From the NCBI GenBank assembly GCA_002707785.1, contig PANW01000042.1:153184-217183 (forward strand): a stretch of DNA of 64,000 bases, in the 5' to 3' direction. Shown here in pieces: positions 1-64,000 of the stretch. The position numbers and the translations under genes are program-made. This DNA is from Cellvibrionaceae bacterium. Its GTDB lineage: Bacteria; Pseudomonadota; Gammaproteobacteria; Pseudomonadales; Cellvibrionaceae. Numbering within the stretch: position 1 is the first letter of the stretch; every line of letters begins with the position of its first letter. The notes beneath the pieces are model-generated. The model searched no databases. It saw nothing but the letters and a program-made list of their open reading frames with translations, and was not told where the DNA came from.

Positions 1-2403
1 GGCCTCATAGGTCCGCGTGTGCAACTGCTGGATCATCAGCTCTACATCGCACATGAAGTGGGACAACGCTTTTCTCCTCGCGTATTGTTAGCAGACGAGG
101 TTGGCCTTGGAAAGACCATTGAAGCTGGATTGATCATCCACCAACAGCTGCAAAAGGGATTGAGCCAACGAGTACTCATCGCCGTACCAGACTCCCTAAC
201 CCATCAATGGCTAGTGGAGATGTTGCGTCGTTTTAACTTGAGCTTCACTCTGCTGGACGAAGAACGCTGCCAAGCTCTGGAAGATACTTCCAGCGAAGAC
301 GATTATCTGCTCGAAGAAGAAACACTTGATATCGAACAGGAACTCTTTGGAAATAACCCATTTGATAGTGCACAACTGGTACTGTGCAGCCTGCCGCTCT
401 TGACAGAGAATCCCGAACGTTTGTCACAAGCATTGGAATGTGACTGGGATCTTCTCGTCGTCGATGAAGCCCACCACCTGAATTGGCACCCAACTGAACC
501 CTGCCCTGCCTATCAAAGCGTCGAGGAACTAGCCCGAGTCGCGCGCGGATTATTACTTCTAACGGCCACCCCAGAACAACTCGGATTGGACAGCCACTTT
601 GCGCGATTGCGACTGCTCGATCCCGATCGCTATTTCGACCTGGAAACGTTCAAAGAAGAACAGAATCAGTTCCAAACCGTCAATGAATTGGTACAACGTA
701 TTCAGTCCGACGAACCCTCCGCGGCACTACTCGACGACTCACTGTTCAGCGATGCCATTCAAGACAAACTAGGTCAGTCTGCACTAGACGCCTTGTCAGA
801 CGACTCCGACGGAGCCCGCCAATCCATAGTCAATCGTCTACTCGATTGCCATGGCACAGGCCGCGTTTTGTTTCGTAACACCCGAGCCGGTGTGACCGGG
901 TTTCCAGAGCGTCAACTGCATCAGCACTCACTCGAACAAACTGACGAGCCCCCCCTATCCTTCTCCGATGCCGAGCGCGTAACCTGGCTGACTCAATGGC
1001 TCAAGCAACACCGCAACGAGAAAGTCCTCATTATCTGCTCTTCAGCGGAGACGGCTCTTGATCTAGAGACTCACCTCAATCTCCGAGGGGGCGTCCGCTC
1101 AGCTGTTTTTTACGAAGGTTTGAGTCTCATTGAACGAGACCGAGCAGCCGCCTATTTTGCCGACCTCGAGGACGGCGCCCAGGTACTGGTCTGCAGTGAG
1201 ATCGGCAGTGAGGGCCGGAACTTTCAGTTCGCCCATCACTTGATTATGTTTGATCTACCTCTCAATCCCGATCTGATCGAGCAACGTATCGGTCGCCTTG
1301 ATCGGATTGGGCAAACACAAACCGTCAACATCCACGTCCCCTTTCTCAAAGATAGCCGTGAAGAACACCTGCTGGATTGGTACCATCAAGGACTCAACTG
1401 CTTTGAACGCGTTTGCCCAGTAGGCCAAGCAATCTTTGAAGAGTTTGCGGATGATCTATTAGACGCACTCGAAAACCCGACTCAGCTACCACAACTGATC
1501 GAGAGAACTCGCACAAAAACCGAATCTATTCTCGAAGACTTAAAACTAGGACGCGATCGTTTGCTAGAGCTAAATTCGTGCAAACACGAGATTTCTAATC
1601 TGCTCGTTGAGGAACTTGAAGCCCTAGACGACGAGTCGACTCTGGCCAACTACATGAATAGCGCGTTTGATATTTATGGCGTCGACCACGACCGTCACAG
1701 CGAAGATGCCTTTGTCGCACACCCTTCAGATCACATGCAAACGCAACACTTTCCAGGTCTTCCGGACGAGGGCATTACCGCCACCTACAATCGTCAGCAA
1801 GCGCTGAGCCGTGAAGACATGCACTACCTGACGTGGGAGCATCCTATGGTCAGTGGGGTGATGGACATGATATTGAGCAGTGACCGCGGCAACACCGCGA
1901 TCTGCACGATAAAGCTACCGCCACTAAAACCCGGCAGCCTACTAATCGAAGGCCTGTTCCAATTCAATTGCCCGGGCCCTAAGTCTCTTCAGCTGCAACG
2001 ATTTATGTCAGCCAATTGTGTTCGACTGGTTGCCGACAACAACCTGAAAGCGCTCGAGGGCATTATCACCACGGATCATTTCGACAAACTTGGCCAAACC
2101 GTCAAACGTCCCGTGGCAAAGCAATTGGTTCAGCATGCCAGAAACGACATCGAGAAGATCACCACTCATCTGGAGAAACAAGCGGAGAAGCTGCAAGCCG
2201 AGATGATTGCAAACGCTCGCCAAACGGTGAACACTCATTTTGATGAAGAGCTCACACGCTTAAACGAACTGTCTAAGGTGAATCCGAATATTCGTGCAGA
2301 GGAAATTTCTCACCTGCAAGACCTGAAAGATGCCTCCCTAGACTATCTCCAGAGCGGTCAACTTCGTCTTGACGCTATCCGGGTAGCTGTAGTTACAGAT
2401 TAA
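1..2403 (+). CDS. rapA: RNA polymerase-associated protein RapA/HepA (SWI2/SNF2 helicase), 5' end outside window
   Basis: Frame open from base 1 (GLIGPRVQLLDHQLYIAHEVGQRF); ADEVGLGKTIEAG Walker A, DEAHH box, LIEQRIGRLDRIGQ motif VI. Confidence 0.93.
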   Translation, partial: GLIGPRVQLLDHQLYIAHEVGQRFSPRVLLADEVGLGKTIEAGLIIHQQLQKGLSQRVLIAVPDSLTHQWLVEMLRRFNLSFTLLDEERCQALEDTSSEDDYLLEEETLDIEQELFGNNPFDSAQLVLCSLPLLTENPERLSQALECDWDLLVVDEAHHLNWHPTEPCPAYQSVEELARVARGLLLLTATPEQLGLDSHFARLRLLDPDRYFDLETFKEEQNQFQTVNELVQRIQSDEPSAALLDDSLFSDAIQDKLGQSALDALSDDSDGARQSIVNRLLDCHGTGRVLFRNTRAGVTGFPERQLHQHSLEQTDEPPLSFSDAERVTWLTQWLKQHRNEKVLIICSSAETALDLETHLNLRGGVRSAVFYEGLSLIERDRAAAYFADLEDGAQVLVCSEIGSEGRNFQFAHHLIMFDLPLNPDLIEQRIGRLDRIGQTQTVNIHVPFLKDSREEHLLDWYHQGLNCFERVCPVGQAIFEEFADDLLDALENPTQLPQLIERTRTKTESILEDLKLGRDRLLELNSCKHEISNLLVEELEALDDESTLANYMNSAFDIYGVDHDRHSEDAFVAHPSDHMQTQHFPGLPDEGITATYNRQQALSREDMHYLTWEHPMVSGVMDMILSSDRGNTAICTIKLPPLKPGSLLIEGLFQFNCPGPKSLQLQRFMSANCVRLVADNNLKALEGIITTDHFDKLGQTVKRPVAKQLVQHARNDIEKITTHLEKQAEKLQAEMIANARQTVNTHFDEELTRLNELSKVNPNIRAEEISHLQDLKDASLDYLQSGQLRLDAIRVAVVTD

Positions 2404-2588
2404 ATGCTCGGGATTGATGATCACTGATTGATAGTTACGAATAGGCAGCCATGGATCGGCAGCCGGCGACTAAAACAACCCCGACGCTCAGCATCTTCAA
2501 TAGATCGTAGAGTGGTGCAACGAACAAGCCTGAACCTTACCGGTTCAATGAGAGCAACTCTAGCTCGGTAGACAATAAAGGTTCCGTT

Positions 2589-3077
2589 TTAACCTGCCAA
2601 CTGCTTGGCCTTCATATACACCTGCTGAATAAACAAGGCATCAGTGCTGGCCCTATGGCGCGGCTCTCGGAAACTGGCCTCCTGCAGTGCTTTGGCCTCA
2701 TTCCAAGAGGCGATAATCGCCTCAGACAAAACCATCTCAATAGGTGACACCCAGAACTCCATAGACACTTGGGCGCGGTCAAACAACTTAATCATCCAGG
2801 GTTTATCCAAAACCCAACCATCGGTGTAGACGGTCTGACCGGACAACCACTGATTGAGCTCTTGTGCCACCTCGCGACCGTCGCGGCCATGCTGCTCAAG
2901 ATCATTGCGCGAGATACCATGGGTCGACTCTGCGTCTTCACACCAATGAGACCAATCGGCGTAGGGTTTAATCAGCCGAGAGAAACGTTTGCCTTCAGCG
3001 GTCACAAACCCCACTTCAATTGGGTAACTATGAGGATCAAAACCCGACGCCTCAACGTCCAAAATAATGGGGGTCAT
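2589..3077 (-). CDS. 3'-5' exonuclease, DEDD/DnaQ-like
   Basis: N-terminal ILDVEASGFDPHSYPIEVGFV (DxE exo I motif); C-terminal HRASTDALF. Confidence 0.75.
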   Translation of the reverse strand: MTPIILDVEASGFDPHSYPIEVGFVTAEGKRFSRLIKPYADWSHWCEDAESTHGISRNDLEQHGRDGREVAQELNQWLSGQTVYTDGWVLDKPWMIKLFDRAQVSMEFWVSPIEMVLSEAIIASWNEAKALQEASFREPRHRASTDALFIQQVYMKAKQLAG

Positions 3078-3184
3078 ATCATATTCCCGCTACTCGAAAC
3101 GGGCTCACAAAAAAACATTCAATCTGCCTTATGGTTGTTATTATCGAGAACCGGTCGGAAGCTTTATGGCCTCCTCTGGAAGGG

Positions 3185-3244
3185 CACTATGCTCGGGACT
3201 ATGGTCTGGACTATGGTCGGCACTATGGTTGGCACTACAGGCTT
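3185..3244. repeat. 12-bp direct tandem repeat, consensus SACTATGGTCKG, about 4-5 copies
   Basis: Read directly: CACTATGCTCGG GACTATGGTCTG GACTATGGTCGG CACTATGGTTGG CACTACAGGCTT. Confidence 0.85.
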
Positions 3245-3480
3245 CGGCTCTATTCTTCAATTGAGTTCCCACCATACATTCTGAAACACCCTCACAACAA
3301 GTCATTGACGACAATTTGTCTCAGCTCACAGTGCTTGGCCTCGAGACCATTAGCCATCAATAGACAATCAAAATCGATCTTCAGACGTCTAGTCTGTAAG
3401 GCGCCGCGATTCAACCGTTAACTGACGCCTTAACGAGCGCGTAATCAACCACCATTTTCTGTCATAAGAGAGTCACAACA

Positions 3481-3753
3481 ATGAACAAATCCACCTTACT
3501 GTCCGCCGCCCTATTGAGCGCCACCGCACTTAGCCTCCCCGCCCACGCCGTTCCAGACGCCCCCTCTCAATGGGAAAAGTGCGCAGGGATTGCCAAAAGT
3601 GGTATGAACGACTGCGGAGCACTTGACGGATCGCACGGCTGTGCGGGTCAAGCCAAAGCCGACAACCTAGACGCTGAATGGGTTTACGTTCCCGAGGGCA
3701 GCTGTGAAAAAATCACCGGTGGCCGTGTAGCGGCAGTTAAACCCGCCAAATAG
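3481..3753 (+). CDS. bufA: DUF2282 family bufferin-type RiPP precursor (BufA1-like)
   Basis: Signal peptide (ALSLPAHA) then four-Cys core [50 protein letters not shown]; followed by DUF692 and DUF2063 genes. Confidence 0.9.
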
Positions 3754-3777
3754 ATCTTCCTCTTCAACAAAAAGTAG

Positions 3778-3813
3778 CCAGTAACCCCAACTCACACTCT
3801 TGGGGTTAGCTGG
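3778..3813 (+). promoter_or_regulatory. Stem-loop between bufA and bufB (attenuator, processing or mRNA-stabilising hairpin)
   Basis: CCAGTAACCCCAA / TTGGGGTTAGCTGG arms with a one-base bulge and 9-nt loop; no T-tract follows. Confidence 0.7.
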
Positions 3814-3843
3814 GCCAGAACTTTGAGCCGGCCAGGATCAACG

Positions 3844-4725
3844 ATGAAAAGCATAGACAACAACACCGTCGGCATTGGGCTTCGATTGCCGCACATTCAT
3901 CACATTCTGGAACAACAACCCGATGTGGATTGGTTCGAGGTACACAGTTGCAATTTTGTCGATTCGAGAACCAATCTTGGATTGCTGAATCAAGTAGCGG
4001 AGCACTACGCGCTGAGTTTTCACGGCGTCAGTATGAATCTCGGTGGCATCGACCCACTCAGCGACTCCTATTTGCGCTCACTAAAACACATGTGCGATCG
4101 ATTCCAGCCCACGCTCGTCTCAGATCACGCTTGTTTCACCACGCTTGGAAGCCGAAACTATCACGATCTTCTACCGGTACCTTTCAGTTTTGACGCGGTA
4201 CAACACATGGCCAAACGCATCATTCACATCCAGGATGTATTGCAGCGGCAGATTCTCCTAGAAAACGTCTCGCGCTACTTCAATTACCCGAATCAAGATT
4301 TAAGCGAAGCAGAGTTCTTAACCGCTTTAATCGAGGAGTCGAATTGCGGTCTGCTACTTGACATCAACAATGCCTATGTCAATCAAATGAATCATCAACA
4401 AAACGCCGTCGAGTTTTGTCAGGCACTACCCACAGATAAGATTCAAGAAATACACCTTGCCGGCCACCATGTTGACGACAAACTCTACATCGACAGCCAC
4501 AGCACACCGATAGCCGACGGCGTGTGGGCATTGTTCCAAAACTTTGTACAACACCATCACAACCAATACTCCACTGACCTTCCGCCAGCTTTGATTGAAT
4601 GGGATAACCAACTACCAACGCTAGACACTTTGCTGAGCGAACGAGACCGTGCACGAGAGGCGATAGACAATCAGCACAATGCGAATACAGAAAAGCTATT
4701 CTCAAAGACGAGCAAGGCCTCATGA
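3844..4725 (+). CDS. bufB: DUF692 family multinuclear non-haem iron oxidase (MNIO), BufB-like
   Basis: Motifs VGIGLRLPH, ILLENVSRYF, CGLLLDINNAYVNQMNH, IHLAGHH, IDSHSTPIADGVWALF; ATG at 3844 preceded by AGGA (the track start at 3823 is TTG). Confidence 0.93.
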   Translation: MKSIDNNTVGIGLRLPHIHHILEQQPDVDWFEVHSCNFVDSRTNLGLLNQVAEHYALSFHGVSMNLGGIDPLSDSYLRSLKHMCDRFQPTLVSDHACFTTLGSRNYHDLLPVPFSFDAVQHMAKRIIHIQDVLQRQILLENVSRYFNYPNQDLSEAEFLTALIEESNCGLLLDINNAYVNQMNHQQNAVEFCQALPTDKIQEIHLAGHHVDDKLYIDSHSTPIADGVWALFQNFVQHHHNQYSTDLPPALIEWDNQLPTLDTLLSERDRAREAIDNQHNANTEKLFSKTSKAS

Positions 4726-5363
4726 AAGTACAGCCTGCAACCTGCGAAAAGCTCAATGACATGTCGACACAAGCCGCCGGCCGATACGCAGAAGCTCTAG
4801 CTGATTTTCTAGCGAACCACTGGCAGCAATCTGCCTACGAAAACAACTATCAAGAATCCCACAAACAGGCTATACGAACTAACTTTCCCGTTTGTGCGCA
4901 TTTATTCGAGCACTTTCAGGCCGAACCGATTTTTGATGAGTTACTCACCGTCTACGTGCGTCATACGCGTGAGAGGCATTGGGACATCAATCAATTTGGG
5001 GCGAGCTTCCCGGCATTTCTGTCGGCGCAATCTCAAAGCTCGAAAGCGGAGAGCTACCCTTGGCAAACACTAAGCGATATCGCCAATATTGAAGCCACGC
5101 TTATTCATTACTATTACGGAGGGGGCGAAGACAATGAACAAACTAATCTTCTACGGAGTCCATCGGCAGGAGCCGACACCTCCGAGACTTATGCGCTAGT
5201 GCAACTGCTCAAGCAATTCCATCCTTACCTGTTAGTGTCACCACAACTACTGCTGGAGTTGGACGACAATAACGATGAGCCTAACTTGCACGCGCTCAGG
5301 ATAAGCTTTTCTCAAACCGGAGAAAGCAAAATCCCTAGACTGACACTTCATGGGAATTCGTAG
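4722..5363 (+). CDS. bufC: DUF2063 family putative DNA-binding/RiPP partner protein, BufC-like
   Basis: YENNYQESHKQAIRTNFPVCAHLF...FGASFPAFL...LSDIANIEA pattern; ATGA overlap with the DUF692 gene. Confidence 0.85.
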   Translation: MKVQPATCEKLNDMSTQAAGRYAEALADFLANHWQQSAYENNYQESHKQAIRTNFPVCAHLFEHFQAEPIFDELLTVYVRHTRERHWDINQFGASFPAFLSAQSQSSKAESYPWQTLSDIANIEATLIHYYYGGGEDNEQTNLLRSPSAGADTSETYALVQLLKQFHPYLLVSPQLLLELDDNNDEPNLHALRISFSQTGESKIPRLTLHGNS

Positions 5364-5470
5364 TGCTGATATTGCCAATCAAGGCAAACGACTGAAACTA
5401 TTCTTCACCCCACCAGTCATAGACCCTATGCATCCTGAGCGCGGCCCGGCAATCTTAAAATGAGCAACCG

Positions 5471-5977
5471 ATGAGCTTTAACCAACAACAACTGAATCGC
5501 TTGTATCAGTACGCTATGACGCTGGCCAGCCAGCCCGCAGACGCCTACGATTTACTTCATGGCAGCTTGGAAAGCTACCTGAGGAAGGCCGAAAAAAGCA
5601 CCGTCATTCGAAACCCAGAAGCTTACATTAGGACCCTCATTCGCAATCGATTTATCGATCAATATCGCTATCAACAGCGGTGGCAATTTACTTCGGAAGA
5701 TAACACTGCAGAAGAGTTTCCCGCATCCATTGATCTATCACTAGACTCGCTCGAAGATGTTCACATTCAACGCGATCAACTGGAGAGAATATGGCGCAAA
5801 CTCAGCCCCCAGGATCGCGACATTCTCTACCACTGGGCGCTACTGGGATTTACCACCCAGGAAACCAGCGAACGGCTGAATATGCCCAAAGGCACGCTAT
5901 TATCACGCATACGCCGACTCAGACAACGATTTCAGAATCATACCGATCAACAAGGGGATCAGCATGAACAACATTGA
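5471..5977 (+). CDS. ECF-type RNA polymerase sigma factor
   Basis: Region 2 (AYIRTLIRNRFIDQYRYQQRW) and region 4 (LSPQDRDILYHWALLGFTTQETSERLNMPKGTLLSRIRRLRQRF). Confidence 0.9.
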   Translation: MSFNQQQLNRLYQYAMTLASQPADAYDLLHGSLESYLRKAEKSTVIRNPEAYIRTLIRNRFIDQYRYQQRWQFTSEDNTAEEFPASIDLSLDSLEDVHIQRDQLERIWRKLSPQDRDILYHWALLGFTTQETSERLNMPKGTLLSRIRRLRQRFQNHTDQQGDQHEQH

Positions 5978-6704
5978 TCCAACAGAGAAAACGCTGAAAC
6001 AAGAAATTGTGGCTCATGTAGAGTCCTCAACGCTGACCGAGAATCAAATGCGCCGACTTATGGCTCTTCAGAATAGTGTCCCTCACGGCAGCGACGAGCC
6101 CCTACCGCCATCGCCAGCGCCCTCATGGCTGCCGAGCCACAACCAAAGAGTTGGCTCACTCATGACTCTGGCCGCGTGTCTTGTTATCGCAATCTTAACG
6201 CTCGTGCCTAGCGGGGAACCAACCTCTAGATGGAACAACAATCTAACGAATCCCAGCAAGACAATCGCCAGTCAGTCGCTGGTAAAACGCATTGCCGACG
6301 AAGTGGTGAAGAATCACCTAAAGCTGAAACCTCTCGACATTTCCAGCAATTCTATTGACGAGACTCAAGCCTTCTTTAAGCATCTGGATTTTCTGCCTAT
6401 TCATTCGCGCAGCGCGGCACAACGGTCGCTGTTGATCACAGACAATCTGATGGGGGGGCGCTACTGCTCCATCCAAGGCGTCACCGCAGCGCAGTTGCGC
6501 TATGAAAACGACCAAGGACACTTGCGGACCTTGTACCAAGTGCCCTACGACGCGGACCTTTACGGAGAGCTTCCCCTAGCAATACAAAACCAAGCTCCTC
6601 TATACCTTTCAGTAAAGGGACTGCAGGTTCGCTTGTGGCAAGAACAAGGTTTGCTAATGGTATTGGTCTCCCCCCAAAATCCTGTGCTTCAGAGTGAGCA
6701 CTAA
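5964..6704 (+). CDS. Probable membrane anti-sigma factor with extracytoplasmic C-terminal domain
   Basis: Overlaps the sigma gene by 14 nt; one TM segment (LMTLAACLVIAILTLVP); C-terminal GGRYCSIQGVTAAQLRY domain. Confidence 0.65.
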   Translation: MNNIDPTEKTLKQEIVAHVESSTLTENQMRRLMALQNSVPHGSDEPLPPSPAPSWLPSHNQRVGSLMTLAACLVIAILTLVPSGEPTSRWNNNLTNPSKTIASQSLVKRIADEVVKNHLKLKPLDISSNSIDETQAFFKHLDFLPIHSRSAAQRSLLITDNLMGGRYCSIQGVTAAQLRYENDQGHLRTLYQVPYDADLYGELPLAIQNQAPLYLSVKGLQVRLWQEQGLLMVLVSPQNPVLQSEH

Positions 6705-6846
6705 ATCAGCAATGAAGATCAACCGATAACCACTGCCTTAAACCTCCCGCACGCCCACATAAGAGCAGAAACTCTGGGACCTGAAGTGCTGTGTCGGAAA
6801 AACGAGTCTGGTATGATCCTCGCTTCACGGATTAAGGTACAAGGCT

Positions 6847-8418
6847 ATGGGTTGGTTGTCTGATGTTGTCGCTTTCTTTCTGCAGCTTAGCGGGCTGATT
6901 TTGTTACTGGGCGTCATCGTCGGATTAGTTTTGATCGCCAACATGTATTGGCATGACACCCATCAAACCAAACACGCCATTCGAAGAAATTACCCCGTCA
7001 TAGGCCGGTTTCGATACTTTTTCGAGCATCTAGGCGAATTCTTTCGACAGTATTTTTTCGCCCTCGACCGCGAAGAGCTACCCTTCAACCGAGCCCAACG
7101 CAGCTGGGTCTATAGAGCGGCGAAAAACGTCGATTCAACGGTCGCCTTCGGCTCCACTCGCCCGTTGAATCAACCTGGTGATATTATTTTTCTCAATGGG
7201 CTGTTTCCGGTGCTAAAGCAAGATGCCCTCCCTGCGTCGGCACTGACGTTTGGCGCCGACCACGCTGACACGCCTTACACCACCAGCTCCATTTTCAATA
7301 TTTCCGGCATGAGTTTCGGCGCTCTCTCTGTCCCTGCAATCGAAGCACTCAGCCAAGGCGCCAAGCGCGCCGGAGTATGGATGAACAGTGGCGAAGGCGC
7401 ACTGTCACCACAACACCTTAGCAGTGGCTGTGACCTCATCTTTCAAATAGGAACTGCAAAATACGGCGTGCGTAACGAGGACGGTTCGCTTAATGAAGAC
7501 AAACTTCGTCGTGTCGCCGCACATGATCAAGTGCGAATGTTTGAAATCAAATTGAGCCAAGGGGCAAAACCAGGCAAAGGAGGAATACTACCAGCGGAGA
7601 AAGTTACCTCGCTCATTGCCTCTACCCGCGGTATCCCCGAGGGACAAGCTTCCATCAGCCCCAACGGCCACCCAGACATTCGCAGCATTGAAGATCTTCT
7701 ACGCTTTATTCACAAAGTGCGAAACATTACTGGTAAACCCACGGGCTTTAAATCTGTGATTGGACGCACAGAGTGGCTCGATGAACTCTGTGACGCAATC
7801 GACCATCTTGGTCACGAATTTGCACCGGACTTTATCACTATCGACAGCGCCGACGGCGGTACCGGTGCCGCACCACAAAGCCTGATCGATTATGTAGGCC
7901 TGCCGATTAAACGCAGCCTGCCACTGGTCGCTGACAAACTCACCGAGCGCGGTCTAAAACAGCGTATAAAAATCATCGCCTCAGGAAAATTAATCAATCC
8001 TGCTGATGTGGCTTGGGCGATGTGCGTGGGAGCCGATGTGGTCGTCAGTGCGAGAGGCTTCATGTTCGCCCTTGGCTGCATCCAAGCCTTACAGTGCAAT
8101 AAAAATACTTGCCCAACAGGTATCACCACCCACGATCCCGACCTTCAGAAGGGACTCGACCCTAGCAACAAAGCCAATCGAGTTTTTCATTTTGTCCAAA
8201 ACCTAGTTCACGAAGTAGAGCTCATCGCTCACTCCTGCGGTGTCGTTGAACCGCGACAGCTGTGCCCTGAACACGCCCAAGTCATTGATGATGAAGGCCT
8301 TCCAAGACCACTTAGGAAGAACTCCGTAACCCAACAGACGCAGTCACCCAAACCAACGCAGACTGACGCCAACCCGCCCCACCAAGTGGAGACTCACGAA
8401 TCAGAAAGTGTGGCCTGA
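6847..8418 (+). CDS. FMN-binding glutamate synthase family protein with N-terminal TM segment
   Basis: ISGMSFGALSVPAIEALSQGA, DFITIDSADGGTGAAPQSLIDYVGLP, CNKNTCPTGITT. Confidence 0.9.
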   Translation: MGWLSDVVAFFLQLSGLILLLGVIVGLVLIANMYWHDTHQTKHAIRRNYPVIGRFRYFFEHLGEFFRQYFFALDREELPFNRAQRSWVYRAAKNVDSTVAFGSTRPLNQPGDIIFLNGLFPVLKQDALPASALTFGADHADTPYTTSSIFNISGMSFGALSVPAIEALSQGAKRAGVWMNSGEGALSPQHLSSGCDLIFQIGTAKYGVRNEDGSLNEDKLRRVAAHDQVRMFEIKLSQGAKPGKGGILPAEKVTSLIASTRGIPEGQASISPNGHPDIRSIEDLLRFIHKVRNITGKPTGFKSVIGRTEWLDELCDAIDHLGHEFAPDFITIDSADGGTGAAPQSLIDYVGLPIKRSLPLVADKLTERGLKQRIKIIASGKLINPADVAWAMCVGADVVVSARGFMFALGCIQALQCNKNTCPTGITTHDPDLQKGLDPSNKANRVFHFVQNLVHEVELIAHSCGVVEPRQLCPEHAQVIDDEGLPRPLRKNSVTQQTQSPKPTQTDANPPHQVETHESESVA

Positions 8419-8578
8419 TACGCCAACCAACAAGGTTTCTAAGTGAACCGCCATCAAGCTGCTCTATAGTGGATAATTCACTGGGAAAATGTTGCTAAAC
8501 TTCGGATAAATAAGGGTTTTCCCCGAACCCTCTCTTCTGTTATGTTGGACGGATAACAACATAAACAGAGAGAATCTC

Positions 8579-9946
8579 ATGGCTGAAAATCATTCCGCCG
8601 CAAGCTCATCGGATGCCGATACTGGGTTTTCGCCCAACTATCGCCGCTATGTGCTTGTGCTATTGACACTGGTGTACGCGCTCAATTTTATTGATCGGCA
8701 AATTTTGGTGATTCTACAAGAATCCATCAAAGCCGACATGGGACTCTCAGATACTCAACTAGGGCTATTAACCGGTTTCGCCTTCGCCATCTTTTACGTC
8801 TCGGTTGGTATTCCTATTGCCCGCTGGGCTGATGTGGGTAATCGCAAGAATATTATTTCCCTAGCGATTGCGGTATGGAGCGGCATGACTGCCCTCTCCG
8901 GACTTACGCAGAACTTTTTCCAGCTGTTACTTGCACGAATTGGTGTGGGTGTCGGAGAAGCCGGCGGCAGCCCTCCTGCACACTCCATCATTTCAGACTA
9001 CTACCCACCCGAAAAACGAGGGACGGCACTGTCATTCTACTCAACCGGTGTCTACGTGGGTATTTTACTGGGTTTTCTCATCGGTGGCTGGATCAATCAC
9101 ACCTTCGGCTGGCGCATGGCATTCTTTGTTGTTGGCCTTCCTGGCTTTTTGGTCGCGCTACTGGTTCGCTTTACAATCCGTGAACCCAAGCGAGGACAAA
9201 GCGATGATGCCAGCTCCGTCGGCGGTGGCGCGCCCCAAAAAACAACCTTCAAAGAAACGGTTGCCGTATTGCTTGGACTAAGATCTTTCCGCTTCTTCGC
9301 ACTTGGAGCAGGTCTCGCTGCTTTTACCAGTTACGGCATTGGTAATTTCATGCCCAGCTTTTTGATACGGACCTACGGTTTTAACAATTTGGAAGTAGGT
9401 ACCAGCCTAGCTCTGATTACCGGCATCGGCGGTGCTATCGGTACCTTCCTAGGCGGTTATCTTGCCGATAAATTTGGTAAACATGATCAACGTTGGTACC
9501 TATGGATATCGGGTATCCCTGCCTTAATCAGCCTCCCCGCCACCTTGTTTGCGGTCTTCTCCGGAAACAGCCAACTAACACTGGCCTGCCTGTTTGTCGG
9601 AACCATGAGCGGTGCCTTTTATCTTGGCCCCACCATCGCCATGACGCACACCCTACTTTCTCCGTCCATGCGCGCCATGGGCTCCGCGGTACTGTTTTTG
9701 ATTCTAAACTTAATCGGTCTCGGATTAGGGCCGCTGTTTGTGGGCATGGTCAGCGATGCCCTCGTAGGAACTTACGGTGATGAATCTTTGCGTTACTCGC
9801 TTGCGATCACCTCGCTAGTGGGGATTCTTTCGGCCATCAGTTACTTCATTGCAGCGAGTAGACTCAACTCAGATTTGAACAACTTGCAGAGCGATGACAG
9901 AACCTCCATCAACCCTGATGCCAAATTAGTAAGCGCCGAAAACTAA
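8579..9946 (+). CDS. MFS transporter (spinster-like)
   Basis: Multiple TM helices; NFIDRQILVILQESIKADMGLSDTQLGLLTG, GVGEAGGSPPAHSIISDYYPPEKRGTALS. Confidence 0.9.
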   Translation: MAENHSAASSSDADTGFSPNYRRYVLVLLTLVYALNFIDRQILVILQESIKADMGLSDTQLGLLTGFAFAIFYVSVGIPIARWADVGNRKNIISLAIAVWSGMTALSGLTQNFFQLLLARIGVGVGEAGGSPPAHSIISDYYPPEKRGTALSFYSTGVYVGILLGFLIGGWINHTFGWRMAFFVVGLPGFLVALLVRFTIREPKRGQSDDASSVGGGAPQKTTFKETVAVLLGLRSFRFFALGAGLAAFTSYGIGNFMPSFLIRTYGFNNLEVGTSLALITGIGGAIGTFLGGYLADKFGKHDQRWYLWISGIPALISLPATLFAVFSGNSQLTLACLFVGTMSGAFYLGPTIAMTHTLLSPSMRAMGSAVLFLILNLIGLGLGPLFVGMVSDALVGTYGDESLRYSLAITSLVGILSAISYFIAASRLNSDLNNLQSDDRTSINPDAKLVSAEN

Positions 9947-9955
9947 AGATGAAAA

Positions 9956-9988
9956 AGGCGATAGCAACTCCAGCAGTTGTTATCGCCT
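9956..9988. terminator. Hairpin between convergent genes
   Basis: AGGCGATAGCAACT-CCAGC-AGTTGTTATCGCCT, 14-bp arms with one G/T mismatch, short A-tract on the left. Confidence 0.7.
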
Positions 9989-10058
9989 CTTACTATCGCG
10001 CATAACTCGCGCCTCTCTACACCTTAAACACCACAGATTCACGACAGCTTCAGCGGGA

Positions 10059-10811
10059 TCAATCCTCAGAGATTTCTCGCTCTACATCCTCTTCAAACGA
10101 ATACTCATTCAGGCTAGGCCCATCAAAAAAGTTTCCGTACACCTCGCGAAACAACGCAAGCATTTCAGCCAACGGTAAATCATCGTATTCGCCTCGCTCT
10201 AATAGATACTCCATGTGGCGATTACCGGCGCGATCAAACTCGTGATAAATTGAATCCTCTTCACCATCAAATTCCAACGGTTTTAATCCAAATTTGTCAC
10301 ACAACTCTATGTTAAAGGCCGGTGTTGCTTTCACCCATTTGCCTTTGAGATAGATCGAGGTGTAACCATGCCAATGAAAAACATCGGTTTTCATCGTTTC
10401 TCTCAAACGCTCCGTGGACAAGTGATTTTTAACATCGGCAAAGCCTAGGCGCGCGGGAATACCTAGCGCTCGACAACAGGCCGCTAGCATAATAGCTTTC
10501 GGCACACACCAACCCGCCCCTTCAGCCATTGTATGGCTTGCCGCAAAAGCGCTCTCTTGAAGATCAAAACTATAGGGGTCGTAGCGAATCTCGTCTCGCA
10601 CTGCGTAGTAAAGAGCAACCGCGATATCTTTCTGATCCGTTAGCTCACCTGCCTTTTGCTTTGCGTAGGCAACAATATCTGCCTGCTCGCTATCAATAAC
10701 GGACGTTGCCTTTAAGCTATCGTCGGACGGCGGTAATGCTGTTACAACCGGCGGCTGTCCATCGCGAACCTCACCCATACCTTCTCTTAACACCATAGTA
10801 ACTCTTCCCAA
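10059..10811 (-). CDS. Transglutaminase-like domain protein
   Basis: AGWCVPKAIMLAACCRALGIPARLGFADVKNH (Cys), VFHWHGYTSIYLKGKWVKATPAFN (His/Asp region). Confidence 0.85.
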   Translation of the reverse strand: MGRVTMVLREGMGEVRDGQPPVVTALPPSDDSLKATSVIDSEQADIVAYAKQKAGELTDQKDIAVALYYAVRDEIRYDPYSFDLQESAFAASHTMAEGAGWCVPKAIMLAACCRALGIPARLGFADVKNHLSTERLRETMKTDVFHWHGYTSIYLKGKWVKATPAFNIELCDKFGLKPLEFDGEEDSIYHEFDRAGNRHMEYLLERGEYDDLPLAEMLALFREVYGNFFDGPSLNEYSFEEDVEREISED

Positions 10812-10982
10812 AAAACATCAACCTGAATGTATCTGAAACCCAGTTAATCACAAATTTATGAATCCACCTAGGATGAATACTGACCATCAACTTGACTGAT
10901 TACGCCACGACGTCCAGATTTGACCTTGTTAAAACAACCCCCTCGCAGCAACATGTTTTTTTGTCTTAAGGATCGCTAGGCC

Positions 10983-11435
10983 ATGGACCAATTAATCACC
11001 ACAACCGCCTCACTCGTCGCCCTTTATGCTGCTGCATTGTTCTTTATGACGGGGCTATTAACAGGAGCCTGGAAGTATGTGGCCATGACTCGCAGCGAAA
11101 GCTATCGCGCTCCTTTTTATGTAGATGTTGCCCATCGCGCCTCTCTGCTCTACGCCTTCGCCGCAATGTTGGTCGCTGTATTCGCCTTCTACTCCTCGCA
11201 ATCGAGTATACCGATTGCTTTAACCCTAGCTTCTACCATTGCCCCACTGTTGTTTTTTGGACTCTCCATTGCACTTTATGTTGTCTTGGGTTTAAAGAAC
11301 GAAACCAACAATCAACTGCGGGATGATCAAACTCCCGGCGTTACTCGCTGGTTTATGCGCGCGTTAATGCTCGCCGAAATCGGGGGATTTGCCGTACTTG
11401 TGACCGGCTTTTATTTGTACACTCAACAGCTTTAA
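10983..11435 (+). CDS. Integral membrane protein, about four TM helices, function unknown
   Basis: Hydrophobic segments; WKYVAMTRSESYRAPFYVDVAHRASLLYAF. Confidence 0.65.
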   Translation: MDQLITTTASLVALYAAALFFMTGLLTGAWKYVAMTRSESYRAPFYVDVAHRASLLYAFAAMLVAVFAFYSSQSSIPIALTLASTIAPLLFFGLSIALYVVLGLKNETNNQLRDDQTPGVTRWFMRALMLAEIGGFAVLVTGFYLYTQQL

Positions 11436-11473
11436 CAAGGCCAGAGCCGCTAAAATTCAAAAAAACAAGGCAC

Positions 11474-11510
11474 AAAAAAGCCCGGTATTCTGAAGAATCC
11501 CGGGCTTTTT
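11474..11510. terminator. Bidirectional intrinsic terminator
   Basis: AAAAAAGCCCGG...CCCGGGCTTTTT between convergent genes. Confidence 0.88.
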
Positions 11511-11561
11511 CATTGGCCGATTCATTACGAAATGAATACGGCACTTATTGATTGAGAATCA

Positions 11562-12662
11562 CTAATCCCACAACGAAACGATGTACCCCGCCTTGGGATT
11601 AAAACTGCCGCTCAAAACCTGCTGATAAACCCCATCGGTCGACTCGGCCCCCATGTGGCGCTCAACATCCATCCAACCGTCAACAAAACCGGTAAACACG
11701 CTCCATACAGTTGCGACCTTTTGCTGAAAAGCAGGTCCACCCCAGTCATTAATGCGCTTCTCCGCCTGAGTCGGAGCAAAGAACATGATCGGTTCTGGAC
11801 CTGCTAGCTTCGCCGGCATGCCTGCGCGCTGATCCCAGTGAGACGCACCCACCATGCAACTGTATTTCAAATTATGATCAAAGTGCTGATGCAACTGACC
11901 CAGAACTTCGCCATTTCCAGCAAAATCCACTACGGCGGTATCGCAGCCTGCATCCATATTGGTCAGCTCGCCATAGCTAACCACCTCATCATAACAACCC
12001 AGCCCCTCAACAAAGGCTTTGTTTGATGGCGAGGTGAGACCAATAATCTTGTAGTCTTGTGATCGTTCACCGCGGTTGTGATGGAGCAAGAACGCCATAC
12101 CCAACGCGGTCTTACTGGAAGCACTGGTCAACACCACTTGTTTGGCGCCAAAGAAATCATTATCGGCAAAAAAATCATCCAGTAAAAAGGAGGTCGTAAA
12201 CAGTGGTCTCAGCAACATTTGCAGAGCTTCGGTTTCGACTTTATAAATCGGGTCGTTACTGCAACGAATGTATTGGTTGTAGATCACCGACAACTCTTGT
12301 CGATGTGCCGCACCATCAATAAAGCTAGAAGGATTTTCATGGATAGGTTTAACCGTCAGGTATTGCGCCATTGGGTAGTAGCCGTAAAAGCGTTCACCGA
12401 CTTTGATGCTGTCACAGTTGGACTCGACCACATCCGCAAACCCCCAAACAGGAATAATCCCCTCGCCTTCTGCGGCAGGGAAAAACTCCCAGTATTTTAG
12501 AAAATCACCCATGGCAGCATAAGTAATATTGTTGGCAGTCAGCGAAAACTCAGCAACTTTCAATCGCACCTCACCAGCGCCCAAGTCAGCCACTGGCTGC
12601 TCGGCAATCGTGGTCTTGGAGTAATCAACCTTATTAACGGATAGCGTCTTATTCTTCATCAT
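11562..12662 (-). CDS. DUF2855 family protein (MDR-like)
   Basis: LTANNITYAAMGDFLKYWEFFPA, IPVWGFADVVES, VVLTSASSKTALGMAFLL. Confidence 0.85.
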   Translation of the reverse strand: MMKNKTLSVNKVDYSKTTIAEQPVADLGAGEVRLKVAEFSLTANNITYAAMGDFLKYWEFFPAAEGEGIIPVWGFADVVESNCDSIKVGERFYGYYPMAQYLTVKPIHENPSSFIDGAAHRQELSVIYNQYIRCSNDPIYKVETEALQMLLRPLFTTSFLLDDFFADNDFFGAKQVVLTSASSKTALGMAFLLHHNRGERSQDYKIIGLTSPSNKAFVEGLGCYDEVVSYGELTNMDAGCDTAVVDFAGNGEVLGQLHQHFDHNLKYSCMVGASHWDQRAGMPAKLAGPEPIMFFAPTQAEKRINDWGGPAFQQKVATVWSVFTGFVDGWMDVERHMGAESTDGVYQQVLSGSFNPKAGYIVSLWD

Positions 12663-12752
12663 TCTCTCTCATTTTTTCGATATTAGTATCAATTGGCTTG
12701 CCACCTTAACGGACGGGAAAAGCCGAACTCAAAACGAGCTGCTATGAGCCTG

Positions 12753-13661
12753 TTAACTATTGGCGCGGATAAATGCAACCACTACATCAGCAAGAGCTTC
12801 ACCTTGATCCTCTTGCAAAAAATGACCGCCATTACGAATGACCGTGTGCGCTTGACCGCTGCAGCCAGGAATCAATTTTTGCATTATCTTATCGCCCCCA
12901 GCGGTGACTGGATCGCTATCACTGAAGGCCGTTAAAAATGGCTTGCTCCACCCAGCAAGAATCTTCCAAGCCTCTCTGTTCGCTTCGGTTTCAGGATTAT
13001 CTGTGGCAACCGGCACGAGGGTAGGAAATTGACGAGCCCCTTCCTTATAACTCTCATCAGGGTAAGGCGCGTTATAAGCGTCGATAACCGACTGAGAAAG
13101 ATCCGTTGTGGTAGCGCCCTTGATAATATTACCGGAATTAAACTCAGGCACTTCTTGAGAGAATTTCTTCCAATTTTCAAACGCCTCTCCAGGGGAGTGA
13201 TCACCCGTCGGCAACATCGTGTTGGCGGCTACCACTCTATCAAAACGAGTTGGATTGGCCGTTACGAGTCGCAGACCGATAAGCCCGCCCCAGTCTTGAC
13301 ACACCAGAGTAATCTTCTGCAACTGCAGTTGATCCAACACCGACTGCATCCACTGAATATGCCGGCCATAGGTGTAATCATTTCGATCATCGGGTTTATC
13401 CGAGCGTCCAAAACCCACCAAATCCGGAGCAATCACTCGATGGCCTGCCGCAACTAAAAGCGGAATCATTTTGCGGTAGAGATAGGACCAAGAAGGTTCT
13501 CCGTGCATCAGAAGAACGGGATCTGCATCGACAGGTCCTTCGTCGAGGTAATGGACTCTTAGCTCACCACCCTCGCAATCGTCGACGAAGACGTAGTTTG
13601 GTTCAAAATTATAACCGGGAAGATTTTCAAAACACGCATCGGGCGTACGTAGTGCTTTCAT
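12753..13661 (-). CDS. dhmA: Haloalkane dehalogenase, HLD-I like
   Basis: LMHGEPSWSYLYRKM, VCQDWGGLIGLRL nucleophile elbow, NGGHFLQEDQGE catalytic His. Confidence 0.88.
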   Translation of the reverse strand: MKALRTPDACFENLPGYNFEPNYVFVDDCEGGELRVHYLDEGPVDADPVLLMHGEPSWSYLYRKMIPLLVAAGHRVIAPDLVGFGRSDKPDDRNDYTYGRHIQWMQSVLDQLQLQKITLVCQDWGGLIGLRLVTANPTRFDRVVAANTMLPTGDHSPGEAFENWKKFSQEVPEFNSGNIIKGATTTDLSQSVIDAYNAPYPDESYKEGARQFPTLVPVATDNPETEANREAWKILAGWSKPFLTAFSDSDPVTAGGDKIMQKLIPGCSGQAHTVIRNGGHFLQEDQGEALADVVVAFIRANS

Positions 13662-13711
13662 TGTACTGCTCTCCTATAGTTTTAAAACAATCACTCTAAA
13701 ACAATTCCAAG

Positions 13712-13729
13712 AAAAAGGGCTTCCGCCCT
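13712..13729 (-). terminator. Intrinsic terminator downstream of the TetR gene
   Basis: Minus strand AGGGCGGAAGCCCTTTTTC hairpin plus T-tract. Confidence 0.7.
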
Positions 13730-13765
13730 CTCGTTCTGTTATCCAAATATTGGTATAGACCTGAT

Positions 13766-14419
13766 CTAATGCAATAACGAACGTACATTCGCCATGGCGT
13801 TATCCAACCACTGATCACCTCGGGCAATCTTTGTTTGCACCAGCATGCCATTTAACACCAATCCTAAGTGCACCGCTTTCGCTTGACTGTCAGTCTCCTT
13901 GGCGATCTGACCAAGGTCTTTGGCGCGATCAATAGCCGCAAGCAGTCCGCGCTGAGCGACCTTCATGCCTTGCAGTACTTTCTCGCGTACTACTTCATCG
14001 TGGGGACCAAGCTCTGTCGAGGTATTGATTAGCAGGCAGCCCCCCTGAATCTCCTTGCCTTGAGCCCTAAAGCAATCGTAAAAATAGGCATCAATTCCTT
14101 TGATCGGGTCACCGTCCAACAGGTATTTTTCCACCCGCCTTGTGACGACTCGCTTAATATAATAGTCCAACGCAGCAATGAACAAACCATCCTTTGAGCC
14201 AAAGGAATTGTAAATACTCCCTGGGGTCAGGGACGTAGCAGCCTCAAGATGCTTCATACTGGTAGCAGTATAGCCTCTATCCCAAAAGCAAAGCATCGCT
14301 TGGGTGAGTACGTGATCTTGATTGAAGGACTTGGGTCTGGCCACAAGGCTACTCTCGATAAATCGTATGAAACCACATATTGGAGTGATCACTCTAATAA
14401 ACATTAGCGGCAATGGCAA
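13766..14419 (-). CDS. TetR/AcrR family transcriptional regulator
   Basis: HTH GYTATSMKHLEAATSLTPGSIYNSFGSKDGLF; real start probably near VARPKSFNQDHVL. Confidence 0.9.
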   Translation of the reverse strand: MPLPLMFIRVITPICGFIRFIESSLVARPKSFNQDHVLTQAMLCFWDRGYTATSMKHLEAATSLTPGSIYNSFGSKDGLFIAALDYYIKRVVTRRVEKYLLDGDPIKGIDAYFYDCFRAQGKEIQGGCLLINTSTELGPHDEVVREKVLQGMKVAQRGLLAAIDRAKDLGQIAKETDSQAKAVHLGLVLNGMLVQTKIARGDQWLDNAMANVRSLLH

Positions 14420-14535
14420 GCGACAGTTTTCGCGACAAAAGAAACTGATGACTAGTTAAGGCTCGAGGTACGTACTATTGGCTAGATTTACAATCAGCGT
14501 GGCGAAAGATAGACAAACGTGAGCAAGACCTATAG

Positions 14536-14853
14536 TTACGGCGTACTCTTCAATTGAGGCGTCTCTAGGTGGCCTTTTTCTGTAGCTGCTTCGGTCTTCG
14601 CTGCGGCGTCGACAAAAAGCGCGGTCGATACTTCTGCTGAGCTATAGGCCTTAGATCCATGCCGAGTTGCGCAAGCTTGGCAAATACAGGATCTACCTTT
14701 GAGTTCATCAGGCACTAACTGCAGCGCCTGTTTAGGAATCTCCGCACTCATACACCAGCAACGAGCCGCATCCCCCGCTGCGCTCGCACAGCGATTAGCC
14801 TCATGGCAGAGAGGACAACGAGTCGTATCTATGGATGCTGATGTCTTTGTCAC
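14536..14853 (-). CDS. Cysteine-rich CWC family protein
   Basis: CPLCHEANRCASAAGDAARCWCMSAEIP...CICQACATRH. Confidence 0.8.
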   Translation of the reverse strand: MTKTSASIDTTRCPLCHEANRCASAAGDAARCWCMSAEIPKQALQLVPDELKGRSCICQACATRHGSKAYSSAEVSTALFVDAAAKTEAATEKGHLETPQLKSTP

Positions 14854-14935
14854 CTATGCCTCACTCACGATCCGTGGCTGACAAACTGCTACAGATGAAA
14901 AATTTGAAAACACACCCTGCAAATACGTCAACCGA

Positions 14936-15487
14936 TTAAGAAGCGTTGAGGGCTCTCACAATAGGCTCCAACTTTTCGTTCCAAACCTTCTCGTTGACGA
15001 CACCCACATGCTTATAGCGAATAACACCCTGCTTATCGACGACATAGGTTTCCGGGGCGCCGAATACTCCAAGGTCAATACCTAAGCGACCATCCAGATC
15101 GACCACACTGTAGACATAGGGATCCGCGAGATCCTTTAGCCATTGCTGTGCGGCTGCCACATCGTCCTTGTAGTTAACCCCCACGATGGGCACACCTTGC
15201 TCAGCCAGCGACAAAAGATAAGGGTGCTCAATTCGGCAGGACACGCACCATGTCGCCCAAACATTGAGCAAAGATACCTGCCCCTTTAAATCTTCATGAG
15301 TCTTCATCTGTTCAGGTTGCTTAACCGTGCTCAGTGAAAACACCGGCATCGGCTGATCGATCAAAGCTGAAGGCATGGCCGTCGGATCCAGACTCAGTCC
15401 ACGCCAAAAGAAACCGGCGAGCACCACAAAGATCATCAACGGTAGAAATAACTTAAATCGTTCCATAACTAAACCTGACAAACTCAA
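14936..15487 (-). CDS. ccmG: Thiol:disulfide interchange protein DsbE/CcmG
   Basis: WATWCVSCRIEHPYL (CxxC), GVFGAPETYVVDKQGVIRYKHVG; start probably at MERFKLFLPL. Confidence 0.92.
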   Translation of the reverse strand: MSLSGLVMERFKLFLPLMIFVVLAGFFWRGLSLDPTAMPSALIDQPMPVFSLSTVKQPEQMKTHEDLKGQVSLLNVWATWCVSCRIEHPYLLSLAEQGVPIVGVNYKDDVAAAQQWLKDLADPYVYSVVDLDGRLGIDLGVFGAPETYVVDKQGVIRYKHVGVVNEKVWNEKLEPIVRALNAS

Positions 15488-15521
15488 ACTGTTTCAGTTG
15501 CAATGCAAGCCATCCGAGCGA

Positions 15522-17510
15522 TTAGCTAGAGGATGGCGAGCTAGATAGAGATGCGCTGGTCGACGATTCCGTCTGCCGCACCTTCGCTCGGTAGCGCTTA
15601 TCAAGAATGGCTAATAGACCACCTAGCGCCATAAGGATTGGCCCCAACCATATCCAGCGCACAAAAGGCTTGTAATGCACCCGCACAGCCCAGGCACCAT
15701 CACTAAGAGGCTCGCCCATGGCAACATAAAGATCGCGCCAAAAACCGGGATTGATACCGACTTCAGTCATGACATTGCCACCCGATAAATAGCGCCTCTT
15801 CTCTGGCAGTAGCGTATCAATCAATTGCCCATCTTTGTAGAGCTCGACAGTACCGCGATCAGACAGGTAGTTCGGGCCTCGAACTTTTTCGGCGCCCTTA
15901 AAAACATACACATACCCACCCTGCTCCAATGACTCACCGGGTGCCATACGTAAATCACGATGGTCCGAATAGATAGTATTTAATGCCGCCCCCAGCACCG
16001 TGAAAGCAACACCAACATGAGCCAACACCATACCTTTATAACTCAGCGATAACTGACGGTATCCATCGAGTATTCCCTTGCGATGTCGAGTTCGATAAAG
16101 GATGTCTGTTACCGTCGCCAACACCACCCAAGAACCCACGGCAAAAGCAATGGCAGCCATGAAGGAGTAGTCTGCATCCATGGTCAGCGGTAACAAGCCC
16201 CCTAAAATGATACTCAGAATGGCGGGCTTACTTAACCAACGACCGAGAACCGAAAACTGACTACGCTTCCAATTGACCAGCGCACCAACGCCCATCAACA
16301 CCGCTAACGCCCCCATAAGAGGCACAAAGAAGAAATTAAAATACGGAGGACCTACAGAAATTTTCCCCCAGCCCAAGGCGTCCGCAATCAATGGGTACAA
16401 GGTACCTAGAAGAATCGTCCCGGTAGCGACTATAAGCAACACGTTATTGCCCAACAGAAACGCCTCTCGGGAAAACCATTCAAAACTGGCTGACACCTTT
16501 ACCGAAGGGGCCCGAAGTGCATAGAGCGTCAATGAACCGCCGACCACCAACGCCAGGAAGATGAGGATAAACACCCCTCTCTCAGGGTCTGCCGCAAAAG
16601 CATGAACCGACGTCAGCACCCCGGAACGCACTAAAAAAGTGCCGAGCAAACTGAGCGAGAATGCAAAAATCGCCAGTAATAAAGTCCAACTCTTAAAGAC
16701 TCCCCGCTTCTCCGTCACCGCTAAGGAGTGAATCAACGCCGTCCCCACCAACCAAGGCATAAACGAGGCGTTTTCTACTGGATCCCAAAACCACCAGCCG
16801 CCCCAACCCAGCTCGTAATAGGCCCACCAGCTGCCGAGGGCGATACCTAGCGTCAGAAAAGACCAAGCAACCGTGGTCCAGGGTCTTGACCAACGAGCCC
16901 AAGCGGCATCTAAACGCCCAGATAAGAGAGCGGCAATTGCAAAGGCAAAAACAACGGAAAATCCCACATAGCCCATGTACAACATCGGAGGATGAATAAT
17001 CAGCCCCGGATCTTGCAACAGAGGATTCAAATCACCGCCATCGGCGGGCACATTGGGCAGATGTCGATCAAAAGGATTGGAGGTTAACAACACGAAAGAC
17101 AAAAATCCGATGGCGATCATACCCATCACGGACAGCACCCTAGCGACCATGTCCATCGGCATCGCCTTGCTGAATACCGCTACGGATAAAGTCCAGCCTG
17201 CGAGAATCAACACCCACAGCAACAGCGAGCCTTCGTGCCCCCCCCAAACCGCGCTGACTTTATATTGAACCGGCAGCAAACTGTTGGATTGATTGGCCAC
17301 ATACACGACGGAAAAATCATCTTGTAAAAAAGCGTAAACAAGACAAACAAAAGCCAACGCAACAAAAACGAACAAGCCCACGGTCATGCTGCGCGCCGAT
17401 GCCATCAGTAGTTGATTGCCGGTATGGGCACCCCAAATGGGAACGACGGCGAGTATTAGCGACAAACAGAATGCGATAATGAGAGCAAAGTGCCCTAACT
17501 CAGGAACCAT
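15522..17510 (-). CDS. ccmF: Cytochrome c-type biogenesis protein CcmF
   Basis: [46 protein letters not shown]. Confidence 0.96.
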
Positions 17511-17964
17511 AATTCATTCCCTCGCAGGTTTTTTGATGCTCGCCTGCGTTCTCCATAGCCTCTGCCACTTCAGGTGGGGTATAAGTTTCATCGTGCTTGG
17601 CCAATACTTCCGTAGCCATAAATACACCATCACCGTTTAACATACCATTTACGACAACCGCCTCACCCTCCGAAAATAGATCAGGCAGAATCCCAGTGTA
17701 CTGCACTTCAACAGAGGCTACACCATCAGTAATCAAAAAGGAAACATCCAAACTATCACTGGCTCGCTTCACCTCACCGGGCAATACACACCCCCCGGCA
17801 CGAATGCGTTTTTCTACCGGCGCCTCGCCCGATACAATTTTGGACGGAGGATAAAAGAGATTGATATTCTCCCGCAGCGCATAAGCAATTAAGCCTACCG
17901 CCAGTGAGGCAAAGACCACGATAAACAACACCATGATGAGTCTTTGTTTACGAACTGGATGCAT
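17500..17964 (-). CDS. ccmE: Cytochrome c maturation haem chaperone CcmE
   Basis: [14 protein letters not shown]..., [28 protein letters not shown] haem-binding His motif. Confidence 0.93.
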
Positions 17965-18031
17965 AACGTCTGTTACTCCTAAAAGCCAATGCAGCTTCAA
18001 CTGCAGACAATAATCTCTTTATGATAAACAC

Positions 18032-18256
18032 TTATACCGACGAGGATTCAGCAGCTTGTTTCGACTTAAGCTGTTGCTCCCGAGCCTCTATACGCGCTTT
18101 GCGCTGAAGTTCAACAAACAACAAACGTCGCTGACGCAGAGGTGCTATAGCTAAATACGCTAACGCTATCGCAGTAATCAAATAGCACGCCCAAACATAG
18201 GGGCCGTGCCCAGCCATGTGCATAAACTCTGACCAATTTGAAAATTGAAACTCCAT
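18032..18256 (-). CDS. ccmD: Haem exporter protein CcmD
   Basis: MEFQFSNWSEFMHMAGHGPYVWACYLITAIAL; between ccmC and ccmE (the track start at 18379 is upstream). Confidence 0.88.
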   Translation of the reverse strand: MEFQFSNWSEFMHMAGHGPYVWACYLITAIALAYLAIAPLRQRRLLFVELQRKARIEAREQQLKSKQAAESSSV

Positions 18257-18260
18257 AAAG

Positions 18261-19034
18261 TTACTCCGCCTTAGCCGCTGCCAACTCATTGACCCATCGA
18301 GTCTTACGTTCACGTCGCAACACTTCACTGCGCGTGCTCGCCAATAAAACCCATGCGTAAAATACGTAAAAACCAACAATCATCGTCAGCAATGGATAGA
18401 GCATGGACGGATCGATTGTAGATTCAGAAGTGAACTTAAGTGTCGCCGGCTGGTGCAGCGTATTCCAGAATTCAACCGACCAATAGATGATAGGAATATT
18501 GACTGTTCCAACCAAGGCCAAAATGGCACTGGCTCGATTGGCGGTATCTTGATGCTGAAAGGCCTCTTGCAAAGCCATCACACCGAGATACAAGAACAAC
18601 AACACCAGCATGGACGTAATTCGTGCATCCCATACCCACCAGGTGCCCCAAGTTGGCTTACCCCATACCGCACCGGTCACCAAAGCTATAAAAGTAAACA
18701 CGGCGCCAATGGGCGCGGCACATTTCACGACGGCTTCCGCGAGCTTCATTTTCCAAATCAGGCCGATCGCACCACTGATTGCCATGGTGTAGTAGCCGGC
18801 CAACGCCAAAAATGACGCCGGTACGTGGATATAGATAATTCGGTAACTGTTACCCTGTTTGTAATCCGCCGGAGCAAAACCTAGCCCCCAAATGGAACCG
18901 ATAACCAGCAAAGCCACACTGACAACTGCCAACCACGGCATCCAAGCGTCGGTTTTCTCGTAAAACCAACGCGGCGAACCCAATCGATGAAACCACTGCC
19001 AACCCACGGCAACTCCTCTATTTTTTAGTGACAC
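18261..19034 (-). CDS. ccmC: Haem exporter protein CcmC
   Basis: IIYIHVPASFLALAGYY, WGKPTWGTWWVWDARITSMLVLLFLYLG. Confidence 0.96.
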   Translation of the reverse strand: MSLKNRGVAVGWQWFHRLGSPRWFYEKTDAWMPWLAVVSVALLVIGSIWGLGFAPADYKQGNSYRIIYIHVPASFLALAGYYTMAISGAIGLIWKMKLAEAVVKCAAPIGAVFTFIALVTGAVWGKPTWGTWWVWDARITSMLVLLFLYLGVMALQEAFQHQDTANRASAILALVGTVNIPIIYWSVEFWNTLHQPATLKFTSESTIDPSMLYPLLTMIVGFYVFYAWVLLASTRSEVLRRERKTRWVNELAAAKAE

Positions 19035-19119
19035 TCGTGCCCACTGGCATTCGAGTACTGTCGATTCAATTTAACGTCAAAACTCTAACCGCTGAAGAAC
19101 TCTGATTGGCTGAGGACAT

Positions 19120-19869
19120 TTAACCATTCACACTGATTCTCAGGGCACCGGCCGCTGCGATTGGAGCCAACATAATGGCAAACGCCAAAAATGCGCCCAA
19201 AACAGCCAGCTGCCCCCCCATAGGAAAGCCCTCAATGGCACTGCTCACTGCACTGGAGCCAAAAATCAACACGGGTACATAGAGCGGCATAATGATCAAT
19301 GACAACAACAGGCCACCCTTACGCAAAGCCACAGTTAAAGCCGCGCCTATGGAACCGATTAAGCTCAAACAGCCTGTTCCCAACAGCAAGGAACATACCA
19401 AAGGCAGGAAACCCTCTGCAGGCAAGGCCAACATAACGCCTAAGAGCGGCGCCATCACGGTTAGCGGAAGCCCCGTGGTTAGCCAGTGCACCAAGACCTT
19501 CGCCAACACTTGAAAATATAGGGGTTGCGGCGACATGAGCAGCTGCTCTAGAGCGCCATCCTCAAAATCACTGCGAAATAATCCATCCAAAGAGAGCAGC
19601 GTCGCCAACAAGGCCACCACCCAGATCATGCCGGGTGCAAGAATCTGTAGAATGCCTTTTTCTGGTGTAATCCCTAAAGGCACCATGGTAATGACCATCA
19701 GAAAAAACATGATCGGGTTGGCCATTTCACCTCTATGGCGCACAGCGATCAACATGTCGCGCTTAAATGTGGCCCAGAAGCCGCTCCAGATACTCGGAGT
19801 TATCAGAGGCTGCGCCTGCAGACTGCCTTCAGCACTGGTAGGCGACGTCACGCTAGATTCAAGACCCAT
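19120..19869 (-). CDS. ccmB: Haem exporter protein CcmB
   Basis: Six TM protein; LFRSDFEDGALEQLLMSPQPL. Confidence 0.95.
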   Translation of the reverse strand: MGLESSVTSPTSAEGSLQAQPLITPSIWSGFWATFKRDMLIAVRHRGEMANPIMFFLMVITMVPLGITPEKGILQILAPGMIWVVALLATLLSLDGLFRSDFEDGALEQLLMSPQPLYFQVLAKVLVHWLTTGLPLTVMAPLLGVMLALPAEGFLPLVCSLLLGTGCLSLIGSIGAALTVALRKGGLLLSLIIMPLYVPVLIFGSSAVSSAIEGFPMGGQLAVLGAFLAFAIMLAPIAAAGALRISVNG

Positions 19870-20507
19870 CAGGCCGCCACTCCTCGGTATGACTGCAAAT
19901 TAATCTTTCGCAGCGATTGGATCGTCATATCCTGATGAGTAGTGAGAATCACGCAGCCGCCGCCAGCGGCGTGTTCAGTCATCAACCGCTCTAGATTAGC
20001 AACACCCTGTTTGTCGATTGCGGTAAAGGGCTCATCGAGAATCCAGACTCTGGCTGGCGTCAAAAATAGACGAGCCAAAGCGACCCTTCGCAGCTGACCG
20101 GCCGAAAGATGATGGCAAGGTACGTCTTCAAAACCAAATAACCCCACCTCTTCTAGGGCCACTTCTATGGAACAGCGCTTGTGCCCTTGGTTGATGCCAG
20201 AGAACCAGTTGAGGTTTTCTCGTGGGGTCAACGCCTTTTTGATACCGGATAAGTGGCCTACATAAAGCAACTGATTGAGATAATCCAACTTGCTGATGTT
20301 GAGTGCCTTGCCACTCCAATAGAGCTCGCCCTCGTAATCCACGGAAGAAGTGGTCAACACGCGCAATAAAGTCGTCTTACCACAGCCGTTGGGGCCTTCA
20401 ATCTGGACAATATCACCTGCATTGACCTGCAAATCCAAGCCTTCAAACAAGACGCGTTCATCTCTTTCGCAACGCAGGTTCTTCAGTTCAATCAATGAAT
20501 CGGTCAT
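19869..20507 (-). CDS. ccmA: Haem exporter ATP-binding protein CcmA
   Basis: GPNGCGKTTLLRVL Walker A, LSAGQLRRVALARL signature, VWILDEPFTAID. Confidence 0.95.
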   Translation of the reverse strand: MTDSLIELKNLRCERDERVLFEGLDLQVNAGDIVQIEGPNGCGKTTLLRVLTTSSVDYEGELYWSGKALNISKLDYLNQLLYVGHLSGIKKALTPRENLNWFSGINQGHKRCSIEVALEEVGLFGFEDVPCHHLSAGQLRRVALARLFLTPARVWILDEPFTAIDKQGVANLERLMTEHAAGGGCVILTTHQDMTIQSLRKINLQSYRGVAA

Positions 20508-20810
20508 GGCCTAGCCTGTAGAGCATCTCAAAGTTTTCCGCTACGTCTGCCGCTATACTGTTGTAACGACAGAAAAATAACCCGATAAAGCTAGAAAGCG
20601 ATAAAGTAGCTGTTGGTTTGACCTAGCAGAGGAGCCCAGCATCAGGCTCTTTAGGCCTTACATTGATAGCTTTTTACTAATTAGGCTATCTCAAATTGAC
20701 GCCGCCAAGGCTCTGCTGAGTTAAGTAAAGTTAAGCCAAATCAACACCTTATGTTAGCGCGCTAGTTTACTGACAAAACCAAGAAATTTCATGGATATTT
20801 TGCCAAAATC

Positions 20811-22400
20811 ATGGTGATCGACCTACCGGCGAGCAGCCAAAATAACTTGCGAGGTTCTCAGAACCCCGTCACCCAGCTAAGCGCCCAGCGACAAGAAGCG
20901 GTACAAGCGGCGCTGAAGGCCCTGAATATCAAAGCGGGAGAAACTGTCGCAGCCACCATTAAGACGACTACCCCTGTCGATAACCCCTTGCGCGCGCGCC
21001 TAATACAACTCGCCAATCCAGTTACCGACTCGGCAGACACGGCACTGCTGCGCAATACCACCCATCCAAACACAGCCAACGCCGGCGGCAACAACGCCCT
21101 ACTGCCAACCGAAAAGCTACTCAAGGCAACCACGTTAAAACTGCTCGAACTTGAGATCCGTGGTAAAACGCTGCTCGTGTTCAGCGACCGCCCCGCCAAG
21201 AATGGGCAAACACTCAATCTACAATTGCAGCAAGGCAGCCTAGTGGTTGTTCCCCAAAAGCCATCGACGAGCTCTTACACCACCAGCATCCAGAACGCTC
21301 AATCAGCTCCCTCAACGCCCCTCACCACCAGCGCCGCTCAACCCTTGTCGCAAGCTCAGCGAAGCGTCATGACCAATGAATTGCGCGGCTTGATTGCCAA
21401 CTTTGAAGCGCGAAATCAAGCGAGTCCGATCGCGCAAACACTATCTAGCGTGCTAAAACTGAGCAACTTACTTCCAGACACCTTACATGATCGGCCTTCC
21501 GCGGCATCAATAACCGAAGCCCGCACAAATCCTGCGACTGCATTGCCTAGAACCGTGCAAGAAAGCCTACAACAACTGGCCAATCAGCTTCGCAGTCCCC
21601 AACAACTTGCTCAACCGTCCCAATTGAAACAGTCCTTACTCAATAGCGGTATACAGCTGGAGCACCAACTCAGTACTTCATCATCGCCCGACAAGCTGGC
21701 CGGGCAAGAACTCAAAGCCGGCTTACTGCAGACGCTAGCGGCATTGAGCAAAACATCGACAGCGGCCAATCAACCTACCACCAGCGACAATAGATCAGCG
21801 GGTATATCCAGCGCGCCCGGTAGCGCCCAAGCACCGTTTGCGCAACTGCTACAGCAACTAGCCGGCAACCCGAGCTCCACAGCTCCACAGATCAAACCCG
21901 AGCAGGTCGCCCCATTGCTGCAGCAACAGATCGCCATCGCCATCAACAAACTGTTGTACTCACAGTTGAAGTCTATTTCACGCAGCCAGCCCTCACTGGA
22001 AGGTCAGCCGACACAACACGTTCAACTGGAGCTGCCGGTGCGCTACGGCCACGAAGTCCACAGCATTGCGATCCAGCTCGAAGAAGATTGGGTGCAAGAA
22101 TTCACAGAGGAAGACCCAAAGACCACCGAGAAGGTGCGCCAGTGGTTGGTCAAATTGTCATTCGAGCTTCCCGATGCTGGCAGTCTGCATGCCCACATCA
22201 AAGTCATTGAAGACAGTGTCAGCACGTCTCTCTGGGCAGAGAAACACCACACCTTTGAAGAGTTGCAGATATCGTTGGACACTCTGCGACAACGACTGCA
22301 GAAAGACGGCTGTGAGGTGAAAAAAATCGAATGTTTCGAAGGCAAGCCGAATGAAGAGAACACTCAACTGGGGTACGCCTTAGTGGACATCAAAACATGA
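20811..22400 (+). CDS. Flagellar hook-length control FliK-like protein
   Basis: Ala/Gln/Ser-rich N-terminal region and FliK C-terminal-like domain (LELPVRYGHEVHSIAIQLEEDW...LSFELPDAGSLHAHIKV). Confidence 0.75.
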   Translation: MVIDLPASSQNNLRGSQNPVTQLSAQRQEAVQAALKALNIKAGETVAATIKTTTPVDNPLRARLIQLANPVTDSADTALLRNTTHPNTANAGGNNALLPTEKLLKATTLKLLELEIRGKTLLVFSDRPAKNGQTLNLQLQQGSLVVVPQKPSTSSYTTSIQNAQSAPSTPLTTSAAQPLSQAQRSVMTNELRGLIANFEARNQASPIAQTLSSVLKLSNLLPDTLHDRPSAASITEARTNPATALPRTVQESLQQLANQLRSPQQLAQPSQLKQSLLNSGIQLEHQLSTSSSPDKLAGQELKAGLLQTLAALSKTSTAANQPTTSDNRSAGISSAPGSAQAPFAQLLQQLAGNPSSTAPQIKPEQVAPLLQQQIAIAINKLLYSQLKSISRSQPSLEGQPTQHVQLELPVRYGHEVHSIAIQLEEDWVQEFTEEDPKTTEKVRQWLVKLSFELPDAGSLHAHIKVIEDSVSTSLWAEKHHTFEELQISLDTLRQRLQKDGCEVKKIECFEGKPNEENTQLGYALVDIKT

Positions 22401-22702
22401 GTAACGACACGCCCTATAGTGATCAGCAGTTACAAAAAGCCGTCGCGCTCTTCTATGATGGCGTGCAGGCGCCTACCGTCACAGCCAAAGGCGTCGGAGA
22501 GGAAGCCGCTGCGATAATGGCCATTGCTCGTGAACACGACATCCCGCTCTGTGACAACGGACCTTTGGTGGATTTACTGGTTACCCTAGAGCTAGGAGAC
22601 AACATCCCCCCTGCACTCTACACCGCCATTGCCCACATTGTTGCCTTTGCTTATGAACTGCAGGGCAAAACACTCGCAGATGTGCCTACCGCAGAAACAT
22701 AA
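22397..22702 (+). CDS. FlhB C-terminal-domain-only protein (FlhX/FhlB-like)
   Basis: Aligns by eye with the FlhB cytoplasmic domain in this window (TVTAKGVGEEAAAIMAIAREHDIPLCDNGPLVDLL... vs IVVAKGVDFVALKIREVANANDIQIMESPVLARAV...); 4-nt overlap with the FliK-like gene. Confidence 0.85.
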   Translation: MSNDTPYSDQQLQKAVALFYDGVQAPTVTAKGVGEEAAAIMAIAREHDIPLCDNGPLVDLLVTLELGDNIPPALYTAIAHIVAFAYELQGKTLADVPTAET

Positions 22703-22810
22703 GCGGCAGTTTTCCTCAACAAACTCGAAGCCAACTCCCCGATTTAGTGAGTGAGCTATACTCTCAATTTTCTGCTACAACCTTGCAAAGACCGGAAGTC
22801 CCACAGCACT

Positions 22811-23764
22811 ATGACCACAACCTCAACTGACATCACTCAAGCCCTCGCCTCTGCCAGCAAGCCTCTTTCAGCCATGCGAATTGGGTTTATTGGCATGGGG
22901 TTGATGGGCATCCCCATGGCCCAACGACTCATTCAGGCAAACGTGGATGTTCACGTATGGAACCGAACAGCCAACAAACTCAATGACAAACGACTGGCCG
23001 GTGCCGTCATCGAAGAAGACCTCGCGCATCTGGCCGAGCAATGCGAGGTGATTTTGCTATGCATCACCAATACTGAAGCCGTTGAAGACTTATTGTTTAG
23101 ACAAGAAACAAACACCGATGAAAGAGTTCAAGGCCTAGCTCAGCACCTGCGACCTCACCATGTGGTGGTAGATTTCTCGAGTATTGCACCAGACAAGACA
23201 CGTGAGTTTTCTCGGCGGCTACTCAAGCAGTCTTCCACACCTTGGATAGACGCGCCCGTGTCCGGCGGCGTCGCAGGAGCGGAAAACGGAACACTCGCGA
23301 TAATGGCAGGCGGCGCTGAAGATATTATTGATGCGTTACTACCGCTGTTTAACCTACTCGCTCACCGCACTACTCGCATGGGGGATTGCGGCAGTGGACA
23401 AACCACCAAAATTTGCAATCAAATGATTGTCAGCTGCAATGTCGCGGTGATGGCCGAAGTGCTGGCGATGGCTGAAAAGGCCGGTGTAGATGCCAGCCAA
23501 ATACCACAAGCTCTTGAAGGTGGCTTTGCTGATTCAATTCCACTGCAGATTACTGGTCCGCGTATGGCAGCCCGCAATTTCGATGACTTAAAATGGCGCA
23601 TCGACACCTTGCTAAAAGATCTCACTATGGCAAAGAGCCTATCAACAGAGATTCAATCTAGCGCACCCATGAGTAATTTGGCACAGACGATTTTTGACAA
23701 GCACAGCAAAGCGGGGTTTGGTCTAGAAGATCCCGCTACATTAATTGATCTCTATTCTCGGTAG
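22811..23764 (+). CDS. NAD(P)-dependent oxidoreductase, 3-hydroxyisobutyrate dehydrogenase / GarR family
   Basis: IGFIGMGLMGIPMAQRLIQA, DAPVSGGVAGAENGTLAIMAGG, GSGQTTKICNQMIV. Confidence 0.9.
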   Translation: MTTTSTDITQALASASKPLSAMRIGFIGMGLMGIPMAQRLIQANVDVHVWNRTANKLNDKRLAGAVIEEDLAHLAEQCEVILLCITNTEAVEDLLFRQETNTDERVQGLAQHLRPHHVVVDFSSIAPDKTREFSRRLLKQSSTPWIDAPVSGGVAGAENGTLAIMAGGAEDIIDALLPLFNLLAHRTTRMGDCGSGQTTKICNQMIVSCNVAVMAEVLAMAEKAGVDASQIPQALEGGFADSIPLQITGPRMAARNFDDLKWRIDTLLKDLTMAKSLSTEIQSSAPMSNLAQTIFDKHSKAGFGLEDPATLIDLYSR

Positions 23765-23874
23765 TCACCACCGCTTACAACACCAGGCTCGACACTAAGA
23801 AACGAAGCTCTGAGCGTTTGGATCGATACACTCAGCGCTGACGTACAACAACGACGACAAAAGAACTCCACCCG

Positions 23875-24663
23875 ATGAAACTTTGTGCCAATCTTTCACT
23901 ATTATTTACCGAACACAAATTCTTGGAGCGGTTCGGCGCTGCACGCGACTGCGGCTTTTCGGCTGTTGAAATCCAGTTCCCCTACAGCGAACAAGCGCCA
24001 GCACTACAACAAGAAATAGATAACTACCAGCTTCAAGTCGCGTTAATCAATATCCCCGCGGGCGACCTAATGGATGGTGGCTACGGTCTCGCCAGCCACC
24101 CAAAACGCCGAGACCAATTCAAGCGAGCCGTTGAACAATGTCTTCTGTACGCCGACGCTCTTGCCGTTGAGCGCGTCAACCTGCTCGCAGGCAATCAAGA
24201 CCCCGACTACGACAGAGAGCATCTCTACGATACTTTCCTGGAGAATTTAGACTATTGCGCAACCCAGCTGTCACAGCACAATATCGCCACTACTTTTGAA
24301 GCAATCAACACCGAGGACATGCCTAACTTTTTGATTAACTGCACAGAACACATGGTAAAAGTCATCAGAGACTTGAATAATCGCCACGTCTCGATGCAAT
24401 ATGACCTCTACCACATGGCGAAAATGCGAGAGCCCATTAGCCAACAATTGCCCGATATTATTCAGCATATTGGGCACGTTCAATTCGCTGACACTCCGGA
24501 CCGACAACAACCGGGCACCGGTGAATTACCCTTTGAGGAACTGATGATGCTGCTCAGTAGTCTCAACTACCAACACTGGGTGGGCGCAGAGTACAAACCG
24601 AGCAACAAGACAGCGGCAAGTCTGGAATGGAAAGATTGGTTTGAGAATCACTTTCCCCAATAA
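23875..24663 (+). CDS. Hydroxypyruvate isomerase family TIM-barrel protein
   Basis: NLSLLFTEHKFLERFGAARDCGFSAVEIQFPY, FEAINTEDMPNFL, MQYDLYHMA, VQFADTPDRQQPGTGEL. Confidence 0.9.
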   Translation: MKLCANLSLLFTEHKFLERFGAARDCGFSAVEIQFPYSEQAPALQQEIDNYQLQVALINIPAGDLMDGGYGLASHPKRRDQFKRAVEQCLLYADALAVERVNLLAGNQDPDYDREHLYDTFLENLDYCATQLSQHNIATTFEAINTEDMPNFLINCTEHMVKVIRDLNNRHVSMQYDLYHMAKMREPISQQLPDIIQHIGHVQFADTPDRQQPGTGELPFEELMMLLSSLNYQHWVGAEYKPSNKTAASLEWKDWFENHFPQ

Positions 24664-24769
24664 CATAACCGACTGCACGGGCTGTCATAGTAAATCGACA
24701 AGTGCTTAACCTATGCCGCTCGTTTGGGCTGAACAGAATATTATTTAACGAATAAGTGAACTGACTGTT

Positions 24770-25639
24770 ATGACACGGCTTCCAGAGAACATTTTCATTG
24801 AGGCGAATGAGCTCTCAAACCAACTCAACAACACCATCGTTCTGGATTGCCGATTTTCACTCGTAGACCCACAGGCAGGTATCAACGACTATCGCCAAGG
24901 GCATATCCCAGGGGCTTTCTACTGTGATCTCAACCAACACCTTTCCAACCTCAACAACCCTGAGGGCGGTCGCCACCCACTGCCAGAAGCTGGTGATTTT
25001 TTCCAACAATTACGCCGCTGGGGCATTGGTCCGCAATCACAAGTCGTTGTTTACGATGATCAACGCTTTGCTTTTGCTTCCCGCGCATGGTGGCTATTAC
25101 GAGCCGCCGGCATTGCGGATGTGAGACTGCTTAACGGCGGCTACAAAGCTTGGACCAATACCGGCAACCCTCAAGATCGTCGCAGCCCAGCAGAGAAAAC
25201 ACTCTTCGCCCTGCCCCCCCAAAAAGCTCTGCTCAACGGCCAACAAATCAAAAATCACGACGACATATTCGCATCACTGAGCAACTCCTCCCTTCAACTG
25301 GTCGATAGCCGAGAAGCCTTTCGCTATAACGGAGAATCTGAACCCATTGACCCAATCGCCGGACATATCCCTGGAGCAGTGAATTTTCCCTGGACCGATG
25401 TCAGCGACGAAAACGGCATGATAAAACCACTAGAATTCCACCGTCAGCGCTGGCAATCATTAACGCATCAAGATGGGGATGTTGTTGTCTATTGTGGATC
25501 GGGCGTAACTGCCTGCGTCAATCTGTTGTCCGCTAAAATCGCAGGTCATGATTTCGCGCTCTACCCCGGAAGCTGGAGCGAATGGTGCTCTCAAGATCAG
25601 CCGCCCGTCGCGACAAGGCAAGAACCTAGCATCGGTTAA
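24770..25639 (+). CDS. sseA: Sulfurtransferase (3-mercaptopyruvate sulfurtransferase-like)
   Basis: Two rhodanese domains; active-site loop VVYCGSGVTACVN. Confidence 0.88.
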   Translation: MTRLPENIFIEANELSNQLNNTIVLDCRFSLVDPQAGINDYRQGHIPGAFYCDLNQHLSNLNNPEGGRHPLPEAGDFFQQLRRWGIGPQSQVVVYDDQRFAFASRAWWLLRAAGIADVRLLNGGYKAWTNTGNPQDRRSPAEKTLFALPPQKALLNGQQIKNHDDIFASLSNSSLQLVDSREAFRYNGESEPIDPIAGHIPGAVNFPWTDVSDENGMIKPLEFHRQRWQSLTHQDGDVVVYCGSGVTACVNLLSAKIAGHDFALYPGSWSEWCSQDQPPVATRQEPSIG

Positions 25640-25793
25640 ATTGCCTAAAACGTTCAGTTAGGCCAATCAATAGTCCCTTCCCGACATAGCATCGGACGCT
25701 CACTTTCACTATAGTATTCGGATCTGCGACGCCCAAGCTTCACGATAAGATCGTATCGAACAAACCAATGAGAGACACTCCGCCGAGGTAAAT

Positions 25794-26660
25794 GTGACCA
25801 ACGCCACCAACAAACTTGCAGACTTACTGCACACCGAACAAATTGATCGCTTGCTATTTCGCGGCGTCACCCCTACAGAAAATCAACTTCCCCGAGTATT
25901 TGGGGGACAAGTTCTCGCTCAATCTCTGAACTCAGCCATTCGTACCGTCCCCGAAGATCGATTCATGCATTCTTTGCACGCCTATTTTCTGAGACCTGGC
26001 GATATTTCTCGCCCGATTATTTTTGAGGTGGACCCCATTCGCGACGGAGGTTCCTTCACCACTCGTCGTGTCGTCGCAAAGCAAGATGGAAAAGCTATCT
26101 TCAACACCTCAATGTCTTTTAAAAAACGGGAACAAGGCCTTGAGCATCAAACCGATCTCAACAATATTCCAGCCCCAGACGCTTTAGAAGACGATAAAAC
26201 GCGGGTCGAGAGATTTGTACGAGACAATCCAGACTATAAGCGCCCACCCATTGCCGACGCCTTCCAAACCTTCGAATTTCGCACTAACGGTGAATTGCCC
26301 TCACTGCGCAAAGGCTCCTCAGAACCAACTCAGGGTTTTTGGTTTAAAACCAAGCAATCAATAGATAACAGTTTTCCGATGCATCAGGCCTTTCTGGCTT
26401 ACGTATCCGATTTTCGCCTATTGAGCACCGCCATGATGCCTCACGGCTTGAGATTCAATAATGCTAAATTGCAAGTGGCAAGCCTAGATCACAGCCTTTG
26501 GATTCACGGTGAGTTCGATGTCAACGACTGGATTTACTACCACATGGAAGGACCCGTTTCTTCCAGCGGCTGCGGCCTGAACTTTGGACGTTTCTACACC
26601 CAAGACGGAAGACTAGTTGCATCCACCTCTCAAGAAGGCCTTATGAGAGTAAGAGACTAA
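25794..26660 (+). CDS. tesB: Acyl-CoA thioesterase II
   Basis: RVFGGQVLAQSLNSAIRTVP, HSLHAYFLRPGD, SLDHSLWIHGEFDVNDWIYY; GTG start. Confidence 0.93.
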   Translation: MTNATNKLADLLHTEQIDRLLFRGVTPTENQLPRVFGGQVLAQSLNSAIRTVPEDRFMHSLHAYFLRPGDISRPIIFEVDPIRDGGSFTTRRVVAKQDGKAIFNTSMSFKKREQGLEHQTDLNNIPAPDALEDDKTRVERFVRDNPDYKRPPIADAFQTFEFRTNGELPSLRKGSSEPTQGFWFKTKQSIDNSFPMHQAFLAYVSDFRLLSTAMMPHGLRFNNAKLQVASLDHSLWIHGEFDVNDWIYYHMEGPVSSSGCGLNFGRFYTQDGRLVASTSQEGLMRVRD

Positions 26661-26682
26661 GAAACGTGCAACATAACCTCAT

Positions 26683-26710
26683 AAAAAAGAGCGCATAGCG
26701 CTCTTTTTTA
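26683..26710. terminator. Bidirectional intrinsic terminator
   Basis: AAAAAAGAGCGC-ATA-GCGCTCTTTTTT between convergent genes. Confidence 0.9.
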
Positions 26711-26730
26711 TTTAGCTAACAAACAACAGG

Positions 26731-27381
26731 CTAGTCGATACTGCAACTGACGCCGGTTCCACCTAAACCGCAGTAGCCATTCGGATTTTTGTGCAAATAC
26801 TGTTGGTGATAATCTTCTGCATAGTAGAACTCTGAGGCTGACTGTATTTCGGTGGTAATCTGATCCATCCCCTGTTGCTGCAGCGCTTCAGCATAGTGTG
26901 TTTTGGAGGCGCTCGCCTCACGCGCCTGAGCAGGATCAAAGGTGTAGATACCAGAACGGTATTGAGTACCCTGATCGTTCCCTTGGCGCATTCCCTGAGT
27001 TGGGTTATGAGCCTCCCAAAAAACCTTGAGTAACTGCAAATAGCTGATCTCTTGTGGGTTGAACACCACCAAAACCACTTCATTGTGACCGGTGCGACCA
27101 CTACAAACCTCTTCGTAAGTCGGGTTTTGAGTGAAGCCGGCACTGTACCCCACCGCAGTGGAATAGACCCCCGGCTGCTGCCAAAAACGTCTCTCCGCCC
27201 CCCAAAAACACCCCAAACCAAACATCGCCATCTCCAAATGGGCGGCGAATGGCGGCATGATGGGAGATCCCAGCACCGCATGCTCATTGGGCACAACGAT
27301 TGCGTTCTCACGCCCCGGCAAGGCCGACTCAGCAGTGGGCATTTCAGCTTTACTGCGATCGCCAGAAGAAAACAAAGACAT
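26731..27381 (-). CDS. msrA: Peptide-methionine (S)-S-oxide reductase MsrA
   Basis: [42 protein letters not shown]. Confidence 0.95.
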
Positions 27382-27514
27382 ATTCTTATTCCACCTAAAA
27401 ATGAATACTGCTGATTATAACCACGATCACAGCACGCGACTAAAGTTTAACTCAATCCACCTTGAGTCAGCTTTTTCTATTTAGGCTTACGGCACCTAAA
27501 GATACCCAACCTAC

Positions 27515-27865
27515 TTAGCTTTCCTTAATATCCAAATAGCCTCTTTGAATCGCCACCTCGATGGACTGAGCACCTTCAGCCAGCGCTTTGAATCGTCGCT
27601 GTAATTGTTCTAACTCGACAATTTCGGCCTCGCTCGGCAGCTGGTGATCCGCCTCGTGGGCCAGAGCTATATCATATAAGCGCTTTAAGTAGACCGCTCG
27701 AGCTTGAGCGACAACGGACACCACAGGCTTTAACTCATCAATAGAGAGCTGGTGAATGTAGGGATTAATAACTTCCCGATTGGTTTCCCGCATTAGCTGT
27801 TCAAATCGTAATAACAAACGATTAATATCCGCATCCATTTCCCGTATCCTCGAAACGTTATCCAA
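27515..27865 (-). CDS. Conserved hypothetical helical protein
   Basis: Complete ORF with plausible composition, divergent from ppx/gppA. Confidence 0.55.
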   Translation of the reverse strand: MDNVSRIREMDADINRLLLRFEQLMRETNREVINPYIHQLSIDELKPVVSVVAQARAVYLKRLYDIALAHEADHQLPSEAEIVELEQLQRRFKALAEGAQSIEVAIQRGYLDIKES

Positions 27866-27908
27866 TTTGTTATCTTCCGCCGCCGAGCTAAAAACGAAAG
27901 TTCCAAAT

Positions 27909-28838
27909 ATGAGTGTAGATCAAGTGCCCCGCCTCGCCTCTCTGGACCTAGGGTCTAACAGCTTCCACCTATTGATCTGTGAATGGCGAGCGGGTCAGCT
28001 AGTAGAACTTATCCGCCACAAAGATTTAGTGCAACTGGCACGATCCATTAACCAAGAGGGTGAACTGGATAAACAAGCTATAGAACGGGCACTCAGATCA
28101 CTCCAACGCTGTCGCAATCTACTGGATCAATATTCACTTGACCACTTCCGCGCTGTAGGCACCCAGATTTTGCGCCAGTGCAAGGAGCCCGATGTTTTTA
28201 TTGCATCAGCAGAAGAGATTGTAGGCACCTCAATTGACATCATATCGGGGGACGAAGAAGCCCGACTGGTGTTTCGAGGTGTCGCCAATGGCTTCGCGGT
28301 TAAAACCTCGATGCTAGTATTAGACATCGGTGGTGCGAGCACAGAGATTATCATTGGCTGCGCTCCTGAAATCACATTCAAAACCAGCCTAACACTCGGG
28401 TGTGTAACACTGGCCAACGAGTGTTTTCAGTCAAAAAGTCAGGTATCTGCCACATCGCTACAGAGAGCTAGACAGCAGGCACTGTCAACATTTACAGAAA
28501 TTGCAACGACACAGCAACAGATTATCCCTTCCATAGCGGTGGGCGCTTCCGGCACTTTGCGCGTACTTCTAGATATCATCGAACCCACCCGCTCGACGAG
28601 CAGCATCGAACGAAGACAGCTCGAAACCTTATTCCAGAATATCGCCAGTAGCGGCAGAATGAACGAGGCGATTGATGAAAGCTTGCGCTGGGATGTGCTG
28701 CCCGCAGGTATAGTGATTCTGTGCGCCTTCTTTGAAGCTTTTAGTCTGGAGCACATACAAGTCTCTCCCCACAGCATCAAAGAAGGTATGATGCTTGACT
28801 GGATTAACAACAACCAAGAACTCACCCCATCTCAATAA
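27909..28838 (+). CDS. Ppx/GppA family phosphatase
   Basis: RLASLDLGSNSFHLLICEW, MLVLDIGGASTEIIIG; internal ATG at 27909. Confidence 0.92.
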   Translation: MSVDQVPRLASLDLGSNSFHLLICEWRAGQLVELIRHKDLVQLARSINQEGELDKQAIERALRSLQRCRNLLDQYSLDHFRAVGTQILRQCKEPDVFIASAEEIVGTSIDIISGDEEARLVFRGVANGFAVKTSMLVLDIGGASTEIIIGCAPEITFKTSLTLGCVTLANECFQSKSQVSATSLQRARQQALSTFTEIATTQQQIIPSIAVGASGTLRVLLDIIEPTRSTSSIERRQLETLFQNIASSGRMNEAIDESLRWDVLPAGIVILCAFFEAFSLEHIQVSPHSIKEGMMLDWINNNQELTPSQ

Positions 28839-28848
28839 CGGAAGCGCT

Positions 28849-29325
28849 ATGAGCGGACTATTCGCCGAAGAAGATCAAAATACGCACTATTTTTCTCGCT
28901 CAGATCGAGAAGAACTACTCGGCACCTTTAACGATCTAAGCTTCGAGCTCGACGATCACACGTGGCCCACCGCAGAGCACTACTATCAGGCGATGAAGTT
29001 CGATAACGCCGACACTCAAGCCAAAATTAGAGACTGTACGACACCTGAAAAGGCCAGGAAAATGGGGCGCTCACGATTCCGAAAACGTCGTGCGGACTGG
29101 AAAAAGCTAAAAACCACATTCATGACCAGGGCTATCTACACTCGAGCAAAAACCCACCCCTCAATTGCCAAGGCACTAGAGCAAAGCAAAGACCAGCGGC
29201 TGGTAGAAAACAGTAATTATGACTACTTCTGGGGCTGCGGACGCGATCGACGTGGCAGCAACCACTATGGCCGTGTGCTCATGAATGTCAGGGAAAAGCT
29301 GCGCGACGAAAATGGTCGAGACTAG
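28849..29325 (+). CDS. NADAR family protein (YbiA-like N-glycosidase fold)
   Basis: WPTAEHYYQAMKFDNADTQAKIR, KARKMGRSRFRKRRADW, YFWGCGRDRRGSNHYGRVLMNVREKL. Confidence 0.9.
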   Translation: MSGLFAEEDQNTHYFSRSDREELLGTFNDLSFELDDHTWPTAEHYYQAMKFDNADTQAKIRDCTTPEKARKMGRSRFRKRRADWKKLKTTFMTRAIYTRAKTHPSIAKALEQSKDQRLVENSNYDYFWGCGRDRRGSNHYGRVLMNVREKLRDENGRD

Positions 29326-29392
29326 CTCCCTTCAAGATTACGCCTCTCCCGTGACTTCTTATCTATACTAAGAATTATTGAGGAGAGGTATT

Positions 29393-29689
29393 ATGCCGAC
29401 GATAACGTTTCGCTTTACCACCGAGTGTGAGCTCACCTTTGAAGGCGACTCCTACGAGGAGAGCTACTTACGCTTCAAAGATGTCTGCCAACAACAAACC
29501 CCAATTATCGATAAGCCCTTCATCAAGATTTACCCCCCCGAAAACGGACAGGTCCTGTTTGAAGTCGATGAGCAAAACACCTTCAGCGACATGGGCATGA
29601 TGAAAGGCGACTTCAAACAAGACATTTTGGCAAATTTACCCCAAAACTGGGTAACACGAATCGAATCTCACGCACGATGGCGAATATAG
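29393..29689 (+). CDS. Hypothetical protein
   Basis: ATG at 29393 preceded by GAGAGG; no recognised domain. Confidence 0.55.
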   Translation: MPTITFRFTTECELTFEGDSYEESYLRFKDVCQQQTPIIDKPFIKIYPPENGQVLFEVDEQNTFSDMGMMKGDFKQDILANLPQNWVTRIESHARWRI

Positions 29690-29904
29690 AGCTATAACGG
29701 GACTCTCATTTAATAACTCTTTTCGCAAAATTCTGATCTTGCTCCAACTTTCTGATCTTGATAAAAAACGATTTAGATGCCATATTAAGCGCCATCCGTG
29801 GGGCTGAAAACAAGCTTCAGCAATCAATTGGCGCTCCCCCGAGACCTCTGAACGGATTCTAGCCGCTGGGCGTGGCTTCACAATGTTCTCAAGAGGTACA
29901 GCAG

Positions 29905-30912
29905 GTGAATCAGAGTTGGCGATACGGCGCATGGATCTTCGCGATGCCGTCTTGTGCACTAGCTGCGCCTGAAATAGCGATTAGTATTGACTCCCCTCTC
30001 GCCCTATCGCTATTAGTGGTGTTCTTCTTTACTTGTGTGCAATTTTGGCTGCATCAAGATGCTCACAAACGACCTTTCTCCAGCCGCATATTGATAAGCA
30101 TGAGCGCAGGAGCTCTAAGTGCTTGGGTAGTGTGCGAGAAGTTGAATCTTAGCCAAGCTGCAGAACTAGTCGCGCTCGCGATTCTACTCTGCGCAACGTT
30201 GGCCACGATCAGTCACATTGCTCGATTGGCAAGTTTTGAAGGTCTGCGCAGCCTATTGTTAAAAGAAGTCGCCCAAAAGACGATTACACTGGAAGAAAAA
30301 AACCTCGAACTCAAAAGCACCCAAAGACAGCTTAGAATCGCCAATATAGAGCTCAAAGCCCTATCGTTTACCGATGCGCTCACCGGTGCCTACAATCGAC
30401 TCTACTTTGATCGGCAATTTCTGGTTGAGTGGCAACGAGCCCGAAGGGAGCAAGAGCCCCTATCTATGATATTGGTTGACATTGACCACTTCAAAGAACT
30501 CAACGATCAACACGGTCACCTCGTCGGTGATCAAGCACTAAAGTTTGTCACTGAACTGTTAAAACGCGGCTTTCAGCGGGGTAACGATATCGCCTGTCGC
30601 TATGGCGGTGAAGAATTTGTCATTCTATTACCGAATACGCCGCCCACTCAGGCGATCAAACGTGCAGAAGAGGTACGCAAGCAAATTGAAACAACTGCAT
30701 TCGAACAAGAGGGCTTGAAGCTGTCTGTCACCGCCAGCTTTGGTATTGGCGGGATTGTGCCACAACCCCATCATGAACCTTTAGGCTTGCTCCACGCCAC
30801 TGATCAGGCGCTTTACTACGTCAAGCGCAATGGCCGCAATGGATGCCGTCTCGCAACCGCCTTGGATTCCGAGCCGACAAATCACCGCGAAGAATCAAAC
30901 GTTATCGGATAG
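29905..30912 (+). CDS. GGDEF diguanylate cyclase with N-terminal TM helices
   Basis: GGEEF active site (CRYGGEEFVILLP) with RGND I-site five residues upstream; GTG at 29905 has AAGAGGT upstream (track start 29872). Confidence 0.88.
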   Translation: MNQSWRYGAWIFAMPSCALAAPEIAISIDSPLALSLLVVFFFTCVQFWLHQDAHKRPFSSRILISMSAGALSAWVVCEKLNLSQAAELVALAILLCATLATISHIARLASFEGLRSLLLKEVAQKTITLEEKNLELKSTQRQLRIANIELKALSFTDALTGAYNRLYFDRQFLVEWQRARREQEPLSMILVDIDHFKELNDQHGHLVGDQALKFVTELLKRGFQRGNDIACRYGGEEFVILLPNTPPTQAIKRAEEVRKQIETTAFEQEGLKLSVTASFGIGGIVPQPHHEPLGLLHATDQALYYVKRNGRNGCRLATALDSEPTNHREESNVIG

Positions 30913-31383
30913 TTCGTTCACATCCACATCCAACGCCCTAGCGATATTTCGTAAAATGGGCTCACTGGGTACCCGCTCACCGCTTTCGAACTGCTGCAAA
31001 TAGGCTGGACTGATCCCGATCTCACGCGCAACCATGGCCACGTCTAGGCCCTTGCTTTCTCGCACTTGCTTGGTCCTCACACCGGAGAAGCCGCCGGAAG
31101 ATGCGACTTCGCTGACATTACTGAGCTGCTCCATCAAATTCGATCGAAGCGCCTGACGATCTTTGTCCGTCAGAGATTCTGCGGCCTGCTCATCACTAGC
31201 AGTCGCTTGCGGTGCGGTATCTCTTGCTGCAGATACTGGACTTCCGGTCGACCCACCTAAGGCGCGTGCCTGCTCCGCCAACTCTAACAAAGCCTCGTAC
31301 TCGGCGTATGGTAAAACCGCCCATTCAGGACGCCCCTCTTTCATTATGACTTGCACGCTCACAGCCCAAACCTCGATATTCAT
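30895..31383 (-). CDS. XRE-family HTH regulator with Phd/YefM-like N-terminal segment
   Basis: HTH VRESKGLDVAMVAREIGISPAYLQQFESGERVPSEPILRNIARALDV; N-terminal VQVIMKEGRPEWAVLPYAEYEALLELAEQ; start inferred at MNIEVW. Confidence 0.75.
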   Translation of the reverse strand: MNIEVWAVSVQVIMKEGRPEWAVLPYAEYEALLELAEQARALGGSTGSPVSAARDTAPQATASDEQAAESLTDKDRQALRSNLMEQLSNVSEVASSGGFSGVRTKQVRESKGLDVAMVAREIGISPAYLQQFESGERVPSEPILRNIARALDVDVNELSDNV

Positions 31384-31483
31384 CAAAAAAGCGTTATGAT
31401 ACACCGAAGCCGGAGCCGGAGCGCGCTCTGAATAACGAGAACTCCAATAAATACATCGGACTAACACCCTAGAGGCTAGATTT

Positions 31484-32176
31484 TTGCACCGCTTACTGAT
31501 TTTAATTGCGATAGGATGGGGACTGTGGGCCCTATCTAAACACCTAAAACAACAGTCACCCAAAGAGCGCAGCCGCCTGCTCTGGAAATACGCTGTCTAT
31601 GGCTTAGTGTTGGCCATCATTGCCTTAGCCATAACCGGAAAACTCCATCCGCTGGGGGCGGTCATCGCCGCTTTAATACCCTTTGTAAAAAGCTTGGCCG
31701 GGCTAGCCCTGCGCTTCTTTCCTGTGCTGAAATGGCTTAAACAACAGCCCTTTGCCAACCCCGTGATGACCACTCGATACTTGAGGGTAGTAGTAGACCA
31801 AAACCTAGGAAAGATGAGCGGAGAGGTATTAGCTGGAGAACATCAAGGCAAACCTTTGGCGCAATTGAGCCAAGATGAGCTCAACCAGCTTCTGACTTTT
31901 TACCGAAAACAGGATCCGGAATCGGCACAATTGCTGTCAGCCTACATGAGGCAGCGTTTTCAAGAACACTCTCAGGAACAGCAAACACACACCAGTAATG
32001 GGGATATGAGTGAGAGTGAAGCCCTACAAGTTCTTGGACTCAACAAAGGCGCCAACCACAAAGACATTGTTGCCGCCCATCGAAAACTGATCCAAAAGCT
32101 ACACCCTGATCGCGGCGGCAATGACTATCTAGCAGCCAAAATCAATCAGGCAAAAGACTGCTTACTGAAAACATGA
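31484..32176 (+). CDS. Membrane-anchored J-domain protein (Tim14/DjlA-like topology)
   Basis: C-terminal SEALQVLGLNKGANHKDIVAAHRKLIQKLHPDRGGNDYLAAKINQAKDCL with HPD; N-terminal TM segments; TTG start. Confidence 0.85.
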   Translation: MHRLLILIAIGWGLWALSKHLKQQSPKERSRLLWKYAVYGLVLAIIALAITGKLHPLGAVIAALIPFVKSLAGLALRFFPVLKWLKQQPFANPVMTTRYLRVVVDQNLGKMSGEVLAGEHQGKPLAQLSQDELNQLLTFYRKQDPESAQLLSAYMRQRFQEHSQEQQTHTSNGDMSESEALQVLGLNKGANHKDIVAAHRKLIQKLHPDRGGNDYLAAKINQAKDCLLKT

Positions 32177-33039
32177 ATGTAGCGACCCAACGAGCGCCAA
32201 GGTTCTTGCTGAGAAAAACGCAACTCCAACTCCAGCTGCTTTTCGGGCTCTAGTACTCGTTGGTCAGGCTCAAGAATGTAATCGTGAAAGCAACGAATAC
32301 CACTCTCTGCCAACAACTCTAAAGGCAGTTTCGCAAGCCATTGATGAACATCTTCGGGTTGCCGAGGAAAGGTCGGCGTGAGACTGCCGCGATAACCTTG
32401 GTAATCTTCGTCCAATATTTTTTGAAAGTTGGCTCGCAGCAAATTTTTCATTTTGATGCCGTTGACATTGTAGTAGGTGAGCGACAGATGGCCGTCATTT
32501 TTCAGACTACTCACCAGCCGCTCTAACAACAACTGCGGCTCAACGACCCACTCTACTACCGCATGGCACAAAATCAAATCAAAAGACTGTGGATGTTCAG
32601 CGCAAAAATCTTGAATGGATTCCAGATGAAATGTCATGCGGTCTTCAACCTGCAGCTGCGCCGCATTATCTCTTGCCAGCGACAACATTTCCGATGAGAT
32701 ATCACACACGGTCACCTGATGGCCTTGTTCTGCGAGTAAACAACTGAACTGTGCCTGCCCTCCGCCAGCATCTAGAATTTTAAGAGGCTTGCATGCGGAG
32801 AAGTCTCCACCATGGAGGTCAACTGCCCCATCAAAATTAAACGCTTCTGGCAACCACTGCTGTAAATCTCGCTGCAGCACCGCCAAACGAATATCCCCTT
32901 TGAGACGATCATACACGTTGCGCTTAAAGCGATGCGCGAGATCATCGAAGTTGCGATCCCCCTCCTTTCCATTTGGAATGCTACTGCGCTTGGGTAAGTT
33001 TTTGGGTTTGGGCAATATTGGAAAACGACGTATACTCAT
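32146..33039 (-). CDS. cmoM: tRNA 5-carboxymethoxyuridine methyltransferase CmoM-like
   Basis: ILDAGGGQAQFSCLLAEQGHQVTVCDIS SAM motif; LSLTYYNVNGIKMKNLLRANF...LTPTFPRQPEDVHQWL...GIRCFHDYI. Confidence 0.85.
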   Translation of the reverse strand: MSIRRFPILPKPKNLPKRSSIPNGKEGDRNFDDLAHRFKRNVYDRLKGDIRLAVLQRDLQQWLPEAFNFDGAVDLHGGDFSACKPLKILDAGGGQAQFSCLLAEQGHQVTVCDISSEMLSLARDNAAQLQVEDRMTFHLESIQDFCAEHPQSFDLILCHAVVEWVVEPQLLLERLVSSLKNDGHLSLTYYNVNGIKMKNLLRANFQKILDEDYQGYRGSLTPTFPRQPEDVHQWLAKLPLELLAESGIRCFHDYILEPDQRVLEPEKQLELELRFSQQEPWRSLGRYIHVFSKQSFA

Positions 33040-33060
33040 GAAGCTGCACAGCTACTCGGC

Positions 33061-33351
33061 TTAATTTGATCCTAATAACTTAAAACGGCGGCGATTATAG
33101 AGTTGTTTGTCAGCGACCGCCTTGGCCATATCGATGGACAAACTATCCGATAAGGCCAGCAAGTACATTTGCACATCCGCCAGCTCTGCCGCCACCATCT
33201 CCTTACAATGATCTTTTTCACTCATTGTCTGCATGAGCTCTCCCACCTCGACTGCTAGTGCTTGCACCAAATTCTCCGAGCTATGGTAATGACTCCACCC
33301 CTGTGACCGAGCTACACGGTTAAACTCCAATAATATGTGTTGTTCATCCAT
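33061..33351 (-). CDS. MazG-like / RS21-C6 nucleotide pyrophosphohydrolase
   Basis: HSSENLVQALAVEVGELMQTMSE...VAAELADVQMYLLALSDSL. Confidence 0.87.
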   Translation of the reverse strand: MDEQHILLEFNRVARSQGWSHYHSSENLVQALAVEVGELMQTMSEKDHCKEMVAAELADVQMYLLALSDSLSIDMAKAVADKQLYNRRRFKLLGSN

Positions 33352-33522
33352 TGCTCACCTTTCCCGTCAACAAGAATATCGAAACAAGAGTTACAACTGC
33401 TACCCTTTACATTTGTAGAAGGTGCCCCTCTGATTGACACCTGATATATTGTGCACCTTGGTCATAGAGTTTTGAACACCGTCACACCCAACACATAGAT
33501 TACGAAGGTACCGCTCAGCATC

Positions 33523-33864
33523 ATGCCATCCGCTCGCAATCAACCTGAAGGCGACTCACATATTAGCGCAGACAAGAGCTGGGTGGTCTATATCATTATC
33601 AGCAGCGATGACAAACTCTACACAGGAATCAGCAACAATCCCGCCAAGCGCTGGCACGCCCACAATCACACCAAACAAGCGGCAAAATTTTTCAGAGGTC
33701 GAACCCCCAAGACGCTTGCCTATCTCGAGCGGGGCCACAACCGCTCTAGCGCCAGCCAGCGCGAAGCACAAATCAAAAAACTCTCTCGCCAGAAAAAACT
33801 ACAGCTGCTCGACTCTCAGTCTGAACTGGACTGGCATCTGGAGCTGGGCCTATCCCAATCTTGA
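33523..33864 (+). CDS. GIY-YIG nuclease superfamily protein (UPF0213-like)
   Basis: WVVYIIISSDDKLYTGISNNPAKRWHAHN...RTPKTLAYLERGHNRSSASQREAQIKKLSRQKK. Confidence 0.9.
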   Translation: MPSARNQPEGDSHISADKSWVVYIIISSDDKLYTGISNNPAKRWHAHNHTKQAAKFFRGRTPKTLAYLERGHNRSSASQREAQIKKLSRQKKLQLLDSQSELDWHLELGLSQS

Positions 33865-34581
33865 TCCACCGACAACAAGGCAACTAATGTGCTCGAATGG
33901 AATTCTCGACGATACAAAATGGCCACCACCAAACCCACACTGAGCACGAACAACACCGGGTGCACAAACCAAGCCAATAACGCCATGGCAAAGTAGTAAG
34001 CCCGCAAACCGAAATTATAACTGTGAGCCGCTTGGTCAAGCACCTTACCGCTGTGGCGCGCATACAATTGCTGTTGCTCTAAGCTTAAATCACCGAACTT
34101 GGCCACGGGTGTCGCGCCGACGATGACACTGCAGAATCCAAACTGGCGCAGCGACCAGGTAAACGTAAAAAACGCATACACAAAAACACAGGCCAGCACC
34201 AACAGCTTCAACTGTGAATCCGAAGCATTAGCTTCCAACACCAGCGGTATTTCATGAAGCAGCTGATTTATTTCCCCCGGCTGAAGCGATCACCGTCAAA
34301 AGACCGGCCAAAATCAAAATACTGGTAGATGCCATAAACGACACATTGCGTTCTAGATTGGCAATAATCGACGCATCGCTCACTCGATTGTCGCGATGCA
34401 ACAACTGCTGCATCCAATCCATACGCAAGCGATGCATGACAGAAGCAATACACTCGGTCTTTTTCGCCATATGACGAGCAAACCGACTGTAGCCAATCCA
34501 ACACACTAAGAACCACAATATGCAGAAGGTGTTGGTTATATCGGAGTGAGTCATAAAAAACTCATTGACAGTATCTAGCAT
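33816..34581 (-). pseudogene. DUF599 family membrane protein, frameshifted in a C5 homopolymer (or a sequencing error)
   Basis: 34252..34581 supplies the N-terminal part and 33816..34241 the C-terminal part; removing one base from CCCCC at 34274-34278 joins them as ...VIASAGEINQLLHEIPLVLEANASDSQLK... Confidence 0.85.
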
Positions 34582-34661
34582 CCGAGACCCGCTTAGCCAT
34601 TATTGGAGTGAACGCGGCTAGTGTATCATGGCGCAGTTGATATTCTTGAGATTCACCCTCG

Positions 34662-35249
34662 ATGCCGCGTAACCTCTGCCCCAGCTGCCAACTGCCATCC
34701 GCTCGCTGCCACTGCGATTGCGTGGTGGAGCAATTCTGCGACATAAAGCTAGTCATCTGGCAGCACCCCACCGAGGCCGATCACCCCAAAAATTCAGTAC
34801 GCCTACTAGCCGCTTGCCTGCCTCAGATTCAAATCATTCGAGCAGAGCAGTTAAGCCTCGAAGCCTTGACCGAACAAACTGGCATTGATGTGGATAGGCT
34901 TGAGCTACTGTTTCCCGACACACAACCTCAAACAAACCCCATTGATGTAATCGCGACAAACCCCGAAGCCTCTACACAACTCTTAGCGATTGATGGTACT
35001 TGGCGCAAAGCCCGTAAACTACTGCATGTGAACCCATGGCTAACGCAACTGCCGAGACGCTCCATCAATAGCCAGAACCGAAGTCGCTACCACATACGCA
35101 AGGCTGAACGCGAAGGACAGCTTTCCACATTAGAGGCTGTCTGCAAGGCCATTGAAGAAATCGAAGGGCATGATCACACCAGCGCGCCTATTCTTAACGC
35201 CTTCGATCAATACCTAACCAAACTGAGCCATCATCAGCCAATCCGCTAG
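34662..35249 (+). CDS. DTW domain protein, tRNA-uridine aminocarboxypropyltransferase (TapT-like)
   Basis: N-terminal Cys cluster CPSCQLPSARCHC; LLAIDGTWRKARKLL (DTW motif variant); RSRYHIRKAEREGQLSTLEAV. Confidence 0.9.
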   Translation: MPRNLCPSCQLPSARCHCDCVVEQFCDIKLVIWQHPTEADHPKNSVRLLAACLPQIQIIRAEQLSLEALTEQTGIDVDRLELLFPDTQPQTNPIDVIATNPEASTQLLAIDGTWRKARKLLHVNPWLTQLPRRSINSQNRSRYHIRKAEREGQLSTLEAVCKAIEEIEGHDHTSAPILNAFDQYLTKLSHHQPIR

Positions 35250-35411
35250 CTGGCGAACATCCTTGGTAGAGCAATAATCCCCGGCTTGGGCCCGCCGGTG
35301 TCGTCTGAGCGGTGAGTGAGTTACACTTAGCACCATTGCATCGCCTCTGAGCCACTGCTAACGCTGGTTCCGCCCATCCCTGATGCCCAAAACTACTATC
35401 GAGGTTTATGA

Positions 35412-38327
35412 ATGACAGCCGTCCATCCCGCGTTCGAGAAACTACGCAGCGAAAAAATTGACTCCCTGCAAGTCACGGTTGAAGAATATCGACATCGCAT
35501 CACTGGCGCCCAGCACATCCATATTGATGCGGACAACAATGAAAACGTATTTCTTGTCGCCTTGAGAACCGTGCCGGAAGACTCAACCGGTGTCGCTCAT
35601 ATCCTAGAACACACCGCACTCTGTGGTAGCGAAAAGTATCCGGTGCGCGATCCGTTCTTCATGATGATTCGACGCTCGCTCAATACCTTCATGAACGCAT
35701 TTACCAGTTCAGACTGGACCGCCTATCCGTTTGCCTCGCAAAACCGTAAAGACTTCAACAATCTCCTCGACGTCTACCTCGATGCGGTATTCTTCTCCCG
35801 TCTCGACCCGTTGGATTTCGCTCAGGAAGGCCATCGCTTTGACTTCGAAGAAGCTGGCAACCCAGACTCAGACTTAGTCTACAAAGGCGTGGTCTTCAAT
35901 GAGATGAAAGGTGCCATGAGCTCAGTACCGTCGCAGCTGTGGCAAACCCTGTGTAAATACGTATTTCCGAGCAACACCTATCACTTCAACAGCGGTGGCG
36001 ATCCAGAAGCAATTCCAGATCTCAGCTATGAACAATTACAGGAGTTTTATAAAACTCACTACCACCCTAGCAATGCCATTTTCATGACCTATGGCGATAT
36101 TGGCGCAGCCGAGCACCAGGGTAAATTTGAAGAACAAGCGCTGGGTCGATTCGACGCGCTAGACAAGGTGATTTCTGTAGCTGATGAGAGACGCTATCTG
36201 GCCCCAGTTCGCGTGGAAGAATCCTACCCCCTTAGTGACGAAGACAATCTCGACGGCAAAACACACGTTGTACTCGGCTGGCTACTGGGCAAGAGCACGG
36301 ATCTGCACGCCACATTGGAGGCGCAATTACTGGCCAGCATACTCTTGGACAACAGTGCCTCCCCCATGCAACACGCACTGGAAACCACTGACCTTGGCAA
36401 CGCCCCCTCCCCTCTATGCGGCTTAGATGACTCCCAAAAAGAACTTACTTTTGTCTGCGGTGTAGAAGGCAGCGATACCGACAAAGCCGATGCCGTAGAA
36501 CAATTAATTCTGCAAGTCATCGAACAAGTCGCGAATGACGGAGTCGCTTACGAGGAGCTGCACTCTGCCTTGCAACAGCTCGAGCTGCATCAGCGAGAAG
36601 TGGGCGGCGACTCCTACCCTTACGGCATGCAGATTATATTTACCGCACTGACCGCAGCAACCCATCGCGGCGACCCTATCTCACTGCTAAATCTGGATCC
36701 TGCTCTAGAGAAAATGCATCACGATATCAAGGATCCTGAGTACATTAAGGGTCTTGCCCAGAAACTGCTGCTAGACAATCAACATCGCGTGCGCCTCACT
36801 TTCAAACCTGATACGCAACTGGGCGACAGAAAAGTACAGGCAGAAAAGGACCGCCTAGCGGCGATTAAATCCGAACTCGATACCGACCAAAAACAGTCTA
36901 TTATCGATTTAGCCAATGCGCTGCAAGAGCGTCAGGTACAAGTGGATGACGAGAGCATTCTCCCCAAAGTTGGGCTCAACGACGTCCCCACCAAGATGCA
37001 CTATACCGCTAAAGATTCAGTATCAGAATCACCAGCGCCACTGACTAGCTACGCAGCCGGCACCAATGGATTGGTGTATCAACAGATCGTGATAGAACTC
37101 CCCCAGCTGAGCGACGAACAACTGCAAACGCTGTCCTACTACGGAATGTTTTTGACCGAGCTAGGAATTGGTGAACGCAGCTATCTCGACGTGCAGCGTT
37201 GGCAAGCTCAAGTCGCCGGCTCCATCTCCGCCTACACCACTATTCGCGGTGCCAGCGATGATGTGCAGAATGTAGATGCCAATCTCACTTTGTCGGCAAA
37301 AGCGCTCAAGAACCAGCAGCCAGAGCTCTGTGAGCTGATGTGGGAGACACTCATGCATGCTCGCTTTGACGAGGTTAATCGCTTGCGTGAGTTGATCGCT
37401 CAAGTGCGAGCGCGCAGAGAACAGAGCGTCACCGGCAACGGTCATAGCCTAGCGATGGCGGCAGCCAGTGCGGGCATGAGCCCCTCGGCAAAAATTTCAC
37501 ACGAACTGAATGGTCTGGCGGGCATACAAACCATCAAGGACTTGGATGACCAGCTCAAAGACGACAGTTTCGCACAGGTCTTCAGCGCGCAACTGAAAGA
37601 GCTTCATGGATTGGTTGTAAAGGCGCCACGCCAATACCTTTTGGTTGCTGAAAAAGAAGCCCTACCCAACTACCAAGAGACACTGCGAAAAAGCTGGGCG
37701 ACCGGCGCCACAGAGATAGACAGCAGATTCTCCTTGCCCCCTATTAGTGAGCAACTCTCGCAGGCGTGGATTACTAATACCCAAGTCAACTTCTGCGCTA
37801 AAGCCTATCCCACTGTCGCCATGGAACACCCAGATGCCGCTCCGCTCACGGTGCTAGGCGGCTTTTTACGCAACGGCTATCTACATCGAGTCATTCGCGA
37901 ACAAGGCGGGGCCTATGGCGGTGGAGCCAGTCAAGATAGCAACACGGCATCCTTCCGTTTGTTCTCCTATCGCGATCCTCGCTTGGCAGAGACTCTGAAG
38001 GATTTTGATGCGGCCATCGATTGGCTGCTCAATGAAGAGCACGAAGCCCAACCGCTGGAAGAAGCCATTTTGGGTGTTGTCAGCTCGCTAGATAAACCCA
38101 GCTCTCCTGCCGGCGAAGCCAAACAAACGTTCCATGCCGAGTTGTTTGGTCGAACCAGAGAGAAACGGGAACAGTTTAGGCAACGAGTACTAGAAGTGAG
38201 CTTGGATGATCTAAAACGAGTTGCTTTGAATTATTTGCAACCGGAGAAAGCCAGTATTGCAATCATCACAGGCAGCAGTAACCTAGACACAGCAAAAGAG
38301 CTGGAACTGGATGTCATCAACCTGTAG
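35412..38327 (+). CDS. M16C insulinase-family metallopeptidase (PreP-like)
   Basis: Inverted zinc motif HILEH; ALCGSEKYPVRDPFFMMIRRSLNTFMNAFTSSDWTAYPF; REQGGAYGGGA. Confidence 0.95.
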   Translation: MTAVHPAFEKLRSEKIDSLQVTVEEYRHRITGAQHIHIDADNNENVFLVALRTVPEDSTGVAHILEHTALCGSEKYPVRDPFFMMIRRSLNTFMNAFTSSDWTAYPFASQNRKDFNNLLDVYLDAVFFSRLDPLDFAQEGHRFDFEEAGNPDSDLVYKGVVFNEMKGAMSSVPSQLWQTLCKYVFPSNTYHFNSGGDPEAIPDLSYEQLQEFYKTHYHPSNAIFMTYGDIGAAEHQGKFEEQALGRFDALDKVISVADERRYLAPVRVEESYPLSDEDNLDGKTHVVLGWLLGKSTDLHATLEAQLLASILLDNSASPMQHALETTDLGNAPSPLCGLDDSQKELTFVCGVEGSDTDKADAVEQLILQVIEQVANDGVAYEELHSALQQLELHQREVGGDSYPYGMQIIFTALTAATHRGDPISLLNLDPALEKMHHDIKDPEYIKGLAQKLLLDNQHRVRLTFKPDTQLGDRKVQAEKDRLAAIKSELDTDQKQSIIDLANALQERQVQVDDESILPKVGLNDVPTKMHYTAKDSVSESPAPLTSYAAGTNGLVYQQIVIELPQLSDEQLQTLSYYGMFLTELGIGERSYLDVQRWQAQVAGSISAYTTIRGASDDVQNVDANLTLSAKALKNQQPELCELMWETLMHARFDEVNRLRELIAQVRARREQSVTGNGHSLAMAAASAGMSPSAKISHELNGLAGIQTIKDLDDQLKDDSFAQVFSAQLKELHGLVVKAPRQYLLVAEKEALPNYQETLRKSWATGATEIDSRFSLPPISEQLSQAWITNTQVNFCAKAYPTVAMEHPDAAPLTVLGGFLRNGYLHRVIREQGGAYGGGASQDSNTASFRLFSYRDPRLAETLKDFDAAIDWLLNEEHEAQPLEEAILGVVSSLDKPSSPAGEAKQTFHAELFGRTREKREQFRQRVLEVSLDDLKRVALNYLQPEKASIAIITGSSNLDTAKELELDVINL

Positions 38328-38438
38328 ATGATCAACTCCCCTCTGCCAAGCCTAGCGCAGGGGGGATTTCTCGGCAGAACAACCATCTAAATCCGCCAAA
38401 CTCTTTAGCTCAAGCGATCAGCTTGCATTGCTGCCCTT

Positions 38439-38903
38439 CTATTTATCATCTGCGCCGAACGACTTCAGCATCGCATCCATGTGAATAGCATTGGACAGCA
38501 TCGGTTTGCTGTTTGAATCGTAGGCTTTGAAATAACTCACCTGCTCAGTTTTGGGATTAACATAGCAGTAGATATTGACACTTTCCTGTTGAGTGTATTC
38601 ACCCACATTGCCATCCAACATCACCACATAGACATTGCGACTGTCCTGAAAGCGTGTGGAGTGCCAATTAACACTACTGTGTAATAGGCGACCTTCGAAT
38701 TTTTCTTTCGCCTCTACCTCACAAACTCGCGCGGCATCAAGCGAATCAAAACGAACAAGCTCCACGGGTTTTGCTGCTGAATCTGAAAAATGAAAATCGT
38801 AATTCTGACCGCCCGCATAATAAGCAGTCATTAGAGAGGTTGGCACGACGATCGCTGAGCCGCCTAGACACCAAAGAAGGAATTGCTTGAAAGGTAATAA
38901 CAT
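38439..38903 (-). CDS. Hypothetical protein with signal/TM N-terminus
   Basis: Complete ORF with hydrophobic N-terminus. Confidence 0.6.
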   Translation of the reverse strand: MLLPFKQFLLWCLGGSAIVVPTSLMTAYYAGGQNYDFHFSDSAAKPVELVRFDSLDAARVCEVEAKEKFEGRLLHSSVNWHSTRFQDSRNVYVVMLDGNVGEYTQQESVNIYCYVNPKTEQVSYFKAYDSNSKPMLSNAIHMDAMLKSFGADDK

Positions 38904-39073
38904 AGTTTCATTGCCTGTCGGTAACCGTTCGACCCATCCACTTTCTTGGGCACTGGCTTTGCGTCCCGAAATTACTTTCGGTTTGCCTTTTCCGGCGGCA
39001 GGTAATTGTCACTTACAATCCCGACCACTAGAAACTCTTTTAGGCGCCAAATAATCGACACCAATACTGCGCA

Positions 39074-39117
39074 TTTGTTGTCGCGTGAAGACTTCTGTGA
39101 AGCTGGCCGACAACAAA
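39074..39117. repeat. Perfect 10-bp inverted repeat with 24-nt loop
   Basis: TTTGTTGTCG (39074-39083) / CGACAACAAA (39108-39117). Confidence 0.75.
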
Positions 39118-39184
39118 CGGCTAACGGATCACATTTTGACCATTTTCTACGGCCGAGTCAAATTTATCGATCAAAAAAACACCG

Positions 39185-39628
39185 TCAGGATCCGTAAGCA
39201 ACTTGCTGCATCGTGACGGGAAAATCTTCCAGCATCCATGAGAAATACCCCGACCGGAAATAGTAGACTTGCCTAAATCCCCAATACACTGAAACGGCCG
39301 ATGCATATGCACTGCGCAAACAGTTAGAGCTGTTGCAATAGATCACGAGCGGGGTTTGTCGTGTAATGCCATTAGCACCGTACAGCTTAGAAAAATCACG
39401 CTGAAAATCTAGATGGATAGCGCCATCGATATGGCCAATTTTCCACTCATCATCGCCGCGCACATCGATGAAAACAGCACCTTGATCATAGAGTTGTTTA
39501 GCCTCAAATACATCAATGGTTCTAGCACCACTAATCGCCATGGGCGACTGATCGGCGGCCGATATACAGGAGAAAAGGAATAGACTTACAAGGACGACTA
39601 ACTGCCAGAGGCTGACCAAAGGTTTCAT
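39185..39628 (-). CDS. Exported rhodanese-like domain protein
   Basis: Signal peptide; GAVFIDVRGDDEWKIGHIDGAIHLDF; VIYCNSSNCLRSAYAS loop. Confidence 0.85.
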   Translation of the reverse strand: MKPLVSLWQLVVLVSLFLFSCISAADQSPMAISGARTIDVFEAKQLYDQGAVFIDVRGDDEWKIGHIDGAIHLDFQRDFSKLYGANGITRQTPLVIYCNSSNCLRSAYASAVSVYWGFRQVYYFRSGYFSWMLEDFPVTMQQVAYGS

Positions 39629-39756
39629 GCATTCTCCAGAAACTTCTCACTCTTTTAAGAAGTGTAGGAGACAATTAAGGTCTAACTTAGTGTGTTTTCA
39701 TCTAAGGGATAGTCCCACGTACTGGGAGTTTGGTTCTAACAAAAAGCTACAGAACT

Positions 39757-40152
39757 CTAGCCTGGCGTAAGTGCTTCAAGAAGGTTTTCCTCCTCCCCGT
39801 CTAGCCATAGCTTTTGCACAAGATCATCTTTGAGCTCAACAAATAGCAACCGTTCGCGAGTGTCGGTACTGCGCTGCTGAAACAGAAGAAATATGCGAAC
39901 CCGCTGTTGAACCTGTTCCGAAAAGCGGTAGGTGTAGGTAAGTGTTTCATCAGACTCCTTGATAGTGGAGGCCGGCCCCAAGTGCTTTTCCAACCACAGA
40001 CGATTGGTTTGGCCGACTTCAATTTGATCAATAGTCTTTGAGGGTACTGCCCTATCACTTGAGCGGTAAGAAACATCCTCAGTAATGCTAATCAATTCAC
40101 AACCAGACGAAAACACAATGGCGATTAGAGAAAACAAGGCTCCGCAGCGCAT
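39757..40152 (-). CDS. Putative lipoprotein, SmpA/OmlA-like
   Basis: Lipobox-like FSSGC; IEVGQTNRLWLEKHLGPAST. Confidence 0.65.
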   Translation of the reverse strand: MRCGALFSLIAIVFSSGCELISITEDVSYRSSDRAVPSKTIDQIEVGQTNRLWLEKHLGPASTIKESDETLTYTYRFSEQVQQRVRIFLLFQQRSTDTRERLLFVELKDDLVQKLWLDGEEENLLEALTPG

Positions 40153-40165
40153 CTCAAGCTACCTT

Positions 40166-40597
40166 TCAGGCCGCCTGATGAACTTGACTGTGCATCAACT
40201 TCATCAGCGATGCCTCTGCCCTAGAGATTCCGCAACGGCGCGCCACTTCGTCAGCATCAAGCCCAGCACTCACCAAAGAAGCCGCGTCTTTAAGCTCTTC
40301 ATCAATAACAGACCCTGTGGACGAGGCTGGAGAACGAGACACCTTTCCTGAAACCTGCTCATCTTGATGGCGTTGAGTCAGCTGTTTCTCCAGCGCGATT
40401 AAACGCTTCCCCATGCCCATTGCACTGGAATTAGATACTTGCTGATTGTGATCCAAGCGTTGGTAGAGCTTTTGGGTCAAGGCAGCCTGCTTGCGCATAC
40501 GCGAGACACTAGCAATGGCAATGACGACAGCCAAAACACTGACAAAAGTCGACACCATCAAACCAATTTCTAACATCCAGCTTTCTGACAAGATCAC
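40166..40597 (-). CDS. DUF2802 domain protein of the chemotaxis locus
   Basis: N-terminal TM, C-terminal AASLVSAGLDADEVARRCGISRAEASLMKLMH; next to cheW. Confidence 0.8.
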   Translation of the reverse strand: MILSESWMLEIGLMVSTFVSVLAVVIAIASVSRMRKQAALTQKLYQRLDHNQQVSNSSAMGMGKRLIALEKQLTQRHQDEQVSGKVSRSPASSTGSVIDEELKDAASLVSAGLDADEVARRCGISRAEASLMKLMHSQVHQAA

Positions 40598-40623
40598 AAC
40601 GCTACCTCCACCGGGAAGCTCGA

Positions 40624-41124
40624 CTATACGCTTTCGAGCTCAGCCCATTCCTCATCGGTAAGCAACTTATCCAATTCAACCAAAATAAGTAGCTCATCAT
40701 TTTTATGACAAACTCCCTGAATGAATTTGGCACTTTCGTCATTGCCAACATTGGGAGCAGTTTCCATTTCAGACTGACGCAGATAAACCACTTCGGCAAC
40801 ACTGTCGACTAAAATACCTACCACGTGATTATCGGCCTCAATAATCACAATTCGTGTATTGTCAGTCAGCTCACCAGAGGTCAAACCAAAGCGGTGTCGC
40901 GTGTCAATCACGGTCACCACGTTGCCCCGAAGATTAATAATACCCAACACATAAGGAGGCGCACCAGGTACCGGGGCTATCTCGGAATAACGCAACACCT
41001 CTTGCACTTGCATCACGTTGATGCCGTATGTTTCACCTGCCAGTTTGAACGTCACCCACTGTAGAATGGGGTCGTCACTGGTTTTGCTTTTCGCAGAGCT
41101 GGTTGCCATAAATTCAGTCCTCAA
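40624..41124 (-). CDS. cheW: Chemotaxis coupling protein CheW
   Basis: WVTFKLAGETYGINVMQVQEVLRYSEIAPVPGAPPYVLGIINLRGNVVTVIDTRHRFGL. Confidence 0.95.
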   Translation of the reverse strand: MRTEFMATSSAKSKTSDDPILQWVTFKLAGETYGINVMQVQEVLRYSEIAPVPGAPPYVLGIINLRGNVVTVIDTRHRFGLTSGELTDNTRIVIIEADNHVVGILVDSVAEVVYLRQSEMETAPNVGNDESAKFIQGVCHKNDELLILVELDKLLTDEEWAELESV

Positions 41125-41346
41125 AAGGTTCCAGTAGTGTTATCCATAGAGTGCTGCCACATCGCTTCGCTACCGCCAAGCCATGTACTATTGATGCCAT
41201 TCCGAGCTAAAACGCTATCTTGAACCAAGGATAAGCGTCAAAAATCAATCGGAACCACCACCTTAATATAGTTAATAGCAGCTTCTATGCCAGTGTATCG
41301 ACTGTAAAAGAGATAAGTTGAGTGCCAGCGGGGAAACAATCTCCCA

Positions 41347-42288
41347 TCAGGCCTTCAAGGGATCTTGTTTCGAACCGGCCTGATCGGCTTCCGACAGCAG
41401 CCGCCCCATGGTCGCGATATCGAGGAGCGCGCACATATGTTGCTTTACCGTGCCCGCTAGCCAAGGTCGTTTGGCGCGCTCTCCGCGCCATTTCACATCA
41501 TCAGGCTCCAAACTGATAGGTTGATTTACGGCATCCACCGCCAACCCCCAAGGCAGTCCGTTGATAGAAATTACATATTTGGCGGCATCCAAGAAAGAAT
41601 CTTGGTAGCGCTCAGGCATCACGAACTTGGCGGTGTTGATGGTTCGTATTTTGCCGACTGGAGTGGGCTGCAACCCCATGAACCATTCGGCCTGACCAAA
41701 CAAAGGCGTCAGCTCTTCGGTGAGGGGCTGAATTTGGCCCAACGCGATCAGTGGTACCGCCAGTGTTAGGCCCGCCACCTCAAACAACAGCACTTCAAAT
41801 CGTTCTTGAGCCCACTGCGGACGCCCATTGCTCAACCACCGCAGCCCATCGTCCAAATCCGCCTCAACACTAACATCATCCTCAAGCGCAACGGCATTCT
41901 CGGGCTCTCCATTGTCGGGCTCCGCATTCTGCGGCTTTGTTATCACTGGCGAGACTTTTAGCTCTGGAATCACAACCGGATTCTCGAGCTTCACCTCTGA
42001 CCTCACTTCTGGCTCTGCAATGACGGCCTGCTCAACTGCCAAGGGTTGAGTCTCTGTCTTTGTAGGCACGACTTTAGGGGGGGCTGACGTTAACAATTTG
42101 GCCAGCTTTTCCCGCGCCACCTGTTCTCGCTCGGGCGCATGCTCTATGGATGGTGCAGTTTCAGCCTGACGGCGGGTTTTAACTTGAGGAGCGGGTTCTT
42201 GAGCGTCTGGAGCTAACAGTTGTTGCGGCTCTTCGGCAACCAGTAAATCGTCAAAATACCCTTGAAGCGTCTCTTGTGGCGAGGTCAC
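41347..42288 (-). CDS. CheW-domain protein, ParP-like array-positioning protein
   Basis: Pro/Glu-rich N-terminal region plus CheW-like C-terminal domain; sits between cheW and a ParA-family gene. Confidence 0.82.
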   Translation of the reverse strand: MTSPQETLQGYFDDLLVAEEPQQLLAPDAQEPAPQVKTRRQAETAPSIEHAPEREQVAREKLAKLLTSAPPKVVPTKTETQPLAVEQAVIAEPEVRSEVKLENPVVIPELKVSPVITKPQNAEPDNGEPENAVALEDDVSVEADLDDGLRWLSNGRPQWAQERFEVLLFEVAGLTLAVPLIALGQIQPLTEELTPLFGQAEWFMGLQPTPVGKIRTINTAKFVMPERYQDSFLDAAKYVISINGLPWGLAVDAVNQPISLEPDDVKWRGERAKRPWLAGTVKQHMCALLDIATMGRLLSEADQAGSKQDPLKA

Positions 42289-43091
42289 AGAATGCCTCCC
42301 GCTTCGCTAAGCACGGGCTTTGCACTGCGCGCCAATTGCCACTTCAGCAACGAGCGATAAGCCTCTACCGCTCGACTATCGGGTTGAAACAAATGCGGAG
42401 GCACGCCCGCCTTACTCGCGTCTCTCAACTTCGTATCCACGGGCACTTTGCCTGGCCACACACAATCCGAATAAGTATTGCGTATCGCACGCAAACTATT
42501 GACCGATGCCTGAGTTCGGCGATCAAACATGGTAGGCACAACACTGTACGGCAAAGGATGCTTTCTCGATTTACTCATCATAGTGAGGGTTTGAACCATG
42601 CGCTCAAGCCCCTTTAACGCAAGAAATTCAGTTTGTACGGGGATCAATAGCTGCTGACAAGCTGCCAAAGCGTTGATCATAAGCACGCCCAACAGCGGCG
42701 GGCAATCGATCAAGACAATATCAAATTCATCTTTGATCATAGCCAGCGCCCTCCCCAGCACTAGCCCCATGCCATCACCACTGATCGCTTGACGCTCTAA
42801 TGTCGCGAGAGCCATAGCGGCAGGAATTAGTGAGACCCCCTCAAATTCGGTATCGACAATGCACTGTTGCACCAGTGCACTGGATAGCTCCGTTCGTCGC
42901 TGGAACAGAGTGAAAGTACTTAACTCAACCTGATCGGGTTCAAACCGAAAATAACTACTTAGGGAGCCGTGCGGATCTAGGTCCACCAGCAAAACACGCC
43001 TCCCCTGCTCGGCGCATAAACCGCCAAGGGAAACCGTTGTGGTGGTCTTTCCAACCCCACCCTTTTGATTTGCTACTGTCCAGACGAGCAA
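42285..43091 (-). CDS. ParA-family ATPase, ParC-like (chemotaxis array localisation)
   Basis: VANQKGGVGKTTTTVSLGGLCAEQGRRVLLVDLDPHGSLS; FDIVLIDCPPLLGVLMINAL; chemotaxis context. Confidence 0.92.
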   Translation of the reverse strand: MLVWTVANQKGGVGKTTTTVSLGGLCAEQGRRVLLVDLDPHGSLSSYFRFEPDQVELSTFTLFQRRTELSSALVQQCIVDTEFEGVSLIPAAMALATLERQAISGDGMGLVLGRALAMIKDEFDIVLIDCPPLLGVLMINALAACQQLLIPVQTEFLALKGLERMVQTLTMMSKSRKHPLPYSVVPTMFDRRTQASVNSLRAIRNTYSDCVWPGKVPVDTKLRDASKAGVPPHLFQPDSRAVEAYRSLLKWQLARSAKPVLSEAGGIL

Positions 43092-43306
43092 TACATCAAC
43101 CCTTTAATTTTACTAAACATTTCTAGATCACAGCTGTCTCTTAAACGCCACACCAAAGCAGATTCACCACTTATTTGGCACATCAAGTTCAAGCTTCATT
43201 AACGTACAATTCAACCGGATCTATTTTACCTCACCGAAGCCGTGATGAGTGTCAATTCAATGACTTTTAGTGCTTTCAACCAAATTGAAGCAAAGCCTAT
43301 GCCGTC

Positions 43307-44413
43307 TCAGTTACGCTCCAGTGTAGGATCACTGCTAAACAGCAAGCCACCGCCCTCTAACTCGATCGGTTGAATCTCCCCTACGGGCGCCAATCTATCG
43401 CCTGAAGCGCTAGCCTCCTCGGTGTCGCCGCCGCCATCAACTTCGCCAGGTGTGTCACTCTGCTCGGCCAATAGCTGCCCTAGAACATCCGTTGCTTCTG
43501 CATCCTCAGTTACAACATCTGCTTCTTGAGAGCTCTGAAGGATATTGTCAGCTGGATCTTCAGTGTCAGCCTGTGGCTGGGGGAATGGCTCCGAGTCTTC
43601 ACGAACTGCCGGTGTTACAGCCTGAGCAATCTCTGACTGAGACTCTACCTCTGGGCGTTCAACCCGCTCTCGAGCAATCATCAATGCCACCCGACGGTTA
43701 ATCGCTCGTCCTTCAGCGGTAGCATTATCGGCTAATGGTTGGTGCTCTCCATAACCCACTGCGGACAGACGATCGGGGTTTACCTCCCCGCGCTGCAGTA
43801 ATTTGACCACCGCTGCTGCACGAGCGGCAGACAACTCCCAGTTACTGGGAAATTGCACGTTGCGAATAGGCACATTGTCAGTGAAACCTTCTACCTGAAC
43901 AGGATTGTCAAAATCTTTAAGAATCTTCGCCACATCTGAAAATATAGATTCAGCCTGTAAGCTGGGCTCCGCGTCTCCAGTATCAAACAAGATGCTCGCG
44001 TTCAGTTGTATTTCCAACCAGAATTCATTGCTGTTGATGGTAATAACATCGTCATTGATTAAGTCTGAGAATTCATCTTCGAACAAATCGGACAGCTGAG
44101 GAAGATCCGCTGTTCGGTCGAAGGCTCCATCGCCGTTCATCGCGTGATTGACATCCTCTTCACCACCATCGGGAATAACACTGGGATCGGCGCGCAGCTG
44201 AGGATCACCCACTTGAATAGGGTCGAGTGTCCTGGGGACGGCTTCCGTAAAGACATGATTCAAGGTTTCGGAAAGTACTCGATATTTACTTTCATTCACT
44301 TGAGAGATGGAATACATCACTACAAAAAACGCGAACAACAAGGTGATAAAGTCAGCGTAAGAAATTAGCCAGCGTTCGTGATGTACGGTTTCTTCGACTC
44401 TACGCCTGACCAT
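43307..44413 (-). CDS. motD: Flagellar motor protein MotD (MotB family)
   Basis: RWLISYADFITLLFAFFVVMYSIS; OmpA-like VEGFTDNVPI...NWELSAARAAAVVKLL. Confidence 0.93.
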   Translation of the reverse strand: MVRRRVEETVHHERWLISYADFITLLFAFFVVMYSISQVNESKYRVLSETLNHVFTEAVPRTLDPIQVGDPQLRADPSVIPDGGEEDVNHAMNGDGAFDRTADLPQLSDLFEDEFSDLINDDVITINSNEFWLEIQLNASILFDTGDAEPSLQAESIFSDVAKILKDFDNPVQVEGFTDNVPIRNVQFPSNWELSAARAAAVVKLLQRGEVNPDRLSAVGYGEHQPLADNATAEGRAINRRVALMIARERVERPEVESQSEIAQAVTPAVREDSEPFPQPQADTEDPADNILQSSQEADVVTEDAEATDVLGQLLAEQSDTPGEVDGGGDTEEASASGDRLAPVGEIQPIELEGGGLLFSSDPTLERN

Positions 44414-44428
44414 TGCATTGCCCCGGCC

Positions 44429-45169
44429 TTACGGCAAGTAGCTCTCGAGTTTAGTTTCAATCGACCTTGGATTTTCCCCTTCCGCGATAGAAACAATGCC
44501 CTCGATAATAAGCTCTCGATATTGAGACTGTTGATGCACACAAGCTTTTATTTTATTGGCAATGGGCAGCAAAAAAAGATTGGCAAAACCCACTCCGTAG
44601 ATGGTTGCCACGAACGCAATCGCAATACCTGGACCCAACTCGTTAGGATCAGCCAAGTTTCGCATCACGTGAATCAACCCCATCACGGCTCCGATAATCC
44701 CTATGGTCGGCGAATAACCTCCCATGGATTCAAAAAAGCGAGCAGCGTCGAGATCACGCTGCTCTTTCACAATCATATCGGTTTCCAATACACGACGAAT
44801 GGATTCTGTTTCGCTGCCATCCACCAACAACTGCAATCCCTTTTGAGCGAAAGCGTCTTTCTCACTTTCGGCCATAGTTTCTAAGCCCAGCAAACCCTCT
44901 TTTCTAGCAGCCACGGCCCAAAGAACAATACGCTGCAATCCCTCATCAAATAATTTTACCGGAGGATTAAACACCCAAGGAAACACTGAAAACGCACGGC
45001 GCATTTGATCCCAGGGTGTTTGCAACATGGCAGCCCCGAGCGTGCCACCAATCACAATAATAGCCGCTGGGCCGTTGATCAAAGACTGCCAACTCCCCCC
45101 CTCCATAAAGTTGCCACCTATCAAAGCTGCAACTCCGAGAATAACGCCTAGTAAACTGAGAATATCCAT
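44429..45169 (-). CDS. motC: Flagellar motor stator protein MotC (MotA family)
   Basis: GGYSPTIGIIGAVMGLIHVMRNLADPNELGPGIAIAFVATIYGVGFANLFLLP; start inferred at MDILSLLG. Confidence 0.93.
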   Translation of the reverse strand: MDILSLLGVILGVAALIGGNFMEGGSWQSLINGPAAIIVIGGTLGAAMLQTPWDQMRRAFSVFPWVFNPPVKLFDEGLQRIVLWAVAARKEGLLGLETMAESEKDAFAQKGLQLLVDGSETESIRRVLETDMIVKEQRDLDAARFFESMGGYSPTIGIIGAVMGLIHVMRNLADPNELGPGIAIAFVATIYGVGFANLFLLPIANKIKACVHQQSQYRELIIEGIVSIAEGENPRSIETKLESYLP

Positions 45170-45179
45170 AAAAAATGCC

Positions 45180-46238
45180 TTACAGTTCCTTCGCCAGCGC
45201 AGATCCAATCTCACCCAACGGCAAGACTCGGTCGGTTAATTTGGCACGAGCAACTGCCATTGGCATGCCATAGATTACGCAGCTCTCTTGATCCTGAGAC
45301 CAAATTGCCCCGCCGGCCTGCTTGATCAATCTAGCGCCATCACATCCATCTGAGCCCATTCCGGTGAGCACGACCCCCATGGCCTGATTATTGTAGATAT
45401 TGGCCGCCGAACCAAAAGTGATATCGACCGAAGGTTTGTAGTTTACGCGATCATCGCCCGGCATAACTTTCACACCGCCTCTTTTATCGAGTAACAGCTG
45501 TTTCCCACCTGGAGCGAGCAACGCAGTTCCAGGACGCAAACTGTCGCCATCTTCGGCTTCTTTTATTGACAAATTACATTGGCGATCCAAGCGCTCCGCA
45601 AAGGGCTTAGTGAAATTTTCCGGCATGTGTTGAACCAAAACAATGGGTATCGGAAAGTTCTTTGGTAACTTTATCAAGACATCCATAAGCGCCACCGGCC
45701 CACCAGTCGACGCGCCGATCACTAGAACACGAACCTTTCCTTTCAGTGATACCGGTTTAACAGGAGAAGAACCTGAATCACGACCCACCGGACTGCGCAA
45801 GCCTACGCCCGATCTCGGCGCTTCAGTTTTAGCGACTGTTCTTGGGCGAGCAATCGCCAACAGACGAGAGTGCAGTTTGGCTTTCAAGCTGGCAGAGCTA
45901 TTGGATATTTCGGAAAAATTCTTTGGCAAAAAGTCGACCGCGCCGGCATCCAATGCATCTAGGGTCGTGCGTGCCCCTTCATAAGTAAGCGACGAAAACA
46001 TCAAAATTGGCGTCGGCCGATCGGCCATAATCTGGCGTACCGCAGTCACACCATCCATCACTGGCATTTCGTAATCCATTGTGATGACATCGGGTCGCAG
46101 CGACTTAGCTTTTTCTACCGCTTCACGCCCATTGCTAGCAACACCCACTACCGTCAATTCTGGATGTTCGTCCAACATTTCTCTAAGGCGCTGCTGAAAA
46201 AAATTGGAATCATCGACCACTAGAACCTTCAGAGGCAT
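45180..46238 (-). CDS. cheB: Chemotaxis protein-glutamate methylesterase CheB
   Basis: Receiver domain VVDDSNFFQQRL...ITMDYEMPVMDG; catalytic VIGASTGGP, MPENFTKPFAERL, MGSDGCDGARLIK. Confidence 0.96.
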   Translation of the reverse strand: MPLKVLVVDDSNFFQQRLREMLDEHPELTVVGVASNGREAVEKAKSLRPDVITMDYEMPVMDGVTAVRQIMADRPTPILMFSSLTYEGARTTLDALDAGAVDFLPKNFSEISNSSASLKAKLHSRLLAIARPRTVAKTEAPRSGVGLRSPVGRDSGSSPVKPVSLKGKVRVLVIGASTGGPVALMDVLIKLPKNFPIPIVLVQHMPENFTKPFAERLDRQCNLSIKEAEDGDSLRPGTALLAPGGKQLLLDKRGGVKVMPGDDRVNYKPSVDITFGSAANIYNNQAMGVVLTGMGSDGCDGARLIKQAGGAIWSQDQESCVIYGMPMAVARAKLTDRVLPLGEIGSALAKEL

Positions 46239-46420
46239 ATCCAGCTCCTGATTACTCTAGTCGATACTAAGAAGAGATTTAGAAAAACAGAAATACTCAA
46301 GCGCGGACGCCGAGCAAGAAGGTAAGACTTATGGCAGACAACCAAATCCATGAAAGTTCCGTTGTGTATACGAACACATGACTGCGTGTTCCCTCTCGAT
46401 AGTCAGCGGACAATGCCCCA

Positions 46421-48691
46421 CTAGGCATGTCCGGCGTAACGTTTCAACATACTGGGCACATCCAAAATCAATGCAATGGTGCCATCTCCGGTGATAGTCG
46501 CACCAGCCATTCCGGGTGTGCCGTGCAACATTTTTCCAAGTGGCTTAATGACCACCTCTTCTTGACCAATCAACTGATCAACGACAAATCCAACACGCTG
46601 GGTTCCCACGGAGACTATCACTACATGAGCCTCTTCAGGGTTTGGATCATTCACGGCACCAGTCACTAGCCAACGTTTCAGATGAAAGATGGGTACAGCC
46701 TTTTCACGCACCGTGACACATTCTTGACCATCAACGATATTCGAACGAGTCAAATCCATATGGAAGATTTCGTTGACGCTCACCAGCGGCAAAGCGAAGG
46801 TTTGATTGCCCAGCATAATCATTAACGTCGGCATAATTGCCAGCGTCAAAGGCACCTTAATCGTGATTCGCGTGCCTTCACCCAAGTTAGAGTTGATCTC
46901 AATGGATCCATTCAATTGAGTAATTTTTGTTTTTACAACGTCCATGCCGACACCGCGACCAGACACATCCGAAATTTCTTTCTTAGTAGAAAATCCCGGC
47001 GCAAAGATCAGAGCAAAAGCTTCATTGTCCGATAAGCGGCCGGCGGCGTCTTCGTCCATCAAACCTTTTTCAACAGCTATTCCGCGCAGCTTATCTGGAT
47101 CCATACCACCGCCATCATCGGTGATAGATAACAGAATGTGATCGCCCTCTTGCTCAGCTGCCAAAATAACTTTGCCAACTCGAGGCTTTCCACTGGCCTC
47201 ACGCTCAGCAGGTAATTCAATACCATGATCCACAGAGTTTCGAACCAAGTGAACCAATGGATCTGCCAGAGCCTCTACTAGGTTTTTATCAAGATCAGTT
47301 TCTTCGCCTTGCAGCTCGAGGTTGATCTCTTTTTTCAGGTTCCGGGCCAGATCACGTACAACTCGAGGAAAGCGACCAAACACTTTCTTAATCGGTTGCA
47401 TTCGCGTCTTCATGACCGAGGTTTGCAAATCCGCCGTCACCACGTCGAGATTACCAACCGCTTTGGACAGAACTTCATCATTCGCTTTAAGACCCAAGCG
47501 TACTAGACGGTTTCTTACCAATACTAGCTCGCCGACCATATTCATAATATCGTCAAGACGCTGAGTGTCGACTCGCACGGTGGTCTCGCCAGCGGGGGCC
47601 GCAGCTTGAGCTGCACCGTCCCGACCGGCACCGCGAGCAGCTGCAGGTGCTGCTTTTGCAGCCGGTTTAGCGGCAGCTGGAGACTTAGCAGGCTCTTTCT
47701 GTACCGGCGCCGGTTCGGCACTAGCCTCGGCTTTACCCGCTGGAGCAGCAGCAGAGACTGTCGGACCTTTACCCTTGCCGTGCAAATCATCCAACAACTG
47801 TTCAAATTCGTCTTCAGATATTTGATTGTCACCCGAGGCACTAGCCGGTGCGGGTGAAGCCGGTACAGCAGAGGGTTTTGCAGCGGCACTCGGCCCCTTG
47901 CCACTACCGTGCAACTGATCCAGTAGTGCTTCGAACTCATCTTCTGAGATTTCATCATTGCCGGAGGCGCTTATTGGGGCCGCGGCTTTTTCCTCAGATT
48001 TAGCAGCTTCACCTGCAGCCGGCGCCTTACCTTTACCGTGCAGCTGATCCAGAAGCGCTTCAAATTCATCTTCGGTTATTTCGTCACCGTTGCCACCACC
48101 GGCACTCTCGACACTAACTGGAGCAGTTTCTGTCGCCGGCGCGGAAGGCTCTTCATCGGAAATCGCATCAAGAAGCTCTTCAAATTCTGAATCGGTAATA
48201 TCACCTTCACCGGAGCCACTCCCTAGAGATGATTCTGGAGCGCTTGGTGCTGGCTCATCGACAGCTGGGGCAGCTGCTTCGGCACCGCCCTCGACAAGAT
48301 CCGCCCCCGAAACCAAGCGCTCCAGTGCTGCCAACAATTCTGGCGACGCTGCGGCCACTTCAACTCGCTGTGAAACTTGCTCGAATTGATGATTGACGGT
48401 ATCCAGTGCTTGTAGCACGACATCCATCAGCTCTGACGTCACTGAGCGCTGCCCATTGCGGAGAATATCGAATAAGTTCTCAGTAACGTGACAGCATTCA
48501 ACCATTTCGTTGAGCTGTAAAAAACCTGCACCGCCCTTCACCGTGTGAAACCCACGGAAAATGGCATTCAACAGATCGTTATCATCCGGACGCTGTTCAA
48601 GATCTACCAACTGCTCGGACAGAAGCTCTAAAATTTCTCCAGCTTCTACCAAAAAGTCTTGTAGAATCTCTTCGTCATCTCCGAAACCCAT
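46421..48691 (-). CDS. cheA: Chemotaxis histidine kinase CheA with repeat-containing linker
   Basis: HPt FHTVKGGAGFL; LVRNSVDHGIELPAERE; DDGGGMD; CheW-like C-terminus. Confidence 0.96.
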   Translation of the reverse strand: MGFGDDEEILQDFLVEAGEILELLSEQLVDLEQRPDDNDLLNAIFRGFHTVKGGAGFLQLNEMVECCHVTENLFDILRNGQRSVTSELMDVVLQALDTVNHQFEQVSQRVEVAAASPELLAALERLVSGADLVEGGAEAAAPAVDEPAPSAPESSLGSGSGEGDITDSEFEELLDAISDEEPSAPATETAPVSVESAGGGNGDEITEDEFEALLDQLHGKGKAPAAGEAAKSEEKAAAPISASGNDEISEDEFEALLDQLHGSGKGPSAAAKPSAVPASPAPASASGDNQISEDEFEQLLDDLHGKGKGPTVSAAAPAGKAEASAEPAPVQKEPAKSPAAAKPAAKAAPAAARGAGRDGAAQAAAPAGETTVRVDTQRLDDIMNMVGELVLVRNRLVRLGLKANDEVLSKAVGNLDVVTADLQTSVMKTRMQPIKKVFGRFPRVVRDLARNLKKEINLELQGEETDLDKNLVEALADPLVHLVRNSVDHGIELPAEREASGKPRVGKVILAAEQEGDHILLSITDDGGGMDPDKLRGIAVEKGLMDEDAAGRLSDNEAFALIFAPGFSTKKEISDVSGRGVGMDVVKTKITQLNGSIEINSNLGEGTRITIKVPLTLAIMPTLMIMLGNQTFALPLVSVNEIFHMDLTRSNIVDGQECVTVREKAVPIFHLKRWLVTGAVNDPNPEEAHVVIVSVGTQRVGFVVDQLIGQEEVVIKPLGKMLHGTPGMAGATITGDGTIALILDVPSMLKRYAGHA

Positions 48692-48713
48692 TCACAGCTC
48701 CTCAGAACTAAAA

Positions 48714-49514
48714 TCAGAAACCCAAGCTCGACAATAAGTCATCAACGTCATCTTGACCTGAAACTACATCATCACGTTTATCGGCGTGTATTTGCGGGCC
48801 TTCAGCTTCAACACTTTCGGCCTCCGCTCCCGCCTTGGTTTCTTTATCGGCCTCATCAGCCAAACCTGTAATCTCTTCTACTTGGCCGGCAATACGCACC
48901 AAGTTGACCAGACTTTCCTCAACTTCGCGAATCAAGCCAATCACGCGCTTTAGCACCTGGCCGGTTAAATCTTGAAAACCTTGCTCGAGAATAATGTCTT
49001 GTAGATTCTTACTCAGCTCACCGGTACCGTCGCGCATATCCCCTAAAAAGGAATCCATACGCTTGTAAACTTCTCGAAATTCATCCGCTGTCATTTCTCG
49101 ACGTTTCAATCGGCCCCATTCTTGATGTAAAGCCGCAGCCTCCTGGCCGAGATTAAGCGCGATCGGAGCAGATGCCTCCACCATATCCATGGTTTTATCC
49201 GCAGCTGACTGAGTCGTTTCGATCACATAGTTCAAACGATCGGAAGCGTCTTGAATTTCAGAAGAATCAATATCTGGGGGGTCGGCGTTAAGATCGCCGT
49301 CTACGTGAAAGTTAACGATGGCACTGTGTAAACCGCGAGTCAGTTGCCCTACCGCGGTAAACATGTTTCGATCGCGCACGCTAACAAGCTGTTCTATCAG
49401 TTGCGAAGCTCCTTCAAGATCATCGCTTGTCAGCTTTTCAGAGAGTAATTTGGCACAATCGCGAAGCTCTTGAACAAACTCCTGACTACTGTGCAGCTCT
49501 GGTTGTATTTCCAT
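48714..49514 (-). CDS. cheZ: Protein phosphatase CheZ
   Basis: ILEQGFQDLTGQVLKRVI; C-terminal CheY-binding peptide QDDVDDLLSSLGF. Confidence 0.95.
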   Translation of the reverse strand: MEIQPELHSSQEFVQELRDCAKLLSEKLTSDDLEGASQLIEQLVSVRDRNMFTAVGQLTRGLHSAIVNFHVDGDLNADPPDIDSSEIQDASDRLNYVIETTQSAADKTMDMVEASAPIALNLGQEAAALHQEWGRLKRREMTADEFREVYKRMDSFLGDMRDGTGELSKNLQDIILEQGFQDLTGQVLKRVIGLIREVEESLVNLVRIAGQVEEITGLADEADKETKAGAEAESVEAEGPQIHADKRDDVVSGQDDVDDLLSSLGF

Positions 49515-49539
49515 CGTCCAACCTTGCTGGTTATCGTTA

Positions 49540-49926
49540 TTATCCGTCGACGCGGTTGAAGATCTTTTCGATCTTTTCCTTCAGGGCAGCCGCAGTAAAG
49601 GGTTTGACTACGTAGCCATTAACGCCAGATTGCGCCGCCTCAATGATCTGATCGCGTTTAGCTTCAGCGGTCACCATCAACACAGGCAAGGAGGAGAGTT
49701 TTTCATCGGCTCTTACGGCCTTCAATAGATCAATGCCCGTCATGCCAGGCATATTCCAATCCGTTACCAAGAAATCAAAATCACCGCTCTTAAGCATCGG
49801 AAGCGCCGTTAGCCCATCGTCAGCCTCTTGAGTGTTGGTAAATCCCAAGTCTCGTAACAGGTTTTTAATAATCCGACGCATCGTCGAGAAATCATCGACA
49901 ATGAGGATTTTCATGTTTTTATCCAA
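49540..49926 (-). CDS. cheY: Chemotaxis response regulator CheY
   Basis: [53 protein letters not shown]. Confidence 0.97.
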
Positions 49927-50114
49927 TGCAACCTCCGTAGTCCCGAGGATGGGAATTACTAATAGTCTAGTAGCTGGTTAGCCGCTAGCCAGTTTTTGGC
50001 CCAGTTACTGCTGAAAAACCGGCCCTGCTTGCCAAGCCTTTGAAAATTGGTGTTTTTTTGAGCGGAATCCACCGCCTAACACTGGCGGAGTATAGCAAAA
50101 TTAACGAAGTGAAA

Positions 50115-50864
50115 TCACTCGTTGGCCTGCCAATCCGACAACCTAGAACGCAATCTAAGTGCGGCCTGAGAATGGATTTGGCTGACTCGAGACTCACTCA
50201 CGCCGATAATTTGACCAATTTCCTTCAGGTTGAGTTCTTCATCGTAATACAACGCAAGAACCAATCGTTCCCGTTCCGGTAATTGAGTTATCGCCTGCGC
50301 CAGCGATTGCTTTAGCGATTCTTTCTGAAATCGCTCTTGAGGAGGCGTAAATGCCATACTGATGTTGTCTGGCCCTAGACTGTCACTATCATCATCACCG
50401 TAGCTTTCTTCAAAACTGAAAAGTCGACTAGAGGCTGAATCATTAAGCATCGCGTGGTATTCATTCATACCGACACCCAATTCTTCAGCGACCTCTTGAT
50501 CGTTGGCATCACGGCCGTGTCTCGCCTCAACATTGGCAATGGCCTCGCTCACCCGACGCCCGTTACGATGCACCGAGCGTGGAGCCCAATCCCCGCGTCG
50601 CATTTCATCAACGATAGAGCCGCGAATACGAATCCCCGCGTAGGTCTGAAAACTGGCACCTTTAGAGGCATCGTATTTTTGCGCGGCTTCTATTAGCCCC
50701 ACCATTCCGGCCTGAATAAGATCCTCAACCTGAACACAAGCAGGCATTCTCATCATCATATGATGCGCAATACGCTTCACCAACGGAGCGTATTCTTCTA
50801 CTTGAATTGAGGTCAGTCCGCGCTGTGTTTCGTCATACATGGCTAAGCCGTCAACTGCTGGCAT
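50115..50864 (-). CDS. fliA: Flagellar sigma factor FliA (sigma-28)
   Basis: YAPLVKRIAHHMMMRMPACVQVEDLIQAGMVGLIEAAQKYD; LPERERLVLALYYDEELNLKEIGQIIGVSESRVSQIHSQA. Confidence 0.97.
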   Translation of the reverse strand: MPAVDGLAMYDETQRGLTSIQVEEYAPLVKRIAHHMMMRMPACVQVEDLIQAGMVGLIEAAQKYDASKGASFQTYAGIRIRGSIVDEMRRGDWAPRSVHRNGRRVSEAIANVEARHGRDANDQEVAEELGVGMNEYHAMLNDSASSRLFSFEESYGDDDSDSLGPDNISMAFTPPQERFQKESLKQSLAQAITQLPERERLVLALYYDEELNLKEIGQIIGVSESRVSQIHSQAALRLRSRLSDWQANE

Positions 50865-50909
50865 TCTGTAGTCCTGTCGGTTTTTCTTGTTAGGACGCTG
50901 TTAGCGTAA

Positions 50910-51737
50910 TCAAACTCCGGCATGGGCCGTCTGCAATAATCGCTCTACAAAAAATTCGAGATGGCCTCTTGCGGAGCTAGGCAACGGCCACTGATCAACC
51001 TGTTCTGCAATCTTTCGAATCGCACTGGAGGCTTTGCAGTTAGGTGCAAACTGCAGTACTGGTTTTTGTTTTTGCACGGCTTTTCGAACATTTTCATCAA
51101 AGGGAACATTGCCAACATACTGCAAAGAAACATCCAAGAATCGCTCGCACACCATATTAAGCTTGTTAAACAGCCCTTGCCCCTCCTGTGTGCTTCGAGT
51201 CATATTGGCAATCACGCGGAAGCGGAACATATCATGTTCTTTGTTAAGCAATTTAATCAAGGCATAAGCGTCGGTAATCGACGAAGGCTCGTCGCACACC
51301 ACCACAATCACTTCTTGGGAGGCGCGCACAAAACTAACCACTGTATCGGAAATACCTGCGGCCGTATCCACCACCAAAACGTCTAACTGTTGGCTCAAAT
51401 CACTAAAGGCATTGATTAAAGCCGCATGCTCTTGCGGCCCTAAAGCCGCCATCTGCTGGACGCCGGAAGAAGCCGGAACGACTTTTACCCCAGCCGGCCC
51501 CGTCACCATGACATCAGACAGGCTCACGTCACCGCTCAGCACATCTGCCAAGTTCTTTTCAGCCTTCAATCCGAGCAAAACATCGATATTCGCCAACCCT
51601 AGGTCGGCATCCATCAGCACAACGCGTCGGCGCATTTCCGCCAAGGCTATACTCAAATTGACTGAGATATTACTTTTACCTACCCCGCCTTTACCGCCTG
51701 TAACAGCGATAACTTGAACTGGACGTGTGGAACTCAT
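50910..51737 (-). CDS. fleN: Flagellar number regulator FleN/FlhG (MinD-like)
   Basis: VTGGKGGVGKSNISVNLSIALA; LMDADLGLANIDVLLGL; adjacent to flhF. Confidence 0.95.
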   Translation of the reverse strand: MSSTRPVQVIAVTGGKGGVGKSNISVNLSIALAEMRRRVVLMDADLGLANIDVLLGLKAEKNLADVLSGDVSLSDVMVTGPAGVKVVPASSGVQQMAALGPQEHAALINAFSDLSQQLDVLVVDTAAGISDTVVSFVRASQEVIVVVCDEPSSITDAYALIKLLNKEHDMFRFRVIANMTRSTQEGQGLFNKLNMVCERFLDVSLQYVGNVPFDENVRKAVQKQKPVLQFAPNCKASSAIRKIAEQVDQWPLPSSARGHLEFFVERLLQTAHAGV

Positions 51738-51848
51738 GTAATTCCCTTCCCCTAAATTTCGGTATCTAACGACAACAGTTGACTCGAGCGGCTCATCGAC
51801 GAACTCCTAGGAGTATAGTTGTTTCCCAGCATTCGCCCGACACGATAT

Positions 51849-53444
51849 TCACGCACGAGCCTCACTGTGATTGCCCAATCCAGATTTCATCAAACTGACC
51901 GCCTTAGCCACCAGCTTGTGGCCTTTAGCCAGTTGTATATCTTGAGGTATTTCCTGACCGTCAGTGGTGTAACACAGCGGAAGTTGGTGCTCCGTCAACG
52001 CACTAATAGCCTCCCCTAATGTGGCTGCCTCGTCCAGTTTAGTCAGAATACAGCCTTGTAGATCAACGCTTTGATGAGCATGGATGGTTGCCTTCATCAT
52101 TTGTAACTGAGAGTTGCAAGCCATGACCAACAAAGGCTTCACCTCAGCAACAGCGGTCAATGCCGATAACTGCTCTTTCAACTGGCTGTCACCCAAACGG
52201 AAACCCGCACTGTCAATCAACACCAGCGGGCAGCCCTTAAGGCTGCGCAAAACAGCCGGCAGATCTTGATTATCATCGACGACTTTAACTTGTACGTTAA
52301 GAATACGCCCCAGTGCGCGCAACTGATCATGGGCTGCTATTCGATAGGTATCGGTGGTGACGAGGGCAACATTCTCAGAACCGTGCTCAAGCACATAACG
52401 AGCCGCCAGCTTGGCGATGGTGGTAGTTTTGCCCACCCCAGTTGGACCAACAAAGGCAAATACACCGCCCTCCATGATCTGATCCCCACCGCTGACAGGA
52501 ATCTGATGAGACAAAACCGCCAAGGCGTCCGCCCAGGCTTCTTGCATGGTGTTTTGATTTCTGACTCCGGCAACGACTTTCTCTGCGGCCAGATCGGTCA
52601 TGCCCATATGTTTGAGGCGACGCATCAAACCTGAACTCATGGGCGTCGCCATTTGCGGGGTGTTGGCCATGCGCGTGAGCTGTTCTTCAAGCAGCAAACG
52701 CATATCCGCCAGCTCTGATTGCAGGGCATTCAGCTGTTGTTGCTGCTCGCGGCGCTCTTCATCGTAGCGAGTCTGTATCTGTTGAGTATCTCGGCGTTCC
52801 CGCTCGGAAATATCATCGGCATGTGACGACTGAGCGGTTAGTTTGGTGGACCCCACCTGCCCCACTCTATCAGCTGGGGTCTGCACAGCACTCTGTGTTT
52901 GCTGACGCGCTTGATCTATATACTCATCGACCGGCGCTCGCTGCTGAAACTGGGCACTATTGGCCAGCTCTGCAATCGTTGAATTGTCAAATGCCTGCTG
53001 ATCTCGGGCGGCTAGCATCTTTAATCTGGCCTGCTCCATTTCTTCAGCTAATTCTGCCGGAGTCTTGCCCGATGCAGCTCCTCGAGCGGGAGGAGCCCTG
53101 CGAGCTGATTCGCCACCGATTGGTTGTCGACTGGCCAATGCGGAAACGTTGTTCTGCTGCAGACTGCCTTGCTGCAGAGCTCGGTTCTGGCTGATAGCTT
53201 GGTCAACCACCTGCTGATCGCGCCATGCGCCGTCGCTCCCCATGGGAACATCCACACCCTCGACCGGACGATCCACTGGCCTGATGGCAGTCGCCGACTC
53301 AGGCTGCTGCTGCAGACTGGTTAAAATCTCCACGCCTTGCTTGACTCGTCGACTGGACAAAATAATGGCATCGGGGCCCATTTCCTGTCGAACCAGCTCA
53401 AGAGCCCTGCGCATGTCTGCTGCTACAAAACGTTTCACGGACAT
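51849..53444 (-). CDS. flhF: Flagellar biosynthesis GTPase FlhF
   Basis: MSVKRFVAADMRRALELVRQEMGPDAIILSSRRV; FVGPTGVGKTTTIAKLAARYVL; TKLDEAATLGEAISAL. Confidence 0.96.
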   Translation of the reverse strand: MSVKRFVAADMRRALELVRQEMGPDAIILSSRRVKQGVEILTSLQQQPESATAIRPVDRPVEGVDVPMGSDGAWRDQQVVDQAISQNRALQQGSLQQNNVSALASRQPIGGESARRAPPARGAASGKTPAELAEEMEQARLKMLAARDQQAFDNSTIAELANSAQFQQRAPVDEYIDQARQQTQSAVQTPADRVGQVGSTKLTAQSSHADDISERERRDTQQIQTRYDEERREQQQQLNALQSELADMRLLLEEQLTRMANTPQMATPMSSGLMRRLKHMGMTDLAAEKVVAGVRNQNTMQEAWADALAVLSHQIPVSGGDQIMEGGVFAFVGPTGVGKTTTIAKLAARYVLEHGSENVALVTTDTYRIAAHDQLRALGRILNVQVKVVDDNQDLPAVLRSLKGCPLVLIDSAGFRLGDSQLKEQLSALTAVAEVKPLLVMACNSQLQMMKATIHAHQSVDLQGCILTKLDEAATLGEAISALTEHQLPLCYTTDGQEIPQDIQLAKGHKLVAKAVSLMKSGLGNHSEARA

Positions 53445-53535
53445 CTTACCTCCTCCTGCGACCCTCGTCGTTCTGAGCGTCTTTCTAGTGAGAGCCTATG
53501 CTCCCATGTCTATTCGTCCAACTCACCCACTGCTG

Positions 53536-55767
53536 TTAGGCATCAACACCGACGGCAGCCTCTATGGTGATTTGTTTATTTTCCGGAACTTCTGTGTAAG
53601 CCAACACATGCATATCCGGCAAACTGAATCTCACAAAGCGTGACATCATGCCGCGTATCGGCGCTGCCACCAGAAATATCAAAGGCCGTCCTTGTAATTC
53701 CTGCTTCTGTGCTGCATCAATCAATGACCTTTGCAGCTTCTCCGCCAGACTAGGCTCTATTGATGCCGCGCCAGCGCCAGTTTTTTGTGATTGCTGCACT
53801 GACTGAAGCAATAACTGTTCCAGCCCAGCATCCAATGTCACCACTGGCAGCTCAGGCTCCTGCCCGACTATGCCTTGAACGATTTGTCGAGATAATCCAA
53901 CCCGCGACACGGCAATTAGAGTGTCAGGATCTTGACTCTGTCCTGCAGTGGCCGCCAACGCTTCGGCAATGGTTCTCATATCTCTGATAGACACCCGCTC
54001 ATGCAAGAGCCCCTGCAGCACTTTCAACAAGATATTGAGATTAACCGCCCCTGGCACCAGCTGCTCGACCAATTTCGGAGAAGTCTCTTCCAGCTTATCC
54101 AGCAGTTTCTGCACCTCTTCATGACCCAGTAATTCCGAGCTGTGTTTGTGCAAAATTTGATTGATATGAGTGGCCACCACAGTCGAGGCATCGACCACGG
54201 TATAACCGAGGGTTTGAGCTTTATCCTTGCGATCTCGGTCAATCCAAACCGCCTCTAAACCAAAGGCCGGATCCGTTGTTGCAATGCCATCGATATTGCC
54301 AAATACCTGCCCGGGGTTGATCGCCAGCTCTTTGTCTGGATGCACTTCGGCTTCACCAATCGTGACCCCCATTAAACTGATGCGATAGGCGTTGGGCATC
54401 AAATCCAAATTGTCGCGGATGTGAACCGAGGGAATCAAAAAACCCACCTCTTGAGATAGCTTTTTGCGCACCCCTTTGATGCGGCCCAGCAGCTCACCAC
54501 CTTGATTTTTATCCACCATGGGAATCAACCTATAACCCACTTCGAGCCCTACAACATCCACCGGTTGCACATCATCCCAGCCAATATCGGGAGATTCCGC
54601 TGGCGTCACATCTTTGGCATCCACAGTAATGGGAGTCGCGCCTTGACCAGCAGCGGTTACCGCAGGTGAGCCCGGTGACGGCACTAGAGCATTGCCAGCG
54701 CCAGCGCCAGCGCCAGCTACCCGAGCAGTAATTTCTGTCTGATGCTGTTTGTAGTAGAGAAATAGTGCTAACCCTGCCGCCAAGAACGCCAAGCTCAAGA
54801 AGGAAACGTGAGGCATACCAGGAATGGCACCCATGATAAACAAAATAACCGCGGCTACACCCAATGCCTTCGGTGAATCAAACATCTGACGCATAACCTG
54901 ACTGCGCATATCTTCTGAGCTGTTGACCCGCGTTACCATGATGGCCGCCGAGGTCGACAACAGCAGCGATGGTATTTGTGCGACCAGACCATCACCGATG
55001 GTCAGCAAAATGTATTTTTCTAACGCGTCTTGAAACTCCAGCTCATGCTGGATCATTCCGACAATCAAACCGCCGATAATGTTTAACACCAAAATCAAAA
55101 TACCGGCAATAGCGTCACCGCGCACAAACTTACTGGCACCATCCATTGCACCGTAAAAATCCGCTTCCGACGCGACATCTTCACGGCGTGTTCGAGCCTC
55201 ATCTTGGTCGATTAAACCGGCATTCAAATCAGCATCGATGGCCATTTGCTTACCCGGCATGGCATCCAAGGTAAACCGTGCGCTTACTTCCGAGATACGA
55301 CCGGCACCTTTGGTCACCACCACAAAATTAATAATCATCAGGATGATAAAGATAATGATACCGACCGCGTAGTTGCCGCCAATAACCACCTCACCAAAAG
55401 CCTGAATTACCTTACCTGCCGCATCGCCCCCTTGATGCCCTTCCAACAAGACCACACGAGTAGATGCCACATTCAATGCCAGCCGCATCAAGGTAGCGAC
55501 CAACAATATGGTTGGAAATACCGCAAAATCTAGCGGCCTTAAGCTGTAGACCCCTACTAGCAGAACTACAATCGAAAGCGCGATATTAAAAGAGAAAAAG
55601 ATATCGAGAAGAAATGGCGGCAGTGGCAGCGTCATCATGCCCAGTAGCATGAGCAGCAACAGAGGCACGCCCAAATTGCCGCGCCCCACACTACGGACGT
55701 GATCAACAGCGGTTTTTCGATCAATGGAACGCGCGAATTGGCGGAATTCAGACAGTTGTGATGCCAT
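53536..55767 (-). CDS. flhA: Flagellar export protein FlhA
   Basis: FDVP-type type III export signature region (RFTLDAMPGKQMAIDADLNAGLIDQDEAR). Confidence 0.97.
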   Translation of the reverse strand: MASQLSEFRQFARSIDRKTAVDHVRSVGRGNLGVPLLLLMLLGMMTLPLPPFLLDIFFSFNIALSIVVLLVGVYSLRPLDFAVFPTILLVATLMRLALNVASTRVVLLEGHQGGDAAGKVIQAFGEVVIGGNYAVGIIIFIILMIINFVVVTKGAGRISEVSARFTLDAMPGKQMAIDADLNAGLIDQDEARTRREDVASEADFYGAMDGASKFVRGDAIAGILILVLNIIGGLIVGMIQHELEFQDALEKYILLTIGDGLVAQIPSLLLSTSAAIMVTRVNSSEDMRSQVMRQMFDSPKALGVAAVILFIMGAIPGMPHVSFLSLAFLAAGLALFLYYKQHQTEITARVAGAGAGAGNALVPSPGSPAVTAAGQGATPITVDAKDVTPAESPDIGWDDVQPVDVVGLEVGYRLIPMVDKNQGGELLGRIKGVRKKLSQEVGFLIPSVHIRDNLDLMPNAYRISLMGVTIGEAEVHPDKELAINPGQVFGNIDGIATTDPAFGLEAVWIDRDRKDKAQTLGYTVVDASTVVATHINQILHKHSSELLGHEEVQKLLDKLEETSPKLVEQLVPGAVNLNILLKVLQGLLHERVSIRDMRTIAEALAATAGQSQDPDTLIAVSRVGLSRQIVQGIVGQEPELPVVTLDAGLEQLLLQSVQQSQKTGAGAASIEPSLAEKLQRSLIDAAQKQELQGRPLIFLVAAPIRGMMSRFVRFSLPDMHVLAYTEVPENKQITIEAAVGVDA
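54694..54717. repeat. GCCAGC hexanucleotide x4 within flhA
   Basis: Read directly; encodes the AGAGAGAG stretch in the FlhA linker. Confidence 0.85.
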
Positions 55768-55899
55768 AGGACTACGGTTTCTTGACGCTTATAAGAGAAT
55801 TACCTCTTACATCGCAAGAACCGTACCTATTTAAAATTCCTCAGAAATTTTTTAAACAATCAGCGTTCACGATCAATGCGATTCACTGACAGGGTTTAT

Positions 55900-56988
55900 T
55901 CAATTGACGATAATAGAGCGATCTAGGCGCGCTAGAGTCGGTGCAATCAGACTGCTAATGTACAGGTAATCATCGGTTTCACTGGCGCCGGTTGTCAGCG
56001 GGTAAATTGCGCTTGGATCCTGTAGATTTTCCAGAATTTCTCCCTCTCCCGATATGGCAAGAATATGACCGTAGCGCTGAGCTTCAGGTCGCACAAAAGC
56101 GGGCATACGCTGAACCACTTTGCGCATGAATGGTTTGTCAGCCAACCTATCCAGTATGGCGATTCGTGGCGATGTAAACCCCAGCCAGAAGCGCCCTTCG
56201 CGTCCAGCCAAAATGTTATCGGGAAAGCCCGGCAGATTATCTAGAATCACTTCCGAGCGGCCTTGCTTTTCACCTGTCAGCCAATATTTCCAGACTCGAT
56301 ATTCTGACGTTTCGTTAATCAACAAAAATTCATTATCAGGATCGATAGTGACGCCATTGGCAAAACTGAGTTTTGACATGATCACACGGGAAGACTCAGT
56401 GATGGGATCGTACTATATCAAACGCCCCGTATACTGATGCTCAATTATATCTACCAAGCTAGCTTTATACGTGCTGCCATAAGTCTTTGCGGAGAAACGC
56501 GCGGTGGAATCGGTGAGATAGATCTTTCCATCCGCAGACATCACCAAATCATTGGCGTACTGCAATGGCTGACCTTCAACTTCAGTTAGCCGACGGGTTA
56601 ACACACCTTCCGCGCTGATATGGAACACCCCTTCAAAAGCATCAGCCACCCAAAAATCATTATTGCTTCCCAAACAAATACCTAAGCCACGCCCGGGCAA
56701 CTTAACCCACTTTTCGCCCTCCAGCTCGCCTTTCTTCCAGCGCACAATCCAACCTTGCTCAGTGGTGGCGTAAACGTTCCCTACTGCATCGACGACAACG
56801 CCTTCTGGACCACTTTGATCACCCATGCTCAACTGCTCGACATTCTTCAAAACATCATTAACCGCAAAGTCTCCAAGGTAATCCGGCGCAGTCGGTGCTC
56901 GCCACGCCAAGGGCTCAATCACCACGGGCCAAAAACAGAAATAAGCAACCAGCAGCATCAAAAGCCCGAAAAATGTTTTTACTATCAT
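55900..56988 (-). pseudogene. SMP-30/gluconolactonase / strictosidine synthase-like beta-propeller gene with in-frame amber codon
   Basis: 56413..56988 and 55900..56385 are in the same frame, split by one TAG at 56413-56415: ...DIIEHQYTGRLI*YDPITESSRVIMSKLSFANGVTIDPDNEFLLINET... Confidence 0.85.
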
Positions 56989-57079
56989 GCTCTGCGATCT
57001 CCGAATAAAAAGATGAGCTTACTGGGTTTCTGAAAAGATATCAGCCGCAGCTCTCCGCCAACCAAATTAGGATGAGAGT

Positions 57080-58216
57080 TTAGGGATCAAATTGCATGTC
57101 TTTAGGGACAGGAATATTACGTGGATAGTCTGGTCGCTCGCCTCGACCTTTTCGATAATTCGACAGTTGAAACACGTAGGCCAATACTTGTGCAACGGCC
57201 ATATACAAGCCTGCGGGAATTTCTTGATCCACTTCAGTGGTGTGGTACACCGCGCGCGCCAATACCGGAGACTCCATGATTTGGATGTCATTGGCGTTGG
57301 CAACTTCTCGGATTTTCAACGCCACAAAGTCGACGCCTTTTGCAACTACGATGGGGGTTTCCATGCTATCGGGGTCATACTTCACCGCCACCGAAAAGTG
57401 CGTCGGGTTGGTGATAACGACATCGGCTTCCGGTACCGCCGCCAACTGGCGATTATTGGCCATCTCACGCTGCAACTGCCTTATACGGCCCTTAACCTCG
57501 GGCTTACCCTCGGAATCTTTCATTTCATCCTTGATGTCTTGGCGAGACATCTTCAGCTTGCGCGAGTTATCCCAAATCTGAAAGGGAACATCCACCAAAA
57601 CAATAAATATGGTCACTGCCGATAGCGCAATTGCCGCCCAGCCGGAAATTCGCAGTGAATCGACGATGGAGGGCTTTACTGCCTGATTGGCCAACTCCAG
57701 CATGTCCTGCTGCATGCTTATCAACAACACGATCGCGAGACTGAGAATCAAAATGACCTTTGCCAGCGCTTTAACCAACTCCACCAACCCCTTGACGCCA
57801 AACATGCGCTTTAGGCCTTCCATCGGATTCATGCGGCTGGCCTTGGGTGCCATTGCCTTGGTGCTCCACAGCCATCCACCCAACGCGATTGGACCCAGAA
57901 TTGCTGCTACTACCAGTACGGCAAACAACGGAAACAGAGAATACAAGGCATCGGCGAAGGAATGCGTAAGATGAGAAATCATCATTGCCGGATCAAAGAT
58001 CACTTCTCGTTCAAACTGAAAGTTAAATCGAAGAATATCCAACAGTCGCTGAGACATAAAAGGCGCGAATACGAATAAGGCAATACTGCCCGACAACAAA
58101 ATGGCTGACGTGGTTAATTCCCGCGATCGCGGAACTTGCCCGTCCTCACGGGCCTTACTGAGCCGCTTCTGCGTGGGCTCTTCTGTTTTTTCCTGACTGC
58201 TGTCGTCTTCAGCCAT
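57080..58216 (-). CDS. flhB: Flagellar export protein FlhB
   Basis: EKTEEPTQKRLSKAREDGQVPRSREL; NPTH cleavage motif VVITNPTHFSVAVKYD. Confidence 0.97.
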   Translation of the reverse strand: MAEDDSSQEKTEEPTQKRLSKAREDGQVPRSRELTTSAILLSGSIALFVFAPFMSQRLLDILRFNFQFEREVIFDPAMMISHLTHSFADALYSLFPLFAVLVVAAILGPIALGGWLWSTKAMAPKASRMNPMEGLKRMFGVKGLVELVKALAKVILILSLAIVLLISMQQDMLELANQAVKPSIVDSLRISGWAAIALSAVTIFIVLVDVPFQIWDNSRKLKMSRQDIKDEMKDSEGKPEVKGRIRQLQREMANNRQLAAVPEADVVITNPTHFSVAVKYDPDSMETPIVVAKGVDFVALKIREVANANDIQIMESPVLARAVYHTTEVDQEIPAGLYMAVAQVLAYVFQLSNYRKGRGERPDYPRNIPVPKDMQFDP

Positions 58217-58995
58217 CAGCGGATATCCAGAAAGTTGTAGAGAACATTAAAGCCTTCTTCCATGAACAGCTGATAGTTCGGGAAAAAACTTGGCATGCTG
58301 TACCAGATCAAAATCAAACCAAATAGCAGTGTGATCGGAAAGCCCACCGCAAATACATTCATCTGCGGAGCTGCTCGACTCATCACACCAAAAGCCAAGT
58401 TCACCACCAACAGCGACGTCAATACCGGCATGGCAATCAGCAACGCACGACTGAACATCCAAGTGCCGCTGCTGGCCACCTGGTAGAAGATATCAGCACC
58501 AAAGCCTGAATTAGAAATTGGATAGGTGGTAAAACTCTCAATGATCATTTGAAAGACCGCCAAATGACCATTGACACTCAAAAACAACAAAGTCGTCAGA
58601 ATCAAATAATACTGGGACACAACGGTAACTGTCACACCACTGGCAGGATCGTTCATCGAAGCAAAGCCCAAACCCATTTTCATGGCCATGAACTGCCCCG
58701 CCAAAACAAACACGTGAAATATCACCTGCAAGAAAAAACCAATGGTAATTCCGATAATGATTTGCTGAATAATAATCAGAAAGCTGTCAACAGAAAGTGC
58801 CGGAACCGCAGGCATAGGAGGCAACAACGGAACTATCAGTAAGGTTACTGCAATTGCCAGCACGACACGAACTCGTGCCGTTACCAGCCTTGTACCAACT
58901 ATCGGCATGGACATGAACAGTGCCCCAATCCGAAAAAGCGGCCAAACGTAACGGCCAACAAACTCGGTAATCTGGGCGTCCGTTAGATACCACAT
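58216..58995 (-). CDS. fliR: Flagellar export protein FliR
   Basis: YVWPLFRIGALFMSMPIVGTRLVTARVRVVLAI; flhB-fliR-fliQ order. Confidence 0.95.
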   Translation of the reverse strand: MWYLTDAQITEFVGRYVWPLFRIGALFMSMPIVGTRLVTARVRVVLAIAVTLLIVPLLPPMPAVPALSVDSFLIIIQQIIIGITIGFFLQVIFHVFVLAGQFMAMKMGLGFASMNDPASGVTVTVVSQYYLILTTLLFLSVNGHLAVFQMIIESFTTYPISNSGFGADIFYQVASSGTWMFSRALLIAMPVLTSLLVVNLAFGVMSRAAPQMNVFAVGFPITLLFGLILIWYSMPSFFPNYQLFMEEGFNVLYNFLDIR

Positions 58996-58999
58996 TCAA

Positions 59000-59269
59000 C
59001 TAACCAATCAGCTGCGGTATTCGAGTGATCAACCCTGTAAACAGATCCATGAACTGGGCGATCAACCAAGCGCCGGCGACCATTATCGTACCCAGTGTAA
59101 TGAGCAGCCTAGGCAAAAAGCTAAGTGTTTGCTCGTTAATCTGCGTCGCCGCTTGAAACATACTCACCAACAAACCAACAGCCAAACTGGGGCCTACGAT
59201 AAGCGCAACCATGGTGACGGTAAGAAAAAAAGCACTTCCCAATAGATCCATTACCACTTCAGGAGTCAT
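59000..59269 (-). CDS. fliQ: Flagellar export protein FliQ
   Basis: GPSLAVGLLVSMFQAATQINEQTLSFLPRLL. Confidence 0.96.
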   Translation of the reverse strand: MTPEVVMDLLGSAFFLTVTMVALIVGPSLAVGLLVSMFQAATQINEQTLSFLPRLLITLGTIMVAGAWLIAQFMDLFTGLITRIPQLIG

Positions 59270-59297
59270 AGGATGTTCTCCTCTTGCACAAAATCAT

Positions 59298-60152
59298 TCA
59301 TCCGTAGCTAGCCGCTAACGTACCAATAATCAACGCCCAACCATCCACCAAAACAAACAACATAATTTTAAACGGCAAGGAGATAATCAGAGGGGACAAC
59401 ATCATCATACCCATCGCCATCAAGACACTGGCAACCACAATATCAATGACCAAAAACGGGATAAAGATAATGAAGCCAATTTGGAATGCGGTTTTTAGCT
59501 CAGACGTAACAAACGCCGGCACTAGGATATTCATCGGTAGCTCTTCAGCAGTTTGCACATCTCGTTCGTCGGCGATCTCCATAAACAAGGCAATATCGGA
59601 CTCGCGAGTTTGAGCAAGCATAAAACCATGAAAGGGTTTCTGCACACGTTCGAAGGCTTCACCCGCATTGATGGTTTGATTGATGTAGGGCTGCAATGCC
59701 TCTTCGTTCACCTGCTTAAAAACCGGCGTCATAATGAAGAACGTCAAGAACAAAGTCAGACCGATCAAAATTTGATTAGAAGGTGACTGTTGCAAACCTA
59801 ATGCCTGTCTCAAGATTGCAAAAACAATAATGATTCGCGTAAATGACGTCATCATCATCAGCAGTGCCGGCAACATTGACAACACTGTCATTATCGCCAG
59901 AATTTGCAAGGTCACTGTATAATCTTGGGAACCATCGGGATTGGTTTGAACGGTGACGGCCGGCAAGCCCGGAATACCCTTCATTGCCATAGGCTCAGAC
60001 GCTGTCGACGCTGCGGCTTCGATAATGTCACTGCCAGCACTTTGTGCTGCAACACTGCCCGAAAAAACAATGCCGCCGAACACTGAAAGCAGTAACAACG
60101 CCAGTTGAATGTGGGGTTTTAGTACCTGACTAAATTGACCAAGTGCACTCAC
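59298..60152 (-). CDS. fliP: Flagellar export protein FliP
   Basis: [56 protein letters not shown]. Confidence 0.97.
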
Positions 60153-60640
60153 GATTTAACCGATCCCCTTGACAAAATTTCTTTCAGTTTGACCGAGAAC
60201 TCTGAAGTAGATGACTGCCCTGCGGCCTCTAAATCCACCGGCTCATCAAACACATGGAGTGTATTAATCTGTGTAGGTGTGATACCTAACAATAGATGCT
60301 GACCGCCCACTTCAACCAACGCGATTCGCTCGCGAGTGCCCATCGGCAGAGCAGCCACCACTTTCATTTGCTGACTGGCAACCAGCGTTCCCTGCCCAAC
60401 GCGTTTGAGTATCCACGCTAAAGCGAACACCAAGCCAATAACGAACAACAATCCCAGCAGCACCTGCAGCATATAGGCACCCTGATTGGGCATAGGGGGA
60501 GCTACTGCATTTTTTTCCGCCTCCGCGACAACCAAGGAGGAATTTAGCAACAGGATCGAAGCCCAGACAATGACTGCCCGCAATCTTGAGCTTACAAACC
60601 CACAGATCGGAAATAGACGCGGCATATTGATCGTTTTCAT
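60149..60640 (-). CDS. fliO: Flagellar protein FliO
   Basis: [36 protein letters not shown]; between fliN and fliP; start inferred at MKTINM. Confidence 0.9.
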
Positions 60641-60697
60641 CACGGCAGTATCTCGACAAGCATCCAACCCAGCGTATCGCTGGGTTGGAGAATAGTA

Positions 60698-61138
60698 TCA
60701 ACGCAAACGCTTGATGCGTTCCGCTGGACTGATGACATCGGTCATGCGAATACCGAATTTTTCATTCACTACAACCACTTCGCCATGAGCGATCAAAGTA
60801 CCATTCACCAGCACATCCAATGGTTCACCGGCCAAACGATCCAACTCGATCACCGAGCCCTGATTGAGCTGCAGTAGGTTGCGAATCGTAATTGACGTAG
60901 AACCCACTTCCATGGCAATGGTTACAGGGATGTCCAGAATCACATCTAAGTCCGGGTTGTCACCGGTTAGTACCGGGGATTCATCTTGCAACTCTTCCAG
61001 CTCGACCTGAGAAACATCAGCGCCGTCCGCACCAGCATCACCGCCTTCTGCTTCGGCCATAGCCGCGGCCCACTCATCGGCCATGGCATCTTGATTCACG
61101 TCTTCGCCATTGTCATCGATCACATCTTCGTCACTCAT
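60698..61138 (-). CDS. fliN: Flagellar motor switch protein FliN
   Basis: LDVILDIPVTIAMEVGSTSITIRNLLQLNQGSVIELDRLAGEPLDVLVNGTLIAHGEVVVVNEKFGIRMTDVIS. Confidence 0.97.
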   Translation of the reverse strand: MSDEDVIDDNGEDVNQDAMADEWAAAMAEAEGGDAGADGADVSQVELEELQDESPVLTGDNPDLDVILDIPVTIAMEVGSTSITIRNLLQLNQGSVIELDRLAGEPLDVLVNGTLIAHGEVVVVNEKFGIRMTDVISPAERIKRLR

Positions 61139-62147
61139 CTTTGTTTTCCTCAATCACTTCTGGCTTGGTGGACAGGTTTTGATATTTCGATCGATCAATC
61201 AATTCGGAAACCTTGAGCGCTAAGTTGCCATTGGACTGTCCTAACTCACTCCGAAACATCGGTACTTTATTGGCGGTGACAACCTGAAATTCAGGCAATT
61301 CAATTGGAACCACGTCACCAGTCTTCATTTCAACGATATCGCGCAAAGTAATTTCTTTGTGTGCCAGCTCGCACTCAAGCTCCACCTTGGCTTCCATCAC
61401 ATCATTGCGCAACGCAACAACCCAGCGATCATCAAGTTCATCGGTATCGGTTTGTAGGCCAGCATCCAGCATCTCTCGGATAGGCTCAATCATGGAATAT
61501 GGAATGGTGATGTGTAGGTCGCCACCACCACCATCCAACTCGACATGAAAAGTGCTAACCACTACCACTTCACTAGGACTGACGATATTCGCCATCGAGG
61601 GATTAACTTCTGAATTCACGTACTCAAAATCAATTGGCATAACTGCCTTCCAGGCTTCTGCCAAATCTACGAAGGCTTGATCGAGCACCATTTGCACAAC
61701 TCGCAGCTCTGTAGGGGTAAATTCACGCCCTTCGATTTTGGCGTGTCGACCGTCGCCACCAAAAAAATTGTCGACCAATTTGAACACTAGTTTGGCGTCT
61801 AAGATAATAAGAGCGGTGCCACGTAGAGGTCGAAATTTGACCATATTGAGACTGGTGGGCACATAGAGCGTGTGCACATATTCGCCGAACTTCTGGATCT
61901 GAACACCGCCCAGAGAGACATCCGCTGAACGGCGCAGCAGGTTAAACATACTTATGCGAGTATAACGAGCAAAACGCTCATTAATCATTTCCAACGTAGG
62001 CATTCGCCCACGAACTATTCGATCCTGACTGGTTAAATCATAGGATTTAACCGAACCCGGATCCTCATCGCTCTCCGTTTCGACATCGCCATCATCGACG
62101 CCGTGGAGTAACGCATCAATCTCGTCTTGTGACAGTAGATCTTGCAC
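61131..62147 (-). CDS. fliM: Flagellar motor switch protein FliM
   Basis: LLSQDEIDALLHGV N-terminal CheY-binding peptide; RMPTLEMINERFARYTRISMFNLLRRSADV. Confidence 0.97.
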   Translation of the reverse strand: MQDLLSQDEIDALLHGVDDGDVETESDEDPGSVKSYDLTSQDRIVRGRMPTLEMINERFARYTRISMFNLLRRSADVSLGGVQIQKFGEYVHTLYVPTSLNMVKFRPLRGTALIILDAKLVFKLVDNFFGGDGRHAKIEGREFTPTELRVVQMVLDQAFVDLAEAWKAVMPIDFEYVNSEVNPSMANIVSPSEVVVVSTFHVELDGGGGDLHITIPYSMIEPIREMLDAGLQTDTDELDDRWVVALRNDVMEAKVELECELAHKEITLRDIVEMKTGDVVPIELPEFQVVTANKVPMFRSELGQSNGNLALKVSELIDRSKYQNLSTKPEVIEENKDE

Positions 62148-62174
62148 TTAGCGTTCCCGCCTTGTTGTATTCGG

Positions 62175-62696
62175 TTACTGCATGACTAAATTAGTAAACA
62201 ACACCTGCTCGACACCGGGCTTGCCGATTTCTTGCTCCAGCATGCGCTGCACTTCTTCTAGAGCCATTTGTCGCAATAACTCTTTGCCTTCAGCCGTTTG
62301 CAGTTCACTGTAATCTTGGCCGCTGAACAGCATCAACAGTCCGTGCTGCAGCATTGTGCTGTGCTCTTCGATGGCGGCCACAACATCTTCCTCGCGAACC
62401 ATCAAACTGACTTCTGCTTGCAAAAAACGCTGACGACCACGCGCGTTGAAATTCACGATAATGGTGGGTTTGAGAGGGAAATAAATTGCTGGTTTTCGCA
62501 CCTCTTCGACGGACGCCGCATCAGCCTCACTGGCGGTATCCTCACCCGCAGCTCCTTCATCGCCACCCATCATCTTTAACGCAAACAGGGTCCCGCCGAC
62601 CGACAGCCCCACCAGCACCAACCCCACGACAATCATAATGATCAATTTCTTCTTGCCGCCGCCGGACTCTTCAACGCCTTCTTCGTCTTCTGCCAT
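62175..62696 (-). CDS. fliL: Flagellar basal body-associated protein FliL
   Basis: TM segment KKLIIMIVVGLVLVGLSVGGTLFAL; LLRQMALEEVQRMLEQEIGKPGVEQVLFTNLVMQ; start inferred at MAEDEEG. Confidence 0.92.
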   Translation of the reverse strand: MAEDEEGVEESGGGKKKLIIMIVVGLVLVGLSVGGTLFALKMMGGDEGAAGEDTASEADAASVEEVRKPAIYFPLKPTIIVNFNARGRQRFLQAEVSLMVREEDVVAAIEEHSTMLQHGLLMLFSGQDYSELQTAEGKELLRQMALEEVQRMLEQEIGKPGVEQVLFTNLVMQ

Positions 62697-63038
62697 GTCA
62701 AAAACCTGTCGCTCTACTCTTAAAACCAAATAGCAGCAAGAGCCGTGCCATTAGAACCAGCCGAGCGCTCGCCCCTCTTACTAACAGCAAGCCTAGCTCA
62801 ACTTTTTAACAGACAACGAATTAGATGCGGGAAGTGCTGCTTACTAGAGAAAAAAAGAGAAAAGCGGCATTGAGGAGACTCGAATACCGTTTTAGACAGG
62901 CGCGTACGTTAGAAGTGATGAGTTAAAAACGCTCGCAGGACAGATACGGACGATAATGAACCTTCTCATCGACCCTGGGAGATGAAAATCTAGACCATTG
63001 AAAACTCGGTATCGGCCACTTCACGCAACCGCACCGCG

Positions 63039-63104
63039 TAGCTCCTAGCTCGTAGCCCGTAGCTCCTAGCCCGTAGCCCGTAGCCCGTAGCCCGTAGCCC
63101 GTAA
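63039..63104. repeat. Heptanucleotide tandem repeat, consensus GTAGCCC, nine units plus GTA
   Basis: GTAGCTC CTAGCTC GTAGCCC GTAGCTC CTAGCCC GTAGCCC GTAGCCC GTAGCCC GTAGCCC GTA. Confidence 0.92.
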
Positions 63105-63117
63105 AACAGAATGATCG

Positions 63118-64000
63118 CTAAACGAACTGATCAACCAGCCCCTGAGAGACCTTAACCATCTCCGGTTCAGCACTGATTTCGTCGGAAGCCACAAAACCAT
63201 CTCCGCCGCCGCCCTCTTCACCTTGCCCTTGATGGAAAGACTGATCCGATACATCCACATCAACCAAATCCAACCCCTCCGCATCAAACATATCGCGAAG
63301 TCGATGCGCAGTTTGATCGAGCGCTTCGCGAACGACCGCATGCTGACTGGAAAAACTGACGCTGGCCTGCTCCTGATTCAAGGTAACACGCACCTGCAGC
63401 TGCCCCAGCTCAGGAGGATCCAACTGGATCTCTGCCGAAGTAATTCGCTGCGATGCCATGACGGCCACTCGTTCAGCGACGGCCGTCTGCCACTGGGGTT
63501 GACCGGCTTTTGCCTGGGTAGGCATGGAGAATTGTGCATTGCCCTGCTGTACATTCAACGGGCGCGTACCGCCGCGCTGGGATATGGCAACTAGGGGGCT
63601 GGCCTCTCGAGTAGAGCTTGCCCCCTCACCTTTTGTTCCTGCCGTGTCCTTGACGACAGAATCAACTGCACTGGCCACCGCGGCGGCCAGAGTTGTCGGT
63701 GTTTGTAACTTCGTAACTGGCGTCTGCTGTGCAGTTTGCGAAAGCGGCGCTTCGCTCAACTTCGTCGCCGTCAGTTTTGGATCTGCAGGTGGCGTTTCAG
63801 GTAACTCAAGACCTTCAGCGTCCTCTATCGATCCTGCCTGTGTCGCTGCGTTCAACAACGATGCTGAGGGGCGCAGCGACCCGTCCGGCTTTGAAACCTT
63901 GGTATCGCTGGCCTGACTCGCAACAGCAGGCGCTACTTGTGCGCCGTGTGTCGGAACAATACTCTCCACTAAATCATCCAATACGGCATCTACTGATTCC
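63118..64000 (-). CDS. fliK: Flagellar hook-length control protein FliK, 5' end outside window
   Basis: ITSAEIQLDPPELGQLQVRVTLNQEQASVSFSSQHAVVREALDQTAHRLRDMFDAEGLDLVDVDVSDQSF; frame stays open to the window edge. Confidence 0.92.
   Translation of the reverse strand, partial: ESVDAVLDDLVESIVPTHGAQVAPAVASQASDTKVSKPDGSLRPSASLLNAATQAGSIEDAEGLELPETPPADPKLTATKLSEAPLSQTAQQTPVTKLQTPTTLAAAVASAVDSVVKDTAGTKGEGASSTREASPLVAISQRGGTRPLNVQQGNAQFSMPTQAKAGQPQWQTAVAERVAVMASQRITSAEIQLDPPELGQLQVRVTLNQEQASVSFSSQHAVVREALDQTAHRLRDMFDAEGLDLVDVDVSDQSFHQGQGEEGGGGDGFVASDEISAEPEMVKVSQGLVDQFV

Follow-up and report, generated by a model that had tools for sequence, protein, structure and literature searches.

Repeated motifs in the P1–P3 linker of an F6-type CheA resemble the CheY-binding peptides of FliM and CheZ and may serve as CheY docking sites in place of P2

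Here, we show by alignment, profile searches and structure prediction that the linker between the P1 and P3 domains of a CheA encoded in a 64,000-nucleotide stretch of DNA from a Cellvibrionaceae bacterium (the window) carries four copies of a short motif, and that these repeats are the conserved part of the linker. The motif resembles the N-terminus of FliM and the C-terminus of CheZ, both of which are known CheY ligands. The computational evidence establishes the repeats and their conservation, and also that the linker has no P2 fold. Judged from the sequences, the best-supported explanation is that the repeats act as multivalent linear CheY docking sites that replace P2, a reading that we regard as probable with moderate confidence.

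The cheA gene (46421–48691, minus strand) is an intact open reading frame of 756 residues, for which the reading frame, Pfam and AlphaFold together give the layout P1/Hpt (residues 8–99), a disordered linker of 235 residues (about 135–370; 47582–48289, minus strand, delimited by AlphaFold with 77 sequences), P3 (370–429), P4 (477–616) and a CheW-like P5 (623–751). Pfam assigns Hpt, H-kinase_dim, HATPase and CheW to these four ranges, and finds no credible domain between Hpt and H-kinase_dim. The gene stands in the order flhF-fleN-fliA-cheY-cheZ-cheA-cheB-motC-motD-parC-parP-cheW, which recurs in most homologous loci, and with its P1, P3, P4 and P5 core in such a cluster this CheA fits chemosensory class F6, a label that follows published work (PMC7184735) and general background.

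The four motifs of the preliminary description are all present exactly as written in this one frame, as R1 (DITDSEFEELLDAIS, residues 164–178, 48158–48202), R2 (EITEDEFEALLDQLHG, residues 204–219, 48035–48082), R3 (EISEDEFEALLDQLHG, residues 247–262, 47906–47953) and R4 (QISEDEFEQLLDDLHG, residues 290–305, 47777–47824), all on the minus strand. They are 14–16 residues long and form two classes with separate consensus sequences, R1 being a variant without the HG found in R2–R4. All four were identified from both the reading frame and DNA repeat detection, and the DNA repeats, recovered independently, start 129, 129 and 120 nt apart, close to the intervals of about 130 nt described before; Tandem Repeats Finder did not call the CheA repeats. 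Over 14 codons, R2 and R3 differ by one amino-acid-changing and six synonymous differences, and this mostly synonymous divergence indicates old copies that are kept alike by selection on the protein. A recent tandem duplication or an assembly artefact is ruled out by the same divergence together with the presence of the same copies in independent genomes. Throughout the genome a repeat HMM, whose training sequences included the window's own copies, gave four matches (E 4.5e-14 to 6.3e-8), all in the window CheA, with nothing else below E 0.8 and nothing convincing outside CheA.

AlphaFold with the 77-sequence alignment predicts P1 and P3–P5 at high confidence and leaves residues 135–370 mostly at pLDDT below 50. 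Short helices are modelled at 167–178 (R1), 207–217 (R2) and 250–260 (R3), the last with a block mean pLDDT of up to 84, and R4 is non-helical at pLDDT below 50. The linker of the window CheA contains no beta-alpha-beta-beta-alpha-beta fold as in P2, and no strand at all in the model. A second CheA from this genome, modelled as a positive control with only 11 sequences, does show P2-like folds between P1 and P3, namely a beta-alpha-beta-beta-alpha-beta domain at 174–258 and a second alpha/beta domain at 283–367. A hidden P2 in the window linker is thereby ruled out, which upholds the earlier view that this CheA has no P2 domain. Foldseek returned CheA P3–P4–P5 structures as the best PDB matches to the model. 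Pfam is insensitive to P2, which it missed in 13 CheAs of other classes, so its silence on the window CheA is uninformative; the insensitivity of the Pfam P2 models has been reported before (PMC10542144). The control CheA (L218; G000:C38:217867-233518) lies just outside the window as an 868-aa frame, and its two P2-like alpha/beta domains follow one another.

P2 is missing from more than half of all CheA proteins (PMC10542144). Recent papers still depict F6 CheAs, those of Pseudomonas and Vibrio among them, with a P2 domain (PMC11978298, PMC7534058). The P2 or CheY-binding domain of the Pfam families occupies the same place between P1 and P3 and has the same proposed job as the repeats; it is one folded domain, whereas in the window CheA the linker is disordered, has no such fold and carries short peptides instead.

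How strongly are the repeats conserved? In the 77-CheA alignment, P1 and P3–P5 of the 76 homologues have mean identities to the window CheA of 0.68 and 0.71, and the spacers 0.17. The repeats score 0.75 (R2), 0.67 (R4), 0.48 (R1) and 0.21 (R3), the low value of R3 arising because some genomes carry fewer repeats. In R4, F296 and L300 do not vary among the 77 sequences, and a few Pro and Gly columns outside the repeats also exceed 60%. Within the motif, F and LL are nearly invariant and D, H and G are strongly kept, and the spacing between copies is free, ranging from 28 to 120 residues.

In a first set of 80 named loci (L001–L080), mostly from Cellvibrionales and from relatives of Pseudomonas, Marinobacter and Marinomonas, every CheA has 1–4 copies by a fixed regular expression, in a scan that was seeded partly with repeat peptides and is thus biased towards repeat-bearing CheAs. 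An unbiased set (L148–L227) was picked from 184 gammaproteobacterial genomes by the P3–P5 core alone. It holds 65 F6-type loci (L148–L212), two of them without a readable linker (L161, cut at a contig end, and L204, masked); the regular expression matches 60 of the readable ones, and L166, L192 and L211 have diverged copies seen by eye. All readable F6-type linkers among these 65 divergent gammaproteobacterial loci thus have at least one copy, degenerate in one, and none of the 15 loci of other CheA classes (L213–L227) matches the regular expression. In 299 genomes of a phylum sample, a motif HMM gave one weak match outside the class, all others falling within it. The earlier suggestion that related repeats may exist in other CheAs is therefore borne out across the F6 class, with 1–4 copies in each.

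Several loci deserve separate mention. The repeat motif is kept in L207 and L208 (G020, G152) and in L212 (G131), F6-type clusters that have no detected CheZ close to CheA, so a neighbouring CheZ is no requirement for the repeats. L211 (G023) has only the degenerate repeats DDDLEAILDQVHG and LDFEALLDAAHG, Ala at CheY position 117 and a second CheA in the cluster, and may have lost or replaced the docking mode. In the CheAs of probable Vibrio loci the linker could not accommodate P2, and its conservation lies mainly in the repeats; the CheY of these loci is identical at 126 of 130 residues to PDB 3TO5, which we take to be V. cholerae CheY3. The probable Vibrio loci L336–L342 also show, in these CheAs only, a conserved 'GxGPS-x-EELD-x-ATKPA' after the third and last repeat, possibly a separate LID (Localization and Inheritance Domain) element.

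The likeness of the repeats to known CheY ligands can be read within the window itself. FliM (61131–62147) starts with MQDLLSQDEIDALLHGV and carries the N-terminal CheY-binding motif LLSQDEIDALL at 62106–62138 (minus strand). CheZ (48714–49514, minus strand) ends, as noted before and read here from the reading frame, in the 13 residues QDDVDDLLSSLGF (48717–48755) of the CheY-binding tail type, and aligns to its last residue with the CheZ chain of the CheY–CheZ structure 1KMI. In register, CheA EISEDEFEALLDQLHG aligns with FliM LLSQDEIDALLHG and with CheZ (GQ)DDVDDLLSSLGF; the first half of the repeat is FliM-like, and the second half has the CheZ-type LL-x-x-L. The spacing that the preliminary description saw in the repeats and the CheZ tail falls into a common register, D-[DE]-phi-[DE]-x-L-L-x-x-L; the CheZ peptide is single, sits at the extreme C-terminus and ends in GF, whereas the CheA repeats are internal and end in HG. 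With the 'EIDALL' motif of FliM/FliY the repeats share the register phi-[ST]-x-[DE]-E-phi-[DE]-x-L-L (LLSQDEIDALL in FliM, EISEDEFEALL in CheA), and against [LI][LI]SQ[DE]E[IV]DALL the repeat core matches with I/V replaced by F and D by E, ranking high on the FliM profile without being identical. The FliM/FliY motif is single and N-terminal on a switch protein, whereas the CheA motif is internal, repeated, has F for I/V and continues in D-x-L-H-G. This FliM likeness, which the preliminary description did not mention beside that of the CheZ tail, is the best support for CheY docking, and the EIDALL motif of FliM binds the alpha4/alpha5 groove of CheY (PMC9126983).

Window reading frames of at least 90 aa contain seven matches to [ED]-phi-[DE]-x-L-[LIM]: one in each CheA repeat, one at the N-terminus of FliM and one at each of the C-termini of CheZ and CheW. 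The repeat HMM is too specific to CheA to find FliM, and fixed profiles were therefore used for the comparison. A BLOSUM-smoothed profile was derived solely from FliM N-termini and run against every peptide of 145 loci. In 137 of them a CheA linker peptide came within the top three among thousands of peptides (first in 43, second in 79, third in 15), the second places, as listed, coming behind the CheZ tail; R3 is the best match within the window CheA. When linkers were shuffled, 0.045% of trials scored as high as the observed median, and the CheA peptide outscores every chemotaxis or flagellar protein other than CheZ and FliM at 123 of 132 loci. A stricter FliM-shared pattern, written after both peptides had been seen, is absent from 418,250 residues of other che/fla proteins and occurs three times in 665,433 residues of other reading frames, background rates that come from the fetched loci only. 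In the reverse direction, a CheA-repeat profile places the FliM N-termini in the top 0.01% of 402,516 background 14-mers.

Part of this likeness is less specific. N-cap signatures of the form 'phi-[ST]-x-x-E-phi' are common in helices; an internal helix of CheZ (EMTADEFREVYKRM) comes near FliM in its score on the CheA-repeat profile, and an unrelated DnaJ-like protein (31862, QLSQDELNQLL) slightly outscores the repeats against the FliM profile, so that a shared helix-capping signature explains some of the resemblance. The Ala before LL, invariant in FliM, is present in only about half of the CheA copies, and the C-terminal LHG(KG) of R2–R4 has no in-register counterpart in the FliM or CheZ peptide. 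Neither a repeat nor the FliM N-terminus, used as a query against PDB sequences, returned a relative. The DnaJ-like protein, of 230 aa (31484–32176, plus strand), has a C-terminal DnaJ-like HPD segment and holds AQLSQDELNQLL; its likeness to the FliM profile is probably due to chance.

On the side of the proposed partner, the window CheY (49540–49926, minus strand) reads R92, Q94, V103 and K117 in E. coli numbering. An F6 CheY recruited by a P2-bearing F7 CheA was found changed at the P2-facing positions 92, 94 and 103, with the charge reversed at 117, a position in the helix that meets FliM, although its CheZ partner moved along with it (PMC7184735). These changes are in keeping with a CheY face whose contact in F6 CheA is not P2. 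In 44 of 52 genomes CheY has a basic residue at 117, and the repeats are weaker in the other eight (Mann-Whitney p 0.0007). When 36 variable CheY columns were compared with repeat quality in 47 genomes, with CheA and CheY divergence regressed out, the two strongest associations were at 114 and 117 (residual p 0.0006 and 0.0019), where alpha5 begins on the FliM-binding face. On the CheA tree, parsimony requires six or more changes to explain the loss of a basic 117, and well-supported branches force at least three of these. The covariation is small, involves few events, has weak backbone support and is not fully corrected for phylogeny, and we take it as suggestive only. FliM N-termini hardly vary, so repeat–FliM covariation could not be used.

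How might such docking work? From the above we infer CheY as the partner, the docking face and an effect on phosphotransfer. Each repeat would be a short linear motif that forms a small amphipathic helix upon binding the alpha4-beta5-alpha5 face of CheY, in a mode like that of the FliM N-terminus and the CheZ C-terminus, and the disordered P1–P3 linker would string these sites together, four per CheA, eight per dimer and very many per array. The repeats could then do the job of the folded P2 of E. coli by raising the local CheY concentration beside the phosphorylated P1 histidine, and perhaps also concentrate the CheB receiver. If the likeness to FliM and CheZ extends to a preference for CheY-P, the repeats might, unlike P2, hold or buffer CheY-P at the array. 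A wider proposal, tentative and to our mind slightly short of even, is that F6, a major class of CheA that acts as the flagellar kinase in Vibrio, in Pseudomonas and in most gammaproteobacteria with polar flagella, replaced the folded P2 by a repeated motor- and phosphatase-type CheY ligand. One peptide code would then set the kinase, the motor and the phosphatase in competition for CheY, and CheY-P would be buffered by the repeats at the polar array beside the flagellum.

The earlier proposal of linear CheY docking in place of P2 is partly supported: it withstood the tests applied, on the repeats, the missing P2 fold and the FliM/CheZ likeness, and is weakened by the generic part of the helix-start signature and by ParP binding reported for the same linker. 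A CheA-LID located before P3 is reported to bind ParP and said to occur only with ParC and ParP (PMC5706961, PMC7534058), the binding being to the ParP AIF domain in Vibrio (PMC5706961). The repeats lie in the linker before P3 as well, in the window as in the probable Vibrio homologues, and share with the LID of ParC/ParP systems the gene neighbourhood and the group of polarly flagellated bacteria. ParP, alone or shared with CheY, is a serious rival and the main one: the repeats could be all or part of the LID, each helix binding the AIF domain and tying CheA to the polar ParC–ParP anchor, with avidity from the copies. The window has both genes downstream of cheA, parC (42285–43091, minus strand), a ParA-like ATPase and by a wide margin the best ParC-search match in the genome, and parP (41347–42288, minus strand), with a long N-terminus, a CheW-like AIF domain and 212 bits to the ParP profile; in probable Vibrio the LID probably overlaps the repeats, since these are the main conserved feature of the linker. 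ParC was searched in 24 genomes (true ParC at least 201 bits) and ParP in 20 genomes with a 34-sequence profile (clear ParP at least 158 bits). G008, G172, G020, G152 and G137 have no ParC, only general ParA at up to 126 bits, and no ParP, only CheW-level matches of 30–48 bits that are CheW by sequence in G008, G152, G137 and G172. All five keep recognisable CheA repeats, so the LID rule 'only with ParC and ParP' does not hold for them. G001, G023 and G154 also lack ParC; G001 has four copies and G154 strong motif matches in a masked locus, and G023 has only the degenerate ones. These ParC-less genomes are 95–100% complete, except for G001 at 91%. The LID is defined by ParP binding and co-occurrence with ParC/ParP, whereas the repeats persist without either, which argues against ParP as their only reason; CheY and FliM are always present, unlike ParC/ParP, and on the ParP reading the likeness to two CheY ligands would be a coincidence. 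As the explanation of the repeats, ParP binding seems to us rather unlikely.

The two partners might also be combined, with every repeat binding CheY and ParP or with the copies divided between them (R1 without HG, R2–R4 with it), so that tethering and docking compete or are split. Such dual use would accommodate the two repeat classes, the 1–4 copies, the likeness to FliM and CheZ and the reports that ParP binds here; it is the least economical reading, no difference in copy number or class was found to track ParC/ParP, and we hold it to be quite improbable. Generic amphipathic helices with another role, either binding P1, P4 or CheW domains intramolecularly to gate the kinase or serving as helix-capped spacers that set linker length, appear similarly doubtful. 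A helix-start signature is indeed common in unrelated proteins and AlphaFold draws short helices only; the constraint on F, LL, D, H and G goes far beyond the needs of capping, however, and both the free spacing and the absence of the motif from other CheA classes speak against this role.

CheY docking by the repeats remains the reading that we prefer. The region itself is already known, as it overlaps the LID linker; no earlier description of CheY-binding repeats in CheA was found in the open-access literature, nor one of the repeat anatomy, its independence of ParC/ParP or its likeness to motor- and phosphatase-type CheY ligands. If the repeats are docking sites, kinase, motor and phosphatase would share one short code, evolution could tune how many sites a CheA has (1–4 found), and the region known as LID would gain a second partner.

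Finally, two further sequences are of note. In G172 (L192), CheA has three near-identical copies DG-[ED]-ITDDEFEALLNQR that have lost L-x-H-G and kept the FliM-like half; the units, of about 30 residues ('LPEGVDPDG-[ED]-ITDDEFEALLNQR'), are the most FliM-like version of the repeat. ParP N-termini (41347–42288 in the window, and homologues in L148–L206) carry a helix-like 'AL-x-x-Y-[LF]-[DE]-x-L-L', for example ALGAYLDALL, with TLQGYFDDLL in the window, which resembles EIDALL/EFEALL, sits where ParC binding is reported and may be a ParC-binding element.
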